This document shows positions 1 to 64,000 of a stretch of DNA of 64,000 nt, one piece after another. Where the stretch lies: positions 1-64,000 of the forward strand of contig JAHYJC010000024.1 of NCBI GenBank assembly GCA_019429275.1, given 5' to 3'. The notes below the pieces were generated by a model. It saw nothing but the letters and a program-made list of their open reading frames with translations, did not search any database and had not been told where the DNA came from. The translations under genes were made by a program, and so were the position numbers. Numbering within the stretch: the stretch's first letter is position 1; every line of letters begins with the position of its first letter. The stretch is from Lentimicrobium sp. (GTDB taxonomy: Bacteria; Bacteroidota; Bacteroidia; Bacteroidales; Lentimicrobiaceae).

Positions 1-176
<176 letters not shown>

Positions 177-643
177 ATTATCATATCACTACCTAAATTT
201 TTATCAACAATTCACCATTTTTTTTCGCCAATCATATTACTTTTCCTATATTTGACCAATCAAAAAAAGTAATTCATTGCTTAATTATAAATATTTGTAA
301 ACCAGTTAAATGTAATTTTAAAGTAAACTTAACATCCCAAAAATGAGGGTGTTGGCTTTTATTTTATTGTTGCGAAGCTTTTGAAACAAGAAATTTGAAA
401 CAAGAGACCAAAACTTAAAACCAAAAAAATCTGAGTGACCAGGCTCGTCCCACGTCCCACGTCCCACGTCCCACGTCCCACGTCCCTCGTCCCTCGTCCC
501 TTAAAAATAAACCCCGATTGAAACACATTAAAAATCTGACATTAAAAACCAAAACTTTCAACCCACAACCCATCTGAGTGATAGGAATCGTCCCTCGTCC
601 CCCGTCTCTCGTCCCTTTTAAACAAACCAAACATTAAATAATT
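177..643. other. Non-coding leader region with short heptamer repeats
   Basis: AT-rich intergenic sequence upstream of the 1504-residue surface protein. It holds two further period-7 tracts: CGTCCCA/CGTCCCT about 10 times at 444-500, and a shorter degenerate version around 589-616. A duplicated phrase (catctgagtgat / atctgagtgacc) precedes each of the two tracts. I see no convincing gene and no clear TAnnTTTG promoter element. Confidence 0.7.
444..500. repeat. Heptanucleotide tandem repeat (CGTCCCA/T)n
   Basis: Eight or more tandem 7-bp units, first CGTCCCA and then CGTCCCT, lie 150-200 bp upstream of the surface-protein start codon. A shorter degenerate copy follows at about 595-616. The period equals that of the CTCCGCY tract at the left edge, although the unit sequence differs. 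Confidence 0.85.
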
Positions 644-3600
644 ATGAAACACCTTTTACAAAAAACCAAAAACCTCAGCGCCCTCCTCGCGCTGACTACC
701 CTTTTGCTGCTGCCCGGAATGGGGTGGGGGCAGACCGAAGAAATTATTTACGCTACTGGCTTTGAATCTGATGAAGGCTTTACTGCTAGCACGACTTACA
801 ATAACACAACCGTCAAATATGATGGACCAGATGGGCAACAATGGGGTACATATTATGGAACACCATCAAATACCAGTCCAATAGCAGGGGCTCAATCAAT
901 GCAAATGCGTTGGTACACAGCAGCATCATCAAATATAGGATACACGTTCACAAATTTTGAATTAGAAAATGTTACAAATGTATCATTTAAGGCAAAAAAT
1001 ACTACAGGTATTAACGTTATTGTATCTTACTCTACTGATGGTGGAGCATCTTATGCTGGAGATCAAACATTTATCTTGTCTACTACAGCTGAAACTTATA
1101 ATTACATTGTTAGTGAAACAGGAGAATTTCCTTTAGTTAGGATAAAGTTTCAAATTATCTATACAACTGCTCCAACTGTCACATCACGACTTTATATTGA
1201 TGATGTTACAATATCTGGTATGACAGGCGGCACGCCAACCGCAGTTGCTCCCACTTTCTCTCCTGCTGCTGGAACTTACTACACCCCGCAAAATGTAACA
1301 CTTTCCACCACAACTGAAGGTGCAACCATTTATTATACAACCGATGGCACTAATCCTGATAATACAGTTACTGAATATACCGCACCAATTGCTGTAAGCA
1401 GCACAACTACGATTAAGGCAATTGCTTATGCCATAGATTACGATCCAAGCGCGATTGCTACGGCAGTTTATACTTTCCCAACCATTAATGAGGTGGCAAA
1501 TATTGCTGCTTTAAGGGCTATAACTTTACCTTCAACCGAAGTATACAAACTTACAGGAGAAGCAGTTTTAACCTACAAAACAGCCAACCGCAATGCGAAA
1601 TATATTCAGGATGCCACAGGCGCTATCCTGATTGATGATAATGCTGGTATTATAACAACTTCATACAATCTTTATGATGGTATTACCGGAATAACAGGTA
1701 CACTGGCACTTTATAATTCTATGCTTCAGTTTACGCCGGTTACCGATCCGGGTGCTGCGACAAGCACAGGCAATACAGTTACCCCGGTTGAGGTTACGCT
1801 AGCCAATCTTACTACCGATTATCAGGGAAAATTGGTTAAGGTGTTGAATACCACGATTTCTGAAACCGGTAACTTTGCTGCAAGCACAAATTACACCCTA
1901 ACAGATGGTTCAAAAGGTACGGGAGTTCTTCGTACGCAATATTCTGATTTGGATTATATCGGACAGCCCATTCCTGAAATAGCCCAGGACCTTACCGGTG
2001 TTGTACTTCAGTACGCAACGGCAATGCAATTGGTTCCCCGCAGCACCGGTGACTTTTCAACTGCCAATATTCCCTGGCCGGTTACCTTTTATGTGGATAT
2101 GAGCAATCATTCGGATTTCACCACTGTGGATATTGCCGGTAGTTTCAACAATTGGGGCAATCCTGTGCAGAATATGATGCTGGTTGATAATGGAATCTAT
2201 TCATTGACTACAGAAGCAATCTTTAATGATGGCGATGTTATCCAGTTTAAATTTCGCAAGGATGGTAGTTGGGATACAGCAGAAGGCGGAGATAACAGGT
2301 TATACACCGTTATAGCTGGCACCAACGAATATTTCGGCGTTTATGACATAATGCAACCTGCCTCCATCAATTGGGCTAATCTGCAATACCCGGCAACCGG
2401 AACCATTGATGCCAATGGAAATTTGGATGTTTATGCAAGAGTTTATATGGATGGAGTTACTCAGCCAGCCTCAGGAAGTGCCAACATCACAGCCTGGATT
2501 GGTTACAGCACAGAAAATTCCAATCCCAACACCTGGACCAACTGGGTTCCTGCTTCATTTAATGTTCAGGTTGAGAACAACGACGAATATAAAGCAACTT
2601 TGACAGGCATTCCGGCCGGAACCTATTATTACGCCAGCCGTTTCCAGTATCTTGATTTGGGTTATGTTTACGGTGGTTATAACGGTGGTTTCTGGGATGG
2701 AACAAACAATGTTTCGGGTGTGTTAACGGTAAATGAAGTCCAGATTGACTGGGCTAACCTACAATCCCCTGCCTCAGGTTTTACCACAGTTGGTGGCACG
2801 TTTAATGTTTATGCGCAGGTATACGAGCCCGGCGTTACACCGGGTGAAGGCCAGGGAGCCGGCATTCAGGCATGGATTGGTTACAGTACTTCAAATACCG
2901 ATCCCTCAACCTGGACAAACTGGGTTTCTGCAAGCCACAATCCTGACGTTATAGGTAACAATGATGAGTATGTTGCCAACATTGCAACCGGGCTTGCGCA
3001 AGGTACATACTACTATGCCAGCCGTTTCCAGTTGGATGCTTATGATTTTGTGTATGGTGGTTATAACGAAGGTGGCGGCGGTTTCTGGGATGGCACGGAC
3101 AATGTTTCGGGAGTCCTTACTGTAAATGCACCTCCAATGCCCAATGCATGGATCAATGAATTTCACTATGATAACGATGGGGTTGATGTGAATGAGTTCG
3201 TTGAAGTTGTAGTTGAAAATGCTTCCGGGGTTAATCTCGCAGAATTAAGAGTTCATCTCTATAATGGCAATGGTGGTGTTGTTTACGGTACATCTTCCAT
3301 AAATGATTATACAGAAGGAGTAACTTTAAACGGTTTTACAATTTACACCTTAGCCATTTCCGGAATTCAGAACGGATCTCCTGACGGTTTGGCTTTAAGC
3401 TACTTCAATATACTTATTTCGGGCCAGTTCCTGAGTTATGAAGGTACTTTTGAGGCAACTGGTGGGCCAGCTATTGGTGTTACTTCGGTTGATATAGGAG
3501 TTTCTGAAAATGGAACAGGAGCAACTACCAATTCCCTCCAACTCGGCGGTGCCGGAACCGAATACAGCGACTTCTTCTGGCAGCCCGAGGCAACAAATAC

Positions 3601-5158
3601 AATGGGACTGGTAAACAACAATCAGTCTTTCTTTACCAGTACAATATGGAATGGAAATGTAAGTACTGCCTGGGAATTATCAGTAAATTGGAGTCAAGGA
3701 GTTCCTGTTCAAGGTATGGATGTGATAATTCTCGATGTTAACAATAGTCCTGTCATCAGCTTGCATTCTGCTTGTGATAACTTAACCATTTCTCCTTCAG
3801 CTTCGCTTGAAATTTCCTCAACAGGCTCACTTACTGTTGGCGGAGATCTTGTCACCAATGACGGGCTAACCGTTCAGAGTGGTGGTTCATTGATCACCGA
3901 AGGTACCGTTACCGGCAATGCAACAGTAATCCGCGATATTGCCGGACTTAATCAGTATCACTTCCTCTCCTCGCCCATCACCAATGCAGCACTGGGTGAC
4001 GTTTTCCCGTCAGGTGATATTTATAACATTTACCTCCGCGAATACGATGAGCCTTCGGGCGACTGGGTAAATCTTACCATACCTGCCACACTCGATAATG
4101 GAAAGGGTTACAGTTTCTTTATGGATAATATTGCAGCCACCACCGCAACCTTTACCGGTGCGCTGAACAATACCAATGTTATACCTGCAGTGTCAAATCA
4201 AGGAAATTCCGGCAATTCAAATTATGACGGCTGGAACCTGCTGGGCAATCCTTTTGCTTCGGCAATCCAATGGGGTATGGGTGAATGGGTGCCCAACAAT
4301 GTAAACAATGAAGTTCATGTATGGAGCAATGGCGTTTACAAATCGTATGTTAATGGTGCAGGAACGCTTACCGATGGTATTATTCCTGCCCAGCAGGGTT
4401 TCTTTGTAAAAGCAACCACCTCAGAACTTCCGGTTTCGGTTACCATACCTACTGCAGCCAGATTGCACAGCAGTCAGGCATTCTACAAGAATTCCATTGC
4501 AAACCTGCTCAGGCTTGATGTATCGGGCAATGCAAATGAATATTCCGATGCTGCTTTTGTTCGTTTCCACGATGAAGCCAGCATAGAATTTGATGCTGCC
4601 TGGGATGCACACAAACTTGACAACGATGCCGCAGCCCCCATGCTTTACACCATGAACGGCGAAACCCGTTTTAGCATCAATGCCCTGAAATCGGTTTCAG
4701 AATCACCCGTTATTCCGGTTTATTTCAAAGCCGGAGCCAACGGAGAATATACCATCAATGCATCAGGAATGGAATCGTTTGACAATGGTGTCATCTACCT
4801 CACCGATAATGTTACCGGCCTGCGTCAGGACCTGAACCAGAATCCGGTTTATACCTTCAGTGCAACCACCGGCGACGATGTCAGCCGCTTTACGCTGAGT
4901 TTTGGCACCCTGGGTATCGAAGAACAATCTGGCCTGAATATCGGGGTTTATGCAGCAAACAGTGAAATCCGCCTGCAACTGCCCGAAGCCATGCGTGGAA
5001 CAGTCAACGTGACCAGCCTTTCGGGTCAGGTGCTGCTCAGCCGCAGTTTCGATGCCATTGGAGAATTAGCCATCCGCACACAGTTGCCCACAGGCATTTA
5101 CCTGGTAACCGTAATCACCGAAAAGGGCACAGCCACACGTAAAGTTTTTATCAATTAA
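644..5158 (+). CDS. Large multidomain T9SS-secreted surface protein
   Basis: A 1504-residue exported protein whose enzymatic role, if any, is not evident. An N-terminal signal peptide ends near GMGWGQ (about residue 30). Visible modules, in order, are a jelly-roll-like segment (about 35-195), a chitobiase-type C-terminal repeat (about 205-275, with ATIYYTTDGTNP), an OB-fold-like DUF5689-type segment (about 285-430), a starch-binding-like fold (about 475-560, VDIAGSFNNWG), two 125-residue repeats (about 575-830) that share AWIGYST and GTYYYASRFQ, and a lamin-tail-like segment (about 835-960, AWINEFHYDNDG). The last 75 or so residues, ending in GIYLVTVITEKGTATRKVFIN-type sequence, form a typical T9SS type A sorting domain. 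The architecture suggests a cell-surface adhesin or carbohydrate-binding protein. The ATG start is supported by the signal peptide directly after it. Upstream lie heptamer repeats rather than a gene. Confidence 0.85.
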   Translation: MKHLLQKTKNLSALLALTTLLLLPGMGWGQTEEIIYATGFESDEGFTASTTYNNTTVKYDGPDGQQWGTYYGTPSNTSPIAGAQSMQMRWYTAASSNIGYTFTNFELENVTNVSFKAKNTTGINVIVSYSTDGGASYAGDQTFILSTTAETYNYIVSETGEFPLVRIKFQIIYTTAPTVTSRLYIDDVTISGMTGGTPTAVAPTFSPAAGTYYTPQNVTLSTTTEGATIYYTTDGTNPDNTVTEYTAPIAVSSTTTIKAIAYAIDYDPSAIATAVYTFPTINEVANIAALRAITLPSTEVYKLTGEAVLTYKTANRNAKYIQDATGAILIDDNAGIITTSYNLYDGITGITGTLALYNSMLQFTPVTDPGAATSTGNTVTPVEVTLANLTTDYQGKLVKVLNTTISETGNFAASTNYTLTDGSKGTGVLRTQYSDLDYIGQPIPEIAQDLTGVVLQYATAMQLVPRSTGDFSTANIPWPVTFYVDMSNHSDFTTVDIAGSFNNWGNPVQNMMLVDNGIYSLTTEAIFNDGDVIQFKFRKDGSWDTAEGGDNRLYTVIAGTNEYFGVYDIMQPASINWANLQYPATGTIDANGNLDVYARVYMDGVTQPASGSANITAWIGYSTENSNPNTWTNWVPASFNVQVENNDEYKATLTGIPAGTYYYASRFQYLDLGYVYGGYNGGFWDGTNNVSGVLTVNEVQIDWANLQSPASGFTTVGGTFNVYAQVYEPGVTPGEGQGAGIQAWIGYSTSNTDPSTWTNWVSASHNPDVIGNNDEYVANIATGLAQGTYYYASRFQLDAYDFVYGGYNEGGGGFWDGTDNVSGVLTVNAPPMPNAWINEFHYDNDGVDVNEFVEVVVENASGVNLAELRVHLYNGNGGVVYGTSSINDYTEGVTLNGFTIYTLAISGIQNGSPDGLALSYFNILISGQFLSYEGTFEATGGPAIGVTSVDIGVSENGTGATTNSLQLGGAGTEYSDFFWQPEATNTMGLVNNNQSFFTSTIWNGNVSTAWELSVNWSQGVPVQGMDVIILDVNNSPVISLHSACDNLTISPSASLEISSTGSLTVGGDLVTNDGLTVQSGGSLITEGTVTGNATVIRDIAGLNQYHFLSSPITNAALGDVFPSGDIYNIYLREYDEPSGDWVNLTIPATLDNGKGYSFFMDNIAATTATFTGALNNTNVIPAVSNQGNSGNSNYDGWNLLGNPFASAIQWGMGEWVPNNVNNEVHVWSNGVYKSYVNGAGTLTDGIIPAQQGFFVKATTSELPVSVTIPTAARLHSSQAFYKNSIANLLRLDVSGNANEYSDAAFVRFHDEASIEFDAAWDAHKLDNDAAAPMLYTMNGETRFSINALKSVSESPVIPVYFKAGANGEYTINASGMESFDNGVIYLTDNVTGLRQDLNQNPVYTFSATTGDDVSRFTLSFGTLGIEEQSGLNIGVYAANSEIRLQLPEAMRGTVNVTSLSGQVLLSRSFDAIGELAIRTQLPTGIYLVTVITEKGTATRKVFIN
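2366..3129 (+). repeat. Two-copy internal protein repeat in the surface protein
   Basis: Two consecutive units (about 2366-2735 and 2744-3129) encode about 125 residues each. Both begin I-[ND]-WANLQ, contain AWIGYST and TWTNWV, and end GFWDGT-[ND]-NVSGVLTVN. They are diverged at the DNA level, so the duplication is old rather than recent. Confidence 0.85.
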
Positions 5159-5217
5159 TATCCTGTAATCCGGTCCCGGCTTCACCGCCGGGATCGTTTG
5201 CACAAAAAATAAAAAAC

Positions 5218-5448
5218 ATGAAAAAGAAAATTTTAGCATTTACCTTACTGTTTTTTCTGGCTTTGGCTCCATCGATTATGATATTTGCACAACCCAATCC
5301 GGGTTCAGGTTCGGGTGGTGGCGCTGTTGGAGGCGATCCCATCGCCGGAGGTACTGCTCCCATAGGCGGTGGCATGGCCATTCTGCTGGTGATGGGTTCC
5401 CTTTATGCAGGGAAGAAGGTCTACAATGCCAGGGTTAGTGAGGAATGA
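5218..5448 (+). CDS. Small glycine-rich membrane protein with PID-CTERM-like tail
   Basis: A 76-residue protein encoded 59 bp after the surface-protein gene on the same strand. It has a signal peptide (residues 1-25, ending FAQ), a Pro/Gly/Ser linker (NPGSGSGGG), and a second hydrophobic segment introduced by APIGGGMAILLVMGS and followed by the basic stretch AGKKVYNAR. A PIxGG motif, transmembrane helix and basic tail resemble the short PID-CTERM-type sorting or anchor proteins that are common in Bacteroidota. The function is unknown. Position suggests co-expression with the T9SS protein upstream. It could equally be a free-standing single-pass membrane peptide. Confidence 0.7.
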   Translation: MKKKILAFTLLFFLALAPSIMIFAQPNPGSGSGGGAVGGDPIAGGTAPIGGGMAILLVMGSLYAGKKVYNARVSEE

Positions 5449-5525
5449 ATAATGCCTGCCTCGTCAGAGTGGGCGATGACGAGGAATAATGAAGAACGAG
5501 GAATGAATAATGAATAATTGCTTGC

Positions 5526-5571
5526 CTCGTGAGCTTGTCTGCTTGTCCATACAAGCAGACAAGCTCACGAG
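5526..5571. repeat. Perfect 21-bp inverted repeat, 4-nt loop
   Basis: The left arm 5526-5546 (CTCGTGAGCTTGTCTGCTTGT) is the exact reverse complement of 5551-5571, separated by ccat. There is no T-run after it, so it is not a standard intrinsic terminator, although it lies 78 bp downstream of the small membrane-protein gene and could protect or end its transcript. Confidence 0.85.
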
Positions 5572-5629
5572 ACAAGCTATTTCTAATGCCTAAAGACTGA
5601 AATTAGTTTGAACGCGGGTGGTCTCGACT

Positions 5630-5706
5630 CCGCTCGACCACCGCTCGACCACCGCTCGACCACCGCTCGACCACCGCTCGACCACCGCTCGACCACCGCT
5701 CGACTA
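5630..5706. repeat. 11-bp tandem repeat (CCGCTCGACCA)x7
   Basis: Seven head-to-tail copies of CCGCTCGACCA, the last ending ACTA. Six of the seven copies are identical, so the array is young or homogenised. No ORF uses it. Confidence 0.9.
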
Positions 5707-5921
5707 AACCGCCGAAACGTATGGGCTATTTGCCCCACAACCGATTAAGAACAACGCTTTGCTTACAGACAGCCTATGGCATTTGTCAAATGGACTATAT
5801 CAAATAAATCAAAGAAGGACCGGAAAACGATTCTTTTTTTATAGCCACCAAGGCTCTAAATTCTGCTTTGCTAAGCGGAATTTAGCTTCGCTGAGCCTGC
5901 AGGCTCGAACACATCGCTGCC

Positions 5922-6001
5922 GCACGATTGTATCGTGTGGCTTCATTGTAAATTTAACGGTAATTATTATTTACCACGCGATACAATCGCGCAGGAGCAG
6001 A
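5922..6001. repeat. Palindromic dispersed element, copy 1
   Basis: Imperfect inverted repeat with arms 5922-5940 (GCACGATTGTATCGTGTGG) and 5974-5992 (CCACGCGATACAATCGCGC) around a 33-nt AT-rich loop, followed by GGAGCAGAG-type sequence. A near-identical copy lies at 6873-6952, and the right arm alone recurs near 6588 and 6747. Confidence 0.8.
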
Positions 6002-6003
6002 GC

Positions 6004-6093
6004 AATGACGAGGATAATTACAAATTATCCGAAACACGGCCTGATTTCTTTCTGAAATCGAAACTGTGGACGGAATTGCAAATTCCGCCCAAC
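6004..6093. repeat. About 90-bp direct repeat, copy 1
   Basis: Runs from AATGACGAGGATAATTAC to AATTCCGCCCAAC and is repeated almost exactly at 6617-6705. In both places it directly follows the CAATCGCGC right arm of the palindromic element, so the two form one larger composite unit. Confidence 0.8.
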
Positions 6094-6616
6094 TGGGGCA
6101 TGCTGCTCAATGGCCCGGCTAAGCGGAATTTATAATTCCGCTTTATATATTCCTGAATTTGCAATTCAGGATTCGTGTTATGGTTGTTAAATCTCTGTTA
6201 TATTATTTCAATCGTTGCTCAGAAATGTGCCTGCTTCAACTGTGGATGGAATTGCAACTTTCGCCCAGAGGGAGTGATTTTGACTCCCTTGCTCTCTGGC
6301 GGGGCAAGCTGCTCAGTCACCGATGTTAACTAAGATCACGGAGCCGGAACGATGGTGACTGAACGCCAGTGGCTGAGCAGTTTCCCCTGCCGGTGGCTGA
6401 GCGGAGTCGAAGCCACCGTAAAGGGTGCGCTGCTCAACCATTAATGTATTCTTGGATTTGTAATTCAAAGCCCTGACTGCCATCAACCAGGCTGCCCGCC
6501 ATGGGATGATTCGTATTACGGTTATTAAGTTTCAATTACAAAATTTCAATCTTTATTCAGGGCGCAAACTGAGAAATTATTTTTTAGCACGCGATGCAAT
6601 CGCGCGGGAGCAGATC

Positions 6617-6705
6617 AATGACGAGGATAATTACAAATTATCCGAAACACGGCCTGATTTCTTTCTGAAATCGAAACTGTGGACGGAATTGCAAATTCCG
6701 CCCAA
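6617..6705. repeat. About 90-bp direct repeat, copy 2
   Basis: Second copy of the unit at 6004-6093, again preceded by the palindrome right arm (CACGCGATGCAATCGCGC, about 6588-6605). The spacing between copies is 613 bp. Confidence 0.8.
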
Positions 6706-6872
6706 CGGGGCTTGATTTTCTGTCGTTGTATTTTTAGTAGCCATACCACGCGATACAATCGCGCGGGAGCAGAGAAAAACAAATAAATAAGGAAGATTCA
6801 GTTTTTGGTCTTTTTTTTGAATTGGCCACTATCCTGATAGCTATCTGGCCACTAAGGCACCCCATCGCTGCC

Positions 6873-6952
6873 GCACGATTGTATCGTGTGGCTTCATTGT
6901 AAATTTAACGGTAATTATTATTTACCACGCGATGCAATCGCGCGGGAGCAGA
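6873..6952. repeat. Palindromic dispersed element, copy 2
   Basis: Arms 6873-6891 and 6925-6943 match copy 1 at 5922-5992, including the whole loop (CTTCATTGTAAATTTAACGG and on). One base in the right arm differs (GATGCAATC instead of GATACAATC). Confidence 0.8.
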
Positions 6953-7373
6953 GAGACTCAAGCCATGGCCGGAGGGGTATTTAAAAGTTTTTTATCTTAC
7001 CTTTTCCTTGATGAAAAGGTAACCAAAAATCAAGGCTTCGTCTCGTCAGAAAAATAAGTTGGTGCATAAATGTAAGTTTCATGTCTGACGAGATGGCTAA
7101 ACCCAGGCGAACAATTTTTGTATGAAGAAATGAGCCTGCCTGCCTGCGGCTTGCAGGCAGGGTTGATAGATTCTCCCTTTTCTTGAAACCGATGTACAAA
7201 AATCTCCTGAGCACTGCCGAATAGTATCGGTTGCATTTCTTCTTTATTTTTTTGTTGCTTGTTTTTTTAACGCCATTTTTCCAAGGCCGATCCCGATGGC
7301 CGGGCTTAGGAGCGATTATTAACATTCAAAAATTAAAGGATTTCTTATCTCAAAAGCCGCCAAAGGTCAAGGA

Positions 7374-7418
7374 GAGCTCAAATTTTCAGTATCTGCATAA
7401 GCGACCTTCTAAAATTGG
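7374..7418 (-). repeat. 45-bp dispersed repeat, inverted relative to 15006-15049
   Basis: The reverse complement reads CAATTTTAGAAGGTCGCTTA, then TGCAGATACTGAAAATTTGAG, and matches 15006-15049 with a few differences in the middle (CCTGCGG for TATGCAG). The two copies are 7.6 kb apart in opposite orientation. Confidence 0.75.
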
Positions 7419-7528
7419 CCTCCGAATACGAGGCCCCGTGGGGGTGAAGATGCGCCAATTAGGGAATAAACCATTCAAAGTTTCCACACAGCATAAAAAG
7501 TTGATTTGCGAATTTGCCGGAAATCGCG

Positions 7529-7536
7529 TAGGTTTG
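7529..7536 (+). promoter_or_regulatory. TAnnTTTG -7 promoter element (TAGGTTTG)
   Basis: Matches the Bacteroidota -7 consensus TAnnTTTG, with TTTG-type sequence 13-25 bp upstream. Transcription would begin near 7543, leaving a leader of about 35 nt before the preferred ATG at 7579. Confidence 0.5.
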
Positions 7537-7578
7537 TATTCATAATCAACCCGAAAATTGTTCCCTAATTTCATAGCC

Positions 7579-8001
7579 ATGAGAAGTAAATACTTTTGGA
7601 TTTTTACATTTCTTATTCTTCTGGTGCTTGCCGGGCTTGGCTGGTGGCGCTATTATTTTGTTTTCGGCGAGGGCGTTAAAGCCGGTACCCTGAATTTTGT
7701 GGTAAAGAAGGGTTATGTTTTCAAAACATGGGAAGGACGCCTGATTCAGGAAGGGTTTACAACGCCAACCCCCGGTTCAATGAAAAGCAATGAATTTGAG
7801 TTCAGTGTAACCAACGACAGTGTTGCTGTGGTGCTGGAACGCAGCGGTGGCAAATTTGTAGAACTCAGGTATAAAGAGTATCTGAATGCAGTTCCCTGGC
7901 GCGGAATGAGCAATTATGTAGTGACCGAAATACTTGAAGTCAATGATGCCGGCCGGCAGCTGAACAGGGTGATACCTCAGCAACAGGTCGTAATACCGTA
8001 A
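7579..8001 (+). CDS. Conserved Bacteroidota small membrane-anchored protein
   Basis: A 140-residue protein with one N-terminal transmembrane segment (about residues 6-22, FWIFTFLILLVLAGLGWW) and a soluble extracytoplasmic domain that contains GTLNFVVKKGYVFKTWEGRL and a late RYKEYLNAVPWRGMSNY motif. This pattern belongs to a widespread Bacteroidota family of unknown function that is often mislabelled 6-phosphogluconate dehydrogenase; nothing here resembles that enzyme. An in-frame upstream ATG at 7558 exists, but the start at 7579 puts the basic residues directly before the membrane helix. The gene ends 3 bp before the DUF389 gene, so the two are probably co-transcribed. Confidence 0.8.
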   Translation: MRSKYFWIFTFLILLVLAGLGWWRYYFVFGEGVKAGTLNFVVKKGYVFKTWEGRLIQEGFTTPTPGSMKSNEFEFSVTNDSVAVVLERSGGKFVELRYKEYLNAVPWRGMSNYVVTEILEVNDAGRQLNRVIPQQQVVIP

Positions 8002-8004
8002 CCC

Positions 8005-9339
8005 ATGAGCAGGTTTAGGGAATTCATCCATTTAGTGAGACTCGATGGGGAGGTAGAGGATTTTAAGCAAATCCACCAAACCATTGAAAAGGATATTGTA
8101 TTTAAAGGCACCAATCTCTGGATTCTTGTTTTTGCCATCATCATAGCCTCTGTGGGGCTGAACATGAATTCCACGGCAGTCATCATTGGTGCCATGCTTA
8201 TTTCTCCGCTTATGGGTCCGATCAACGGGCTGGGTTACAGCATTGCCACCTACAACATGCCCTTGTTCCGGAGTGCACTTAAAAATTTCGGCTTTGCGGT
8301 CGGGGCCGGATTGGTAGCCTCAACAGGATATTTTGCCCTGAGCCCTGTTGCCACTGCGCATTCAGAACTGCTGGCGCGCACCAGTCCAACCATTTATGAT
8401 GTGTTAATTGCCCTCTTTGGCGGACTTGCCGGAATTGTTGCCATCAGCAGCCGCAACAAAGGCAACGTAATACCCGGAGTTGCCATTGCTACCGCCCTTA
8501 TGCCACCCTTATGCACAGCAGGATATGGACTGGCCACAGCTCAATTTCAGTATTTTCTGGGCGCATTGTACCTGTTTACCATAAACACGGTTTTTATTGC
8601 ATTGGCTGCCGTTCTGGTATCTCAGTTGCTGAATTTTCCCATCACTACAATTGTGCAGGAATCAGAGAAAACCAGAATCAATCAGTGGATTTCATTTGTG
8701 ATTTTCATTACCATTATCCCGAGCATTTATTTTGGTTACGGACTGGTTCAAAAGGAAAGATTTACTGAAAATGTTGCGAGGTTTACCCGGAATGTAACTG
8801 TGTTTGAAGGTAGTTATCTGTTGCGTCATGAAAGCAATCCCAGTAAGAAGGAACTGACTTTGACCTACGGCGGTAATTTACTTACCGAAGCCGGCAAGGC
8901 TACTCTGCGTGAAAAGGCAAAGGATTTTTCACTCGAAAAATCAAACATCGATATCCTTCAGGGTTTTTCGTTTAACGATGAAGGCAACACCGAAGCCGAA
9001 AACCTAAAGCTGGAAATCAGTACGCTGCGAAGTGATTTATTTCAACTCAACCGAGAGAAGGATAGTCTGATAGCTCTGTTCAATTCGGGCGAGACACTGC
9101 TGCGTGAACTGAATGCAGTTTTTCCATACATCATCGCCGGTTCTTATGCCGAATCGAGGCTATTTTCCCTTTCGGGTGACTCGCAGAAAGTTGCACAGGT
9201 TACTTTTCAGGTTGAGCCCGGAAAGCTCAGGAATGAGGATAAGGAGAAGATACAGCAATGGCTGCAGCAACGACTCAAAACCGATAAGGTGAAGGTTTAT
9301 TATGAAGAAGTTCAAAATAAAGAGGAAAAACCGGAATAG
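8005..9339 (+). CDS. DUF389 family membrane protein
   Basis: A 444-residue protein of the DUF389/TIGR00341 family of unknown function. A short cytoplasmic N-terminus (about 1-40) precedes about six transmembrane helices (about 45-260). Characteristic stretches are ASVGLNMNSTAVIIGAMLIS followed by PLMGPINGLGY, and a central VIPGVAIATALMPPLCTAGY. A soluble C-terminal half (about 270-444) includes a predicted coiled coil near 330-365 (ENLKLEISTLRSDLFQLNRE). The start ATG lies 3 bp after the preceding stop codon. The family is sometimes suggested to be a transporter, but I see no substrate clue. Confidence 0.88.
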   Translation: MSRFREFIHLVRLDGEVEDFKQIHQTIEKDIVFKGTNLWILVFAIIIASVGLNMNSTAVIIGAMLISPLMGPINGLGYSIATYNMPLFRSALKNFGFAVGAGLVASTGYFALSPVATAHSELLARTSPTIYDVLIALFGGLAGIVAISSRNKGNVIPGVAIATALMPPLCTAGYGLATAQFQYFLGALYLFTINTVFIALAAVLVSQLLNFPITTIVQESEKTRINQWISFVIFITIIPSIYFGYGLVQKERFTENVARFTRNVTVFEGSYLLRHESNPSKKELTLTYGGNLLTEAGKATLREKAKDFSLEKSNIDILQGFSFNDEGNTEAENLKLEISTLRSDLFQLNREKDSLIALFNSGETLLRELNAVFPYIIAGSYAESRLFSLSGDSQKVAQVTFQVEPGKLRNEDKEKIQQWLQQRLKTDKVKVYYEEVQNKEEKPE

Positions 9340-9409
9340 ATAAATTGAATATGAAAACCCTCAGCGAGGGTTGCTGTAGTTATGTATTGAAAATGGCGCA
9401 TTCAGCTGA

Positions 9410-10936
9410 TTACCACATAAAGATATCTTCGCGTTTCAAAGGTCTGCGTTCATCGAGCCACCTGAAATTTTTCATCAGGCGTTCTTCAAGGCTTAGTTCG
9501 CTTTCAGGATAGAGCACGGCCGTAGGTTTCTGGATATATACAATCTGTTTTATTTTGCGATCGTGCAGCCTGATGTTCATATCGCTGGCAGAGGCTTTAT
9601 TGATACCTGTAAGTGTGCCATCTTCTTCCCTTACATAGTATATGGTTTCAGAATTTCCTTTCACGTCGATGCGGTATAACTTATTGTCGGTAAAATAGCC
9701 GGTCATGTTTCGCCCTTTAATTTGGTTATGCCCGGTTCCCAGGGTATCGGCTGAAATGATGAAGGCATTTTGCAACAGGTAAAGTTTTTTGAACTCTTTA
9801 TTGCCCGAAACCACATGAATGGTATCGGCAGTCAGCTGGTTTTCGTCGGTCCACAGCACAGGATTGCCAAGCATGCGCATGGTTGAATCGGCGTAGGAAT
9901 AGATGAGTGAGTCAGCCATTCCCTGAAGGTCGGTTCGGTAAAACTTGGTATGGTAATAAGCAAACACCTCTTTGGTTTTCTGGGCCGAGTCGAAGGTTGC
10001 CCACAGGCTGTCGGCGTGCATGAAGAGGGTGTCTTTTTCTTCGATAAACAGGGCTTCGGGACTGAGGGTGATCAGGGTGTAACCGCGGGTTTTATCGTAA
10101 AGTGCATATTGCCCGGTAACAATGATGTTCTGAACCGTATCGGTAACCTGTATGTTTCTGAATGCTTCGCCAAAACCGTTTTTACGCTCATAGTAAAGGC
10201 TGTCGCCGGTCAGCACCTGATCGCCGTTTTTCACGCGGGCATTCTCGTTGAATTCCGAAATATCCGTAAGGGTGTTGTACCAGCCATTTTCGGCGTAAAT
10301 ATCGGTTTCTTCGCCTTTGATGGTGGTGGGTCCGCGAAACCAGGAAATTTTGCTCTGGGTGTTGTATTGCAATGTGTCGCAGTTCATTACATAATCGGGA
10401 TTGACCAGCACTACCTCTTCCCTGAAGAAAAAATCCTTGGTATTAGTGTGGTAATATCCTCTTTTGCTGTCGAGGGTATTCTGTTCGTTCACAATGTGTC
10501 CTCCGGTGAGGTAAAAGGCAATGCCTGTGTTTCGGTCGAAAATCAGTTTCTGGGTGGTGAGTACAGTTTTATTGTCGATAAGTTTCACATTGTCAAAAAC
10601 TTCAGCAATTTTTGTCTGGCCCGAATAATAGAGTGAATCACCGTAAAGGTTAAGGGTGTCGCTGGCTTTAATGTGCACACGACTGTAGGCTTTCATGCTA
10701 TTGGAGGCATTGTTGAGATGGGCCGAATCGCAGTAGAGGTAGGCTCCGTCGTGTTCAAAAATGGCATTGCCGATGATTCGCTGCACATCTTCGCCCAGGG
10801 CTTTGTTGTAAGACATCACATCGGCCTGTATCAGCTTGATTTTGCGGGGCTGCTGCGCCATGGAAAAAGTGCTGAATATGCAAAGTATGATAAGAAGTTG
10901 CAGTTGTCTGAATATAAAAATTTCACCGGTTTTCAC
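9410..10936 (-). CDS. OstA/LptA-like periplasmic protein
   Basis: A 508-residue exported protein with the repeated beta-strand pattern of the OstA/LptA family (for example AIFEHDGAYLYCDSAHLNN, and later GDSLYYSGQTKIAEVFDNV). These proteins bind lipopolysaccharide or related lipids in the periplasm. The segment after residue 28 (QQPRKIKLIQADVMSYNK) begins the first jelly-roll unit, and similar DTLxxxGDSLYY units recur to about residue 470. It is far longer than E. coli LptA (185 residues), as is usual for Bacteroidota OstA-like proteins. The only usable start is GTG at 10936, because the next upstream codons in frame include a TAG; that places the start almost at the predicted transcription start, so the mRNA may be nearly leaderless. 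It converges with the DUF389 gene, with a small hairpin (AACCCTC-AGC-GAGGGTT, 9356-9372) between them. Confidence 0.85.
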   Translation of the reverse strand: MKTGEIFIFRQLQLLIILCIFSTFSMAQQPRKIKLIQADVMSYNKALGEDVQRIIGNAIFEHDGAYLYCDSAHLNNASNSMKAYSRVHIKASDTLNLYGDSLYYSGQTKIAEVFDNVKLIDNKTVLTTQKLIFDRNTGIAFYLTGGHIVNEQNTLDSKRGYYHTNTKDFFFREEVVLVNPDYVMNCDTLQYNTQSKISWFRGPTTIKGEETDIYAENGWYNTLTDISEFNENARVKNGDQVLTGDSLYYERKNGFGEAFRNIQVTDTVQNIIVTGQYALYDKTRGYTLITLSPEALFIEEKDTLFMHADSLWATFDSAQKTKEVFAYYHTKFYRTDLQGMADSLIYSYADSTMRMLGNPVLWTDENQLTADTIHVVSGNKEFKKLYLLQNAFIISADTLGTGHNQIKGRNMTGYFTDNKLYRIDVKGNSETIYYVREEDGTLTGINKASASDMNIRLHDRKIKQIVYIQKPTAVLYPESELSLEERLMKNFRWLDERRPLKREDIFMW

Positions 10937-10940
10937 AGTG

Positions 10941-10948
10941 CAAAGCTA
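10941..10948 (-). promoter_or_regulatory. TAnnTTTG -7 promoter element for the OstA-like gene
   Basis: TAGCTTTG on the minus strand ends only 4 bp before the GTG start at 10936, implying a leaderless or very short-leader transcript. Confidence 0.5.
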
Positions 10949-11161
10949 AGAAATAGTTATTGTAATCCGATAATGAGTTAATGTGGTAATATGGTAATTT
11001 GAGGATTAGAGGATGGGAAAGTGAGATGGAGAGATGGAGTGATGGCCCTTCGACTTCGCCTGCCTGACTGCGCGGCAGGCAGGCTCAGGGTGACAAGGAT
11101 GGAGAGAAGGAGCGAACGAGGCGACTTTAGCGAACGAAGCGTCGGGTAGCGTGCATGAACC

Positions 11162-11197
11162 GACCTGTCAGGTTTTCTTTTTTTAACCTGACAGGTC
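11162..11197. repeat. 13-bp inverted repeat with T-rich loop
   Basis: GACCTGTCAGGTT (11162-11174) pairs perfectly with AACCTGACAGGTC (11185-11197) around a 10-nt T-rich loop. Each arm is itself nearly palindromic (CCTGTCAGG). It is not adjacent to a gene end, so it is better read as a repeat than as a terminator. Confidence 0.75.
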
Positions 11198-11233
11198 TTC
11201 ATGTTGATTTGCAATCCGTGCCCTCAGCTATGC

Positions 11234-11277
11234 GGCATTTACAATTCCACTCAGCCGGAGCACAATTAACACCCGGC
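11234..11277 (+). repeat. 44-bp dispersed repeat, copy 1
   Basis: GGCATTTACAATTCCACTCA, then GCCGGAGCACAATTAACACC and CGGCT. It recurs at 15241-15284 with three or four differences, in the same orientation. Confidence 0.8.
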
Positions 11278-11466
11278 TAATCGGCATTTAGCTTCGCTGA
11301 GCCTGCAGGCTCGAACGCAACCTACGGTTTTTCTTTTAACCAGTTTTGTTGGCGTTCTCGGTTGCAATTCTGCTTTAAACACCATTGAGTTTGCAATTCA
11401 AAATATTCCGTCAGCAATTTGGTGCTTCTACCTCGTTGCTGATGCAAGGCTATAACTACAAATGAT

Positions 11467-11474
11467 TACTTTTG
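11467..11474 (+). promoter_or_regulatory. TAnnTTTG -7 promoter element (TACTTTTG)
   Basis: A consensus -7 box 44 bp before the ATG at 11518. Initiation near 11481 would give a leader of about 37 nt that contains the purine-rich AAAGGGGG at 11499-11506, a plausible ribosome-binding site. Confidence 0.55.
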
Positions 11475-11517
11475 CAACCACCAAAAAATTTTGCGATTTA
11501 AAGGGGGATTAGCCACA

Positions 11518-12696
11518 ATGCGTATTAAACAGCTACATGTAGCGCTCTATCACTACTACCTGCTTTTTGTGCTGCTGGCCGCCGTTGCCATTAGCGGAGG
11601 AAGGAATTTTCTGTTTTACAAAGATGCCGTTGTAGTCAATGTGGGTTTGTCCGAAATTCAGGAGGTTTACCCTGAGGCAACACATTTTGTAATAAACAGA
11701 AACGGTGTGTATGAAGTATTTGTTGAAAGCGGACAAAGAACCGGCACTGTATTTCTCTCTTCCAATTATTCGCAGCAGTCCGGATATGCCGGTATCGTAC
11801 CCCTTCTGATTGGTGTGGATGAAAAACTGAACATCTCAAAGATTGTTGTTTTACCAAACAATGAAACAGGCGACTATATTGAAGCCATTTTCAGCAATAA
11901 GTTTATTGGCAGGTGGCAGGGCGTAAGCCTTGAGGATGCCCTGCAGTTGCAGGTGGATGTTGTTTCGGGGGCAACGCACACAAGCAATGCTGTGATAGCC
12001 GGCGTTAAGCACACTGCTTCCCATGTGATGAATACTGATGCGGCGCTTGTTAATGAAACAAAGCTTTGGTCATCAATCAAAGACGTGTTTTTTTTACTTG
12101 TGATCCTGTTTTCAGTCGTGATGGCCTACATGAAAGGCAGGGCCAGGTTCAGGACGGTTTATCTTCTGTTCGTATTGCTGATCATGGGGGTGATTCTCAA
12201 CAATCTGCTCTCAGCCCGCCTGCTGTATGGATGGCTGTTGGAAGGCTTTGTATGGAGAACGCACTGGCAAAGCATTGTTGCTTTTATTCTGGCAATTGCC
12301 CTTTCGCTAGCCGGGAAACGCAGATTTTATTGTAACTACCTTTGTCCGATGGGCGCTTTGCAGGAGCTGACAAATAAAATCACCCCTTTTAAAAAAAGAA
12401 AACTACCAGACCGGTTCGGCAGGATAAGCACAAGAGAGATATACCTGACATTGATTGCAGGGGCCTTGCTCCTGGGCTTTACACCCGAATTGGCCTATAT
12501 GGAACCTTTCATGTTTTTCTCTTTTAATATTATCGGGATCGGAATGATACTGTTTGGTGCGGCGGTGGTTGTTTTGTCACTCTTCTTCAACCAGCCGTGG
12601 TGCTCAGTCTGCCCTACAGGCTGTTTTATGGATACCATACCCTTTAACACAGTAAAATCTACTGAATCAAAGCACATTGACCATGCAAAAAAGTAA
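11518..12696 (+). CDS. Membrane FMN-binding and NapH/NosR-like 4Fe-4S protein
   Basis: A 392-residue integral membrane redox protein. After one transmembrane helix (about 10-28) comes an extracytoplasmic FMN-binding domain (about 40-175) that carries SGATHTS at 150-156. The Thr in this motif is where ApbE-type transferases attach FMN covalently in RnfG, NqrC and NosR-like proteins. Several transmembrane helices follow (about 187-205, 213-230, 250-268, 310-326, 333-358). Two cytoplasmic-side cysteine motifs resemble NapH/NosR: CNYLCPMGA (272-280) and CSVCPTGC (362-369). The expected role is electron transfer across the membrane through iron-sulfur and flavin. I chose the ATG at 11518 over an in-frame TTG at 11491 because a purine-rich site lies 11 bp before it. 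The end overlaps the next gene by 14 bp, which argues for translational coupling with the nitroreductase fusion. No apbE is in the window. Confidence 0.85.
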   Translation: MRIKQLHVALYHYYLLFVLLAAVAISGGRNFLFYKDAVVVNVGLSEIQEVYPEATHFVINRNGVYEVFVESGQRTGTVFLSSNYSQQSGYAGIVPLLIGVDEKLNISKIVVLPNNETGDYIEAIFSNKFIGRWQGVSLEDALQLQVDVVSGATHTSNAVIAGVKHTASHVMNTDAALVNETKLWSSIKDVFFLLVILFSVVMAYMKGRARFRTVYLLFVLLIMGVILNNLLSARLLYGWLLEGFVWRTHWQSIVAFILAIALSLAGKRRFYCNYLCPMGALQELTNKITPFKKRKLPDRFGRISTREIYLTLIAGALLLGFTPELAYMEPFMFFSFNIIGIGMILFGAAVVVLSLFFNQPWCSVCPTGCFMDTIPFNTVKSTESKHIDHAKK

Positions 12697-13978
12697 ATTT
12701 CTGAATATTGTTCTTGCCACAGCAGTATTGGTGCTGGCCATACTTCTGGCAGCTAAAAATGACCCATCCGCCATGCGCAAAAAAAACAAATCAATTGCAT
12801 CAGAAGGTGCACAACCCACGGCTTCCGATTCTGCCTATGTTCCATTTAAAAAGAGATCATTGGGTGTGAGGGCTGAACTGCACCCAAAACCCGCTGCGGT
12901 GATTGGTACCTATGATAAGGACGGAAAACCCAACATCATGACCGCCGCCTGGATTGGCATCAGCAACTCCAACCCCCTGAGTATTGCCGTTTCTATGCGG
13001 CCAGCCACATACTCCTATGGCAATTTAACCGAATCGAAGGCTTTTACAGTTAATATCCCATCGTCCGACATGGTTAGGTATGTGGATTATGCAGGCCGGT
13101 TTTCGGGCAGGGATGTGGATAAATTCAAGGAAACAGGACTTACGCCGGTAAGAGCAGAATTTGTAAACGCTCCCTATGTGAAAGAATTTCCCATTGTGAT
13201 CGAGTGCGAGCTTACGGCCATTCATGAGCTTGGTTCGCACCGTCAGTTTATCGGAAAAATTATTGATGTAAAAGCTGATGAGTCCATCCTCGACGCCAAT
13301 GGCAAGGTGGATATGGCCTTGCTGAACCCACTGATTTATGCAGACGGAAAATACTACGAAAGCGGAGGTTTTGTGGCTGAAGCAGGCGAATCATTGCATG
13401 AAATAGATGGTCTGCCATATGTTCCCGCCTACCGGAAAAAATACGTGAACCAAACCCTGAAGGTGATTCACAACCGCAAGAGTGTGCGGCATTTTACCGA
13501 TCAGGCCGTTTCGAAGGAACAGATTGAGCTTTTGCTGCGCGCAGGCATGGCAGCCCCAACGGCCGTCAACAGGCAGCCCTGGGTCTTTTATGTGGTTACC
13601 AAACGTGAAACCCTCGATGCTCTTGGCAAGCAGTTGCCTTATGCCAAGATGCTGCTTCAGGCGCAGGCGGCCATTGTGGTGTGTGGTGATATGGAGAAGG
13701 CCGGCAACCTGAAAGAACAGGCTTATTGGGTGCAGGACTGTTCAGCAGCCACGCAAAACATACTTCTTGCAGCCGAGAGCATTGGTTTAGGCGCTGTGTG
13801 GACGGCTGCCTTCCCTTACGACGACAGAACAAAGGTAGTTATTGAAACCTTGAGCCTTCCTGAGAAACATGTACCTTTAAATGTCATACCGATTGGCTAC
13901 CCTACAGGCGAAGATCAGCCCACTGATAAGTGGAAACCAGAAAATGTTTTTTGGAACCAACCAGGTTCAAACCATTGA
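12683..13978 (+). CDS. Membrane-anchored flavin reductase-nitroreductase fusion
   Basis: A 431-residue protein with an N-terminal membrane anchor (about 6-24, FLNIVLATAVLVLAILLAA), a linker, a flavin-reductase-like FMN-binding split-barrel domain (about 60-225, with KPAAVIGTYDKDGKPNIMTA), and a C-terminal nitroreductase domain (about 255-425, beginning RKSVRHFTDQAVSKEQIE and containing APTAVNRQPW). Both domains normally bind FMN and are usually separate cytoplasmic proteins. Here a single chain appears tethered at the membrane, most likely facing the periplasm given the short N-terminus before the helix. It overlaps the preceding FMN-binding/NapH-like gene by 14 bp. The inferred role is an extracytoplasmic flavin-dependent reductase supplied by that partner; the substrate is unknown. 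ATG at 12683 is preferred to TTG at 12677. Confidence 0.85.
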   Translation: MQKSKFLNIVLATAVLVLAILLAAKNDPSAMRKKNKSIASEGAQPTASDSAYVPFKKRSLGVRAELHPKPAAVIGTYDKDGKPNIMTAAWIGISNSNPLSIAVSMRPATYSYGNLTESKAFTVNIPSSDMVRYVDYAGRFSGRDVDKFKETGLTPVRAEFVNAPYVKEFPIVIECELTAIHELGSHRQFIGKIIDVKADESILDANGKVDMALLNPLIYADGKYYESGGFVAEAGESLHEIDGLPYVPAYRKKYVNQTLKVIHNRKSVRHFTDQAVSKEQIELLLRAGMAAPTAVNRQPWVFYVVTKRETLDALGKQLPYAKMLLQAQAAIVVCGDMEKAGNLKEQAYWVQDCSAATQNILLAAESIGLGAVWTAAFPYDDRTKVVIETLSLPEKHVPLNVIPIGYPTGEDQPTDKWKPENVFWNQPGSNH

Positions 13979-14008
13979 ATTTGCAATTCAATATTTTCAG
14001 TCGCATGA

Positions 14009-14093
14009 TTATTTAGTGCCACGAATGCACGAATGAAGGCTAAGCGGAATTTAGCTTCCACCGCCGCTGGCGGGGCAAAGCGCTGAGCCTGCC
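14009..14093 (+). repeat. 85-bp direct repeat flanking hicBA, copy 1
   Basis: Starts TTATTTAGTGCCACGAATGC and ends GCGCTGAGCCTGCC. It matches 15078-15162 at 83 of 85 positions by eye. It contains the small palindrome CCGCCGCTGGCGG. The HicBA pair lies between the copies. Confidence 0.9.
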
Positions 14094-14188
14094 CGCCTTT
14101 GGAGGGCTCGTCCGTTAAGGCGGCCTCGGTTGCAATTCCGCTTTGAAAGATTATCGTAGGCGTGCATACTTTCTATTTGTGATTTTTG

Positions 14189-14196
14189 TATTTTTG
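14189..14196 (+). promoter_or_regulatory. TAnnTTTG -7 promoter element for hicBA
   Basis: TATTTTTG 17 bp before the hicB ATG, preceded by a second TTTTTG run. Initiation near 14203 would leave a leader of about 11 nt. HicB-family antitoxins usually repress their own promoter. Confidence 0.5.
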
Positions 14197-14213
14197 TATT
14201 AAACCAAGCCTTT

Positions 14214-14420
14214 ATGAAAGAGATTGTTTTTATAGTTGAAGAATCGCAGGACGGTGGTTATTTTGCCAGGGCTGCAAATCATTCTATCATTACTCAGGGT
14301 GAAACCATGGAAGAACTTCGAAACATGATTGCCGACGCTGTACGTTGCCATTTTGTTGAAGAAGAAATGCCTGCCTATGTTCATCTGCATGTTACCCGCG
14401 AGGAAACATTTTCTTTATGA
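14214..14420 (+). CDS. hicB: HicB-like antitoxin
   Basis: A 68-residue protein with the HicB partial RNase H-like fold: an initial strand KEIVFIVEESQDGGYFARA, then a TQGETMEELRNMIADAVRCH helix. In HicAB systems HicB sequesters the HicA mRNA interferase. This short form lacks the C-terminal DNA-binding domain found in longer HicB proteins, so how it would autoregulate is unclear. Proteins of this size in Bacteroidota are often mislabelled as a 2-oxoisovalerate dehydrogenase subunit. The stop codon overlaps the start of the HicA gene (ATGA), and the antitoxin gene comes first. Confidence 0.85.
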   Translation: MKEIVFIVEESQDGGYFARAANHSIITQGETMEELRNMIADAVRCHFVEEEMPAYVHLHVTREETFSL

Positions 14421-14656
14421 AACTTCCGCGTAATATTGATGCTTCGCAGTTAATCAAAGCCCTCCAGAAATACGGTTATCAAGCCAGCCGACAAACCGGA
14501 AGTCATATCCGGCTTACCACCCAGCAAAACGGTCAGCATCATATCACAATTCCCAATCACGATCCCTTAAGGATTGGAACCCTGAATGCCATACTCACCG
14601 AGGTATCACAGCATATAGGGATTTCCAAACAGGATGTAGTTGAGGGGTTGTTTTAA
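14417..14656 (+). CDS. hicA: HicA-like mRNA interferase toxin
   Basis: A 79-residue protein with the double-stranded RNA-binding-like HicA fold: LIKALQKYGYQASRQTGSHI near the N-terminus, with the catalytic His in TGSHIRL, then HHITIPNHDPLRIGTLNAIL. HicA toxins cleave mRNA. Length and motifs are normal for the family, and I see no truncation. It overlaps the antitoxin gene by 4 bp, so translation of the two is coupled. Confidence 0.88.
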   Translation: MKLPRNIDASQLIKALQKYGYQASRQTGSHIRLTTQQNGQHHITIPNHDPLRIGTLNAILTEVSQHIGISKQDVVEGLF

Positions 14657-15005
14657 GCTGAAATTATTACTTTCATCTATCTCAACTCCAAACATCCGCT
14701 AAAAGAAAATTTTTATCCACGGATTCCACCGATGCTTCGACAGGCTCAGCACAGGTTTCCACGGATTAAGTGAGCGTTTCAGTAACTACCGCCTACCGGC
14801 GGCGATTCAGGCATATTTTGTTCTTCGTCCATTGCTTGAGTCGCTATTATTTATTTTCTGTCACTCAGGCCGTTAGGCCTGCCCCCCCGCCGCTGGCGGG
14901 GGTGGCCTCGTATCTCCCGCCGTTGGCGGGACGACTACCTAAAATTTGACCAGAAAGTTTTTGATGCTATTGCTTTCGGAATCTTAAAAAGTCGTTTCTG
15001 GAAGT

Positions 15006-15049
15006 CAATTTTAGAAGGTCGCTCCTGCGGATACTGAAAATTTGAGCTC
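15006..15049 (+). repeat. 45-bp dispersed repeat, copy 2
   Basis: CAATTTTAGAAGGTCGCTCC and following sequence to TTTGAGCTC. It is the inverse of 7374-7418, with differences mainly in the central seven bases. Confidence 0.75.
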
Positions 15050-15077
15050 TTCTTTATGGAGTTTCTTTATCCTTTCG

Positions 15078-15162
15078 TTATTTAGTGCCACGAATGCACG
15101 AATGACGGCTAAGCGGAATTTGGCTTCCACCGCCGCTGGCGGGGCAAAGCGCTGAGCCTGCC
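15078..15162 (+). repeat. 85-bp direct repeat flanking hicBA, copy 2
   Basis: Two mismatches to copy 1 at 14009-14093 (AATGACGG for AATGAAGG, and TTGGCTT for TTAGCTT). The copies are 1069 bp apart and in the same orientation. Confidence 0.9.
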
Positions 15163-15240
15163 GGCGGTGATTCAGGCGTTGCGGCATCACCTCATCCACC
15201 CTTTGGGCACCTTCTCCTCAAGGAGAAGGACCTTCTAAAA

Positions 15241-15284
15241 GGCATTTACAATTCCACCCAGCCGGAACACAATTAACACCGGCT
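15241..15284 (+). repeat. 44-bp dispersed repeat, copy 2
   Basis: Second copy of the element at 11234-11277, here abutting the 3' end of carB. Confidence 0.8.
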
Positions 15285-18200
15285 CACCACCCCCCATACT
15301 CATTCCAGCTTTTCAGCTCCAGTTGATCGAGCGAAATGCGGCAACCGGCGGTTAGGAATGCGGCTGCAAGCTGGGCATTGGTGATAATGGGGATATTGTA
15401 ATCAATGGCGCTGCGGCGGATGGTGTAATCGTTGTGAAGTTCGGCTTTGGTAAGGTTCTTCGGGATATTCACCACCAGATCTATTTTGCGTTCACGGATA
15501 TAGTCAAGGGTGTTGGGCTGTGCATTTTCATCGGGCCAGTGCAGCACCTTTGCATCTATGCCGTTGTCGCTGAGAAACTTTGCCGTGCCGCGGGTGGCAT
15601 AAATTGTAATTCCTTTTTCAGCCAGTAAACGGACAGGCTCAAGCAACTGAACCTTTGATTTTACATCGCCGCTTGATAGCAATATGCTTCGTTCAGGCAT
15701 TTTGTATCCCACCGAAAACATGGCTTTAAGCAGGGCATCGTGAAAAGTTTCGCCGAGGCAGGCAACTTCGCCGGTCGATGTCATATCCACACCCAGCACA
15801 GGATCGGCTTTTGCCAGGCGTGAAAACGAAAACTGCGGGGCTTTTACGCCCAGATAATCAATGTCGAACATGCTCTTGTTCGGCACTTCAACCTTCTGCC
15901 CTAGCATAACACGGGTGGCAATATCAATAAAGTTGATCTTCAGCACCTTTGAAACAAACGGAAAACTGCGCGAAGCCCTCAGGTTACATTCAATCACTTT
16001 TATATGGTTGTCTTTTGCCAAAAACTGAATATTAAAAGGTCCGGTGATTTCGAGCGCCATAGCTATCTGCCGCGTAATGCGTTTGATGCGTCGCGTAGTT
16101 TCAAGGTAGAGTTTCTGTGCAGGAAAAACGATGGTTGCATCGCCCGAGTGAACGCCGGCAAACTCAACATGCTCCGAAATGGCATAAACCACAATTTCGC
16201 CTTTATCGGCAACGGCATCAACTTCAATTTCTTTGGCAAATTCGATAAACTCAGAAACCACCACCGGATGCTCTTTTGAAACCAGTGCGGCAACCTGAAG
16301 AAAATGCCTGAGGTCATCGGGGTTTGAAACCACATTCATGGCCGCACCCGAAAGTACATAGGAAGGCCGGATCAGCAGCGGATAACCCACTTCTTCGGCA
16401 AACGAAACTATTTCGGCAATACTGCTGAGTTCGCGCCAGCGGGGCTGATCCACAGTAAGCCTGTCGAGCAGCGAAGAGAATTTGTGACGATCTTCGGCCA
16501 TATCTATGTTTACCGGCGAAGTGCCCAGAATACAAACTCCGGAATTGTACAAACGCATGGCGAGGTTATTGGCAATCTGCCCTCCGGTTGCAAGAATGGT
16601 TCCCAGCGGCTGCTCCACATCCAGAATATCCATCACCCGCTCATAACTCAGCTCATCAAAATAGAGGCGGTCGCACATATCATAATCAGTGCTTACGGTT
16701 TCGGGATTGTAATTGATCATCACCGAACGATATCCCATTTGCCGGATGGTCTGCAGTGCATTCACCCCCGACCAGTCGAACTCAACCGAGCTGCCAATGC
16801 GGTAAGCGCCCGAACCTAGCACAACCACCGACTTATTGTCATTTTCAGGAGCTATGTCAGAAACATTGCCGTTGTAAGTCAGGTAAAGATAATTGGTTGC
16901 TGCCGGGTATTCTGCAGCCAGGGTATCAATCTGCTTTACCACTGGTTTTATCTGATGAATTAACCGCCATTCACGGATTTTAAGCATTCGTTGATGCATA
17001 GTCCCCACCTCCTCATTCATCAGAAATCTGGCAAGCTGAAAGTCGGAAAAGCCAAGTTGTTTGGCTTCGCGCATCAGTTCGGGTGTAAGCTGAGCAAATG
17101 GGGTGTTTTTTATCTTTTCAGAAAGCCTGCTGATGGTGTTCAGCCCTTCAAGAAACCATGGATCAATGCGGGTAAGTTCGTGTAAACGCTCAACGGTATA
17201 TCCTCTGGCAAACGCTTCGGCCAGGGCATAAATGCGCATATCGGTGGGTTCATTCAGGCTCTTGTCGAGGTCAGGAAACTCCATGTGAGGATTTGCCACA
17301 AAACCATGCAGGCCAAGTCCGGTCATGCGCAATCCTTTTTGAATGGCTTCCTCAAAAGTGCGGCCGATGGACATAATCTCACCCACCGACTTCATACTTG
17401 AACCAATTTCTTTGGCAACGCCCGTAAATTTATTCAGATCCCAGCGCGGAATTTTGCAAACGATATAATCGAGGGCGGGTTCAAAAAGTGCGGAAGTGGT
17501 TTTTGTTACGTTGTTTTTAAGCTCATGCAGACCATAACCCAGCGCCAGTTTAGCTGCAACATGGGCAAGCGGATAACCTGTGGCTTTTGAGGCCAGTGCC
17601 GATGAACGCGAAAGGCGGGCATTCACTTCTATCACACGGTAATCTTCTGAATTGGGATCAAGGGCAAACTGTACATTACACTCGCCCACAATGCCCACGC
17701 TGCGCACAATTTCAATGGAAATACTCCGCAGTTTGTGATATTCGGCGTTGCTCAGCGTTTGCGAAGGCGCCACCACAATGCTCTCGCCGGTGTGAATGCC
17801 AAGCGGGTCGAAATTCTCCATATTGCAAACCGTAATGCAGTTGTCATAACGGTCGCGCACCACTTCGTATTCAATTTCCTTCCAGCCTTTCAGCGATTCC
17901 TCGATAAGAATCTGATCGGAATATGAGAAGGCATTGGCCACCAGCCGGTCAAGTTCATCCATATTGCTGCAAAAGCCTGAGCCTTGTCCGCCAAGCGTAA
18001 AAGCTGCCCTGACTATAATCGGGAAACCAAGTTCAGCAGCGGCTTCTCGGGCCACAGAAACTGAAGTAACCGCAATACTTTTTGGCGTATCAACGCTGAT
18101 GGAATGCAGTTTTGCTGAAAAAAGCTGACGATCCTCAGTTTCGATAATGGCATCCACGGGAGTTCCCAGCACTTTAACACCATACTTTTCAAGAATGCCT

Positions 18201-18508
18201 TTGCGGTAAAGTTCCACCCCGCAATTGAGGGCAGTTTGTCCGCCAAAAGCAAGCAGAATGCCTTCAGGACGCTCCTTTTCAATGATTTTGGTAACAAAAT
18301 CTGGTGTAACCGGCAGAAAATAAACGGTGTCGGCTACTCCTTTTGAAGTTTGAACGGTGGCAATGTTGGGATTAATGAGAATGGTCTGTATGCCTTCTTC
18401 GCGCAAAGCTTTCAGCGCCTGCGAACCGCTGTAATCAAACTCACCTGCTTCTCCGATTTTAAGCGCACCCGAGCCAAGTACCAGAACTTTTCCTATATCG
18501 TGTTTCAT
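15284..18508 (-). CDS. carB: Carbamoyl-phosphate synthase large subunit
   Basis: A 1074-residue protein of full family length that makes carbamoyl phosphate from bicarbonate, ATP and ammonia delivered by CarA, for arginine and pyrimidine synthesis. The two homologous ATP-grasp halves are clear: the first starts VLVLGSGALKIGEAGEFDYS (residue 8 on) and the second VVVLGSGAYRIGSSVEFDWS (about residue 565). ATP-binding stretches AAFTLGGQGSGFCSN and RPSYVLSGAAMNVVS are present, and the C-terminal MGS-like allosteric domain begins near residue 940 (KGITIYATRGTAKFLSDNG). The ATG lies 25 bp after the carA stop, so the two form an operon. Confidence 0.97.
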   Translation of the reverse strand: MKHDIGKVLVLGSGALKIGEAGEFDYSGSQALKALREEGIQTILINPNIATVQTSKGVADTVYFLPVTPDFVTKIIEKERPEGILLAFGGQTALNCGVELYRKGILEKYGVKVLGTPVDAIIETEDRQLFSAKLHSISVDTPKSIAVTSVSVAREAAAELGFPIIVRAAFTLGGQGSGFCSNMDELDRLVANAFSYSDQILIEESLKGWKEIEYEVVRDRYDNCITVCNMENFDPLGIHTGESIVVAPSQTLSNAEYHKLRSISIEIVRSVGIVGECNVQFALDPNSEDYRVIEVNARLSRSSALASKATGYPLAHVAAKLALGYGLHELKNNVTKTTSALFEPALDYIVCKIPRWDLNKFTGVAKEIGSSMKSVGEIMSIGRTFEEAIQKGLRMTGLGLHGFVANPHMEFPDLDKSLNEPTDMRIYALAEAFARGYTVERLHELTRIDPWFLEGLNTISRLSEKIKNTPFAQLTPELMREAKQLGFSDFQLARFLMNEEVGTMHQRMLKIREWRLIHQIKPVVKQIDTLAAEYPAATNYLYLTYNGNVSDIAPENDNKSVVVLGSGAYRIGSSVEFDWSGVNALQTIRQMGYRSVMINYNPETVSTDYDMCDRLYFDELSYERVMDILDVEQPLGTILATGGQIANNLAMRLYNSGVCILGTSPVNIDMAEDRHKFSSLLDRLTVDQPRWRELSSIAEIVSFAEEVGYPLLIRPSYVLSGAAMNVVSNPDDLRHFLQVAALVSKEHPVVVSEFIEFAKEIEVDAVADKGEIVVYAISEHVEFAGVHSGDATIVFPAQKLYLETTRRIKRITRQIAMALEITGPFNIQFLAKDNHIKVIECNLRASRSFPFVSKVLKINFIDIATRVMLGQKVEVPNKSMFDIDYLGVKAPQFSFSRLAKADPVLGVDMTSTGEVACLGETFHDALLKAMFSVGYKMPERSILLSSGDVKSKVQLLEPVRLLAEKGITIYATRGTAKFLSDNGIDAKVLHWPDENAQPNTLDYIRERKIDLVVNIPKNLTKAELHNDYTIRRSAIDYNIPIITNAQLAAAFLTAGCRISLDQLELKSWNEYGGW

Positions 18509-18533
18509 GTTGATTCTGATTGTTGCTAATGCG

Positions 18534-19616
18534 TTAAATACCTTTGTACCGTTTTACTTCCGCCAGAAATTCATCAAAAAGATACTCCGTATCGGTTGGG
18601 CCGCTTGAAGCTTCGGGATGGAACTGCACCGAAAACTGAGGCAAGGCTTTGTGGCGGATACCTTCGTTGGTTCCGTCGTTCAGGTTTACGAACCAGGTAT
18701 TCCAGTCTTTGCCCAGTGATTGGTTATCAATGGCATATCCATGATTCTGGGAAGTAACCAACGCCTTGGTGGTACCGGTCTGCAATACTGGCTGATTGTG
18801 ACTCCGGTGCCCGTACCTGAGTTTAAAAGTGTCGGCTCCTGAAGCCAGGGCCAGCAATTGGTTGCCCAGGCAAATTCCGAAAATCGGGCGGGGTTTTTCC
18901 ATCTGCTCTTTTAATTGCGCGATGGTGGCAACACATTGTTTTGGATCGCCGGGACCATTGGAAAGGAAAAGTCCGTCGAAATCCAGTTTGCTCAGGTCGT
19001 AATTCCAGGGAACCCTTATTACGGTCGTATCCCGCTTAAGAAAATGCCTGATGATGTTGTATTTAACACCCAAATCGACCAGTGCAATGCGCAGGTTTCC
19101 TTTTCCATATTCAATCACGGCTGAAGAGCTGACTTCCTCCACCAGATTTTCCGCTCCGGGATCGCGCCAGTCCACATCTTCGGCATCCACCACAATTTTC
19201 CCGGGCATGGCACCATGTTCGCGAATGATTTGGGTAAGGGCGCGTGTATCGATGCCACCAATTGCCGGAATGCGATGCTTTTCCAGCCATTCGCCAAGGC
19301 TTTGAGATGCGTTCCAGTGGCTGTATTGTTCTGAATAGCTGGAAATTATCAGACCACTGATATGGATTTTATCGGACTCAAAAAAAGCGGGCAAACCCGC
19401 TTCAAAAATCATATCCGGAACACCATAGTTGCCAATCAGGGGATAGGTTAGAACCAATAACTGCCCCCGGTACGAGGGATCGGTGAGGCTTTCGGGATAA
19501 CCGGTCATGGCAGTGTTGAAAACCACTTCGCCAGACACACTTCCCCGAAACCCGAAAGAATACCCATCGAACGACATGCCATTCGAGAGTATTAATTTTG
19601 CGGAGGGTTTAGTCAT
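18534..19616 (-). CDS. carA: Carbamoyl-phosphate synthase small subunit
   Basis: A 360-residue glutamine amidotransferase subunit that releases ammonia from glutamine and channels it to CarB. The N-terminal CarA domain contains LTDPSYRGQLLVLTYPLIGN. The class I amidotransferase domain has the nucleophile Cys in PIFGICLGNQLLALA and the His-Glu pair in VQFHPEASSGPTDTEYLFDE. The reading frame extends upstream to 19763, but the start at 19616 (MTKPSAKLILSNG) matches the family N-terminus. A -7 promoter box at 19675-19682 lies inside the longer frame, which excludes the earlier start. Confidence 0.96.
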   Translation of the reverse strand: MTKPSAKLILSNGMSFDGYSFGFRGSVSGEVVFNTAMTGYPESLTDPSYRGQLLVLTYPLIGNYGVPDMIFEAGLPAFFESDKIHISGLIISSYSEQYSHWNASQSLGEWLEKHRIPAIGGIDTRALTQIIREHGAMPGKIVVDAEDVDWRDPGAENLVEEVSSSAVIEYGKGNLRIALVDLGVKYNIIRHFLKRDTTVIRVPWNYDLSKLDFDGLFLSNGPGDPKQCVATIAQLKEQMEKPRPIFGICLGNQLLALASGADTFKLRYGHRSHNQPVLQTGTTKALVTSQNHGYAIDNQSLGKDWNTWFVNLNDGTNEGIRHKALPQFSVQFHPEASSGPTDTEYLFDEFLAEVKRYKGI

Positions 19617-19674
19617 TAACCTTTTGTTTATCAATAAGTAAGTTTCAATAAAGTTGTTGTAACCTAACCTTTTG

Positions 19675-19682
19675 CAAAGGTA
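19675..19682 (-). promoter_or_regulatory. TAnnTTTG -7 promoter element for carAB
   Basis: TACCTTTG on the minus strand, about 59 bp before the carA ATG. Initiation near 19668 fixes the start codon at 19616. Confidence 0.55.
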
Positions 19683-20397
19683 CATAACCAAATTACTGCT
19701 TATATTTTTTTGTTTCCACAACTTTTCAACAGTTGTAAATTCCTTCGACTCTGGCTGGCGCACAGTCCGTCAGGCGAAGTCGAAGGATCAAGTAAAAGGT
19801 AAGAGAGAAAAACTCTCGCTGAGCGGAATTGAAATTTACTTTATAAATGCCCACGCTGCGCCCCGCTGGGGCTCTGAAATAATTCCGGCCTTGTATTCTA
19901 CCAATCCTGCGCCCCTCTGGGGCTTATAAGTCATTAAGCCCCAGAGGGGCGAAAACCCGGTTGGCGCGGATTTGCAATTGGTGCCATTGCTGCCAGACCC
20001 AGTTGGGCGAAAGAACATCAAGCCCCGGAGGGGCGAAAGATTGGTAGCCATTAATATCACAATAGAACATCTCAAGCCACAGAGGGGCGAAACGTTGGAA
20101 GTCATGAAAATCAAGATAGAACATAATCCCCGGTTGGCGCGGATTTGCAATCTCCCGGCATACCTGAATAGGCTGTGCCATTGCTGCCAGCAGAGGTCAG
20201 TCAGGCAGGCTCGACAGCAGTCTCTGTCTGGCTGAGAAACTCCGTAGGAGTTGCCCGTAAATAACCCCCGGTGAAGTGAAACGAAACCAGGGGTAAAAGC
20301 AATGCACTGGAATACAACCCTGTAGGGGTTGCCCATTCAAATTTAATGCAACTTGTTGTCTTCACACCTTTGTGGCATTTTTTATTGAAAATTACTT
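19683..20397. other. Intergenic region made of GGGGC palindromes and dispersed repeats
   Basis: Open frames cross this stretch on both strands, but their translations are dominated by repeated phrases and are not credible proteins. It contains at least five copies of a GCCCC-AGA-GGGGC-type element, two copies of GTTGGCGCGGATTTGCAAT (about 19960 and 20134), two of TGCCATTGCTGCCAG (about 19983 and 20177), and paired 'aactccgtaggagttgccc' and 'caaccctgtaggggttgccc' elements at 20238-20332. Confidence 0.75.
19911..19950. repeat. 15-bp inverted repeat of GCCCCAGAGGGGC elements
   Basis: GCCCCTCTGGGGCTT (19911-19925) pairs perfectly with AAGCCCCAGAGGGGC (19936-19950) around 10 nt. Related single copies lie at about 19859-19874, 20020-20036 and 20073-20090, each of the latter two followed by GAAA. 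Confidence 0.85.
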
Positions 20398-21312
20398 CTA
20401 AAAAATCGACTTAGCCGTATAAGTTGTAAACAGTTCCAGCGCCTTGCTTCCGGCCAGCGAATTTCCCGCGCTGTTGAGGCCGGGCGACCAGACAGCAATG
20501 GTTAGTTCGCCGGGCATAACGGCCACGATTCCGCCACCAACCCCGCTTTTTCCGGGTAATCCTACCCTGTAGGTAAATTCACCGCCTTCGTCATAAAGTC
20601 CGCAGGTCTGCATCAGGGCGTTTATGCGTTTGGCCTGACGTGGTCCGCAGATAATTTTTTCGCTCACAGGATCGGTTCCGCCATGAGCCAGAAAAAGAAA
20701 TGCTCTGGCCAGATCGGTACAACTCATGGCCAGCGAGCACTGATGAAAATAGACATCCAGCACTTTGTCCACATCGTTTACCAGGTTACCGTAGCTTTTA
20801 AGGAACCACGCGAGTGCCGCGTTACGGTGTCCGGTGGCTTTTTCCGAAGCGGCTACTTCGCGATCGTAATCAAGGGTTGGATTACCAGCGCATTTTCTCG
20901 CAAAATCGAGCAGATCATCAAGCGGATGCGCATTTTCAAGCATCATACAGTCGGTTACCACCAGTGCACCGGCGTTCACAAAAGGGTTTCGGGGGATGCC
21001 ATGCTCATATTCAAGCTGAACCAGCGAATTGAAAGGATTTCCACTGGCTTCGCGGCCTACCCTTTCCCACAGCGCGTCGCCCATGCTGTCCATCACCATG
21101 GCAAGGGTGAAAACCTTTGATATACTCTGGGTGCTGAAGCGTTCTCCGGCATCGCCACAGCTAAAAACCTCACCCCTGACGGTACTGATGGCCATACCGA
21201 ATTTATTGGGCGATACCCTTGCCAGGGCTGGAATATAGGAGGCAACTTTACCATTATTCAGCAGTGGCCTTATTTCTTCGCTGATTTTGTTGATGATGGA
21301 TTGATATTCCAT
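20398..21312 (-). CDS. glsA: Glutaminase A
   Basis: A 304-residue glutaminase of the serine-dependent beta-lactamase-like family, converting glutamine to glutamate and ammonia. The SxxK catalytic motif is in STQSISKVFTLAMVMD. Other conserved stretches are GIPRNPFVNAGALVVTD, the Tyr-containing KSYGNLVNDVDKVLDVYF, and GLPGKSGVGGGIVAVMPG near the C-terminus. The frame extends 11 codons further upstream, but MEYQSIINKISEEIRPL is the usual N-terminus. Length is normal. Confidence 0.95.
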   Translation of the reverse strand: MEYQSIINKISEEIRPLLNNGKVASYIPALARVSPNKFGMAISTVRGEVFSCGDAGERFSTQSISKVFTLAMVMDSMGDALWERVGREASGNPFNSLVQLEYEHGIPRNPFVNAGALVVTDCMMLENAHPLDDLLDFARKCAGNPTLDYDREVAASEKATGHRNAALAWFLKSYGNLVNDVDKVLDVYFHQCSLAMSCTDLARAFLFLAHGGTDPVSEKIICGPRQAKRINALMQTCGLYDEGGEFTYRVGLPGKSGVGGGIVAVMPGELTIAVWSPGLNSAGNSLAGSKALELFTTYTAKSIF

Positions 21313-21396
21313 GAGGTTAAAGATTGCATTGTGTAACATTAACAAGATTGGTTATTTAAATAGCTAAGACTCCTGCATGATTATTTATGTTGCCTA

Positions 21397-21404
21397 CAAA
21401 TTTA
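21397..21404 (-). promoter_or_regulatory. TAnnTTTG -7 promoter element for glsA
   Basis: TAAATTTG on the minus strand, 85 bp before the preferred glsA start. Initiation near 21390 leaves a leader of about 78 nt. Confidence 0.45.
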
Positions 21405-21511
21405 CAATTATCATTCTCAATATCAGTAATATGCGGTTAAAATAAATGATTTTCAGGAATGAATATTTGTAATCAGGCAGGATTGGAAGCAGAAATTCAG
21501 TTGTATTGTTT

Positions 21512-21519
21512 TATTTTTG
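21512..21519 (+). promoter_or_regulatory. TAnnTTTG -7 promoter element (TATTTTTG)
   Basis: Lies 19 bp before the ATG of the receiver/PPDK gene, so the expected leader is about 12 nt. Confidence 0.5.
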
Positions 21520-21537
21520 TAATTACAACCCACTTCT

Positions 21538-24510
21538 ATGTCGGCAAATATTTATTCTCTCATATCCCGAAAGTTCTATTTTGATGATACCGCTTTCATC
21601 AACCTGATGAAAAGGCGAATTTACAATGTTTTGCTGATTGCAAGCAACTACGATTCATTTGTGCTTGAAGGTGACGGCCGCATTGATGAGCAGATTTTCA
21701 ATGAATATGTTTCGTTGAGTTTAAGGTATCCTCCACAGTTTATACAGGTTCCGTCAGAGAAAGAGGCGCTGAAGGCCCTGAAAAATCAAAATATTGATCT
21801 GATCATTACCATGCTTGGGATGGGTAAAAGCGAGACTTTTGACTCTGCCAAGCGCATCAAGGCAAGTTATCCCAAAATTCCGATTGTTGTCCTGACCTCC
21901 TTTTCACGCGAAGTTTCCGTTACCCTGGCCAAAGAGGATCATGAAGCCATCGACTATGTGTTTAGCTGGCTGGGCAATGCCGATATACTGCTGGCCATCA
22001 TCAAACTGATTGAAGATAAGATGAATGCCGAGCATGATATTCTGGATATCGGCGTTATGGCCATTTTGCTTGTGGAAGACTCCAAACGTTTTTATTCAAG
22101 TTACCTGCCCAACATTTATAAACTCATCTTCAAGCAATCGAAGTCCTTTATGACCGAAGGACTGAATGAACACCAGATGATGTTGCGTATGCGTGGCAGG
22201 CCGAAGATTCTGCTGGCCACCAGCTATGAAGAGGCTATTATTTATTACGAAAAATATAAGGACAACTTTCTGGGAATTATCACCGATACCTCATACCCCA
22301 GAAACGGCGAGCAGGACAAGATGGCCGGTTTCAGGCTGGTTGAAAAGGTAAAACGCGACGATGAGTTTATGCCGATCCTGATGCAGTCGAGCGATTTATC
22401 AAACCAGGCGCTGGCCCGCGAAAAACGGGTTGGATTCATTTACAAACTTTCTAAAACACTGTTGAAAGAACTCCGGAATTTTGTAATGAATTATTTTGCC
22501 TTCGGCGATTTTGAATTTGTAGATCCTGAAACCCGGCAGGAAATTACCCGTGCCTCAGACCTGAAGTCGCTGCAGCAAAAAATCTTTGAAATCCCTGATG
22601 CCTCGCTTGAGTATCATGTTTACCGGAATCATATTTCTAAATGGCTGAATGCCAGGGCGCTGTTCCCGTTGGCTGAATTGTTCGGCGATTTAAGACCCGA
22701 TGATTTCAATGATCTGGATGAAATCAGGCGGTTTATTTTCGATGCCATTGCAACTTTCAGGCTCAACAAGGCGCGCGGCATCATTGCCGAGTTTAACCGT
22801 GAGAGTTTTGACGAGTACCTGAGTTTTACCAGAGTAGGGCAGGGCTCCATTGGTGGAAAAGCCCGAGGACTTGCGTTTCTTGATTCGCTCATCAAGCGCA
22901 ATCAGCTGCTCGATAAATGGCCGGGAGTGGTAGTTTCTATTCCACGAACCGTAGTGCTGGGAGCCGATATTTTTGATGAGTTTATGGAAGATAACAATCT
23001 TTACAAAATTGCACTTTCCGAAATCAGTGATGAAGAAATACTCGAGCATTTTGTGTCGGCCAGGCTTCCATTCCGGCTGCACGAAGATTTATACACCTTC
23101 ATCAGTGTGGTGAAGAAACCCATCGCCATCAGGTCATCGAGCCTTCTTGAAGATTCTTATTATCAGCCGTTTGCCGGAATTTATTCTACCTATATGGTGC
23201 CCAATTTTGTTAATGATGAGCGGCTTACCATCGAAAATATAAGCAATGCCATAAAGAGCGTGTATGCATCGGCTTTTTACCGCGATTCAAAATCTTATGT
23301 GGCTGCAACATCCAACATCATTGACGAGGAAAAAATGGCCATAGTGCTACAGGAGGTTACGGGTTCAAAATATGACGATCGTTTTTATCCCAGCTTGTCA
23401 GGCGTGGCACGATCCATTAATTTTTATCCTATAGGTCCTGAAAAGCCTGAAGATGGCATTGCCAATATAGCCCTGGGACTGGGTAAATATATTGTTGATG
23501 GCGGACTGACGCTAAGGTTTTCTCCGAAGTATCCAAAAAAGATTTTGCAGCTTTCGGTTCCTGAACTGGCACTGCGCGAAACGCAGAAGCATTTTTATGC
23601 ACTTGACCTCAGGCCGGGTTCATTCACACCTTCCACCGACGACAGCTCAAACCTGCTAAGGCTGGGCATTGCCGACGCTGAACCCGATGGATCGCTCAGG
23701 AATGTTGTATCTACTTTCGATTATGAAACCAACATGCTGCGCGAAGGTATGTTTAGTAAAGGAAAACGTATCGTCACTTTTTCGAATGTGCTGAATCACA
23801 ATGTTTTTCCATTGGCTGATATATTGGCAACCCTGCTTGAAACCGGGCAGAAGGAGATGAGTAAACCCATTGAAATTGAATTTGCTGTGGAACTCAGCAG
23901 GCAGAGTGGAAATCCTTCTCTGTTCAATGTGCTTCAGATCAGGCCAATCGTAGATAACAGGGAAGCCATTGAGGCACAACTTGAGGATCTGGATGAAAAG
24001 GATACCCTCATTTATGCGCACCATGCGCTGGGCAATGGCATCATCAGCGATGTTTTTGATATTGTTTATGTGAGGCCCGAATCTTTCAATCCGGCAGAAA
24101 ATATGCATACCGCCGAAAGGGTGGGGGCGATCAATGAAAAATTTCTTGCCCAAAAGCGGAATTATGTGCTGGTAGGCCCAGGCCGCTGGGGAAGCAGCGA
24201 TCCATGGCTAGGAATTCCGGTCAAATGGCCGCAGATTTCTGCTGCAAGGGTCATTGTTGAATCGGGGCTGGAACATTACCGCATCGATCCCAGCCAGGGA
24301 ACCCATTTCTTTCAAAACCTTACCTCTTTCAGTGTCGGTTATTTCACCCTCAATCCATTTATAAAAGATGGTTTTTACGATCTTGATTTCCTGTCAAAGG
24401 AAAAAGCTTTTTATGAAGATGAAGTAATCAGGCATGTAAGGTTTGAACAGCCGCTGGTGATTATGATCGACGGTAAGAAAAACCTTGGTGTGATTATGAA
24501 ACCCGGCTAA
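21538..24510 (+). CDS. Dual receiver-like and PEP/pyruvate-binding (PPDK_N) protein
   Basis: A 990-residue cytoplasmic protein. Residues 28-160 form a receiver-like fold in which the phospho-acceptor Asp position reads Met (IDLIITMLGMG, M92). Residues 175-315 form a second receiver that keeps the full active site: E180 and D181 (LLVEDS), D250 (IITDTSYP), S284 (MQSSD) and K303 (IYKLS). A family-specific linker (about 330-430) leads into a PPDK_N ATP-grasp domain from about 436 (GSIGGKARGLAFLDS; then PIAIRSSSLLEDSYYQPFAG at 528-547) to about 850. The last 120 residues hold GPGRWGSSDPWLGIP. The swivelling His domain and the PEP/pyruvate TIM barrel of real PEP synthase or PPDK are absent, so it cannot be a complete enzyme of that kind. 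Similar proteins are often labelled PEP synthase in Bacteroidota. A signal-controlled nucleotide-dependent phosphotransfer role is inferred. Confidence 0.82.
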   Translation: MSANIYSLISRKFYFDDTAFINLMKRRIYNVLLIASNYDSFVLEGDGRIDEQIFNEYVSLSLRYPPQFIQVPSEKEALKALKNQNIDLIITMLGMGKSETFDSAKRIKASYPKIPIVVLTSFSREVSVTLAKEDHEAIDYVFSWLGNADILLAIIKLIEDKMNAEHDILDIGVMAILLVEDSKRFYSSYLPNIYKLIFKQSKSFMTEGLNEHQMMLRMRGRPKILLATSYEEAIIYYEKYKDNFLGIITDTSYPRNGEQDKMAGFRLVEKVKRDDEFMPILMQSSDLSNQALAREKRVGFIYKLSKTLLKELRNFVMNYFAFGDFEFVDPETRQEITRASDLKSLQQKIFEIPDASLEYHVYRNHISKWLNARALFPLAELFGDLRPDDFNDLDEIRRFIFDAIATFRLNKARGIIAEFNRESFDEYLSFTRVGQGSIGGKARGLAFLDSLIKRNQLLDKWPGVVVSIPRTVVLGADIFDEFMEDNNLYKIALSEISDEEILEHFVSARLPFRLHEDLYTFISVVKKPIAIRSSSLLEDSYYQPFAGIYSTYMVPNFVNDERLTIENISNAIKSVYASAFYRDSKSYVAATSNIIDEEKMAIVLQEVTGSKYDDRFYPSLSGVARSINFYPIGPEKPEDGIANIALGLGKYIVDGGLTLRFSPKYPKKILQLSVPELALRETQKHFYALDLRPGSFTPSTDDSSNLLRLGIADAEPDGSLRNVVSTFDYETNMLREGMFSKGKRIVTFSNVLNHNVFPLADILATLLETGQKEMSKPIEIEFAVELSRQSGNPSLFNVLQIRPIVDNREAIEAQLEDLDEKDTLIYAHHALGNGIISDVFDIVYVRPESFNPAENMHTAERVGAINEKFLAQKRNYVLVGPGRWGSSDPWLGIPVKWPQISAARVIVESGLEHYRIDPSQGTHFFQNLTSFSVGYFTLNPFIKDGFYDLDFLSKEKAFYEDEVIRHVRFEQPLVIMIDGKKNLGVIMKPG

Positions 24511-24568
24511 GGCTGAGGCTGAGGTTGGAGGATTCTCAACCTTAACCTTAACCAGCTTTATTGAGGGT

Positions 24569-25378
24569 CTAATTTCCATCCACCAGGTAAGCCCTGAGTT
24601 CCTCTGTCTGAGGGTTTTTAAAAAGTTCCTCCGGGTCTCCCTGTTCTATAATTTCACCGTCAATCATAAAAATGGCATGATCGGCCAGGCGGATGGCCTG
24701 CCTCAAAACATGGGTAACCAGTATAATGGTATAGTGTTTTTTGATGTCTTTAAACAGGTTTTCTATGATCTTGCTCGAAATCGGATCAAGCGCCGAAGTG
24801 GGTTCGTCGGCAAGTATGATGCTGGGTTTAACGGCAAGTCCGCGTGCCAGGCAAAGACGCTGTTGCTGCCCGATAGAAAGGCTGGTAGCCGGAGCATTCA
24901 GGCGGTTTTTAACCTCCTCCCAAAGCCCCACCTCGCGCAGGTGTTTCTCAACACTGAAATTAATGAGTTTACGGTCGCGCACTCCTTTGAGCTTCAGCCC
25001 ATAGGACACATTCCGGTAAATGGAAACCGGCAGCGGATAAGGCCTCTGCGACAGCAATCCCATCTTTTGCCTGATGGAAGGTATGTTGGTGGTGGTATTC
25101 AGTATGTCATCTTTTTCAATGAAGATACTTCCTGAAACTTTCAATTCCCTGTAAAGGTCGGTGAGTTTGTTCATGCACTTGAGCAGCGTGGTTTTTCCAC
25201 AACCTGAAGGGCCAAGCAAAACAGTAATTTTATTGCGTGGAATTTCAAGATTGATATTTTTGAGAATATGATGATCACCGGCAAAGACATTCAGGTCCTG
25301 AATCTTCACAATCTGTGAAGAATGTAGGGCTGCTTTAGTCGAAACTTCTGAAGTTTGGGATGCTGCTGCATTGTTCAT
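24569..25378 (-). CDS. pstB: Phosphate ABC transporter ATP-binding protein
   Basis: A 269-residue ABC ATPase powering high-affinity phosphate import. Walker A is GPSGCGKTTLLKCMNKL, the signature is SLSIGQQQRLCLARGLA, Walker B is IILADEPTSALDP, and the switch His is in ILVTHVLRQA. It ends the porin-pstSCAB gene run, starting 10 bp after pstA. The N-terminal 20 residues (Ala/Ser-rich) are longer than in E. coli PstB. A phoU gene, often next in such operons, is not present. Confidence 0.9.
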   Translation of the reverse strand: MNNAAASQTSEVSTKAALHSSQIVKIQDLNVFAGDHHILKNINLEIPRNKITVLLGPSGCGKTTLLKCMNKLTDLYRELKVSGSIFIEKDDILNTTTNIPSIRQKMGLLSQRPYPLPVSIYRNVSYGLKLKGVRDRKLINFSVEKHLREVGLWEEVKNRLNAPATSLSIGQQQRLCLARGLAVKPSIILADEPTSALDPISSKIIENLFKDIKKHYTIILVTHVLRQAIRLADHAIFMIDGEIIEQGDPEELFKNPQTEELRAYLVDGN

Positions 25379-25388
25379 ACTTACTTGC

Positions 25389-26243
25389 TTACTTTAAATT
25401 AGACCTTGAATATCTTTTCGAAATAATCCGTGCGCTCAGGCTTATGGCCAGAATAATAATGGTCAGGATGACTGCCGAGGCAAAAGCCCTCTCCCTGACT
25501 TCAGGTATGGGTGAACCCAGCTGAAAAAAGATGGCCAGAGGCAGTGTAGCTGCCGGCTCATCGAGATTTATCGGAATGTTGTCGGTGTATCCGGCTGTAA
25601 AAAGTACCGAAGCTGCATCGCCAATGCCTCTTCCAAACGACAAAAGAATAGCGGTAATAAATCCTGAGAATCCCTGCCTTAACATGACCCTGAAAGCTGT
25701 TTCAGTGCGGGTGGATCCCAGGGCAAGCGAAGCTTCGTGCAGCCCCCGGGGAATGGTACTCAGCACTTCATCAAAGGTACGCACCATTATCGGTGAAATG
25801 AGTAAAGCAACAGTGATGATACCCGCCAGAAGCGAGGCATTCATTCCGAGAAAAAGCATAAGCGTAAATCCAAAAGCACCATAAACGATGGAAGGGATAC
25901 CCCAGAGCGCATCGAGAAAATATCGGATGGTATTTTGTGTGCGCCGGTAGCGAACCAGCTGAACATTGATGTAAAGGGCTGCCGGCATCCCTATAAAAAT
26001 CGCAATCAGTGTGGCTCCGACTGCGATGTAAAGTGAGCCCATAATGGCATTGAGCACTCCACCTTCGCCGCCGTAATAATATCCACCTTGAGGGGTTTTC
26101 AGGATCATATCCAGATTCAGGGCATTGAAGCCTTTTATAAAAATGACCAGAATGATGAACGCCAGTACAGTAATCAGAGAGTAGGTCATGAAGGCCGACA
26201 GAAACACAAAAAATTTTTCTTCAAGAATTTTTATCCGTCTCAT
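25389..26243 (-). CDS. pstA: Phosphate ABC transporter permease PstA
   Basis: A 284-residue inner-membrane permease with about six transmembrane helices. The binding-protein-dependent permease EAA-type loop is HEASLALGSTRTETAFRVML, and the following SFGRGIGDAASVLFTAGYTD is typical of PstA. It overlaps pstC by 4 bp. Confidence 0.9.
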   Translation of the reverse strand: MRRIKILEEKFFVFLSAFMTYSLITVLAFIILVIFIKGFNALNLDMILKTPQGGYYYGGEGGVLNAIMGSLYIAVGATLIAIFIGMPAALYINVQLVRYRRTQNTIRYFLDALWGIPSIVYGAFGFTLMLFLGMNASLLAGIITVALLISPIMVRTFDEVLSTIPRGLHEASLALGSTRTETAFRVMLRQGFSGFITAILLSFGRGIGDAASVLFTAGYTDNIPINLDEPAATLPLAIFFQLGSPIPEVRERAFASAVILTIIILAISLSARIISKRYSRSNLK

Positions 26244-27127
26244 TGCCTTTTGGTTTTATGAATCAGATACCTGAATATCATGTTGAAAATGAGAATAATA
26301 ACCAACAGCAGAAAAGCTGCAAACATAAGTGCGGCATCGTACATGGGTATTGAGAGCATTTCGCCGTAATTGTTGGCTATAAGCGCAGGTAGTGGATAGG
26401 CGGCATCCAGGGGATTGATTGAAACCTTTACTACATTTCCAACCACCATCATTACTGCAATGGTTTCACCGAAAGCTTTGGCAATGCCCAACCCGTAAGC
26501 TGAGATAATTCCCGGAAAGTTTCCCCTGATGACCACATGTTTTACCGATTCCCAGCGAGTAGCACCAAGTGAAAGCGAAGCTTCGCGCAGCCCGACCGGC
26601 ACTGTGTTGAAAATCTCAATCAACATATTCAGGATGTAGGGAATACACATCACTGCCAATACTATGCCACCCGATAATACTGAATAACCTGATGATGTTG
26701 TATTAAATACCGGTGCCACGTATTTCGAAACAAACGGAACAATGATCAAAATGCCCCAGACACCATAGATGACCGATGGTAGCCCGGCAAGTACATCAAT
26801 AACCGGATGCATGACTTTGATCAATTGCTTAGACGAGAACTGTGTTAGATAAATGGCTGCCAGCAGGCAAACCGGCAGGGTGAACAGAAAACTTAGCACA
26901 GTAACATAGAGTGAGCCTGCGATAAATGGCCAGAACCCGAATTCACCTTTTGATGGAGCCCACTGCGATGAAAAAATCAGGCTAAAAAATGATTGTTGGT
27001 CAAATAATGGAGCGGCTTTCAAATATAAGCCTGTTCCTATAATCAGCGGCAACGACAAAATGGTGATCAGTGAGGTGATCATCCAAAATCCCGTGATTTT
27101 GTCAAAGATTTTTCGCCTTAATTGCAT
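26240..27127 (-). CDS. pstC: Phosphate ABC transporter permease PstC
   Basis: A 295-residue inner-membrane permease. The EAA loop is REASLSLGATRWESVKHVVI, followed by GLGIAKAFGETIAVMMVVGN, the PstC hallmark. About six transmembrane helices are visible. It starts 33 bp after pstS and overlaps pstA by 4 bp. Confidence 0.9.
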   Translation of the reverse strand: MQLRRKIFDKITGFWMITSLITILSLPLIIGTGLYLKAAPLFDQQSFFSLIFSSQWAPSKGEFGFWPFIAGSLYVTVLSFLFTLPVCLLAAIYLTQFSSKQLIKVMHPVIDVLAGLPSVIYGVWGILIIVPFVSKYVAPVFNTTSSGYSVLSGGIVLAVMCIPYILNMLIEIFNTVPVGLREASLSLGATRWESVKHVVIRGNFPGIISAYGLGIAKAFGETIAVMMVVGNVVKVSINPLDAAYPLPALIANNYGEMLSIPMYDAALMFAAFLLLVIILIFNMIFRYLIHKTKRQ

Positions 27128-27160
27128 TGCCTGACTCTTAAAAGCCTGATTTGTTCTATC

Positions 27161-28099
27161 TTACCTGATTTTTTCAAGGTATTCCTCAATTTTTGCCTGA
27201 TCAATGGGTACATAACCGGCTTCCATCACGAATCTCTGGCCCTCGGTAAGGCACCAGCGTAAAAAATCATGGGTAGCTTTTTTAACCGGCTTGCCTTTCG
27301 AAACAAAATACAGTTCGCGTGCAGGAGGTGAAGGATAAATTCCATCAGCTATCGCCTTCAGCACACCATCAAAGCTTTCGTAAAAATCCTCTTCATAATC
27401 AATCGTGCCGTTGCCGTTGATGTCGATGGGAATGACTTCCATGCCCGGGCGCTTTTTACCGGTAACTATATCGTAAGCGTAAATGGTGTTGTTGAACCCT
27501 ATGCCCAACCTGTCTTTGGCAACGGCTTCGGCCAATCCCGGATCACCATAAATACCGATTCCAAGCAGGTTTTCCTGCTTGCCACCAAGGTATTTTGCCC
27601 AGGTTTCTGCCGCTCCGCAGGCATCTGAACGGGTATAAACCATAATTTTTTCTATTGAAGGAATTCTCAGTAGATTTCCCCAGTCTGGAGTTTTATTTTC
27701 TATAAAAATCCGGGTGAAATCTTCTTTTTTAAGTCCCTGTTTTTTTATTGTCTCCAGAAATGGATTCTGATCGCTGATGGTTGGAACCACGGCATCGATG
27801 GTAAGTCCTACCCACCAAACTCCCTGGTCTTTCTCTTCCTGGGCAATTTCTCTTGAAAACATGCCCAGATCAACTGCACCTGCCAGCGCATCGGCCATGC
27901 CTTTGCCGGCACCGCCGCCCGATATGTTGAACCTGACTTCAGGATTCACTTTTTTATACTCTTCCGACCATTTTACGGCCAGCGGGTAAAGTGCAAAAGC
28001 TCCCGAAAGGCTAATGGTCTGATCTTTTTTCTTCTGCGATGCGCAGGAGGTAAATAGCGTGAGTGCAGCCATGCAAATCAATAATCCTGTCTTTTTCAT
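27161..28099 (-). CDS. pstS: Phosphate-binding lipoprotein PstS
   Basis: A 312-residue periplasmic phosphate-binding protein of the PBP-like family, anchored as a lipoprotein (lipobox LFTSC, Cys at residue 19). Family stretches are LSGAFALYPLAVKWSEEY, FNISGGGAGKGMADALAGAV with the usual substrate-binding Ser/Gly loop, and SDACGAAETWAKYLGG. It passes phosphate to PstCAB. It starts 5 bp after the porin gene, so the two are co-transcribed. Confidence 0.9.
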   Translation of the reverse strand: MKKTGLLICMAALTLFTSCASQKKKDQTISLSGAFALYPLAVKWSEEYKKVNPEVRFNISGGGAGKGMADALAGAVDLGMFSREIAQEEKDQGVWWVGLTIDAVVPTISDQNPFLETIKKQGLKKEDFTRIFIENKTPDWGNLLRIPSIEKIMVYTRSDACGAAETWAKYLGGKQENLLGIGIYGDPGLAEAVAKDRLGIGFNNTIYAYDIVTGKKRPGMEVIPIDINGNGTIDYEEDFYESFDGVLKAIADGIYPSPPARELYFVSKGKPVKKATHDFLRWCLTEGQRFVMEAGYVPIDQAKIEEYLEKIR

Positions 28100-28104
28100 T
28101 GGAT

Positions 28105-29388
28105 TTATTTTTCTGGTGAATCTTTTTGACTGAATAAATTGGGAGTTAAGGTCAGCTGCAGATAGAAAAACTGCGCAAATTTATCCTGACTTACATTTTG
28201 TATAATTTTCAAAGATTCTGTTGGGAGAAAAAAGCAATAACCGGCTTCAAAGTTCCCCCAACTACTGAACCTGAAGTTCAGGATGAGGTCGTTCTCAAAT
28301 CCAAGCTTTTTGTCATCAGGGGTTTGAGGATTAGTTTGGGCAAGGGCAAAGTAATGGGCGGTGTTTTTAAGGCTGATTTTTTTTGAAAACCTGTAATCCA
28401 GCCACAGGTAATAATCTGCGACTCCTCCGCTCACTGTCTGTTTAGCGTAGTTGGTGAAATAATCCATTGCTCCAAAATAGAGGTGACGGTTTCCGTAAAG
28501 CGGATCGAACAGATGGTCCGTATTCTGGGTTCCGGGTGTTTTTTTGTTTCCGCTCAGGTATCCTGTTCCAGCTCCGGTGGTAAAAGTCCCAAAGTTGTAA
28601 CTTGCAACGGCATCAAACAGCAAAGCACTGAGGTTGTAGCCTTTCTGGCTTTTTCCGTATTGATAGTACAAATTGCTCCAGGCACTGAAATTGTTTTCTT
28701 TGTATTCCCCGAAAAGTCCGGTGGTATGCCTGAAATTCATTGGATTGGTGGTGTCGGTTTTGGTGATTCCGGCAGAAATGTGCAACAGCGAGAGTTTGAG
28801 TTGATTGTTGAATTTGTAGTTCAACCAGAGGAAATTCAGCGATTTGATGCGTGATGATGGATAGGGATTTTCGGCAAGGGTATCGGTGAGAGTGTTCCAT
28901 GAAGCACCGAGGTGAAGGTTCCATTTGTCGGGACTCAATTTAAAAACCAGGGCGTCATAACTTTTTCCATTCTGATTCCAGTTGCGGTTGCCAAGCAGTC
29001 GTTTGCTGTCGTAAACCAGCTGCTGACGCCCTGCCGAAATCCAGGCAGATTTGCCAAGTTTTACTTCAGCATAAGCTTCCAGAAGATCAAGAGAAGGATT
29101 ATCGCCAACCCCCGATGTGCTCATTTTTGACTGGTCGCCCCAAATCCTGACATCCTGGGGTGTAAATTTCAGTTTCAGGTTGGCGGTTTCATATCCAAAG
29201 GTCATCCGGGTCCTCTGAGATATGAACATCGCCGGGTTTGAACCTTCAGTGCTGAGTTTTTGATATCCATCGCGGATCTCAAAACGATTGCGGAATTGGG
29301 CATCGACACTAAACTGGGCAAAAAGTGCCGGAGACCATAAAACAAAGAAAGTGATGGAGGCTGAGATAAATTTTCTGTAATATTTCAT
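28105..29388 (-). CDS. Outer-membrane porin, alginate-export-like family
   Basis: A 427-residue beta-barrel protein with a signal peptide ending near ALFAQ (residue 25). The N-terminal pattern FSVDAQFRNRFEIRDGYQKL, with SQRTRMTFGYETANLKLKFT further on, matches Bacteroidota alginate-export-type or phosphate-selective porins, and the rest alternates aromatic and polar residues like a barrel, finishing with an aromatic strand (FAQFFYLQLTLTPNLF). Its place as the first gene of the pst run suggests it lets phosphate through the outer membrane. Real specificity cannot be read from sequence. Confidence 0.78.
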   Translation of the reverse strand: MKYYRKFISASITFFVLWSPALFAQFSVDAQFRNRFEIRDGYQKLSTEGSNPAMFISQRTRMTFGYETANLKLKFTPQDVRIWGDQSKMSTSGVGDNPSLDLLEAYAEVKLGKSAWISAGRQQLVYDSKRLLGNRNWNQNGKSYDALVFKLSPDKWNLHLGASWNTLTDTLAENPYPSSRIKSLNFLWLNYKFNNQLKLSLLHISAGITKTDTTNPMNFRHTTGLFGEYKENNFSAWSNLYYQYGKSQKGYNLSALLFDAVASYNFGTFTTGAGTGYLSGNKKTPGTQNTDHLFDPLYGNRHLYFGAMDYFTNYAKQTVSGGVADYYLWLDYRFSKKISLKNTAHYFALAQTNPQTPDDKKLGFENDLILNFRFSSWGNFEAGYCFFLPTESLKIIQNVSQDKFAQFFYLQLTLTPNLFSQKDSPEK

Positions 29389-29449
29389 TCCGGGAAGGGG
29401 ATTTTGACATTAGCAAAAATATGCCTGTCAGACTTACGGGAAAACAGTT

Positions 29450-29504
29450 TTTAAACGTAAGGTTAAAATACGTTTAAAGGCTTATGGGTACGTTTAAAAA
29501 CGTA
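29450..29504. promoter_or_regulatory. Cluster of TACGTTT heptamers with a 7-2-7 palindrome
   Basis: Four copies of the heptamer TACGTTT or its complement lie upstream of the porin-pst genes: AAACGTA at 29453-29459, TACGTTT at 29469-29475, TACGTTT at 29489-29495 and AAACGTA at 29498-29504. The last two form a perfect inverted pair with a 2-bp spacer (TACGTTT-AA-AAACGTA), the 7-2-7 arrangement used by NarL-family response regulators. The two direct copies are exactly 20 bp apart. A NarL-family regulator is encoded immediately upstream. Confidence 0.65.
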
Positions 29505-29514
29505 GTGCTTTCAA

Positions 29515-30156
29515 TCAAACCTCAACTATGCCATTTCTGATGGCAAACATTACCATACCTGCGGTATTTTTTGAATCGGTTTTCAGAAGAAGATTTTCAC
29601 GGTGTTTATCAACCGTGCGTTTGCTGATGCGGAGCAGATCGGCTATCTCCTGATTTGAAAGGCCCTGGCATATGCGGTAAAGGATTTCAATCTCTCTATC
29701 CGAAAGTTCACCGGGTTTTGCAGGTTTAACCTTTTTGCTGATATTGCGTAAAATGCTGCTCAGAATTTCGGGAGAAAAATAGTTGTGTCCTGCCGCTACA
29801 TTTCTGATGCACTCTTCAACATCCTGAATGCCTGAGTTTTTAAGCATAAAACCTTTGGCTCCGGCATTAATCATTCGGGTATAATAGTCCTCGTCGGCAA
29901 ACATGGAAAGAGCAATGATTTTCAAATCGGGTTGCAAAGCCAAAGCCCTTCGGGTGGTTTCAATTCCGTCTATGCCAGGCATGCTGATGTCCATAAATAT
30001 CAGTCCGGGCTTAGGATTGTCCAGTATTTTCAGGAACTCTTCGCCATCTGAAGCCTCCACAACCTGTGAAACAAAGGGCATTGAATTTAGCAACAGCTTC
30101 AGACCTTCTCTGAAAAGCTTGTGGTCATCGACAAGGAAAATGGTTAATGCCTGCAT
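29515..30156 (-). CDS. NarL/LuxR-family response regulator
   Basis: A 213-residue two-component regulator. The receiver domain (about 4-122) has the acidic pair in FLVDDHKLFREGLKLLL, phospho-acceptor Asp in LIFMDISMPGIDGIE (residue 56), and the Lys in GAKGFMLKNS. The LuxR-type helix-turn-helix lies at about 150-210 (LSDREIEILYRICQGLSNQE, then ISKRTVDKHRENLL). The partner histidine kinase gene is 47 bp upstream. The stop codon is only 11 bp from the heptamer cluster that precedes the porin-pst genes, which makes pst a likely target. Confidence 0.92.
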   Translation of the reverse strand: MQALTIFLVDDHKLFREGLKLLLNSMPFVSQVVEASDGEEFLKILDNPKPGLIFMDISMPGIDGIETTRRALALQPDLKIIALSMFADEDYYTRMINAGAKGFMLKNSGIQDVEECIRNVAAGHNYFSPEILSSILRNISKKVKPAKPGELSDREIEILYRICQGLSNQEIADLLRISKRTVDKHRENLLLKTDSKNTAGMVMFAIRNGIVEV

Positions 30157-30203
30157 TTTTCAAATGTTAATGGTGTTTCGCAATTAAAAAAACCTACATA
30201 TTG

Positions 30204-31154
30204 TTAATTTTTTTCAATCACCACATTTACCCTCACCCCTTCATTGGGCATGGTGAAAATGTCGATGCTCCCGTTCAGTGATTTCACCCTCGATTGAATA
30301 TTGGAGAAACCCATCCCTTCGCTTGTAGTTTCAAGAATGCCCTTGTCGAATCCAATACCATCATCAAGGTAATCGAGTTTGAGTGAGTCCTTGTCGTCGA
30401 GGAGAGAGATAAATATATTTTTGGCATTGGAGTGCTTCAATGAGTTTGAAATAAGCTCACAGATTACCCGGTAAAGCAGCACTTCGGTATTGTATGAGTA
30501 GCGCTGATCACCGAGGTTTGAATCGAAATTAATGCTCAAAGATACAGTAGGAGGTAATCTTGAAATAAAGGATTTTACAGCTTTTTTCAGACCAAAATTG
30601 TTAAGAACGTGAGGGCTGAGTTTGTTTGAAATTTCTTTGAGTGAAGTAATGGATTCATTAATCAGTTTCTCAGCATTTTCCAGAACTTTATTTCCGTTAA
30701 GGGATTGTTCCTGGCTCCGGCTGCCCGAAATTGCCATTTTTACTGATGAAAGCAAGGGTCCCAGTCCATCATGCAGTTCCTTTGAAAAGTTCAGGCGTTC
30801 TTTTTCTTCGGTTCTGACAATGGCCGAAAGTACCCTCGATTCATTCTCTTTCCTGAGTTCATCCATGCGTTTCTGAATGTTGAAGATTCGCTTGATGAAG
30901 ATGAGACTTCCCAGCATGAGTATAGAAATTACAACACCGGTCCAGGTGCTCAACATTCCGGTTATCAGCCTGCTCTGGCTATTCGAAAAAAGTTGAAAAT
31001 ACTCAAATACCCTGCGGATGGCCATCAGCAAAAATCCTATAGAAATAATCCACCAGGCAATGTTGGTTTTTGTCCGGCGCGTAAGTGAAAGCGCAATAAT
31101 GGCTGCCACAAACTGCAATACAATAGAAATAATAAGAGCTACTTTTACCGTCAT
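30204..31154 (-). CDS. NarX/DesK-type sensor histidine kinase
   Basis: A 316-residue membrane histidine kinase with about three transmembrane helices in the first 95 residues (IISIVLQFVAAIIALSL; WWIISIGFLLMAIRRVF; GVVISILMLGSLIFI) and no large periplasmic sensor. A coiled-coil linker leads to a HisKA_3 dimerisation domain with the phospho-acceptor His in SKELHDGLGPLLSSVKMAI. The HATPase domain has the N box near RVICELISNSLKHSNAKNIF and the G box DDGIGFDKG, then SEGMGFSNIQSRV. The short extracytoplasmic part suggests it senses membrane state or works with another membrane protein, perhaps the Pst transporter. This is inferred only. Confidence 0.9.
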   Translation of the reverse strand: MTVKVALIISIVLQFVAAIIALSLTRRTKTNIAWWIISIGFLLMAIRRVFEYFQLFSNSQSRLITGMLSTWTGVVISILMLGSLIFIKRIFNIQKRMDELRKENESRVLSAIVRTEEKERLNFSKELHDGLGPLLSSVKMAISGSRSQEQSLNGNKVLENAEKLINESITSLKEISNKLSPHVLNNFGLKKAVKSFISRLPPTVSLSINFDSNLGDQRYSYNTEVLLYRVICELISNSLKHSNAKNIFISLLDDKDSLKLDYLDDGIGFDKGILETTSEGMGFSNIQSRVKSLNGSIDIFTMPNEGVRVNVVIEKN

Positions 31155-31169
31155 GGCTATTGCTTTTTA

Positions 31170-31177
31170 CAAAGGTA
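31170..31177 (-). promoter_or_regulatory. TAnnTTTG -7 promoter element for the two-component genes
   Basis: TACCTTTG on the minus strand, 15 bp before the kinase ATG, so the leader would be about 10 nt. Confidence 0.45.
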
Positions 31178-31321
31178 GAAAAGGATCGCTAATCAGGATC
31201 GTTACTTTCTGTTTATCTCACTGTTTCGAATTATCTTAGTCTCTCCTTAAATCAGCAACCCCAGCCTGCTAGCAACATGCAATCCAAAATCAGCAATCCG
31301 AAATCAAAAATCCGAAATTAT

Positions 31322-33187
31322 TTATCCCTGTTTCTGCATGGCTTTAGGCCCAATCATGTTTTTTGGATCAAGCACTTCGTCGAGTTGTTGTTTGGTCATC
31401 AGTTTCTGCTCCAGCACAAGATCATAAACACTGCGGTTGCCCTCTAGTGCTTCTTTGGCCAGTTTGTTTGATGCCTCATAGCCTATTACCGGATTCAGTG
31501 CGGTTACCAATCCAATACTGTTATAAACCATTTCGCGGCAGCGATCTTCGTTGGCTGTAATTCCTTTTATACATCTGTGGTTGAGTGTGTTCATACCGTT
31601 TTTCAGCATTTCTACTGATTCGAAAAGGCTGTAAACAATAATCGGCTCCATAACGTTTAGTTCAAGTTGTCCTGCTTCAGCGGCAAGCGTTACAGTAAGA
31701 TCATTGCCAATAACTTTGAAGGCAATCTGGTTCACCACTTCGGGTATAACAGGATTCACTTTTCCGGGCATGATGGTGCTTCCGGGCTGCATAGGAGGCA
31801 GATTGATTTCATTTAATCCGGCTCGTGGGCCTGATGACAACAGCCTGAGATCGTTTGAAATTTTTGAAAGTTTGACCGCCAGTCGCTTAACCGCCGATGA
31901 ATACATGATGAAGGCTCCGGTATCCTGAGTGGCTTCTACCAGGTTGGTAGCCAGCACAATAGGTGTGCCTGTGATTTCGCGTAGGTGTTTAATCACGATA
32001 CCACTATATGCAGGGTCAGCATTAATTCCTGTGCCAATGGCAGTACCACCCATATTGACCTCCAGAAAAAGCTCTACATTCTGGTTCAGCCTGGCAATCT
32101 CTTCTTCAAGCATTACAGCATAGGCTTCAAATGCTTGCCCCAGGGTCATAGGAACGGCATCCTGCAGCTGTGTGCGGCCCATTTTAATTACATGGGCAAA
32201 TTCTACTGCTTTTTGTTTGAACGAGGCAATCAGATCAATCAGCACTTCCACCAGCTTTTCGTTGCTGCGGATCAGGGCAATTTTTATGGCTGTGGGATAG
32301 GCATCGTTGGTCGATTGCGATAGGTTTACGTGGTTGTTTGGATGGCAAAATTCATATTGCCCGCGCTCATGGCCCAGGATTTCAAGAGCCCGGTTGGCAA
32401 TGACTTCATTTGCATTCATGTTGGTGGAGGTTCCGGCGCCTCCCTGAATCATATCTACCACAAAGTGGAAAGTGTATTTGCCATTAATAATTTCGTTGCT
32501 TGCCCTGACAATGGCATCGGCGAGTGATTTGCTCAGCAATCCCAGATCGTAATTTGCTTTTGCCGCCGCCAGCTTTACCATGGCCAGCGATTCCGCAAAA
32601 ACAGGAAAGAAATTGAGCTGAACCCCTGAAATGTTAAAGTTTTCCAGGGCACGCAGTGTTTGAATGCCATAGTAATATTCGTAGGGCACCTCCCTGTAGC
32701 CGAGCAGATCATGCTCGGTGCGGGTGCGGCCCGATTCATATTGTGCGGCAGAACTAATCATGCGTGCATTGGCCTGGCGCATACGGCGCGAAATTACCTT
32801 CGAAATATTTGAAAAAATCTTTAGCGCTGTGGGGCCATTCTGCTCAAAGAAATCTTTACGCAGCAATAGTGCCGTGGTTTTATGTTTTGCTCTTGCGCTG
32901 GTGCTGTGCGGCGATTCCTCTGTCAGAGATCCTTCGCCCAGAAAATCGAACCGGCTGAAATAACTCAATTTGGTTTCGGCACCCAGTGCAGATTTTTTAA
33001 AAAGCTCAACCTCGCCTTCGTAAATTATAAAAACAGCTTGGCGGGGACCACTTTCCTGAAAAAGAAATTCACCTGCATTAAAATTTCGCTTCTCAACCGA
33101 AGCCACTACTTTCTCTATTTCTTGGGCAGTTAGGCCTTTGAAGAGTTCAATTTCTGTAATAAAACGGTTTAAGTTTTTGATTTCCAT
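31322..33187 (-). CDS. aspA: Aspartate ammonia-lyase with N-terminal cyclic-nucleotide-binding-like domain
   Basis: A 621-residue fusion. Residues 1-145 resemble a cyclic-nucleotide-binding domain (NAGEFLFQESGPRQAVFIIY, then GEVELFKK). The usual Arg of the phosphate-binding cassette is not evident (FLGEGSLTEESPHSTSARA), so binding of cAMP is doubtful. Residues from about 155 (RTEHDLLGYREVPYEYYYGI) form a complete aspartase/fumarase-family lyase, with a substrate loop GSTIMPGKVNPVIPEV and SQSTNDAYPTAIKIAL typical of aspartases. The enzyme interconverts aspartate with fumarate and ammonia. Standard aspartases are about 470 residues, which agrees with the C-terminal part. No helix-turn-helix is present, so the extra domain is probably an allosteric or structural module. 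Confidence 0.88.
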   Translation of the reverse strand: MEIKNLNRFITEIELFKGLTAQEIEKVVASVEKRNFNAGEFLFQESGPRQAVFIIYEGEVELFKKSALGAETKLSYFSRFDFLGEGSLTEESPHSTSARAKHKTTALLLRKDFFEQNGPTALKIFSNISKVISRRMRQANARMISSAAQYESGRTRTEHDLLGYREVPYEYYYGIQTLRALENFNISGVQLNFFPVFAESLAMVKLAAAKANYDLGLLSKSLADAIVRASNEIINGKYTFHFVVDMIQGGAGTSTNMNANEVIANRALEILGHERGQYEFCHPNNHVNLSQSTNDAYPTAIKIALIRSNEKLVEVLIDLIASFKQKAVEFAHVIKMGRTQLQDAVPMTLGQAFEAYAVMLEEEIARLNQNVELFLEVNMGGTAIGTGINADPAYSGIVIKHLREITGTPIVLATNLVEATQDTGAFIMYSSAVKRLAVKLSKISNDLRLLSSGPRAGLNEINLPPMQPGSTIMPGKVNPVIPEVVNQIAFKVIGNDLTVTLAAEAGQLELNVMEPIIVYSLFESVEMLKNGMNTLNHRCIKGITANEDRCREMVYNSIGLVTALNPVIGYEASNKLAKEALEGNRSVYDLVLEQKLMTKQQLDEVLDPKNMIGPKAMQKQG

Positions 33188-33208
33188 GATATAATTAAGT
33201 TTTTTGAT

Positions 33209-33748
33209 TTATTTTATCCTGTCATGTTTTACCCATATCAGGTCGTTTGTGTTATAACCGATCTTACCTGCAACTTTCAGGTAGTTTTCTCTAATCTCGT
33301 CAGGAATTGACGTTTCGCGACTCAGGATCCATAAATATTTGAGGCTTGCTCCTGCAACCAGCGCATATTTATATTCCTCATCCAATCCAATTACATTGTA
33401 TCCGGAATAAAACGGCCCGAAAAATGACACCTTCAGCAGGGCAATGTTGTCGTCTCCGACAAATTTTGCCTTTCCAATTGCCTGTGTCCATTCTTTCTTT
33501 ACAACGTTATATCCTTGATTGTCAACCTTAATATTCCCGTTTTTGTTTAATGAATATTGGGCAGTAGTGTTATCAAGATTCTTTTCATACTTAAAATCCA
33601 GCCTGGCAATCTCATACCATTTACCCAGATATTTTTCTTTATCGAAGGGTTTAACGGCAACTGCTCCTTCCGGTATTGTTGCACAGGAGTAAAATCCTGC
33701 CAGAACAGCAGCCAAAAAGCCGGACTGAATCATTTTATTTGTTTTCAT
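33209..33748 (-). CDS. blc: Lipocalin family (Blc-like) lipoprotein
   Basis: A 179-residue bacterial lipocalin. After a signal sequence that ends in a weak lipobox (LAGFYSC, Cys at 22) comes the first lipocalin motif, KYLGKWYEIARLDFKYEKN (GxW). Later stretches GPFYSGYNVIGLDEEYKYAL and LKYLWILSRETSIPDE fit the Blc/apolipoprotein D family, which binds lipids at the outer membrane. The frame opens at 33868, but only the start at 33748 gives a signal peptide. Confidence 0.88.
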   Translation of the reverse strand: MKTNKMIQSGFLAAVLAGFYSCATIPEGAVAVKPFDKEKYLGKWYEIARLDFKYEKNLDNTTAQYSLNKNGNIKVDNQGYNVVKKEWTQAIGKAKFVGDDNIALLKVSFFGPFYSGYNVIGLDEEYKYALVAGASLKYLWILSRETSIPDEIRENYLKVAGKIGYNTNDLIWVKHDRIK

Positions 33749-33884
33749 TTCGTTGAAAATTAAGTGAATATCATTTGCCGGAATCTCTGTATTTTCTGAT
33801 GCAGGGATTTCATTGCTTAAAAAAGTGCAGTTCACGGTTTCTGTGTAATGAAATTCTTTTATACACATACTGGAGCTGACTGTA

Positions 33885-33892
33885 CAAAGTTA
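33885..33892 (-). promoter_or_regulatory. TAnnTTTG -7 promoter element for the lipocalin gene
   Basis: TAACTTTG on the minus strand. With the preferred start at 33748 the leader would be about 130 nt, longer than most here. Confidence 0.4.
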
Positions 33893-34020
33893 CCCTTATT
33901 CCTTGTCTTTTGGTTGAAAGTTGGCCTGATAATTTTAAAAGGAAGTAAGCTTTGCGTGTATTTAATCCGGCTGCATTTATGTTAGATTTTTCCGCCTGAG
34001 TAGCTCTCCGGAAAAGAAAA

Positions 34021-35748
34021 TCAGGATTCCGGTCGCTTTCGGTTCAATGAATCGGCAATGGATTCAACCTGCCTGAAATCTGGCATTTTCGATTTGCCGC
34101 AATATTGATTGATTGCCTGAGCCGCAGGTTTGAAACCAAGTACCAGGGCTTTTTTCCAATCCTCGCAGGCTAAGGCTTTGTCGTTCATTTGATACAGTGC
34201 CACTCCACGGTTATAGTATGCCTCAGCGTAATCGGGTTTTATTTGAATTGCCTGCTCAAAATCGGTGATTGCCGACCTGATATTTCCGGCTTTTCCCTTC
34301 AGTATTCCCCTGTTATTCAGGGCCAGAAGGTATTTGTTGTTGCGGCTCAGGGCAAGGTCGTAATACTTCATGGCCTCCTCAGTCTTACTGGCCGCATCGT
34401 AATAATTGGCCAGGTAAAAATATCCATGCGCCATATCGGAATTTGAACGTTTTTTATCGATTACATTTGTGAGAAGCGTTGGAGTATCCTTCCAAACGCC
34501 AATACGCCTGTAAGTAGCCGTACTCAGTAAAATCAGGATCAGGCCGGAAGCAATGTAAAACATGCGCAGCGTGCTTTGGTCCAGAGTTTTGCGCGAATTC
34601 CACAAATCGGTAACCGGCATGGCAATGATCATAAACAGTCCGATGTAAGGAATATAAGTGTAGCGGTCTGCCGTGATGAAAATTCTTGACCAGAACAGGG
34701 GCAAAACCATGCTTATGCTGATCAGGAAAAACAAGGCTCCGACTGTAAATCCTTTCCTGTATCTGCCCGAAAACCAGATTCCGGCAGCAAAAGCCATACA
34801 AACAATGACCGAAAGGAAAACAGAAGCGGGTATTTGGCCGGAATTGAGCTCCGGAAATGCATAGATGGCTGACAGATTTGTAGGAATGATAAGTTTGTAG
34901 AGGTAAAATGCGATGCCATGGAAAATCAGGAAAAATCGCTGAAACAGATTGTATTCCTGCTCCAAAACGGTAATGTGTCCGAATGAGACAGAAGCTTTTA
35001 TGCCGACAATACCAAAAATTGCAGAAAGTACAAGAAATGGAATTTTATCAGTGATAATTCGAAGGCTGAACTTTCTGTTTTTCAGATAATCCATTACCAG
35101 GAGAATTAACGGAAAGGTGGCTGCCATAGATTTTGAGAAGAGCGACAATGTGGCAAATAACAAGGCCAGTAAATAATATTTCGGTTGCAAGCCTTTTTCC
35201 AGATAATTGTCCCAGGCAAGCAAACCTGCAAGGTAAAAAAGGGAATATAGGGCTGAACTCCGGGTTGAAATCCAAACCACAGATTCCACATGCATGGGAT
35301 GGATTGCAAAGAGCAGGGCAACAATTCCGGCAGGAATCCAGCCTTTCATCCACCGGTGCATCAGCCTGAAAACCAGTAAAGTATTTAATAAATGCAGAAG
35401 AATGTTGGTCAATATAAAGGCATACGCCGAAGGTCCCGATATTTTATAATTCAGGGCAAAACTCAATACAGCAAGGGGTTGATACATACCCAGATGAAAG
35501 TTGCTGAAAATGATGACAGCGGGGATGGGCCCATCGCCCGAAACCGAAGGATCAGAAAGGTATTCCCCGTCATCCCATCCGAACAGAAAATTGTTTTGCA
35601 GTGAACCTGAGAAGAGAAGGAAAGTAAATACCAAAATCAATAAAATTGCAGCAACATGCATTCTGATCTTCAGGTTCCCAGGCAAGGTGATAAATTCAGA
35701 ATCTGTTGATCTGTGAAAATCGATTTTGTTTTTCTCCTTTTTTTTCAT
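34021..35748 (-). CDS. Polytopic membrane protein with C-terminal TPR repeats (GT-C-like)
   Basis: A 575-residue protein. The N-terminal 400 residues contain about ten transmembrane helices and, in the first extracytoplasmic loop, GWDDGEYLSDPSV, resembling the Asp-Asp motif of GT-C glycosyltransferases. The arrangement of membrane part plus TPR units (about 440-545; AHGYFYLANYYDAASKTEEA, then LALNNRGILKGKAGNIRSAI and AEAYYNRGVALYQMNDKAL) is like TMTC O-mannosyltransferases and relatives. Related Bacteroidota genes are usually labelled only as TPR proteins. A role in surface-protein glycosylation is inferred. The start at 35748 is supported by a promoter box at 35784-35791 that excludes the first ATG of the frame at 35784. 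Confidence 0.7.
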   Translation of the reverse strand: MKKKEKNKIDFHRSTDSEFITLPGNLKIRMHVAAILLILVFTFLLFSGSLQNNFLFGWDDGEYLSDPSVSGDGPIPAVIIFSNFHLGMYQPLAVLSFALNYKISGPSAYAFILTNILLHLLNTLLVFRLMHRWMKGWIPAGIVALLFAIHPMHVESVVWISTRSSALYSLFYLAGLLAWDNYLEKGLQPKYYLLALLFATLSLFSKSMAATFPLILLVMDYLKNRKFSLRIITDKIPFLVLSAIFGIVGIKASVSFGHITVLEQEYNLFQRFFLIFHGIAFYLYKLIIPTNLSAIYAFPELNSGQIPASVFLSVIVCMAFAAGIWFSGRYRKGFTVGALFFLISISMVLPLFWSRIFITADRYTYIPYIGLFMIIAMPVTDLWNSRKTLDQSTLRMFYIASGLILILLSTATYRRIGVWKDTPTLLTNVIDKKRSNSDMAHGYFYLANYYDAASKTEEAMKYYDLALSRNNKYLLALNNRGILKGKAGNIRSAITDFEQAIQIKPDYAEAYYNRGVALYQMNDKALACEDWKKALVLGFKPAAQAINQYCGKSKMPDFRQVESIADSLNRKRPES

Positions 35749-35783
35749 GGTAATTTCCTGAATAGCAAAGAAAAGTATAGCCA

Positions 35784-35791
35784 CAAAGGTA
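35784..35791 (-). promoter_or_regulatory. TAnnTTTG -7 promoter element for the TPR membrane protein
   Basis: TACCTTTG on the minus strand with initiation expected near 35777, downstream of the alternative start at 35784. Confidence 0.5.
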
Positions 35792-35895
35792 AAAGTTTAA
35801 GTTTTATAAAAAATTTCAAAAAATGAACGGATTCTTTTTGGTTATGAAGGCGCGATATTCCTATAACTTATTGCGTGTGTAACAGATTACTTTGT

Positions 35896-35903
35896 TAACT
35901 TTG
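35896..35903 (+). promoter_or_regulatory. TAnnTTTG -7 promoter element with upstream TTG
   Basis: TAACTTTG with a TTG at 35871-35873 at about the -33 position. It drives the GldN-like gene with a leader of about 50 nt. Confidence 0.55.
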
Positions 35904-35959
35904 TAATCAACGGGTAATCTGTTCAAATGAGACCAAAAATTAACTAAAATTTAATCAAG

Positions 35960-36508
35960 ATGAAAAAGATATTATTTCTTGCAATCCTGCTTATGCTGGG
36001 AACTTTAATGTTCTCTTGTTGGGGGAAAAAGGGCAGTTTGCTGACCGAACGAATTCAGTATGATGTCCCCATTAAAACTCCTGAAGTGGATCTGGCCTGG
36101 TATGTTCAGAACCTTGAAGGACCTAATCGCGAGAAATTTATACAGGCTGTAATCCAATCGGCCCAAAGCGGAAAGCTGAAGGTTTACGACGTAATGTCCA
36201 ATAAGCAATTATCGGCAGCAGATGTGCTTGCAGCCGGCACCCGGACAGAACTTCTCACCCTGCAACGGCCTTATGAGCCTTTCGAAAACTTCGATACCAT
36301 CGTCACCCGAGAACTTCAGTTGTCAGACATTACGCGGGTTCGTTTTCTTGAAGAATGGTACATGAATGAGGATAACGGACGGATTACCAAAAAGGTAATT
36401 GCCATGTGTCCACTGGTGGAAAGTTATACCGAAGAGGGACAAATGCGTGGATATCAGCCACTATTCTGGATGTCGTATGTGAAGCGGTTTCCGCTGGAGG
36501 TGAAGTAG
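35960..36508 (+). CDS. GldN/PorN-like lipoprotein
   Basis: A 182-residue lipoprotein (lipobox LMFSC, Cys at 20). The C-terminal half, ITRVRFLEEWYMNEDNGRIT followed by KKVIAMCPLV and GYQPLFWMSYV, has the pattern of the conserved core of GldN/PorN, a component of the type IX secretion and gliding machinery. The preceding KLKVYDVMSNKQLSAADV also fits. It is shorter than true GldN and is not next to gldKLM, so it is probably a paralogue rather than the core T9SS subunit. The resemblance is read by eye only. The next gene starts 57 bp later with its own promoter. Confidence 0.5.
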   Translation: MKKILFLAILLMLGTLMFSCWGKKGSLLTERIQYDVPIKTPEVDLAWYVQNLEGPNREKFIQAVIQSAQSGKLKVYDVMSNKQLSAADVLAAGTRTELLTLQRPYEPFENFDTIVTRELQLSDITRVRFLEEWYMNEDNGRITKKVIAMCPLVESYTEEGQMRGYQPLFWMSYVKRFPLEVK

Positions 36509-36538
36509 AGGTTGTTTATCAGGTGCTGATTTTTTACC

Positions 36539-36546
36539 TACTTTTG
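36539..36546 (+). promoter_or_regulatory. TAnnTTTG -7 promoter element (TACTTTTG)
   Basis: Lies 19 bp before the ATG at 36565 and excludes the longer upstream frame of the M16 gene. Confidence 0.55.
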
Positions 36547-36564
36547 CACCCTCTAAATCACGAT

Positions 36565-37797
36565 ATGCAATATCAGTTTCATGCCCTCAGCAATGGTATC
36601 AGAATAGTTCACCGCCACTCCGACAGGCTTGTCGGACATCTGGCTGTGATGTTAAATGCAGGCTCACGCGATGAATTGCCGGAAGAAGAGGGTCTGGCCC
36701 ATTTTATCGAACATGTTATCTTTAAAGGAACCGGAAAAAGAAAAGTTCACCAGGTACTGGGACGGCTTGAAAACATCGGCGCCGACCTGAATGCTTACAC
36801 CACCAAGGAAGAAACCTGCATACATGCATCGTTTCTCAGTACGCATTATACACGTGCCATTGAACTTTTTGCTGATATTCTGTTCAATTCAACCTTTCCC
36901 GAAAAGGAAATTGACAAGGAAAAAGATGTGGTGATTGATGAAATAAATGCCTATAAAGACAGTCCTTCAGAGTTGATTTTTGATGAATTTGAGGAAATGT
37001 TGTTTACAGGCCATCCATTGGGAAAGTCTATTCTGGGAACTCCCGCCAAAGTGAGAAAATTCAACAGAAAACGGATTCTTTCCTTTATTTCCAATCATTA
37101 CCATACCGATCAGATCGTGATCAGCTCTGTCGGAAATATTAGTTTTACCCGTCTTGTTAAACTCATTGATGTTGCATTCGGGCAAATTACTGCAAGCAGG
37201 CGCAAGATCGAAAGGGAAACATTCGGTGAAAATCAGCCTCAAACGCTTATAAAGCAGCGCAGAAATTTTCAAACCCATTGCATCATCGGCAATCATGCTT
37301 ACGGATATGCCCACGAGAAAAGGACTGCACTGGCTTTACTTACCAATATGCTGGGTGGCCCTGCCATGAATTCGAGGCTCAGCATGGCTCTGCGCGAGCG
37401 CAACGGACTTTCATATAACATTGAGTCAGTTTACACTCCTTATGTGGAAGCCGGCTCATTTATGATTTACCTGGGAACCGACAATGGCGCTCTCGAAAAG
37501 GCCATTTCACTGGTTTATAAAGAATTGGATAAATTCCGTGACAAAGCTCTTGGAACAATGCAACTTCATACAGCCAAACAACAGTTCATTGGTCAGATAG
37601 CCATTTCATTTGAATCAAACCTGAACGACACCCTCTCCATGGCCAAAAGCGTTTTGGTTTACGACACTGTAGATACCCATGAAGTACTGATTTCAAAAAT
37701 CAACGCGATCACAGCTTCGCAACTGCTCGATGTGGCCATCGATGTACTGGATCCTGACAAAATGAGTATGCTGGTGTATAAAAACAACAAGTCATGA
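36565..37797 (+). CDS. M16 family zinc peptidase
   Basis: A 410-residue peptidase with the inverted zinc motif HFIEH (residues 46-50; HxxEH) and a downstream Glu ligand in DVVIDEINAYKDS (E126). The C-terminal half resembles the second M16 domain (RTALALLTNMLGGPAMNSRL, then SMALRERNGLSYNIES). Bacteroidota members of this size are single-gene processing peptidases in the pitrilysin/MPP family. There is no signal peptide, so it is probably cytoplasmic. The frame is open from 36406, overlapping the previous gene, but the promoter box and family N-terminus place the start at 36565. It overlaps the methyltransferase gene by 4 bp. Confidence 0.9.
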   Translation: MQYQFHALSNGIRIVHRHSDRLVGHLAVMLNAGSRDELPEEEGLAHFIEHVIFKGTGKRKVHQVLGRLENIGADLNAYTTKEETCIHASFLSTHYTRAIELFADILFNSTFPEKEIDKEKDVVIDEINAYKDSPSELIFDEFEEMLFTGHPLGKSILGTPAKVRKFNRKRILSFISNHYHTDQIVISSVGNISFTRLVKLIDVAFGQITASRRKIERETFGENQPQTLIKQRRNFQTHCIIGNHAYGYAHEKRTALALLTNMLGGPAMNSRLSMALRERNGLSYNIESVYTPYVEAGSFMIYLGTDNGALEKAISLVYKELDKFRDKALGTMQLHTAKQQFIGQIAISFESNLNDTLSMAKSVLVYDTVDTHEVLISKINAITASQLLDVAIDVLDPDKMSMLVYKNNKS

Positions 37798-38462
37798 GCG
37801 AATTGTTTGAAAGGCCTCAGTACCAAACAACTGTTCCGGAATATGAGCGCTACGCCAACGCCTTTACCTCTCCCGAACCCGAACTGATGCAGCAGCTTGT
37901 CCGCGAAACCAACCTTGCTTTTACTACTCCGGGAATGCTCTCAGGCTTGATACAAGGCCGGTTGCTGCAGATGCTGATTTTTATGCTTAAACCTGAACAT
38001 ATTCTTGAAATAGGTACATTTACAGGCTATTCAGCCATCTATATGGCCTCAGCTTTGTCAGAAACCGGTATACTTCACACCATTGACAATAATCCTGAAG
38101 TGGCCCACATTGCGCATAAATACTTCAGGCTGGCGGGGGTTGAGAATAGAATCAGAATGCACATGGCAAATGCGCTGACTGCGATACCTGTAATTGAAGG
38201 TGTGTTTGATCTTGTATTTATCGATGCTGATAAGGAAAACTATGTAAGTTATTATGAAGCCGTTCTCCCAAGGTTGAGGCCGGGAGGGTTTATTATTGCT
38301 GATAATGTTTTGTGGTACGGTAGGGTGTTACAGGCCGAAGTATTATCAGATAAAGAAACCCAGGGTATTGCAGCTTTTAACCTTCACGTGAAGAACGACC
38401 CCCGCATCGAACATCTTTTGCTGCCGGTTCGCGATGGTTTGATGATTATTCGGAAATTATAG
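37794..38462 (+). CDS. O-methyltransferase (class I SAM, family 3)
   Basis: A 222-residue SAM-dependent methyltransferase of the catechol/caffeoyl-CoA O-methyltransferase type. The SAM-binding loop is ILEIGTFTGYSAIYMA, the second motif HTIDNNPEVAHIA, and the metal-site region DLVFIDADKENYVSYYEAVL, followed by LRPGGFIIADNVLWYGRV. The substrate is not known. Translation is coupled to the M16 peptidase gene (ATGA overlap). Confidence 0.9.
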   Translation: MSELFERPQYQTTVPEYERYANAFTSPEPELMQQLVRETNLAFTTPGMLSGLIQGRLLQMLIFMLKPEHILEIGTFTGYSAIYMASALSETGILHTIDNNPEVAHIAHKYFRLAGVENRIRMHMANALTAIPVIEGVFDLVFIDADKENYVSYYEAVLPRLRPGGFIIADNVLWYGRVLQAEVLSDKETQGIAAFNLHVKNDPRIEHLLLPVRDGLMIIRKL

Positions 38463-38560
38463 TCGCTCATCATCTCCAGATTCTTGACTTTCGAAATTTC
38501 AGGAAACATATTATCGGGGTTCCCTAATCTCGAATTGTGTAACTGGTAATTTTATTATTC

Positions 38561-38568
38561 TAACTTTG
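38561..38568 (+). promoter_or_regulatory. TAnnTTTG -7 promoter element with upstream TTG
   Basis: TAACTTTG with TTG at 38535-38537. It lies about 145 bp upstream of the FG-GAP protein start, leaving a long AT-rich leader. Confidence 0.45.
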
Positions 38569-38713
38569 TAAAAGAAGAAATTTCTTCTGTGGAAAGGTCT
38601 TTCAGGAATCCAGAGTAAACTTTATGTTGAAAATAAATTCCTGATTTTCTCTTTTGCGGGCAAATACTTCATATATTTTCATTTTCGTCAGCTATCAATT
38701 TAAATTTAATTTC

Positions 38714-40666
38714 ATGAAGAAATTATTGTTCACCACATCATTTCTGTCAATTATATTTTTCATCAATGTCTCCGGCCAACCCTGGCTGCAAAAAGATGAA
38801 ATTTTTAATCCAAGCGGAGTCCCAAGTCTGCCATTTTCTCAGCCCCGTTTTGCCGATCTTGACGGGGATGCTGATTTTGACATGATTATTGGCAGTACCA
38901 ATGGATATCCTTACTATATGAAAAACAATGGTACTTTATCAACGCCTCATTTTATTCCGGGTGAAAATATATTTTCAGTAGTAAATCCACTGGATGCTGA
39001 AATGGGAGTTTTTTATGACATTGACAATGACAATGATCTGGATTTTATAACTGGAGGTTACACAGGACTGAATTTGTTCCGGAATATCGGCTCAGTCACC
39101 AATCCGGAATTTCAAAAAATAAATAATTTTTTTGCAGGATTAAATGTGGGATCAAATCCAGTTCCTGATCTGGCTGATCTTGATAATGATGGTGATGCAG
39201 ATTTGGTGGTAGGATTGAGCGAAAGTGGAGTAGTAAAAATATACACCAACACAGGAACTGCGCAACTGTCGCAATTTTCAGAGAGCAGCGTTTATGAAAT
39301 CGGAGACGTGGGACTTTATGCCTACCCTGTTTTTTGCGATATCGATAATGACAATGACCAGGATTTGCTCGTTGGAAGAGATGGCCACGGTTTTAATTAC
39401 TATGAAAACACGGGCAACGCATCGGCTGCTATCTGGCAACCCAATACCTCTGTTTTTGCCGGACTGGGCAGCGATACTTACTGGAATTCGCCCGGATTGG
39501 TCGATTTAGACGGGAATGGTACTTTTGACCTGATCTACGGCACAGCATCCGGTCCGCTGGCTTATTACAACAATGCAGGTACTCCTTCGACTCCTGTCTG
39601 GCAGATTAATACAACACTCTTTGGCGGGGTGCTTGACGTAGGAGGTGCCAGCAGTCCTTGTTTTTACGATTATGACAATGATGGCGATCTTGATTTGTTT
39701 TCAGGAAGCCAGTTGGGTGATATCAGATATTTTAAAAATATCGGCACTTCTGCCGGCCCTGCATGGGAAGAAAATAGTGGTCCCTTTGCTTCACTAAAAC
39801 ATTCAATTTATAGTGCTGTGGCAATTGGCGATGTCAATGGCGATGGTCAGGCCGATGCAATTGTGGGCGATTTGAGTGGCAAACTCTACTATCACAGAAA
39901 TACTGGTTTCGGTTTCACACTTGTAACTGACGCCCTTGCTGCCATTAACCTGGGGGCCTGGTCAGTACCCCGTCTGGCTGACCTTGATAATGATGGCGAC
40001 CTTGATATTATTGCCGGAAATGAAGCAGGAAATTTATTCTACATTGAAAACCAGGGATCGCCTCAAAGCCCTGCCTGGGTGCTTATTAATGGTTACTTTG
40101 CAGGAATTGATGTGGGGTCTAATTGCGTTCCTGCCATTTATGATGTTGATTTTGACAATGACCTGGATATCCTTTGTGGAGATTCCTGGGGCGATTTAAC
40201 CTATCTTGAAAATCAGTCAGGTACCTGGGTCGAGAATAATCTGGTCTTTTTTGGGCTTTCAGGAAATCAAAATACCGCTCCGGCTTTTGGCGATCTGGAT
40301 GGAGATGGCGATCCTGACCTCACATTGGGGCAGTATGACGGCACCTTCAGTTATTTTCAGAATCAGCGGTTAATCACGGGCTTATCACGAAATAATCTGC
40401 ACAAAACATCCGGCAATGTCAGGGTTTATCCCAATCCGGTTAACGGGAATGCAACTATTGAATTTAATTTGGATGCTTTATCAACAGTTAGGTTTGATGT
40501 TGTTGATTACACCGGTAAAATTATACACTCTCAAAACCTGAGTAATTTACCTGCTGGCTATAACAGCCATAATTGGGATACCAGAACATTGACACCCGGA
40601 AATTATTTTTTTAGAATTACAACCAATAATGAAACTATAATATTTAAAATTTTGAAAGTCAAATAA
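38714..40666 (+). CDS. FG-GAP/VCBS repeat protein secreted by T9SS
   Basis: A 650-residue surface protein with a signal peptide ending near VSGQ (about residue 22) and about ten VCBS/FG-GAP beta-propeller units. Each carries a calcium-binding-like acidic loop such as DLDGDADFDMIIG, DIDNDNDLDFITG, DLDNDGDADLVVG or DYDNDGDLDLFSG. The final 75 residues (VRVYPNPVNGNATIEFNLDA and on, ending IIFKILKVK) are a T9SS type A sorting domain. Such proteins form calcium-stabilised propellers at the cell surface. The partner or ligand is unknown. The start at 38714 gives the signal peptide; the frame opens earlier at 38654. Confidence 0.88.
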   Translation: MKKLLFTTSFLSIIFFINVSGQPWLQKDEIFNPSGVPSLPFSQPRFADLDGDADFDMIIGSTNGYPYYMKNNGTLSTPHFIPGENIFSVVNPLDAEMGVFYDIDNDNDLDFITGGYTGLNLFRNIGSVTNPEFQKINNFFAGLNVGSNPVPDLADLDNDGDADLVVGLSESGVVKIYTNTGTAQLSQFSESSVYEIGDVGLYAYPVFCDIDNDNDQDLLVGRDGHGFNYYENTGNASAAIWQPNTSVFAGLGSDTYWNSPGLVDLDGNGTFDLIYGTASGPLAYYNNAGTPSTPVWQINTTLFGGVLDVGGASSPCFYDYDNDGDLDLFSGSQLGDIRYFKNIGTSAGPAWEENSGPFASLKHSIYSAVAIGDVNGDGQADAIVGDLSGKLYYHRNTGFGFTLVTDALAAINLGAWSVPRLADLDNDGDLDIIAGNEAGNLFYIENQGSPQSPAWVLINGYFAGIDVGSNCVPAIYDVDFDNDLDILCGDSWGDLTYLENQSGTWVENNLVFFGLSGNQNTAPAFGDLDGDGDPDLTLGQYDGTFSYFQNQRLITGLSRNNLHKTSGNVRVYPNPVNGNATIEFNLDALSTVRFDVVDYTGKIIHSQNLSNLPAGYNSHNWDTRTLTPGNYFFRITTNNETIIFKILKVK

Positions 40667-41049
40667 ATGTGTTGAGGTATTTACTCCTCCTTTTCCCGAT
40701 CTGAATGAGCTGGAATGAACGGTATTTTTTGATACATCCGGAATAGCAGACCTTTTATTCCGTTTCATTGTCTGGATTTTTTCGTGGCCTGCTGTGCTTT
40801 GTCCCTTCTCTGTGTTAATTATTTGTTAAATAATTTTACAGTATTGCTTTTATAATTTCCTTCGTATAGAATCATGCTGAATAATAAATTGGGATGTTTC
40901 ATTTGGCTTTCCCGGTTTTTTTGAACTCCTCTCGTACTGCCATCACTTTTTGCCAAAATCAACCCAGTACCTCAAATCAGCAGGTCATACACAGATAGAA
41001 CCAGAACAGGCCAAAAGTACTGCCAGATATCGGATTATTCACACTCATA
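40667..41049. other. Intergenic region without recognisable features
   Basis: AT-rich sequence between the FG-GAP protein and the cyclase remnant. It may hold further decayed TPR coding sequence towards its right end, but I cannot assign any of it. Confidence 0.6.
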
Positions 41050-42136
41050 TCATCTATAAAAGCCTATGAAAAAGTTTTGAAAATAGCTCAGGAAATAGGT
41101 GCAAGTTACGAGTTGAAATTTGTTTAAGAAGGCCTTGTTGAACTTTATTCTAAAATTTCCGACTTTAGAAATACCAAGCCCTCTTTGCATCAATTAAAGA
41201 CACGTTGTATAATTCAGAAATGGATAAAAGGCTTCAGGCGCTCACCCTGAATTTTGATCTTAAAAAAAACAAGGTGAAGTCGATTTGCTGACAAAAGATA
41301 AAGCTTTGCATGAACTTGCGCTGCAGCGACAAAAAACCATACAAAATGCAACCAGTATAACCGGATTATTGATGCTTTTGCTGGCAATCGGGCTATTTAA
41401 CCGATACAGATATATGAGGAAAAAAAAGAAAATTATCGAAAATGAAAAAGAAAAATCAGAAAGATTGCTTCTGAATATTCTGCCTTTTGAAACAGCCAAG
41501 GAGCTTAAAGGAAAAAGTTCGGCAACCCCAAAGTAATAGGATATGGTTTCAGTTCTTTTTACCGATTTTAAGGGGTTTGCAACCATTGCAGAAAAGCTGA
41601 CGCCAGAAGAACTGGTTGAGGAACTCAATAAGTGCTTTTTGCAATTCGACCACATCATCGACAAACTTTATAGCGAAAAAATCAAGACCATCGGTGATGC
41701 TTATATGTGTGCCGGTGCTATTCCGGTTGCCAATACAACAAATCCTGTAGATGTGGTGAAAGCCGGACTTGAGATTAAGGCGTATATAGATAGAGTTAAA
41801 ACCGAAAGGGAAGCCATGGGGCTGGATTATTGGGAATTACGTATCGGAATACACACAGGAAAAGTGATAGCAGGTGTGGTCGGAAAAAATAAATTTGCCT
41901 ATGATCTATGGGGCGATGACTTAACTACGGCCAGACGCCTGGAATCCAGCGGAGAACCCGGAAAGGTCAATATTTCAGGTGATACCTGGGAACTTGTTAA
42001 AGACCATTTCAACTGTGTGTACCGCGGTAAAATCAAAGCCAAAAACAAGGGCGACATTGATATGTACTTTGTCGAATCCCGAGGTCGCATGCTGGCTTCA
42101 AGGGGCTTTAGCCTGACAAAAGAAAATGCCAATTGA
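41050..42136 (+). pseudogene. Decayed TPR-TM-adenylate/guanylate cyclase gene
   Basis: Remnant of a class III cyclase gene with N-terminal TPR units. The fragments fall in three frames: YEKVLKIAQEIGASYELKFV, a stop at 41125-41127, then EGLVELYSKISDFRNT (frame 1); KDTLYNSEMDKRLQALTLNF (frame 3); and GEVDLLTKDKALHELALQRQ with a transmembrane helix (LLMLLLAIGLF) in frame 2 after a shift in the A-run at 41262-41269. At 41534-41539 two adjacent stops (TAA TAG) interrupt the frame where homologues read about ATPK-YY-xMVSVLFTDFKGF. The cyclase domain itself is open (41543-42136, 197 residues) and keeps both metal Asp regions (LFTDFKGF, KTIGDAYM), but the usual catalytic Asn (VNxAxR) reads Thr in LTTARRLES. 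The last 17 codons run into the palindromic repeat array, so the original end was replaced. Confidence 0.75.
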
Positions 42137-42536
42137 AAATCAAATGACCTGTCACACGGCTTTAGCCTGGGGCAAGTAAAAGATGTGGTTTCAAGTGGCT
42201 TTAGCCAAAGTTTGCATAAGGGTTGGGCTAAAGCCCGCAGTGGATGTCAGGTTTTTTGTTTACCTCCCGCTAAAGCAGGAGGGATTTTAGGATTTGAAGT
42301 TTTTAGCTAAAGCAGGGGAATTCACCAGGAGGGACAAAGAAAATACTTCAGGAAAATCAAATGACCTGCCACACGGCTTTAGCCTGACAAAAGAAAATAC
42401 CAATTGAAAATCAAATGACCTGCCACTCGGCTTTAGCCTGACAAAAGAAAATGCTACTGGGAAATCAAATGACCTGCCACATGGCTTTAGCCTGTGGCAA
42501 GTAAAAGATGTGGTTTCAAGTGGCTTTAGCCAAATT
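42101..42536. repeat. GGCTTTAGCC palindromic array, left of the transposase
   Basis: Contains GGCTTTAGCC at 42104, 42158, 42197, 42375, 42429, 42483 and 42522, plus GGGCTAAAGCCC at 42225-42236. Five of the intervals fit a fixed 54-bp unit or a 39-bp step (42104 to 42158, 42375 to 42429 to 42483: 54; 42158 to 42197, 42483 to 42522: 39). The copy at 42197 can pair with 42225-42236 as a hairpin. Segment 42141-42372 is repeated to the right of the transposase at 43188-43420. Confidence 0.85.
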
Positions 42537-42671
42537 TCATTTCTTGCTGATTGATCTTTTTAACCGCAGAGATACGCAAAGAATGCGAGGAGTGTCGAAA
42601 GTTGATATATTTGCTTAACAAGCCTAAACTATACCTTTATTACACGACCAACTTAAATCAGCCTTAAAATT
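42537..42671. other. Leader of the transposase gene
   Basis: Short unique segment between the left array and the transposase start. It holds TTAACCGCAGAGATACGCAA-type sequence and no TAnnTTTG box that I trust. Confidence 0.5.
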
Positions 42672-43124
42672 ATGCCTTATGTAAAAGTATATATTCATTT
42701 TGTCTGGAGCACAAAAAATTGGGTAGGATATCTTGATTCTCCAGAATTGAGAAAGGTGGTTTGGAAGCATATCAGAGAAAATGCAGAAGCAAAGAACATT
42801 TTAATCGATTTTGTCAATGGTCATAAAAACCATTGCCACTGTCTGGTATCGCTTGGCGTTGACCAAACTATTCAAAAAGTGATGCAACTGATAAAAGGGG
42901 AATCATCCTACTGGATTAATAAACAAGGTTTAACAAAACAGAAATTTGAATGGCAGGATGAGTATTTTGCGGTTTCTGTCTCTGAATCAGCAATTAACAG
43001 GGTGAGGAATTATATCAAAAATCAGGAAGAGCATCACAGACACAAAACTTTTGAAGAAGAATATGATGAGTTTATCACAAAATATAATCTTCAGAAGTTT
43101 AAGGATGACTCCTCCTCCAGCTAA
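42672..43124 (+). CDS. REP-associated (RAYT) IS200-like Y1 transposase
   Basis: A 150-residue HUH-superfamily single-strand transposase. The N-terminal YIHFVWSTKNWVGYL is typical of the family, the HUH motif is in NHCHCLVSL (His-Cys-His), and the catalytic Tyr is in VRNYIKNQEEHH. KGESSYWINKQGL and FEWQDEYFAVSVSES are family hallmarks. Genes of this type often sit alone next to palindromic REP elements rather than inside a full IS, and here the gene is bracketed by GGCTTTAGCC arrays on both sides. Length is normal and no frame disruption is seen, so it may be active. Confidence 0.93.
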   Translation: MPYVKVYIHFVWSTKNWVGYLDSPELRKVVWKHIRENAEAKNILIDFVNGHKNHCHCLVSLGVDQTIQKVMQLIKGESSYWINKQGLTKQKFEWQDEYFAVSVSESAINRVRNYIKNQEEHHRHKTFEEEYDEFITKYNLQKFKDDSSSS

Positions 43125-43127
43125 TAT

Positions 43128-43442
43128 GAAAATCAAATGACCTGCCACACGGCTTTAGCCTGACAAAAGAAAATGCCAATTGAAAATCAAATGACCTGCC
43201 ACACGGCTTTAGCCTGTGGCAAATAAAGGCTATGGTTTCAAGAGGCTTTAGCCAAAGGTTGCATAAGGGTTGGGCTAAAGCCCGCAGTGGATGTCAGGTT
43301 TTTTGTTTACCTCCCGCTAAAGCAGGAGGGATTTCAGGATTTGAAGTTTTTAGCTAAAGCAGGGGAATTCACCAGGAGGGACAAAGAAAATACTTCAGGA
43401 AAATCAAATGACCTGCCACAATGCTATAGCCTGAATAGAGAA
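43128..43442. repeat. GGCTTTAGCC palindromic array, right of the transposase
   Basis: GGCTTTAGCC occurs at 43151, 43205 and 43244, with GGGCTAAAGCCC at 43272-43283. The intervals (54, 39, 28 bp) match the left array. Segment 43188-43420 repeats 42141-42372 with about one indel and a few substitutions. A degenerate copy (ATGCTATAGCC) closes the array before purE. Confidence 0.85.
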
Positions 43443-43450
43443 AATTGATG

Positions 43451-43957
43451 CTAATTAACTTTGAATTCGTATTCTACTTTTTTCAGCTCCTCATTGGCTT
43501 TCACGATTTTCTTCTTCAGTTCTTCCTTGAAAGCAATCAGTTTGATCATCAGCTGATCATCGCCCGTAGCCATCATCTGAACGGCAAGAATACCGGCATT
43601 CCTGGCTCCGTTGATGGCAACTGTGGAAACCGGAATCCCGGGAGGCATTTGCACAATGGCCAGCAATGAATCCAGGCCATCGAGCGATGCTTTTATGGGT
43701 ACGCCAATCACAGGAAGCGTAGTCATGGCTGCAATAACTCCCGGCAGGTGTGCTGCCATTCCGGCTCCGGCAATAATAACCTTTATACCGCGGCTGTAGG
43801 CCGACTTGGCAAAAACTTCAACTTCATCGGGGGTGCGATGGGCTGATAAGGCATTGATTTCAAACGGAATCTGAAATTCGTTGAGGATTTCTGCAGCCTC
43901 TTTCATTACCGGTAAATCTGATGTACTGCCCATGATTATACTTACTCTTGGTTCCAT
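43451..43957 (-). CDS. purE: N5-carboxyaminoimidazole ribonucleotide mutase
   Basis: A 168-residue class I PurE, converting N5-CAIR to CAIR in purine synthesis. The active-site stretches are [30 protein letters not shown] and [19 protein letters not shown]. It is divergent from hpt, the purine salvage gene, with a promoter for each in the gap. No purK is nearby. Confidence 0.95.
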
Positions 43958-43974
43958 ATTATATGTGGTTTATG

Positions 43975-43982
43975 CAAAAATA
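43975..43982 (-). promoter_or_regulatory. TAnnTTTG -7 promoter element for purE
   Basis: TATTTTTG on the minus strand, 18 bp before the purE ATG. Confidence 0.55.
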
Positions 43983-44068
43983 TAAAAAATGGGGCTTATC
44001 AGGTTAACAGGAAAAAAGATGTTTAAATTAAATGGCTCAATACCTGCATTTTTATTTCCTAAATATTG

Positions 44069-44076
44069 TACTTTTG
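44069..44076 (+). promoter_or_regulatory. TAnnTTTG -7 promoter element for hpt
   Basis: TACTTTTG, with initiation expected near 44083, which places the start codon at 44097 (or 44085) rather than 43989. Confidence 0.55.
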
Positions 44077-44096
44077 ACAGCCTTATGCAGCATCAA

Positions 44097-44636
44097 ATGA
44101 CGAAAAAGATAAAAGTCCGTGATAAAGAGTTTGGCATATATCTGACAGCGGAGCAGATTGATAAGGCGGTTAGCAATGTAGCTAAGGCATTAAACCATGA
44201 TCTTAAGGGCAAAGTTCCCTTATTTATGGTTGTATTAAACGGGGCTTTTATGTTTGCTTCCGATCTACTGAAGAAAATTGAACTCGATAACAACATTTCA
44301 TTTGTAAAATTGTCTTCATATTCAGGAACCAGGAGCTCTCAGGTAGTGCGTGAATTGATAGGAATCAATGAGGTTGTCAAAGGCCGCACTGTGGTCATCA
44401 TTGAGGACATCATTGACACCGGACTTACCATGAAGCGAATGCTGGAGATTCTGAATCAGCAGGAAGCCGCTGAAGTCAAAATTGCCGCCCTTGTTTTTAA
44501 ACCCGGTGCATTTAAGGCCGACTATGATATCGATTATATCGGAATAGAAATTCCAAATGACTTTATTCTGGGATATGGCCTTGATTATGATGGCTTTGGC
44601 CGAAATCTCCCCGATATTTATAAAATTATTGACTAG
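44097..44636 (+). CDS. hpt: Hypoxanthine phosphoribosyltransferase
   Basis: A 179-residue purine salvage enzyme joining hypoxanthine or guanine to PRPP. The PRPP-binding motif is VVIIEDIIDTGLTMKRML, the earlier PLFMVVLNGAFMFASDLL is typical, and the substrate loop IPNDFILGYGLDYDGFGRNL is present. Family length and the promoter at 44069-44076 favour the ATG at 44097; another ATG lies 4 codons upstream. Adenylate kinase follows 62 bp later on the same strand. Confidence 0.94.
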   Translation: MTKKIKVRDKEFGIYLTAEQIDKAVSNVAKALNHDLKGKVPLFMVVLNGAFMFASDLLKKIELDNNISFVKLSSYSGTRSSQVVRELIGINEVVKGRTVVIIEDIIDTGLTMKRMLEILNQQEAAEVKIAALVFKPGAFKADYDIDYIGIEIPNDFILGYGLDYDGFGRNLPDIYKIID

Positions 44637-44698
44637 TTGTTTAACAGGAAAATCATTGTTATCTTGCCGTTTTTTCTAACTTCATAACAAAACTTTAT

Positions 44699-45868
44699 AT
44701 GCTTAACATCGCATTGTTTGGCCCTCCGGGAGCCGGAAAAGGGACACAATCTGCCTTGCTTGCCGAAAAATATAATCTTGCCTACATTGCAACCGGAGAT
44801 CTTTTGCGGCATGAAATCTCTGAAGATTCTGAATTGGGAAAAAAAGCAAAAGATACCATAGATCGCGGAGAGTTGGTTTCTGATGAGATGATTGTTCAAC
44901 TGATTGAAAAAAAGATAGTTTCCAGCTCCGACAAAAACGGAATTTTGTTTGATGGTTTTCCCCGCACCATGGTGCAGGCATATATTCTTGAGGGGCTTCT
45001 GCTAAAACTGAATACTTCTCTTGCCTGTATGCTGAGCCTCGAAGTTCCACGCGAACAACTCATCGAACGCCTGATCGAAAGAGGTAAAATTTCCGGCAGA
45101 AGCGATGATAATGCGGAAGTCATTCAATTCCGCCTTGAAGAGTATGACACTAAGACCAAACCGGTAGCCGAGTTTTATCAGGATCGTGAAAAATATATTT
45201 CAATAAACGGTGTGGGAAAAATTGAAGATGTGTTCAGTCGTTTGGTTGAATCAATTGACCGCACCCTGCAGAACGTTTGGTTCAATCTTGTACTTACCGG
45301 TGCTCCGGGATCCGGCAAAGGTACCCAGGGCAGGTTGCTGGCAAATAAATATAACCTTTACTATATTTCAACCGGCTCACTGCTTCGTCGTGAAATCAAA
45401 TCGGGTACCGAAATCGGTGGGAAGGTCAAGTCAATTATGGAAAAAGGAGAACTGGTTCCTGATGAAATCGTAATCCGGCTCATCGAAAGTGAAATAAAAC
45501 TACACAATCATTTAAGGGGGTTTGTTTTCAAAGGCTTCCCCCGGACCATTGTTCAGGCTTATATACTTGATGGTTTGCTCAGGAGGCTTGACTCCTCAGT
45601 TTCTTACTGTATCGAACTCAGCACTTCCACGCTTGAATCCATCAAAAGGCTCAGTGCCAGGGCAAAAACTCCGCAGGCGCGTTCCTATGACCTGAATGCC
45701 GATCTTATCATCCATCGCCTTGAAGAGTATCAGGAAAAAACTTTACCCGTTGCTGAGTTTTACAGAAAACAAAATAAGTTTGCTTCGCTTGATGCCGTTG
45801 GCGGAGAAGACACTGTCTTCGAACGTCTGTCAGAAAAAGTTGAAGTTGCTTTGAAAATTATCAGGTAA
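44699..45868 (+). CDS. adk: Tandem double-domain adenylate kinase
   Basis: A 389-residue protein that contains two adenylate kinase domains, each about 190 residues, whereas normal Adk is 190-220 residues. Domain 1 (1-190) has Walker A GPPGAGKGT (8-16), DGFPRT (85-90) and a short LID with RGKISGRSDDN, so it looks catalytically complete. Domain 2 (195-389) has GAPGSGKGT (201-209), but KGFPRT (278-283) replaces the metal-binding Asp of DGFPRT with Lys, and the LID reads RAKTPQARSYD. Domain 2 therefore probably has low or no kinase activity and may be regulatory or structural. Enzyme role: 2 ADP to ATP and AMP. A hairpin terminator follows at 45899-45922. Confidence 0.92.
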   Translation: MLNIALFGPPGAGKGTQSALLAEKYNLAYIATGDLLRHEISEDSELGKKAKDTIDRGELVSDEMIVQLIEKKIVSSSDKNGILFDGFPRTMVQAYILEGLLLKLNTSLACMLSLEVPREQLIERLIERGKISGRSDDNAEVIQFRLEEYDTKTKPVAEFYQDREKYISINGVGKIEDVFSRLVESIDRTLQNVWFNLVLTGAPGSGKGTQGRLLANKYNLYYISTGSLLRREIKSGTEIGGKVKSIMEKGELVPDEIVIRLIESEIKLHNHLRGFVFKGFPRTIVQAYILDGLLRRLDSSVSYCIELSTSTLESIKRLSARAKTPQARSYDLNADLIIHRLEEYQEKTLPVAEFYRKQNKFASLDAVGGEDTVFERLSEKVEVALKIIR

Positions 45869-45898
45869 GTAATTGTTAATCATATTTATACAGAATAT

Positions 45899-45922
45899 AT
45901 GCCGGCCCGTCCGGCATTTTTT
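45899..45922 (+). terminator. Intrinsic terminator after adk
   Basis: Stem ATGCCGG / CCGGCAT (45899-45905 and 45911-45917) with a 5-nt loop and a run of six T. It directly abuts the obgE promoter box. Confidence 0.75.
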
Positions 45923-45923
45923 G

Positions 45924-45931
45924 TATCTTTG
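45924..45931 (+). promoter_or_regulatory. TAnnTTTG -7 promoter element for obgE
   Basis: TATCTTTG, 27 bp before the ATG, with a leader of about 20 nt. Confidence 0.6.
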
Positions 45932-45958
45932 CACCTTCAATAATTTACACACCCAATT

Positions 45959-46960
45959 ATGCCTTCATCCAACTTCGTTGATTATGTTAAACTAAACCTG
46001 AAGTCAGGGAAAGGCGGTGCAGGCTCAACCCACCTTCTGCGTACCCGTGGAAATGCACGTGGCGGCCCTGATGGAGGTGATGGCGGAAGAGGTGGTCATA
46101 TCATTCTAAAGGGTAATGCCCAGTTGTGGACTTTGCTTCACCTCAAATATACCAAACACCTCAAAGCCAGTGATGGAGGAAGTGGTGGTAATAACCGAAA
46201 GACAGGGGCATTTGGCACTGATGTTATTATTGAAGTACCGGTTGGAACGATTGTAAAAGATCCTGACACCATGGAACAGGAAGCCGAAGTAACCCAGGAT
46301 GGTGAAACAGTGATTATTCTGAGTGGTGGACGCGGTGGGCTTGGGAATGACCATTTTAAATCACCAACCAATCAAACACCACGGTATGCACAGCCCGGTG
46401 AGCCCGGACTTGAAGCCTGGAAAATTCTGGAACTTAAAATTCTGGCTGATGTTGGCCTTGTCGGTTTTCCAAATGCAGGAAAATCAACACTTTTATCAGT
46501 CGTATCAGCAGCCAAACCCGAAATAGCAGATTATCCTTTTACTACCCTACGGCCTAACCTGGGCATTGTCGCCTATCACGACAATCGCTCCTTTGTTATG
46601 GCAGATATTCCCGGAATTATTGAAGGAGCATCTGAAGGTAGGGGAATTGGACTGCGGTTTCTCAGGCACATTGAGCGTAACTCTGCTTTGCTTTTCATGG
46701 TGCCGGTGAATTCTGAAAATATCCGTAAAGAATACGATATTCTACTCAATGAGTTGGAACAATTCAACCCTGAACTCCTTGATAAAAACAGGCTGCTGGC
46801 AATTACCAAGTGCGATTTGCTTGATGCCGAAGGATTGCGTAAACTAAAGAAAAGAAAACTACCAAACATTCCGACAGTGTTTATTTCGGCACATTCTGGC
46901 CTGGGTATAGCTGAATTAAAAGATGCAATCTGGGAAACACTGCATAAACCCTTCTTCTGA
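45959..46960 (+). CDS. obgE: Obg family GTPase
   Basis: A 333-residue essential ribosome-associated GTPase. The glycine-rich Obg domain (1-158; [19 protein letters not shown]) is followed by a G domain with G1 GFPNAGKS (about 166-173), G3 [16 protein letters not shown] and G4 TKCD. No large C-terminal OCT extension follows the G domain. The PAP2 gene starts 2 bp later and is probably co-transcribed. Confidence 0.95.
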
Positions 46961-46962
46961 TA

Positions 46963-47532
46963 ATGGAATACCTGAGCCAGCTTGACCGGGACCTCTTTCT
47001 GATCATCAACGGTTTACACTCACCGTTCCTCGATTTCATTATGTTTTGGCTCAGTGATAAATTTATCTGGATTCCATTATACCTGGTTCTGCTTTTTTTC
47101 ATGATTCGAAGCAACCCGCGCCACTGGTGGCTGATTCTGATTTCAGTAGCTCTGCTCGTAACTCTGACCGATCAGGTTTCGGTAAAACTGTTTAAGGATG
47201 TATTTATGCGGTTGAGACCCTGTCATGAGCCACAGCTCGATGGACTTGTTCGGATTTTGGAAGGTAATTGTGGGGGCAAATATGGATTTGTCTCTTCACA
47301 TGCAACCAATACGTTCGGCATTGCAGTTTTCAGCGGCCTGGTTTTAAAGTCACGTTATTCGTGGCTGATGCTTTTAATGCTTTTGTGGGCTTCACCGATT
47401 GCCTACAGCAGGGTTTACCTTGGTGTTCATTATCCCGCCGATGTGATAGCAGGAGCAGTGGTAGGTGCAATATGCGGATACCTGATTTTTAGTTTGTTTT
47501 CATTATTCAAACGCCGGCTGAGCCATCAATAG
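46963..47532 (+). CDS. PAP2 family membrane phosphatase
   Basis: A 189-residue membrane protein with about five transmembrane helices and the three acid phosphatase motifs: KDVFMRLRP, SSHATN (usually PSGH, here SSHA) and SRVYLGVHYPADVI. Likely substrates are lipid phosphates such as undecaprenyl diphosphate or phosphatidylglycerol phosphate, which sequence does not separate. It starts 2 bp after obgE and its 3' end overlaps the convergent PNPOx-like gene by 7 bp. Confidence 0.9.
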   Translation: MEYLSQLDRDLFLIINGLHSPFLDFIMFWLSDKFIWIPLYLVLLFFMIRSNPRHWWLILISVALLVTLTDQVSVKLFKDVFMRLRPCHEPQLDGLVRILEGNCGGKYGFVSSHATNTFGIAVFSGLVLKSRYSWLMLLMLLWASPIAYSRVYLGVHYPADVIAGAVVGAICGYLIFSLFSLFKRRLSHQ

Positions 47533-47990
47533 CCATAAGCTTTTGCACTCAGGTTGTCAACTTTAATGCGCATTACAGCAACATTAACCACTGCAGGTGA
47601 GTTGTATGAAAAATCATCGCGCTTTGTGTATTGGCGCATTATGATATTCAATATCCTTATTTTTTCATCATAGTCCTCCACAAACTCAAGCTTCCCCTCA
47701 ATCAGTACACTTTTGTATTTCATTCCATAACTACAGGCAACATTTTCTGATTGCCGGACCAATTCATGATCATTGCTGAAAGCAACACAAACAAAGGGAT
47801 TATTACGTAAAATATCTATCTTTTTGCCAACCGGTGCAGAATGCAGGTAGAGGGTCTGATTCTCATATCCAAAATTAAAAGGCAGGGTATAAGGTTTATT
47901 TGCTGAATCAACCATGCCAACATAGCAGGCATCGCACGAAAAAATGATTCGCTCAATTTCCTGCAAAAGTGTAATCGTTCTGCTTTTCAT
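47526..47990 (-). CDS. Pyridoxamine 5'-phosphate oxidase-like (NimA-like) flavoprotein
   Basis: A 154-residue split-barrel protein of the PNPOx-like family. The pattern CYVGMVDSANKPYTLPFNFG, then YENQTLYLHSAPVGKK resembles NimA-type proteins, which are flavin-binding and in some cases reduce nitroimidazoles. No resistance phenotype can be claimed. The 3' end overlaps the convergent PAP2 gene by 7 bp. Confidence 0.85.
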   Translation of the reverse strand: MKSRTITLLQEIERIIFSCDACYVGMVDSANKPYTLPFNFGYENQTLYLHSAPVGKKIDILRNNPFVCVAFSNDHELVRQSENVACSYGMKYKSVLIEGKLEFVEDYDEKIRILNIIMRQYTKRDDFSYNSPAVVNVAVMRIKVDNLSAKAYGY

Positions 47991-48070
47991 AAGTTAATTT
48001 TCAGCTAATATACAAAACGTTTGGATTTGTAATCACCTGAAAAGTAACTTCAAAATTTTATTGTGTCGGA

Positions 48071-50962
48071 TTAGTAATCATAAAAATTGATTGAAAAAAG
48101 AAGTTCATACACCATTTTTCTCTGACCGTGTAAATAAATTCCTCTTCCACCTGCGCTAACAGGAATGCTTATCCCGAAAAGATGGAAATCAGCCATAAGA
48201 TCCATACCTGACGATTGGTAAATTTTCGCCGGAGTATTGACTGCTACCTTTGTGTAGTCATGAAAAAGGTTTGCCCTGAGCCTTTTTACATATATCAGTC
48301 CTGCAGCATGAAAATCAGGGTAGAACAGGGGAAATCTGTAATTTAATTTTAAACTCAGAAGTTCGTTAGCCCTGTCCATCATTATATAGCCTCTGCTAGT
48401 GCCAACAATATTCTGGAATAGATGTCTCTGAGGATGCGACCTTTGGTAGCCGGCGTAAAACCCCGTCGAATGATTTAACAAAAGCCCGGGCAGAAATATC
48501 TGGGTTTGAAATGCAGCAATATTTTCGGCATTAAACAAGCCAAAGAGTGCATGCCTGAATCTGACATCGGCATTGAATCCAAAGCGGGGGGCAAGATCTC
48601 GCAAAGCCTGCCGGACATAAACATAACCAAACATCCGGTAGCTAAGAGTTGATAAATTTCCTTCAAATATATTTTCAGGAGTGCTTTCATCGTGAGTTAT
48701 CTTTGAATAGGTAAATGTAGTTTCACCATAAAGCCCTTTGTTGATATTTCCTTTCGAAAAGTCAAGTGCCTGACCAACGCTTAAATCAAGATTGGTTTCA
48801 TCCCATGTAAATCGTTTTAATATTCCTTCGGTTGTGTCTTTGGCCATGCCTGCTCTTTTTCCTGTGGATATCCCTGCCTTAAATTCAGGAAACCAACCCT
48901 TCCAGCTCACATTAGTTCTGAACATTCCGGTTTGTTCATTCATGTCGTAATCATAACCTGCGGTAACAAACATTGTTGAAAGCAGGTTTTGACTCATTAC
49001 CGAAAACCCAGGGCGCGCAGTTTCGCCTGTTATGTCAGCATAAACCGGTGCCCAGCTGTGGATATGGAATAAATTTCGCGCTTTTGAGTATTTTCCCGAT
49101 GAAACTATTGTATCGGCTGAAGTATCTATACCAGCAAAGGTTTCCTGTTCTGTAAGCTTGTTCACCCTGATCCAGTCTTCGGGATGGGATTTTGAATAAG
49201 CCATAGGCTCAACATTGTTCAGTGATTTTCGTGATATCCGGTTCCCGTCAGCAGTGTAATCATTGTAAATCAGTGAGTTGTTATAGATTTGTGGCCTTGC
49301 CGCTCCATAGGCAGAGGCTGTCAAAACTTCAGTCTTTTTGCTGCTAAGGTTCATCCTCAATATCTGAGACTTGTCTCCAACACTGCCCGTATAATAAATC
49401 CATCCATCAGCTACGTATGGATCACTGATTTCAGAATACTCCGGCCTGCTGATTTCGGAGAATTCTCTACTTTCAATGTCAAGCTTCATGAATTTTTTCC
49501 CTGAATCATCAACGGCAATAAAAATGATTGATTTCCCTTCTTCTCCCCAGGCTGGCGTGATGGGATGCACATCTTCAGGAACAGGAAATTTTATTTCATC
49601 ATCTTCAGAAATGATACTGATGAATGCATTGCCATTTTTTTCGTATTCTACTGCTGCAAAAGCCAAACCTTCACCCAAGGCGACAGGAGAGTAGAGTTTG
49701 CGGTTAAATGATCTTCTCTTGACTTCTCCGTTGGTCGGATTCAGAAAAAGAATGTCGGTATTGCTCACTGTCTGCCACCTGGGATGTGGCCTGTATTCTG
49801 CCCATGCCATCCACCCTCCGTTGAAACTGATGATGTTGTCCGGAATATATCCCGGTCTGTAAAGAATCTGCTCCGAACCCTCCTGACTGATCTTTACAAT
49901 TTCCGGAGGCCTGCTGAATGACGTTTTCAGGGCAACAACCGTTGAATCATCCGATTGAACCGGATTCAGGTAGTTGATATATTCTCCTTTTCTTGATTTT
50001 ACTTCAATATACTGAGCATCACCTTTTTGTCTGCTTTCCCATTTTTCATTCAGATCGCTGATGGTTTCCTTGTATATTCCTCTCTTATTTAATCCCGATA
50101 CTTTTTTAAGTCCGTTATTAAACGGTGCAATCAGGTAAGGCTTCCTGGCCACGGCATCCATAGCGGAATTCCAGATTTCAGGGCCATATTTTTCCCTGGC
50201 AAAGGCTACTATATGATAGCCAGTTGTATAAATATCGGGTACATGATTTTTATAGGATCCGAGAGCGGCTTTTTGGTAACTGTAGGGACCCTTTTCGGCA
50301 AGTTGTGCCCTGAAAGTCTGTGAAAAGGCCGGGACTCTTCCCCTGCCTGACTTGCTGAGCAGAGTTTCGGTAGTTACAGCATCTCCCTCGAGGAACCACG
50401 AAGGAACAAACAATCCTGCAGAAACAGCATGTGCCTGCTGGCCAAAAAGGTAACTCAAACCTTTGGTAACTCCCTGATTCAGTTTTGAGAGCTGCACAAT
50501 GTGTCTGTATTCATGAAGGGCCAGCTGGTTAAGCCATGGGTGAGCGTAACTTTTTTGTGGAGGGGTGGTAAGAACTTCAATCCGTCGGGGAGCCCAGATT
50601 GCGAATGCATTTGAAAGGACATCCTGTGGATGGAGGATTACCGGTGTTTTTGCAGTTTTTGTCCGCAAACCTGATTGCACTCCTACAGAATACGCCTGAA
50701 ATAGAAATGCTGTATTAGCGGCCGTCTCCTCCAGGAAATCGGGATAAATAATCTTAAAATCAGGTGTCTCAATAAAATTCCATCGGGTGGAAGCAGGAGC
50801 CTGGCCAATGTTGTAGTATTGACCTTTGAGAGGCAACTGAATGATCAGAACAAAAAATATGACTGGTATTGTTTTGAAAAGTCTCACAATTTCGCTTGTA
50901 TTTTTTCTTTTCAAACAATTAAATCCGGATTTAGTCTTAAAAAAAGATTTCGGGAGCCTCAT
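48071..50962 (-). CDS. Predicted HExxH peptidase, beta-propeller and outer-membrane barrel protein
   Basis: A 963-residue envelope protein. A signal-type helix (about 30-46) precedes a domain with HEYRH (150-154; HExxH) and WFLEGDA (E192), a gluzincin-like zinc-site pattern. Then comes a TolB-like beta-propeller (about 310-590; for example FNGGWMAWAEYRPHPRW and GWIYYTGSVGDKSQILRMNL). The C-terminal third (about 640-963) has the alternating pattern of an outer-membrane barrel and ends in an aromatic strand, LLFSINFYDY. Proteins of this type are annotated in Bacteroidota as surface or translocation-and-assembly proteins of unknown role. The ATGA overlap with the RluA-like gene supports this start and means coupled translation. 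Confidence 0.7.
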   Translation of the reverse strand: MRLPKSFFKTKSGFNCLKRKNTSEIVRLFKTIPVIFFVLIIQLPLKGQYYNIGQAPASTRWNFIETPDFKIIYPDFLEETAANTAFLFQAYSVGVQSGLRTKTAKTPVILHPQDVLSNAFAIWAPRRIEVLTTPPQKSYAHPWLNQLALHEYRHIVQLSKLNQGVTKGLSYLFGQQAHAVSAGLFVPSWFLEGDAVTTETLLSKSGRGRVPAFSQTFRAQLAEKGPYSYQKAALGSYKNHVPDIYTTGYHIVAFAREKYGPEIWNSAMDAVARKPYLIAPFNNGLKKVSGLNKRGIYKETISDLNEKWESRQKGDAQYIEVKSRKGEYINYLNPVQSDDSTVVALKTSFSRPPEIVKISQEGSEQILYRPGYIPDNIISFNGGWMAWAEYRPHPRWQTVSNTDILFLNPTNGEVKRRSFNRKLYSPVALGEGLAFAAVEYEKNGNAFISIISEDDEIKFPVPEDVHPITPAWGEEGKSIIFIAVDDSGKKFMKLDIESREFSEISRPEYSEISDPYVADGWIYYTGSVGDKSQILRMNLSSKKTEVLTASAYGAARPQIYNNSLIYNDYTADGNRISRKSLNNVEPMAYSKSHPEDWIRVNKLTEQETFAGIDTSADTIVSSGKYSKARNLFHIHSWAPVYADITGETARPGFSVMSQNLLSTMFVTAGYDYDMNEQTGMFRTNVSWKGWFPEFKAGISTGKRAGMAKDTTEGILKRFTWDETNLDLSVGQALDFSKGNINKGLYGETTFTYSKITHDESTPENIFEGNLSTLSYRMFGYVYVRQALRDLAPRFGFNADVRFRHALFGLFNAENIAAFQTQIFLPGLLLNHSTGFYAGYQRSHPQRHLFQNIVGTSRGYIMMDRANELLSLKLNYRFPLFYPDFHAAGLIYVKRLRANLFHDYTKVAVNTPAKIYQSSGMDLMADFHLFGISIPVSAGGRGIYLHGQRKMVYELLFSINFYDY

Positions 50963-51645
50963 TTATGTACCTCGAAGAATTTCCATTCAGGCAAGGAAGG
51001 AACTTCAGCAATAATCATGAGCTTTTCCCCGGAAACAGGATGAATGAAATTTATTTCACGCGAATGCAGGCAGATTGAACCATCGGGGTTTGACCTCCTG
51101 GCTCCGTATTTCAGATCTCCTCTAATATAGCATTGCTTTGCTGCCAATTGTGCCCTGATTTGATGATGCCTGCCTGTTATTAAGTCTATCTGTAGCAGAT
51201 GAAGCGACTTTGACGATGCCAGCAGGCTGTATTCCAGTACTGCAAGTTTCGCGTCTTTGGTCTCCTTGACTACGACGTATGATTTATTTTGTTTCGCGTT
51301 CTTCACCAGGTAGTTTTCAAGTCTCCCCTGCAAAGGATCGGGAATTTTATCAACAATTGCCCAGTATGTTTTCCTGATTTCACGGTCTTTAACCATTGTG
51401 GTCAGCCTGGTAAGTGCTTTTGAAGTGCGTGCAAAAATTACAGCACCACTTACCGGCCTGTCAATTCTGTGAACAAGTCCAAGAAATACTTTTCCGGGTT
51501 TATGATATTTATCTTTAATATAATTCTTTAGCAAATCAATCAGCGAAACATCACCGGTTTTGTCGCCCTGCACAATATCTCCCGGCCGTTTATTCACGAT
51601 CAGAATGTGATTGTCTTCATACAGGATTTCAGGGAGCCCGGTCAT
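50959..51645 (-). CDS. RluA-family pseudouridine synthase
   Basis: A 228-residue RNA pseudouridine synthase. The catalytic motif region is GLVHRIDRPVSGAVIFARTS (family HRLDxxTSG with the catalytic Asp retained). Later conserved regions GRHHQIRAQLAAKQCYIRGD and YGA are present. There is no S4 domain, as in RluA-like rather than RluD-like members. The target base is not clear. The frame opens at 51690 inside panB; MTGLPEILYEDNHILIVNK at 51645, 14 bp after the panB stop, is the family start. Confidence 0.9.
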   Translation of the reverse strand: MTGLPEILYEDNHILIVNKRPGDIVQGDKTGDVSLIDLLKNYIKDKYHKPGKVFLGLVHRIDRPVSGAVIFARTSKALTRLTTMVKDREIRKTYWAIVDKIPDPLQGRLENYLVKNAKQNKSYVVVKETKDAKLAVLEYSLLASSKSLHLLQIDLITGRHHQIRAQLAAKQCYIRGDLKYGARRSNPDGSICLHSREINFIHPVSGEKLMIIAEVPSLPEWKFFEVHK

Positions 51646-51658
51646 AATATGCTGTTTT

Positions 51659-52489
51659 TCAATATTGTTCGCGTTCGTTCGGGAAATCAACCGATTTCAC
51701 ATCTTTTATGTAAGCAGTTACTGAGCCCTGTATCTCTTCGCTGAGGTTGTGATACCGACGAAGGAAGCGTGGAGAGAATTCCTGGGTTATGCCCAACATA
51801 TCGTGCAGCACCAGTACCTGTCCATCCACATCTGGGCCGGCCCCTATTCCAATGATAGGTATTTTAATTTCAGCAGTTACCCTTGCCGCCAGTTTGGCCG
51901 GGATTTTTTCAAGTACAATTCCAAAACAACCTGCTTCCTCAAGTATGTGTGCATCATCAATTAGCTTCTGGGCCTCTTTTTCTTCGGTAGCTCTTACAAC
52001 GTAAGTGCCGAATTTATGTATCGACTGGGGGGTAAGTCCAAGATGACCCATAATGGGAATCCCTGCCGATAATATTCTGTCTACCGATTCAAGAATTTCG
52101 CGGCCACCCTCCAGTTTTACAGCATCAGCACCCGATTCTTTCATGATCCTGATGGCCGAACTCAGTGCTTCCTTCGAGTTTCCCTGGTAGGTGCCAAAAG
52201 GCATGTCGGTTATCACCAGTGCCCTTTTTACAGCCCTCACTACCGATGAAGCATGATAAATCATCTCGTTAAGCGTTATGGGAAGGGTAGATGAGTGCCC
52301 CGCCATTACATTTGAAGCCGAATCACCGACAAGTATAACATCAATACCGGCTTTATCTAACAGGCGGGCCATAGAATAATCGTATGCCGTCAGCATGGCG
52401 ATTTTTTCATTTTTCAGCTTCATCTCCTGAAGAACATGGGTGGTAACTTTAGTTACATTGGCAAACTTTGATATGCCTGGCTGAATCAT
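51659..52489 (-). CDS. panB: 3-methyl-2-oxobutanoate hydroxymethyltransferase
   Basis: A 276-residue enzyme that transfers a hydroxymethyl group from 5,10-methylene-tetrahydrofolate to ketoisovalerate, the first step of pantothenate synthesis. Motifs: [20 protein letters not shown], the metal-binding [29 protein letters not shown], and [20 protein letters not shown]. Length is normal. It leads an operon with the RluA-like and propeller-barrel genes. Confidence 0.96.
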
Positions 52490-52556
52490 AAGTTTATTTT
52501 TTTGATGTGTGGTACAATTTTTTGCTCAATGCCTGAATTTTCTGACTGTAACGTTG

Positions 52557-52564
52557 CAAAGCTA
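52557..52564 (-). promoter_or_regulatory. TAnnTTTG -7 promoter element for the panB operon
   Basis: TAGCTTTG on the minus strand, 68 bp before the panB ATG; leader about 60 nt. Confidence 0.5.
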
Positions 52565-52688
52565 CAAAAGATATTGATCGGCAAAGACTCATCTGCAGAT
52601 CGAAAATTTGTGTTTCTATTTGATCTGATGATCCTGGGAATCCGATGCTTTTGCTTAATTTATTGAGAACCTGAATGAGAAATTTGTC

Positions 52689-52696
52689 TAAATTTG
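52689..52696 (+). promoter_or_regulatory. TAnnTTTG -7 promoter element for the DUF4249 gene
   Basis: TAAATTTG, 62 bp before the ATG at 52758. Confidence 0.45.
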
Positions 52697-52757
52697 CTGC
52701 AATATTAATCAACTGCACCTACTCGTAGAAAACTAAGTGCCAAATCCTTTGATAATA

Positions 52758-53807
52758 ATGAAGAGAATTCCGCTGTTCCTGATTTTAATTTTTTTTCTTC
52801 CTTTTGTTTTTCAATCCTGCGAAACCGATTTTGATGTTACTGCCCCCTGGCAGGATATTACCGTAGTTTATGGATTGATAAGCCAGAATGACAGTGTTCA
52901 TTACATCAAAATCAACAAGGCTTTCCTGGGAGAAGGCAATGCATTGGAATATGCTCAAAATCCCGATTCCAGTTCTTACGGCAACAACCTTGAAGTGACC
53001 TTGAAGGAGACCGGCAATGGGAGTGTTTTACGAACATTTAACTTTGATACAACCACGATATTTAACAAAGAACCGGGAATTTTCTATGCTCCCGGGCAGG
53101 TGGTTTACAAATCAGCTTTTCTTATTCCATCAGATTATTCCTCGCGCGAACTTACTTACCAGCTTGAAATCAGAAATAAATCCAATGGCAAAATCATTAC
53201 AGCAACAACCCCTCTGGTCAATAATTTCGCTGTTGAAACTCCCCGTCCCGGTCAACCTGTCATAAACTTTGCTACCGAAGGCAGCATTCAACGCATAAAA
53301 TGGACGTCAGCGAAAAACGGGAAGCGCTATAATGTTTCAATCAGATTCTGGTTCGACGAAGTGATTGGTGCTGCAAGAGATACGGTACCCCGATTCATTG
53401 ACTGGAACTTAAATTCAATAAAATCAAATTCGGTTCAGGGTGGCGAAGCCATGGAATTACAATACACTCCGGCAAGTTTCTTCAGCATATGTAAAAATAT
53501 GATTCCTTACAAAGATGGAAGTTCTGTAGCTGAAAGTGCGGTCATTTCACGTTTGGTAAACAGAGTTGAATTTCTGTTTGCGGTTTCCGGCGATGAGTTG
53601 AACACCTACATGGAAGTAAATGAACCTTCATCGGGCATTGTTCAGGAAAAACCTGATTATACCAACATTGAAAACGGAATCGGACTATTCTCCTGCCGGT
53701 TCACCCGGACAACAGAAACCCCTCAGGTAAAAATGAGGTTAAGTCCGCTGACTGAGGAGCGTTTAATCACTGAAAATATAAAGTTCGTGAAGAAGATCGG
53801 GAATTAA
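52758..53807 (+). CDS. DUF4249 family lipoprotein
   Basis: A 349-residue lipoprotein (lipobox VFQSC, Cys at about 21). The segment WQDITVVYGLISQNDSVHYI, then KINKAFLGEGNAL is the signature start of DUF4249 proteins. In Bacteroidota these usually stand next to a TonB-dependent receptor gene and are thought to act with it in uptake. None is adjacent here, so this is an orphan copy or its partner lies elsewhere. The ATG at 52758 is preferred to GTG at 52737 because it gives a proper lipoprotein signal. Confidence 0.85.
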   Translation: MKRIPLFLILIFFLPFVFQSCETDFDVTAPWQDITVVYGLISQNDSVHYIKINKAFLGEGNALEYAQNPDSSSYGNNLEVTLKETGNGSVLRTFNFDTTTIFNKEPGIFYAPGQVVYKSAFLIPSDYSSRELTYQLEIRNKSNGKIITATTPLVNNFAVETPRPGQPVINFATEGSIQRIKWTSAKNGKRYNVSIRFWFDEVIGAARDTVPRFIDWNLNSIKSNSVQGGEAMELQYTPASFFSICKNMIPYKDGSSVAESAVISRLVNRVEFLFAVSGDELNTYMEVNEPSSGIVQEKPDYTNIENGIGLFSCRFTRTTETPQVKMRLSPLTEERLITENIKFVKKIGN

Positions 53808-53821
53808 ATAACCGTTCAATC

Positions 53822-53847
53822 TGACGAAATGTCATAACTTTTTGTCA
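53822..53847. promoter_or_regulatory. Repeated TGTCA boxes upstream of dnaK
   Basis: TGAC-GAAAT-GTCA (53822-53834) forms an inverted pair, and TGTCATAA recurs at 53843-53850. It lies about 125-150 bp before the TGGCAC-N5-TTGA promoter, a typical spacing for an activator site of a sigma-54 promoter. Confidence 0.35.
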
Positions 53848-53960
53848 TAATTATACCCCGGGCTGGAAGATAAATTCTGGTCCGTTTTTGTTTTTAATAA
53901 ACTGTAAATCAATGGGATAAAAAATATATCGGTTTCTTCTTATTTTTCAGTTTTAAGAAG

Positions 53961-53984
53961 GTGCCACCATGGCACAAATCTTGA
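53961..53984 (+). promoter_or_regulatory. Possible sigma-54 promoter and GTGCCA-CCA-TGGCAC palindrome before dnaK
   Basis: TGGCAC-AAATC-TTGA (53970-53984) matches the sigma-54 -24/-12 consensus TGGCAC-N5-TTGC except for A in place of C at -12. It overlaps a perfect inverted repeat GTGCCA-CCA-TGGCAC (53961-53975). No TAnnTTTG box is visible in this gap, unlike most genes here. Initiation near 53996 would give a leader of about 32 nt. Confidence 0.45.
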
Positions 53985-54027
53985 CAATCAGGCTAAAAAC
54001 AAAAAGAATTTTTTAAAAAATTAGTAT

Positions 54028-55941
54028 ATGGGTAAAATAATAGGAATAGACCTGGGAACCACCAATTCCTGTGTTTCGGTTATGGAAGGCAATGAACCTG
54101 TGGTTATACCAAACAGCGAAGGTCGTCGTACTACACCTTCGGTAGTGGCTTTCACTGATAATGGAGAGCGTAAAGTTGGAGATCCTGCAAAGCGACAGGC
54201 CATTACAAATCCTGAACGTACCATATTTTCTATCAAACGTTTCATGGGAGAGTCCTTTGACCGGGTTTCGAAGGAAATTGGCCGCGTGCCGTTTAAAGTA
54301 GTGAAAGGCGATAACAATACGCCGAGAGTGCAGATTGATGACCGCACCTACACCCCGCAGGAAATTTCTGCCATGGTTCTTCAGAAAATGAAAAAAACAG
54401 CTGAAGATTATCTTGGACAAACCATAACTGAAGCGGTTATAACGGTGCCTGCATATTTTAGTGATTCACAAAGGCAGGCTACCAAAGAAGCAGGTGAGAT
54501 CGCTGGACTAATAGTTAAAAGAATTATTAATGAGCCTACTGCTGCTGCACTCGCTTATGGACTTGATAAAAAAAACAAGGACATGAAGGTTGCAGTGTTC
54601 GATCTGGGTGGTGGAACATTTGATATTTCAATACTGGAACTGGGCGAAGGTGTTTTTGAGGTAAAATCTACCAATGGTGATACCCATCTTGGGGGTGATG
54701 ATTTTGATCATAACATCATCGATTGGCTGGCAGATGAGTTTAAGAAAGATGAAGGCATTGATCTGCGTAAAGACCCCATGGCCTTGCAGCGTCTTAAAGA
54801 GGCAGCCGAAAAAGCAAAAATTGAGCTTTCAAGCTCTACTTCAACAGAAATCAACCTTCCTTACATTATGCCGGTTGATGGAATTCCAAAACACCTGGTC
54901 CGTACTCTTTCACGTGCAAAATTTGAACAAATCAACGATAAACTGATTCGTTCTACCCTTGATCCTTGCCGTAAAGCATTGCAGGATGCCGGACTCAGCA
55001 CCTCTGATATTGATGAAGTTATACTTGTTGGAGGCTCTACCAGGATTCCTGCAATTCAGAAACTTGTTGAAGATTTCTTCGGAAAAACTCCTTCAAAAGG
55101 AGTGAATCCCGACGAGGTTGTGGCCATTGGAGCTGCCATTCAGGGTGGAGTGCTGACCGGTGAAGTAAAAGATGTACTTCTGCTGGATGTAACCCCACTT
55201 TCACTGGGTATTGAAACCCTGGGAGGAGTGATGACAAAACTCATTGAATCCAATACAACCATTCCAACAAAAAAATCTGAAACCTTCTCTACTGCCAGTG
55301 ACAGTCAGCCTTCGGTTGAAATTCATATCCTTCAGGGCGAAAGACCGATGGCACGCGACAATAAAAGTATAGGTCGTTTCCATCTCGATGGAATTCCACC
55401 TGCACCCCGCGGTATACCTCAGATTGAAGTAACTTTTGATATTGATGCCAACGGAATACTCCACGTATCTGCAAAAGATAAGGGTACTGGCAAATCGCAG
55501 CAAATCCGCATTGAAGCCTCATCAGGACTCAGCGAAGCCGATATCAAAAAGATGAAAGACGAAGCTGCCGCAAATGCCGAATCCGATCGCAAAGCCAGAG
55601 AAGAAGTTGATAAAGTGAATAGTGCTGATTCAATGATTTTCCAGACTGAAAAACAGCTGAAAGAATTTGGCGATAAACTTCCGGGTGAAAAGAAAGCTCC
55701 GATTGAAAAAGCCCTGGCCGATCTTAAAGAGGCTCATAAGAACCGCGACATTGCAGGCATTGATGCTTCTTTGGCCAATTTGAATACTGCCTGGAATGCA
55801 GCCAGTGAGGAAATGTATAAAAACACTCAGGGTGCTGGGCCACAGGATGGCGCCGGACAATCAACAGGACAGGGAGATCCCGGACCTTCAGGAAATCCCG
55901 ATCAGGAAGTCACTGATGTGGATTTTGAAGAGGTAAAGTAA
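54028..55941 (+). CDS. dnaK: Molecular chaperone DnaK (Hsp70)
   Basis: A 637-residue Hsp70. The ATPase domain starts [20 protein letters not shown] and contains [17 protein letters not shown] and [17 protein letters not shown]. The substrate-binding domain starts [16 protein letters not shown]. The C-terminal tail is glycine-, proline- and asparagine-rich and ends DVDFEEVK. It binds unfolded proteins in cycles driven by ATP. dnaJ and grpE are not adjacent. A strong hairpin terminator follows. Confidence 0.98.
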
Positions 55942-55972
55942 AAGCCAAAAACAAGGATTAATATCCATATTC

Positions 55973-56012
55973 AAACCGCTGTAAAACAAGTATTTACAGC
56001 GGTTTTTATTAT
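55973..56012 (+). terminator. Intrinsic terminator after dnaK
   Basis: Stem AAACCGCTGTAAA (55973-55985) and TTTACAGCGGTTT (55993-56005), a perfect 13-bp pair with a 7-nt loop, followed by TTATTATTTT. Confidence 0.8.
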
Positions 56013-56135
56013 TTTATGCTCACTTATTGATATAACCGATTATTTTTTGCATATTTACTACAGAGTTATGCGACTTAAACAACAGTAAAGTGAGACTAAT
56101 AAATACTTATGACTACTTATTCATGGCCATTGAAA

Positions 56136-57623
56136 TCATTCCTTTACCCACTTCCCACTACCAATTCCCCGTTTCGATGCAGTAATCCGGTAAATATAAG
56201 CACCGGAACCGAGTTGCCTTGTTTCAATGCGTTGCATATCTTCAGAAAGATCGGTTTCAAGTACAAGTCGACCACCCATATCAAATAGCTGAAAATGTGC
56301 CGACTTATGCTGTATAGCCAGCTTTACCTGCAGGAATTCCCTACCCGGATTGGGCAATACCAGGGCTTCCTGTGCTATTGTTTGTTCAGGGTTGTCTACA
56401 TTAACGATTAATCCTTCGCTGTTCAGTTTAAGCACAAATGGGTCCCGCTGATGAACCAGCGGTACAGCAAGGGGGTTGTAATAATTGCCGGTTATCAGCA
56501 TTCCTCCGTCACTCGTTGAAATAATATCGTATGGGTTATATAAGCCATCGCCTCCGTAATAGTATTGATCTGTTAATTCAAACTCAGGGTTTAATCTGCT
56601 GAGCTGTATCCAGGTTGGATCGGATTGCCATAATGTAGAAGGGTCAATATTGAATATGCCTACACTCCAAATACCAGAATCTGAAACAAGAATACTATTG
56701 CCTGAACCTGGGTAAGTCAATGTATCAATCGAACAGAATAGTGCGGTGCTGTCAATAAATTCATTGTTGTTATTAAAAATCAAATTATAGAGACATTTTT
56801 CACCGGTTGGTTTCAAAATGTTCCCCGAAATAATATAAGAGTTATTGTTATAATTCGATAGTCTGCATGTTATGCTTGCAAAATTAAAATCTGGCTCAAA
56901 TTCTGAAATATAATTTAAATCCATATCAAATGAGAATAATCGCAAAATGCCTTTACTTTTTAAGGACGATCCAGCGCAAAGAATTCTCAATTGTTGATTA
57001 ATTGTATCAAGGATAAAATTTGAAGGAATCCTCAGGGCATTCTGAGAAGGGAAATAACTTTCAGCAGTTTCATCTATTAAATTAAATTTCACCAGTGAAA
57101 AATCACTTTGATTATTTGGGGGACGAATATATATAGAAAGAATGTAAATTATGGAATCGTTTTGATTTACATATTGTTGTGGAAAAATAACTACTGAATC
57201 AGCAAAATTTAATGAAAATTCGTTTACAAAGTTTAAGTTCTCGTCCAATTTCCAAAGCTTAAGCAAATGAAACACTTCATCACTACTTACAGAATCTTTC
57301 CGACCTGTAAGGAAAAATCCAGATTCTCCCGCTATAGTTTTTCTCAGCGTTGCAAATGATGATTGAATTGAGTCACTTTCCAGTATTCTTTCCTGTAAAA
57401 CATTACCATGGACGTCTATCTTTATCAATTGGGCATTCAGGAATAAACTTCCCTGAAAAGTTTCCTTAGATCCGCATAGAATGAAATCATGATCTATGGT
57501 TTCGGAAACTGAATACATTGTGTTGTTTTCCAAGCTTTTATAAGTTCGTAAAAATGTGGATTGAGAAATCGCTGTTTCAATGGATAATATTAGAATAGAT
57601 AAAATAATCAGGTTTTTTTTCAT
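56136..57623 (-). CDS. T9SS-secreted protein of unknown function
   Basis: A 495-residue exported protein with a signal peptide ending near AISQ (about 21). The body has repeated strands with small insertions, possibly a beta-propeller (FLLTGRKDSVSSDEVFHLLK, then the later SDGGMLITGNYYNPLAVPLV). The last 80 residues (ALVLPNPGREFLQVKLAIQH, ending RGIGSGKWVKE) are a T9SS sorting domain, although the final strand is atypical. The frame opens 14 codons upstream, but the start at 57623 gives the signal peptide. Confidence 0.78.
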   Translation of the reverse strand: MKKNLIILSILILSIETAISQSTFLRTYKSLENNTMYSVSETIDHDFILCGSKETFQGSLFLNAQLIKIDVHGNVLQERILESDSIQSSFATLRKTIAGESGFFLTGRKDSVSSDEVFHLLKLWKLDENLNFVNEFSLNFADSVVIFPQQYVNQNDSIIYILSIYIRPPNNQSDFSLVKFNLIDETAESYFPSQNALRIPSNFILDTINQQLRILCAGSSLKSKGILRLFSFDMDLNYISEFEPDFNFASITCRLSNYNNNSYIISGNILKPTGEKCLYNLIFNNNNEFIDSTALFCSIDTLTYPGSGNSILVSDSGIWSVGIFNIDPSTLWQSDPTWIQLSRLNPEFELTDQYYYGGDGLYNPYDIISTSDGGMLITGNYYNPLAVPLVHQRDPFVLKLNSEGLIVNVDNPEQTIAQEALVLPNPGREFLQVKLAIQHKSAHFQLFDMGGRLVLETDLSEDMQRIETRQLGSGAYIYRITASKRGIGSGKWVKE

Positions 57624-58006
57624 AGTAGTGAAAATTAGCTCTGGTGTCAGAAAATATTCTAACACCAGAGCAATGGTTTTATTAATTGATTAGTGAGGAT
57701 CATCAATCTTTATACCGTAGTATAGAGTATAAGAGTGAATATGAATCCAATATCCTATACTTTCAAATTAAGAACACAAATATAATTGGAATATTTTTCT
57801 GGGTGCTCTCTAATAGAAAAATATATGTGGGAATTTTTATGTGGGTACCCAGCAAGTCGTGTACCTACATAAAAATTCTTGTCCCGGCAGAAAATCTTTG
57901 TTTTGGATCACTATTGTATGGTAAAATAGAAAATACAAGCCCTGTTTTTTTGTATTTTTATGCGTTCCTTTATCCAACGCCAATATGCAAAACTGATATT
58001 ATACAT
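57624..58006. other. Intergenic region with an 18-bp inverted repeat
   Basis: An open frame runs in from 57686, but its translation lacks any protein-like pattern before the signal peptide at 58007. The main feature is the hairpin at 57831-57878. I see no clear promoter element for either divergent gene. Confidence 0.6.
57831..57878. repeat. 18-bp imperfect inverted repeat
   Basis: GAATTTTTATGTGGGTAC (57831-57848) pairs with GTACCTACATAAAAATTC (57861-57878) with one G-T type mismatch, around a 12-nt loop. A partial direct copy of the left arm (ATATGTGGGAATTTTTATGT) precedes it. Confidence 0.7.
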
Positions 58007-59554
58007 ATGAAAAAGTTTCTGTTCCTCCTGTTTGTAGTGCTTTTTAGCAGTTTTATTCAAAACCTGTCAGCTCAGGACAACAGGCCTGTAAGAATGGAAA
58101 TACCTGTAAAAGACGATTCGGAAATTTATAAAGTAGTGCCCTGCGATGTTTATGGTATCATGATTATATATTTAAGTGCGGATAATGATGAAACGGGCAA
58201 CATGATATGGATAGCTGCATTGCTCGATAAGGACTTTAAAGAAACATACCGTATGTCGGTTCCGCTTCCAAAAGGCTTTAGCCTTCAGGATGCCCTGTAT
58301 AGCAACAATCACCTTATTTTGTTTTTCCATTCGCCAAAAGGTGCTGCCGAAGATAATTTCAGAATTGTTGACGTAGATGTAACAGCAGGAATTTATCATC
58401 TGGTGGCCTACACGGTACCGGAGCGCTCTGGTATGGCCTATTTCAGTATTGGTAATGAATTTGCCCTGGCCGGAATCAATACGAGGAGCGAGGAATCTAT
58501 CATTCTGGCCTATCATTTTGGCCGCAAACAGTTTACTGTTATCAATCCCGGCATTCCCGGAAGCGTTGTAATTGTTTCTATCAATATTGATAAATCATCC
58601 GGAATCATTTCAACGGTGATCAGAACCTCCGGCTCTGCCCGTAAAAGAGACTATTTCCTCGTGAGAGCAGATGTTAATGGAAATCTTCTTACAAATCTTC
58701 AGTTGAGTAAATTTGATGATAACCGTATGATCAACACGGCTTTTTCATACAGGGTTGATGGCAATACTGACATGATTTTGGGTTCATATGGCAAAGCCAA
58801 CCAGACCCGAACCATTGAAGGAGCAGAAACCATTGGGGTAGCATCAACAGGTTTTTTCTCCATCCTGATAAAGGATAATCAGGAAGTGAATTCCAACTTT
58901 TATGAATTTACAGCTTTCGAAAATTTCTTTCGCTATCTGCGCCGTCCTTCCGAACTCAATTCACGCAGGTCTGTATCCCGTTTGGAGCGTGGAAAAGATT
59001 TTTCTTCAAATCATGATTTGATGGCCCATGAAGTCTTTCAATGGAACGGTCAGTTTGTATTTATGGCAGAAGCCTATTATCCTGAATACAGAACGGTAAC
59101 AACCATGGTTTATGATTATTATGGCCGCCCTTATCCATCCTCTTATTCGGTTTTTGAAGGATACAGATATCTGACCACCTTTATTGCAGGGTTTGATTAC
59201 TCCGGAAATCTACTATGGAACAATGATCTGGAATTGCGTAATATTCTGTCTCAAAGTCTGAAACGCAGGGTAATTGCATGGCCCGATCCCGAAGGACTGG
59301 TGCTTGCTTATGCCAGCGATGGAAAGGTTGTTTCCAAACTCATCAATGGAAGCACCACCATAGAGAATGTAAGCCAGTCAGATATAGAACCATTAAACCC
59401 CAGAGACAGGATATTTGACGACACCAACAGTAGTATTGAATACTGGTACAACAATTATTTTATTGTGTATGGATATCAGAATATCCGAAACAGCTATGTA
59501 AGCAGCAGGAATAATAAAAATGTGTTTTACATTAATAAGATTGCCTACTACTGA
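58007..59554 (+). CDS. Exported protein of unknown function
   Basis: A 515-residue protein with a signal peptide (MKKFLFLLFVVLFSSFIQN, cleavage after LSAQ). I do not recognise a family. The body is rich in beta-strand pattern with repeats of about 55-60 residues such as NGNLLTNLQLSKFDDNRMIN and YSGNLLWNNDLELRNILSQS, which would fit a beta-propeller. There is no T9SS sorting domain and no lipobox, so it is probably periplasmic or held at the outer membrane by a partner. Confidence 0.65.
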   Translation: MKKFLFLLFVVLFSSFIQNLSAQDNRPVRMEIPVKDDSEIYKVVPCDVYGIMIIYLSADNDETGNMIWIAALLDKDFKETYRMSVPLPKGFSLQDALYSNNHLILFFHSPKGAAEDNFRIVDVDVTAGIYHLVAYTVPERSGMAYFSIGNEFALAGINTRSEESIILAYHFGRKQFTVINPGIPGSVVIVSINIDKSSGIISTVIRTSGSARKRDYFLVRADVNGNLLTNLQLSKFDDNRMINTAFSYRVDGNTDMILGSYGKANQTRTIEGAETIGVASTGFFSILIKDNQEVNSNFYEFTAFENFFRYLRRPSELNSRRSVSRLERGKDFSSNHDLMAHEVFQWNGQFVFMAEAYYPEYRTVTTMVYDYYGRPYPSSYSVFEGYRYLTTFIAGFDYSGNLLWNNDLELRNILSQSLKRRVIAWPDPEGLVLAYASDGKVVSKLINGSTTIENVSQSDIEPLNPRDRIFDDTNSSIEYWYNNYFIVYGYQNIRNSYVSSRNNKNVFYINKIAYY

Positions 59555-59952
59555 CAACTTTGACGGTTTTTCAAATTTGGTTTTCTGCTTTAAATCAGCG
59601 CAACAAATCAGTAGTTTATTCTCTTTTATTGATCATCAGTTGATTGAACGATAATCTCAATTCTGTTGAAATGACAATATACTGGTCATTTGTCGGGATT
59701 TTTTATTCATTCTGTTTGCAGAATCATTCTGTTCACTGCTAATTTATCTTCTCGGCAGGGTTCTGGCTTTTGAATTGGTCAGATGAACCTAAGACACGTC
59801 ATGTCTCGCAACAAAATAATTTTTATATTCCTGTTAGCTTATAAACACGGGAAATATCAGTAAAAGTCTCCTTATTCTTATCGTTTTATATCCTGCAGGA
59901 ATTCCTGTGAATCGGTTATATTGTTATCCGGATTATTTATATTCATGGTAAC
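59555..59952. other. Intergenic region without recognisable features
   Basis: AT-rich sequence between converging genes. I see no gene, repeat or promoter in it. Confidence 0.6.
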
Positions 59953-59990
59953 TTTTAAAAAAAAAGAGCCGGTCAACTGACCGGCTCTTT
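59953..59990 (-). terminator. Intrinsic terminator of the OmpA/TPR gene
   Basis: Stem AAAGAGCCGGTCA / TGACCGGCTCTTT (59963-59975 and 59978-59990), a 13-bp perfect pair with a 2-nt loop, followed on the minus strand by a run of T. The plus strand has ACACAG after the stem, so it acts mainly on the minus strand. Confidence 0.8.
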
Positions 59991-60009
59991 ACACAGATAA
60001 TCTGTTTAA

Positions 60010-62457
60010 TTATTTAACCAAACCAACAAATTGAGGATTGGTAAAGAATTTGATAAACTCACGATCTTCGGCAGCTTTTGCTTTCAATGAAGGATCTTTC
60101 TGGATAGCTTTGCCGAGGTTTTCAACCATCATGGCGACATCTCCACTACGTGCATCGGCAACAGCCAGCAGGTAGTAATTGTGTCCTGATTCAGGCGCAC
60201 ATTTTAATGAGGTAGCAGCATCGCTGTATTTTCCGGTTAAGATCTGGGCAAGTGCTACATTGCTGTTGCACTTTTTGGCACCCATCAGACTGAGAGCCTC
60301 ACTATATTTACCGGCTGCCAGCTGAGTGATTCCAAGGTTGTAGTTTACATCAGCACCTAAAGCTTTGGCTTTGTTGTATTGAACCGCTGCACCTTTATAA
60401 TCATTCTTCTTCGAAGCAAGAGCACCAAGGTTGTTCACAACCATCATATTGTTAGGCTCGAGTTGGTCAGCTTTGTTCAGGTGTGAAGCAGCTTCGCCAA
60501 GCTGATCATTTAGTAGCTCAATAACTGCTGCGTTATTGAATCCTTTCCAGCTATTGGGGAACTGGGTGGTTGCAGCTTTGTAGATGCGGAGTTTGGTATC
60601 GTTGTCTTCGGTAAGGGTGGCAGCGTATAGCATTTCCGTGTCTTTAAGTTGAGCTGGATCACTGATGGCCAGATTTGCAATTTCTTCGTCGGTTTTCCTT
60701 GGTTCAAAGCAGTTAACCTTAATAACAGCTCTACGGAGCGGAGGAAGAATGTCTTCTTCAATTTCTCTGTAAACCAGGCTCATGTTACGGATTTCCTGCT
60801 CACGTTTTGCGACATCAGGTTGTGAATTAACAACATTCATGATGATGCGTTTGTCGCCAATGTTCGAAGCTTCAACTGCCTGCATGAAACCATTCCAGTC
60901 TTCACCATTTGCATAAGTGTTGAACTTAAGGGTGTTTTCAGGATCTTCAATAACAAATGGAGCTTTTTTATCTTTAGCCATGGCTTTAACCATATCAAGA
61001 AGTTGTTTCTTGCCGGTTTGGGCACGACGCTCTGACAGGCCTTTGTTGAAACTTTCTTCACCTTCAGGTGATGCCCATGCATTAATATCGATATCGCGGA
61101 TTGTATAGCCCATTTTGATAAAGGCAGCAACTTCGTCAAGTTTTTTCTTAACCTCATTATTTCTGTTTAATGGCAGATTCCAGTTAAGATTGTGCATGTT
61201 TACAGGGAAGTAAATGGTAGCCTCTTTGCTTATGATAATTTCACTAACATAGCCATGCTCTGCAATCATGAGGTTTTCATCGTGTGCAATAATCATATCG
61301 GTTACAATAACACCGTCGGCCAGTTTGCGCTCAGGTAGATCAATTACCTTGTATTTGGCACCAATTTGCTCAGGAGTTGCATTGAGAACCACAGGTTCTT
61401 TGGGTTCATAAAGTGTAGGAGAAACCACGAGATCAGAAACATTCATTCCGGGTTCGTAAGGAATGCAATCAACATAGGTATATGTTCCGCCATTTTTGTA
61501 ATTGATGACAATACCATCTCCACTTACATCTTCACCCTGAAAATTAACAGGTTTCAGTGCTCGTGTGGTTCCGGCATATTTCAACTCCGGCTGGAAGTTC
61601 ATTGCAGCTTTCTTTGCAAAATATTTTTCGGGGAAGATAACCTTTACGTTAACACATACAGTATCACCAACTTTAACAAGCGGATCAGGAGTGGTCTCAT
61701 ATTTTACGAGGCCATAATTCTTTTCCATTGACCTCAGGTTTGCACTTGGCAGGAATTTATAGGTTACACCAAGCATCAATGTGGCATAAGCATCATTTTT
61801 GTCATTGCTCTCTAAAAGGTCGAGATCATCCACAAACATTTTGCGTAAGTTGTATTCCAGGTTCAGATCCCATTTTTCAGCCAACCGGAAGTTAAGACCT
61901 AATCCCAAAGGAATGGTAATGTCTTTGTAAGCTTCCTGATCGAAAGGTTCAGGGGCATCAGGTCCGTTTCTGGCGATCACATGCCAGTCACTATCGCGAT
62001 ACAATACAGTTGAATAATTGGTCAGCGCAGCACCGGTGAATGCATACATGTTTACAAAACGTTCAGGTTTGTAACCAAATATTAAATTGGTAAGGCTTGC
62101 GGTTAAATGCAGTTGACCATCCCAGACACTTGATGACATCCTGAGGTCTTGTTCCTCATATGTACTAACAACCCATCCATTGTTGAACACTCCTCTGAGT
62201 CCGATTACAGGGCTAAACTGATAACCTGCACCGAAGCCATAGAAGAAATTTACTCTTTCATTGTAAAGATCAGGTTTACTGACATCGCCGTAAAATTGAG
62301 AGATTCCACCACTGGCCTGAAGGAAGAAGTGTTTGTCGAATGATGATTTGGTCTCACTTTTTCCTGTGCCTTCTTCTTGCCCAAACACCAAAACTGGTGC
62401 TAAACCAAACATCAGGATGAGCATCATCATAAATGATTTGTAGTTGACTTTTTTCAT
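60010..62457 (-). CDS. Outer-membrane barrel, OmpA-like and TPR protein
   Basis: An 815-residue envelope protein. A signal peptide ends near VFGQ (about 27). An outer-membrane barrel-type domain (about 40-235) has FFLQASGGISQFYGDVSKPD and GLGLNFRLAEKWDLNLEYN. A beta-rich middle (about 245-400) is followed by an OmpA-like domain (about 415-580) with IDINAWASPEGEESFNKGLS, then RRAQTGKKQLLDMV, the peptidoglycan-associated pattern. The C-terminal TPR units run from about 620 to 795 (ASHLNKADQLEPNNMMVVNN). It probably links the outer membrane and peptidoglycan and scaffolds partners. It resembles T9SS-associated PorE-like architectures only loosely, so I do not assign a symbol. It is a single-gene unit with its own promoter and terminator. 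Confidence 0.75.
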   Translation of the reverse strand: MKKVNYKSFMMMLILMFGLAPVLVFGQEEGTGKSETKSSFDKHFFLQASGGISQFYGDVSKPDLYNERVNFFYGFGAGYQFSPVIGLRGVFNNGWVVSTYEEQDLRMSSSVWDGQLHLTASLTNLIFGYKPERFVNMYAFTGAALTNYSTVLYRDSDWHVIARNGPDAPEPFDQEAYKDITIPLGLGLNFRLAEKWDLNLEYNLRKMFVDDLDLLESNDKNDAYATLMLGVTYKFLPSANLRSMEKNYGLVKYETTPDPLVKVGDTVCVNVKVIFPEKYFAKKAAMNFQPELKYAGTTRALKPVNFQGEDVSGDGIVINYKNGGTYTYVDCIPYEPGMNVSDLVVSPTLYEPKEPVVLNATPEQIGAKYKVIDLPERKLADGVIVTDMIIAHDENLMIAEHGYVSEIIISKEATIYFPVNMHNLNWNLPLNRNNEVKKKLDEVAAFIKMGYTIRDIDINAWASPEGEESFNKGLSERRAQTGKKQLLDMVKAMAKDKKAPFVIEDPENTLKFNTYANGEDWNGFMQAVEASNIGDKRIIMNVVNSQPDVAKREQEIRNMSLVYREIEEDILPPLRRAVIKVNCFEPRKTDEEIANLAISDPAQLKDTEMLYAATLTEDNDTKLRIYKAATTQFPNSWKGFNNAAVIELLNDQLGEAASHLNKADQLEPNNMMVVNNLGALASKKNDYKGAAVQYNKAKALGADVNYNLGITQLAAGKYSEALSLMGAKKCNSNVALAQILTGKYSDAATSLKCAPESGHNYYLLAVADARSGDVAMMVENLGKAIQKDPSLKAKAAEDREFIKFFTNPQFVGLVK

Positions 62458-62828
62458 AATGGTCTTATTTATTAGTAAGGGATTTCTTTTTTGTTGTTTT
62501 TCTTCGGTTTTTCAAAGTTTTGACAAATATAGGTTAGTTTCTGATTTTTTCAAAAAAAATCAAGTAATTTCTTTTGTACATGGCAAATATTGCCTTTTTT
62601 GCTTTTTTTTTCCCTGTTGACGCACCTTGCATTAAACAAAACACAGTCATATAAGTTTAAAAATGTACTTTTATTTATAAAAATATGTTCAACTTATTTT
62701 ATCAAATGATGAATAAGTTTTAAACAATAACTTTAAATCTGCATTTAACCCCAAATTTACATACGAAAAATCGGAATCGCCATTCATTAATTCAAATATA
62801 TATCTACAAATCCCGATTTTGTAATGCC
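62458..62828. other. AT-rich intergenic region with the OmpA/TPR promoter
   Basis: Very AT-rich. It holds the promoter box at 62524-62531 for the gene to its left and otherwise no gene or repeat that I can support. Confidence 0.6.
62524..62531 (-). promoter_or_regulatory. TAnnTTTG -7 promoter element for the OmpA/TPR gene
   Basis: TATATTTG on the minus strand, 67 bp before the ATG; leader about 60 nt. Confidence 0.5.
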
Positions 62829-63365
62829 TTATTCCGGATAATAAGCTTTTTTAAATATTTCCCAAATTAATATTCCTGCCGATACTGAAACATTGAGTGA
62901 GTGTTTGGTGCCATATTGTGGAATTTCGATGCAAATATCGCAGAGCTTCATTACTTCTTCATCAACACCCATTACCTCATTGCCAAAGATCAACGCATAT
63001 TTTTTTTCGCGATCAGGAACAAACGATTCAGGATGAATGCTGCCTTCGGCCTGCTCTGCTGCAAGAATAAAATAACCATCCGACTTTAACGAACGCACCA
63101 ATTCCACAGTAGATTCATGATATTTCCACTCAACAGATTCTGTGGCTCCCAGGGCTGTTTTCTGAATTTCACGGTTTGGCGGTTTTGCCGTTATTCCGCA
63201 TAAGTAAAGTGTTTCAACCCTGAAAGCGTCGGCAGTCCTGAATACAGAACCCGTATTGCTCTGGCTTCTGAGGTTGTCTAATACGATTACCAGCGGGATT
63301 TTATTTGCTTTTTTAAATTCTTCGCAGGTTAGTCGGTTTAAATCCGACATGGAATGTTTTTTCAT
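62829..63365 (-). CDS. TrmH/SpoU-family RNA 2'-O-methyltransferase
   Basis: A 178-residue knotted methyltransferase. The three SpoU motifs are SQSNTGSVFRTADAFRVETL, YALIFGNEVMGVDEEVM and CIEIPQYGTKHSLNVSVSAG. It transfers a methyl group from SAM to a ribose 2'-OH, either in tRNA or rRNA; the substrate cannot be chosen from sequence. It lacks an N-terminal L30e-like domain. It is divergent from mutS, with a promoter for each in the gap. Confidence 0.92.
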   Translation of the reverse strand: MKKHSMSDLNRLTCEEFKKANKIPLVIVLDNLRSQSNTGSVFRTADAFRVETLYLCGITAKPPNREIQKTALGATESVEWKYHESTVELVRSLKSDGYFILAAEQAEGSIHPESFVPDREKKYALIFGNEVMGVDEEVMKLCDICIEIPQYGTKHSLNVSVSAGILIWEIFKKAYYPE

Positions 63366-63381
63366 GCAAACATTTTGTTTG

Positions 63382-63389
63382 CAAATGTA
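63382..63389 (-). promoter_or_regulatory. TAnnTTTG -7 promoter element for the SpoU gene
   Basis: TACATTTG on the minus strand, 17 bp before the ATG. Confidence 0.5.
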
Positions 63390-63440
63390 TAATGTTTTAA
63401 ACTTTCTGGCTTACCGCTGATTTGTTTAAATCAAACTGCC

Positions 63441-63448
63441 TATTTTTG
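63441..63448 (+). promoter_or_regulatory. TAnnTTTG -7 promoter element for mutS
   Basis: TATTTTTG with TTTG at 63421-63424 upstream. Initiation near 63455 gives a leader of about 15 nt before the TTG start. Confidence 0.55.
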
Positions 63449-63469
63449 TTTTCAAAAAAAATAAAACTC

Positions 63470-64000
63470 TTGGCCAAAGAAACGTCAAAAAAAATTGCTG
63501 AAACCCCCTTGATGAAACAATTTAATTCCATCAAGGCAAAATATCCTGACGCATTGTTGCTTTTCAGGGTAGGCGATTTTTATGAAACTTTTGGCGACGA
63601 TGCCATCAAAGCCTCTGCCATTCTTGGAATCGTGCTTACGCGAAGAGCCAATGGCGCAGCCTCCTACGTTGAACTAGCCGGTTTCCCTTACCATTCACTC
63701 GATACTTATCTGCCTAAGCTTGTAAGGGCCGGCCATAGGGTGGCCATTTGCGATCAGCTTGAAGACCCTAAACTTACCAAAACCATCGTCAAAAGAGGCG
63801 TAACCGAACTGGTAACTCCAGGCGTTTCATACAACGATAAGGTGCTTGAAACCAAACAGAACAATTTTCTTGCAAGTATTCATCTTCAGTCAGGCATCAG
63901 CGGAATATCCTTTCTGGATATTTCAACCGGCGAATTTTTAATTGCAGAAGGAAAGAACGATTATATCGATAAGTTGCTTCAAACTTTCAGACCCAGTGAA
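63470..64000 (+). CDS. mutS: DNA mismatch repair protein MutS (5' part, cut by window edge)
   Basis: The first 177 codons of mutS; the rest lies beyond the window. The mismatch-recognition domain starts [20 protein letters not shown] and has the Phe-x-Glu motif in [14 protein letters not shown], where Phe stacks on the mismatched base. [20 protein letters not shown] is the usual next block. I chose the TTG at 63470 because it gives a normal Bacteroidota N-terminus ([16 protein letters not shown]) and no in-frame ATG lies between the promoter and it; ATG at 63512 is the alternative. Confidence 0.92.

Follow-up and report, generated by a model that had tools for sequence, protein, structure and literature searches.

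A NarL-type two-component system with a three-site promoter probably controls a Pst-like, probably sulfate-specific, importer in a Bacteroidota genome

We propose that a NarL-type two-component system, encoded beside a porin gene and a pstSCAB-like operon, probably switches on sulfate uptake through the porin and the Pst-like importer. The window, that is, the whole 64,000-nucleotide stretch of DNA analysed, belongs to a 4.19 Mb Bacteroidota genome (108 contigs, 96% complete). Comparison of the promoter region across relatives makes NarL-type control of the porin–transporter operon well supported, while the binding of the regulator to the predicted sites is a step that we infer. The original prediction was NarL-type control of pst; of this, the wiring stands, owing to conservation and to the co-occurrence of the kinase–regulator pair with the predicted binding sites, and the phosphate substrate is most likely wrong.

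According to the proposed mechanism, a membrane kinase would answer low sulfate or low cell sulfur and phosphorylate the regulator, whose dimers would occupy the three 7-2-7 sites of the regulator–porin gap. A Bacteroidota-type promoter would thereby be activated, raising the porin and the PstSCAB-type ABC importer, and the ligand of the binding protein would be not phosphate but sulfate or a closely related anion, for example thiosulfate. We infer three elements of this scheme: sulfate as the ligand, activation rather than repression, and the signal.

The genes named in the original prediction are present in the same orientation, all on the minus strand. Profile searches identified a 316-aa histidine kinase (positions 30204–31154) with HisKA_3 (PF07730) and HATPase_c (PF02518) domains above cut-off, a 213-aa NarL/FixJ-type response regulator (29515–30156) with a receiver (PF00072) and a GerE/LuxR-type HTH (PF00196), both above cut-off, and a 427-aa outer-membrane porin of the Alginate_exp family (PF13372; 28105–29388). 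These are followed by a 312-aa PstS-like substrate-binding lipoprotein (27161–28099), which probably binds sulfate, a PstC-type permease (26240–27127), a PstA-type permease (25389–26243), and a PstB-type ATPase (24569–25378). The gap between the end of the regulator gene (29515) and the start of the porin gene (29388) measures 126 bp (29389–29514).

The perfect dyad TACGTTT-AA-AAACGTA was found at 29489–29504 with 0 mismatches, as originally placed, and the two further heptamers reported in the gap were also recovered, which brings the copies of TACGTTT there to four (29453–29459 on the minus strand, 29469–29475 and 29489–29495 on the plus strand, and 29498–29504 on the minus strand). What had been missed is that the single heptamers are halves of two degenerate 7-2-7 sites, 29469–29484 and 29444–29459. 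Four of the six copies of TACGTTT in the 64-kb window lie inside the 126-bp gap, where 0.011 are expected; the naive Poisson probability of at least four (~7 × 10−10) is a guide only, because the motif was picked post hoc. When up to three mismatches are allowed, the window contains the 16-bp pattern 6 times versus 2.55 expected; 4 of 100 shuffles reach a count of 6, and three of the six matches fall in the regulator–porin gap.

The three sites have a defined position relative to a putative −7 box, TATTTTTG (29414–29421, minus strand), of the TAnnTTTG type, which we take to be the Bacteroidota-type −7 consensus. Site 1, the perfect dyad (29489–29504), starts 83 bp upstream of this box, site 2 (29469–29484), which differs from TACGYTTNNAARCGTA at 2 positions, starts 63 bp upstream, and site 3 (29444–29459), a 7-2-7-like sequence with one good half and 3 mismatches, starts 38 bp upstream and overlaps the putative −33 region ACTGTTTT (29441–29448, minus strand). 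The −33-like sequence is similar in most genus relatives. The usual −7 placement would presumably put the centre of site 3 near −41, in an activator position. Because site 3 abuts the −33 region, the regulator would most likely be an activator, and analogy likewise makes activation likelier than repression. In PMC4549865, 7-2-7 is given as the geometry of NarL-type dimers, and the E. coli NarL sites at napF (−40 to −49) and yeaR (−38 to −47) belong to promoters that are both activated.

This architecture is conserved. A search of 119 genomes for PstS-like genes gave matches in 53, of which 49 (own genome included) exceed 300 bits, and the named relatives of the transporter are mostly Bacteroidales assemblies, including one Lentimicrobium sp. 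Within the genus, the regulator adjoins the operon in 11 of the 16 relatives having a PstS-like gene, and so does the kinase, except in L034, which is cut by a contig end. In G011, the pair and the operon lie at or near the ends of two short contigs, and the genus members G003, G007, G008, and G009 have no linked pair. All 13 full regulator–porin gaps (the window, 11 genus relatives, and L044 from another family; L039 was read by eye) have a single TAnnTTTG and, starting precisely 38 bp upstream of it, a TACG half-site; 12 of them also have, at 83/84 or 63/64 bp, a dyad with no more than 2 mismatches. The exception is the closest relative (L032, 86% in PstS), in which the dyads are only degenerate, with 4 mismatches. 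Where a gene-sized insertion has stretched the regulator–porin distance to 2.8 kb (L033), the box remains with the porin; in L045 (genome G007), whose operon has neither porin nor pair, the box, as read by eye, keeps its spacing to TAATATTG. TTAAC-type 11-bp repeats were absent from the regions upstream of pst inspected in relatives.

In a held-out test, a matrix built from 21 genus sites was scored on the 250 bp upstream of the operon with a threshold of at least 8. The held-out set comprised 99 of 117 loci (L044–L080 and L150–L229), with 13 duplicate contigs removed and 5 loci filtered out for a weak binding-protein match or less than 120 bp of upstream sequence. Among the pair-bearing loci with less than 70% PstS identity, 20 of 22 scored at least 8 (median ~15), compared with 11 of 71 loci with no pair on the fetched stretch (median 0; near-identical contigs L204/L221 and L218/L219 retained) and 3.6% of 495 random 250-bp windows; the difference between loci with and without the pair is significant by a Mann–Whitney test that ignores kinship (p = 3 × 10−9). 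The 22 are what remains of 25 pair loci once three with more than 70% PstS identity are excluded. A further three loci were counted in neither class: in L196 and L199 (13.8 each) the pair lies downstream in convergent orientation, and in L168 the second unit scores 6.8 and the CysP promoter 20.9. The two pair loci that fall below 8 upstream of pstS are L057, which scores 9.0 before the porin, and L212; two of the 11 box-bearing loci without a pair (L049 and L060) belong to genomes with a pair elsewhere (G090, G039). Thus the heptamers are kept in relatives with the same gene order, both in the 13 gaps and in most held-out loci with the pair.

The spaced architecture exceeded single-base shuffles in 22 of 30 regions, with the −7 box taken as [TAC]AnnTTTG or one variant and the best per region used for observed and shuffled sequences alike; 6 of the 8 failures have no recognised −7 box. 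In a wider set, kinase and regulator genes lie upstream of the importer in 30 of 80 named loci (8 of them already counted), and the carriers include a Chlorobiota assembly as well as the culturable Carboxylicivirga linearis and Anaerophaga thermohalophila, both of which also have a CysP-type gene.

Two alternative explanations of the box itself are to be weighed against these data. A chance cluster of heptamers without function would agree with the mild enrichment of matches with up to three mismatches in the window, and also with the exact dyad TACGYTTNNAARCGTA occurring at 8 places in 41 genomes while the reversed control occurs at 11, so that it is the location of the exact dyads and not their number that is special. 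However, 6 of the 8 lie upstream of the porin–pst operon, the spacing is kept in 13 of 13 gaps, and the held-out test points the same way; conservation refutes chance, which we regard as practically excluded. It is also quite improbable, although less so, that some other regulator, such as one of the Rrf2 type, reads the box, with the linked pair as a bystander. Rrf2 genes occur in 17 of the 80 loci, and L153, which is close to the genus (77% in PstS), combines a divergent Rrf2 gene with a dyad scoring 15.3 and no pair on the contig, which means that another regulator could use such a site; in addition, L045 keeps the box, and no orthologous pair was found in its genome, that of a genus relative (G007, 89% complete). 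Against this, the box tracks the pair across families (20/22 vs 11/71) and appears before CysP-type genes, and the 7-2-7 arrangement is a NarL-type dimer geometry (PMC4549865). Control by the linked NarL-type pair thus remains the preferred reading of the box.

In the own genome, the exact palindrome is present as a single copy, in the regulator–porin gap, and allowing up to 2 mismatches reveals no genome-wide enrichment (16 sites vs 38 for the reversed pattern). Of the 15 other such sites, five places were inspected as candidates for a wider regulon: three sit within ORFs; one, on contig C103, has no clear ORF around it and seems to belong to a repetitive gene; the last, at 62652 in the window, precedes an 815-aa gene and lacks the promoter spacing.

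The transporter belongs to the Pst family and has an altered pocket. PstC and PstA score above the phosphate equivalog cut-offs (TIGR02138, 247 vs 196 bits; TIGR00974, 199 vs 193 bits), while PstS (TIGR02136, 85 vs 207 bits; TIGR00975, 57 vs 205 bits) and PstB (TIGR00972, 308 vs 343 bits) fall short of them. The side chains of the phosphate pocket of E. coli PstS are Thr10, Ser38, Asp56, Arg135, Ser139, and Thr141. In 11 of 11 sequences, these are replaced by L, A, S, R, C, and A (the first column being Leu or Phe depending on the alignment), so that only Arg135 is kept among the six. Asp56 is not diagnostic because the PDB relative 4gd5 also lacks it; 4gd5 keeps Ser, Ser, and Thr at Ser38, Ser139, and Thr141, and these three are the telling losses.

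Sulfur genes accompany the operon in a minority of loci. Operons in other genomes are flanked by cysK, cysH, and cysD (L050) or by cysD and cysH (L058), all above NCBIfam cut-offs; L226 has the order cysK, Rrf2, porin-pstSCAB-cysH-cysD-cysN, and L228 and L229 have cysD and cysN nearby. In 5 of 49 genomes (G023, G047, G081, G091, and G108), cysD lies within ~5 kb of the binding-protein gene. We also observed that cysD is present in 48 of 49 genomes with the transporter family, the exception being G050, compared with 39 of the 70 that lack it (Fisher p = 3.6 × 10−8, ignoring kinship; counts made by hand, with G024, G030, G069, and G116 moved to "without" for weak identity).

In all 5 pair-linked loci tested, the same box precedes a CysP-type permease gene, with scores of 16.3 (L093), 19.7 (L094), 23.8 (L095), 20.9 (L168), and 16.3 (L205). 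In L093, L094, L095, and L168, the distances of the sites to a −7-like box are 38 and 63/64 bp, with all three sites present in L093. For the permeases of L093, L094, L095, and L147, the last from the own genome, CysP (NF053884) is the sole NCBIfam match, at 206.8–232.5 bits against a cut-off of 400 bits. The two GANDVANA motifs carry Asp→Gly and Asp→Asn in 6 of 6 pair-linked permeases (including L164) and in L147, while the first Asp is kept in L146 and also in L031, in an offset alignment. According to PMC5840216, B. subtilis CysP, a sulfate permease, has these same two replacements.

The own genome has three PiT loci, one CysP-like by this signature and two keeping the first (N-terminal) Asp, together with cysDN and cysH; SulP was not found in it. 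Given the other PiT genes, there are other candidate importers for phosphate, and the candidates for sulfate are the Pst-like importer and the CysP-like permease. By the matrix, no box was found in the promoters of the own cysH, cysDN, CysP-like, and L146 PiT genes, and the predicted target in this genome is therefore the porin–pst operon alone.

The substrate allows two further alternatives. The original prediction, in which the same NarL system and box serve phosphate import and control of pst has moved away from PhoB/PhoR, is in our view improbable. The equivalog matches of PstC and PstA speak for it, as do the best family matches of PstS and PstB, which are phosphate families, and the names of the PDB relatives of the binding protein, which are phosphate-binding. 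On the other side are the sulfate-assimilation neighbours, the CysP-type permeases under the same box, the loss of the hydroxyl ligands of the pocket, and the other PiT-type transporters. A phosphate regulon was looked for through phoU, a second pst, and a Pho box, and gained no support. With the E. coli Pho box consensus, from which the Bacteroidota form may differ, the window gave 0 matches at up to 3 mismatches, so that a PhoB box of this type does not offer the competing explanation of pst control considered originally. The window operon has no phoU, the only PhoU domain in the own genome is part of a 567-aa ORF of a different contig (C38), and a tblastn search of 154 loci with E. coli PhoU, run without a positive control, gave 0 matches. 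No second pst importer was found in the own genome, and in the ORF lists that were read no phosphate-regulon gene was seen to adjoin the operon. The regulator of the window operon is NarL-type, not OmpR-type; four OmpR-type HTH proteins are encoded elsewhere in the genome.

Slightly less improbable, although still unlikely, is that another oxyanion (thiosulfate, molybdate/tungstate, or selenate) is imported and sensed: related permease folds carry such anions, and the invariant pocket cysteine C161 is unusual. However, the neighbours are the sulfate activation and reduction genes cysD, cysN, and cysH, and no molybdate or tungstate genes were noticed when the ORF lists were read. Taken together, the cys neighbours, the box at CysP promoters, and the altered pocket argue for sulfate rather than phosphate, and thus probably against the rewiring of phosphate uptake that had been suggested.

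In 11 of 11 kinase sequences, His128 is invariant, as are Gln14, Trp34, and Trp71, and the N-terminus consists of three hydrophobic segments (read by eye) with no evident periplasmic sensor domain; the kinase may sense within the membrane or via a partner. The Pst importer is the partner of PhoR in Pho signalling, and by analogy the Pst-like importer would be the obvious partner of the kinase where the genes adjoin. In L093, L094, and L095, however, the pair accompanies a CysP-type gene and the Pst-like genes are absent on the fetched stretch, so the importer cannot be the sole signal source in all loci. We entertain, tentatively, a wider model: a Pho-like system for sulfate in Bacteroidota and a Chlorobiota relative, in which the kinase would read supply via importer activity, as PhoR does via PstSCAB, and would switch on the porin, the importer, and CysP-type permeases, all served by one conserved three-site promoter. 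Such a two-component system would be devoted to sulfate and assembled from components of the phosphate system. This model is possible but doubtful.

As for autoregulation, no box was found upstream of the kinase gene (best matrix score −7.4). Some orthologues of the regulator adjoin Hdr-like FeS or other genes with a weak or absent box (L096, −8.1; L105, 0.2; L098, 7.0; L104, 6.9), and the Hdr-like FeS clusters beside such orthologues have box scores of 0.6–10.1, indicating that not every orthologue belongs to the circuit.

A two-component system or a Pst-like importer for sulfate in Bacteroidota was not described in the open-access literature among the matches listed, judged by titles and the starts of abstracts. 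The parts are known; the combination of a NarL-type pair, a three-site promoter, and a Pst-family sulfate importer was not found described in that literature. If sulfate is indeed the substrate, this Pst-like family is misannotated as phosphate uptake, and many Bacteroidota models of phosphate and sulfur metabolism would be wrong alike. The NarL-type pair with its three-site promoter would then be a new layer of sulfate-uptake control in a group whose sulfur control is poorly known, and the regulator, site, and target set are directly testable.

The proposed system shares with NarX/NarQ–NarL/NarP and UhpB/UhpA-type systems the HisKA_3 kinase, the receiver–GerE regulator, and the 7-2-7 inverted heptamers, and with NarL systems a site in an activator position near the promoter; it differs from them in the TACGYTT heptamer, the Bacteroidota promoter, the anion-uptake target, and the kinase without an evident periplasmic sensor domain. 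With PstSCAB and PhoB/PhoR, it has in common the importer families, the gene order, and a regulator pair tied to nutrient-anion uptake, whereas the regulator here is NarL-type, the pocket hydroxyls are lost, the neighbours are sulfur genes, no E. coli-type Pho box is seen, and phoU was not found beside the operon (including by the tblastn search, which lacked a positive control). Sulfate uptake is known to be controlled by one-component regulators such as CysB and CymR. CymR is one of the Rrf2 regulators of cysteine metabolism; Rrf2 genes flank the same transporter in other lineages, but none stands beside the window operon, and their DNA-binding fold is another one. With CysPUWA (SulT), PiT-type CysP, and SulP, the system most likely shares its function, and in relatives CysP-type permeases share the box itself; in contrast to these sulfate systems, the importer here is of the Pst family rather than SulT and would be controlled by a two-component system instead of CysB or CymR.

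In locus L153, whose PstS is 77% identical, the porin-pst genes are preceded by a divergent gene for a regulator of another family, Rrf2; the dyad TAAGTTTTTATACTTA is present, and the HisKA_3 kinase-NarL-type regulator pair was not found on the contig. This gene order suggests a possible regulator swap. In locus L033 (genome G010), the NarL-type regulator and the porin are split by an insertion of about 2.8 kb (positions 4217–7070), and the porin retains its box.

Hdr-like FeS/CCG protein clusters with a FAD protein adjoin orthologues of the pair at L094, L098, L100, and L104. Upstream of the clusters at three of these four loci (L098, L100, and L104), boxes reach matrix scores of 6.9–10.1.

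According to domain matches, the window gene at 31322–33187 (minus strand) encodes a lyase of the aspartase/fumarase type that carries a cyclic-nucleotide-binding domain at its N-terminus. A protein of equal length (621 aa) with a similar start is encoded upstream of the pair in L110 (59–1924). Domain matches also identify a receiver domain-PPDK_N domain fusion at 21538–24510 (plus strand), convergent to pstB, and an ORF resembling it is likewise convergent to pstB in L045.

Elsewhere in the same assembly, the C-terminus (residues 468–581) of the PiT permease encoded at L146:1450–3204 (contig C31) weakly matches sigma-70/LuxR-type HTH models, and the protein is possibly a transporter fused to a DNA-binding-like domain. 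Upstream of the PiT gene on contig C38, an 11-bp direct repeat, TTAACATTAACTTAACATTG, occupies L031:2099–2125; by comparison with PhoP/PhoB boxes, it may be a PhoB-type box.
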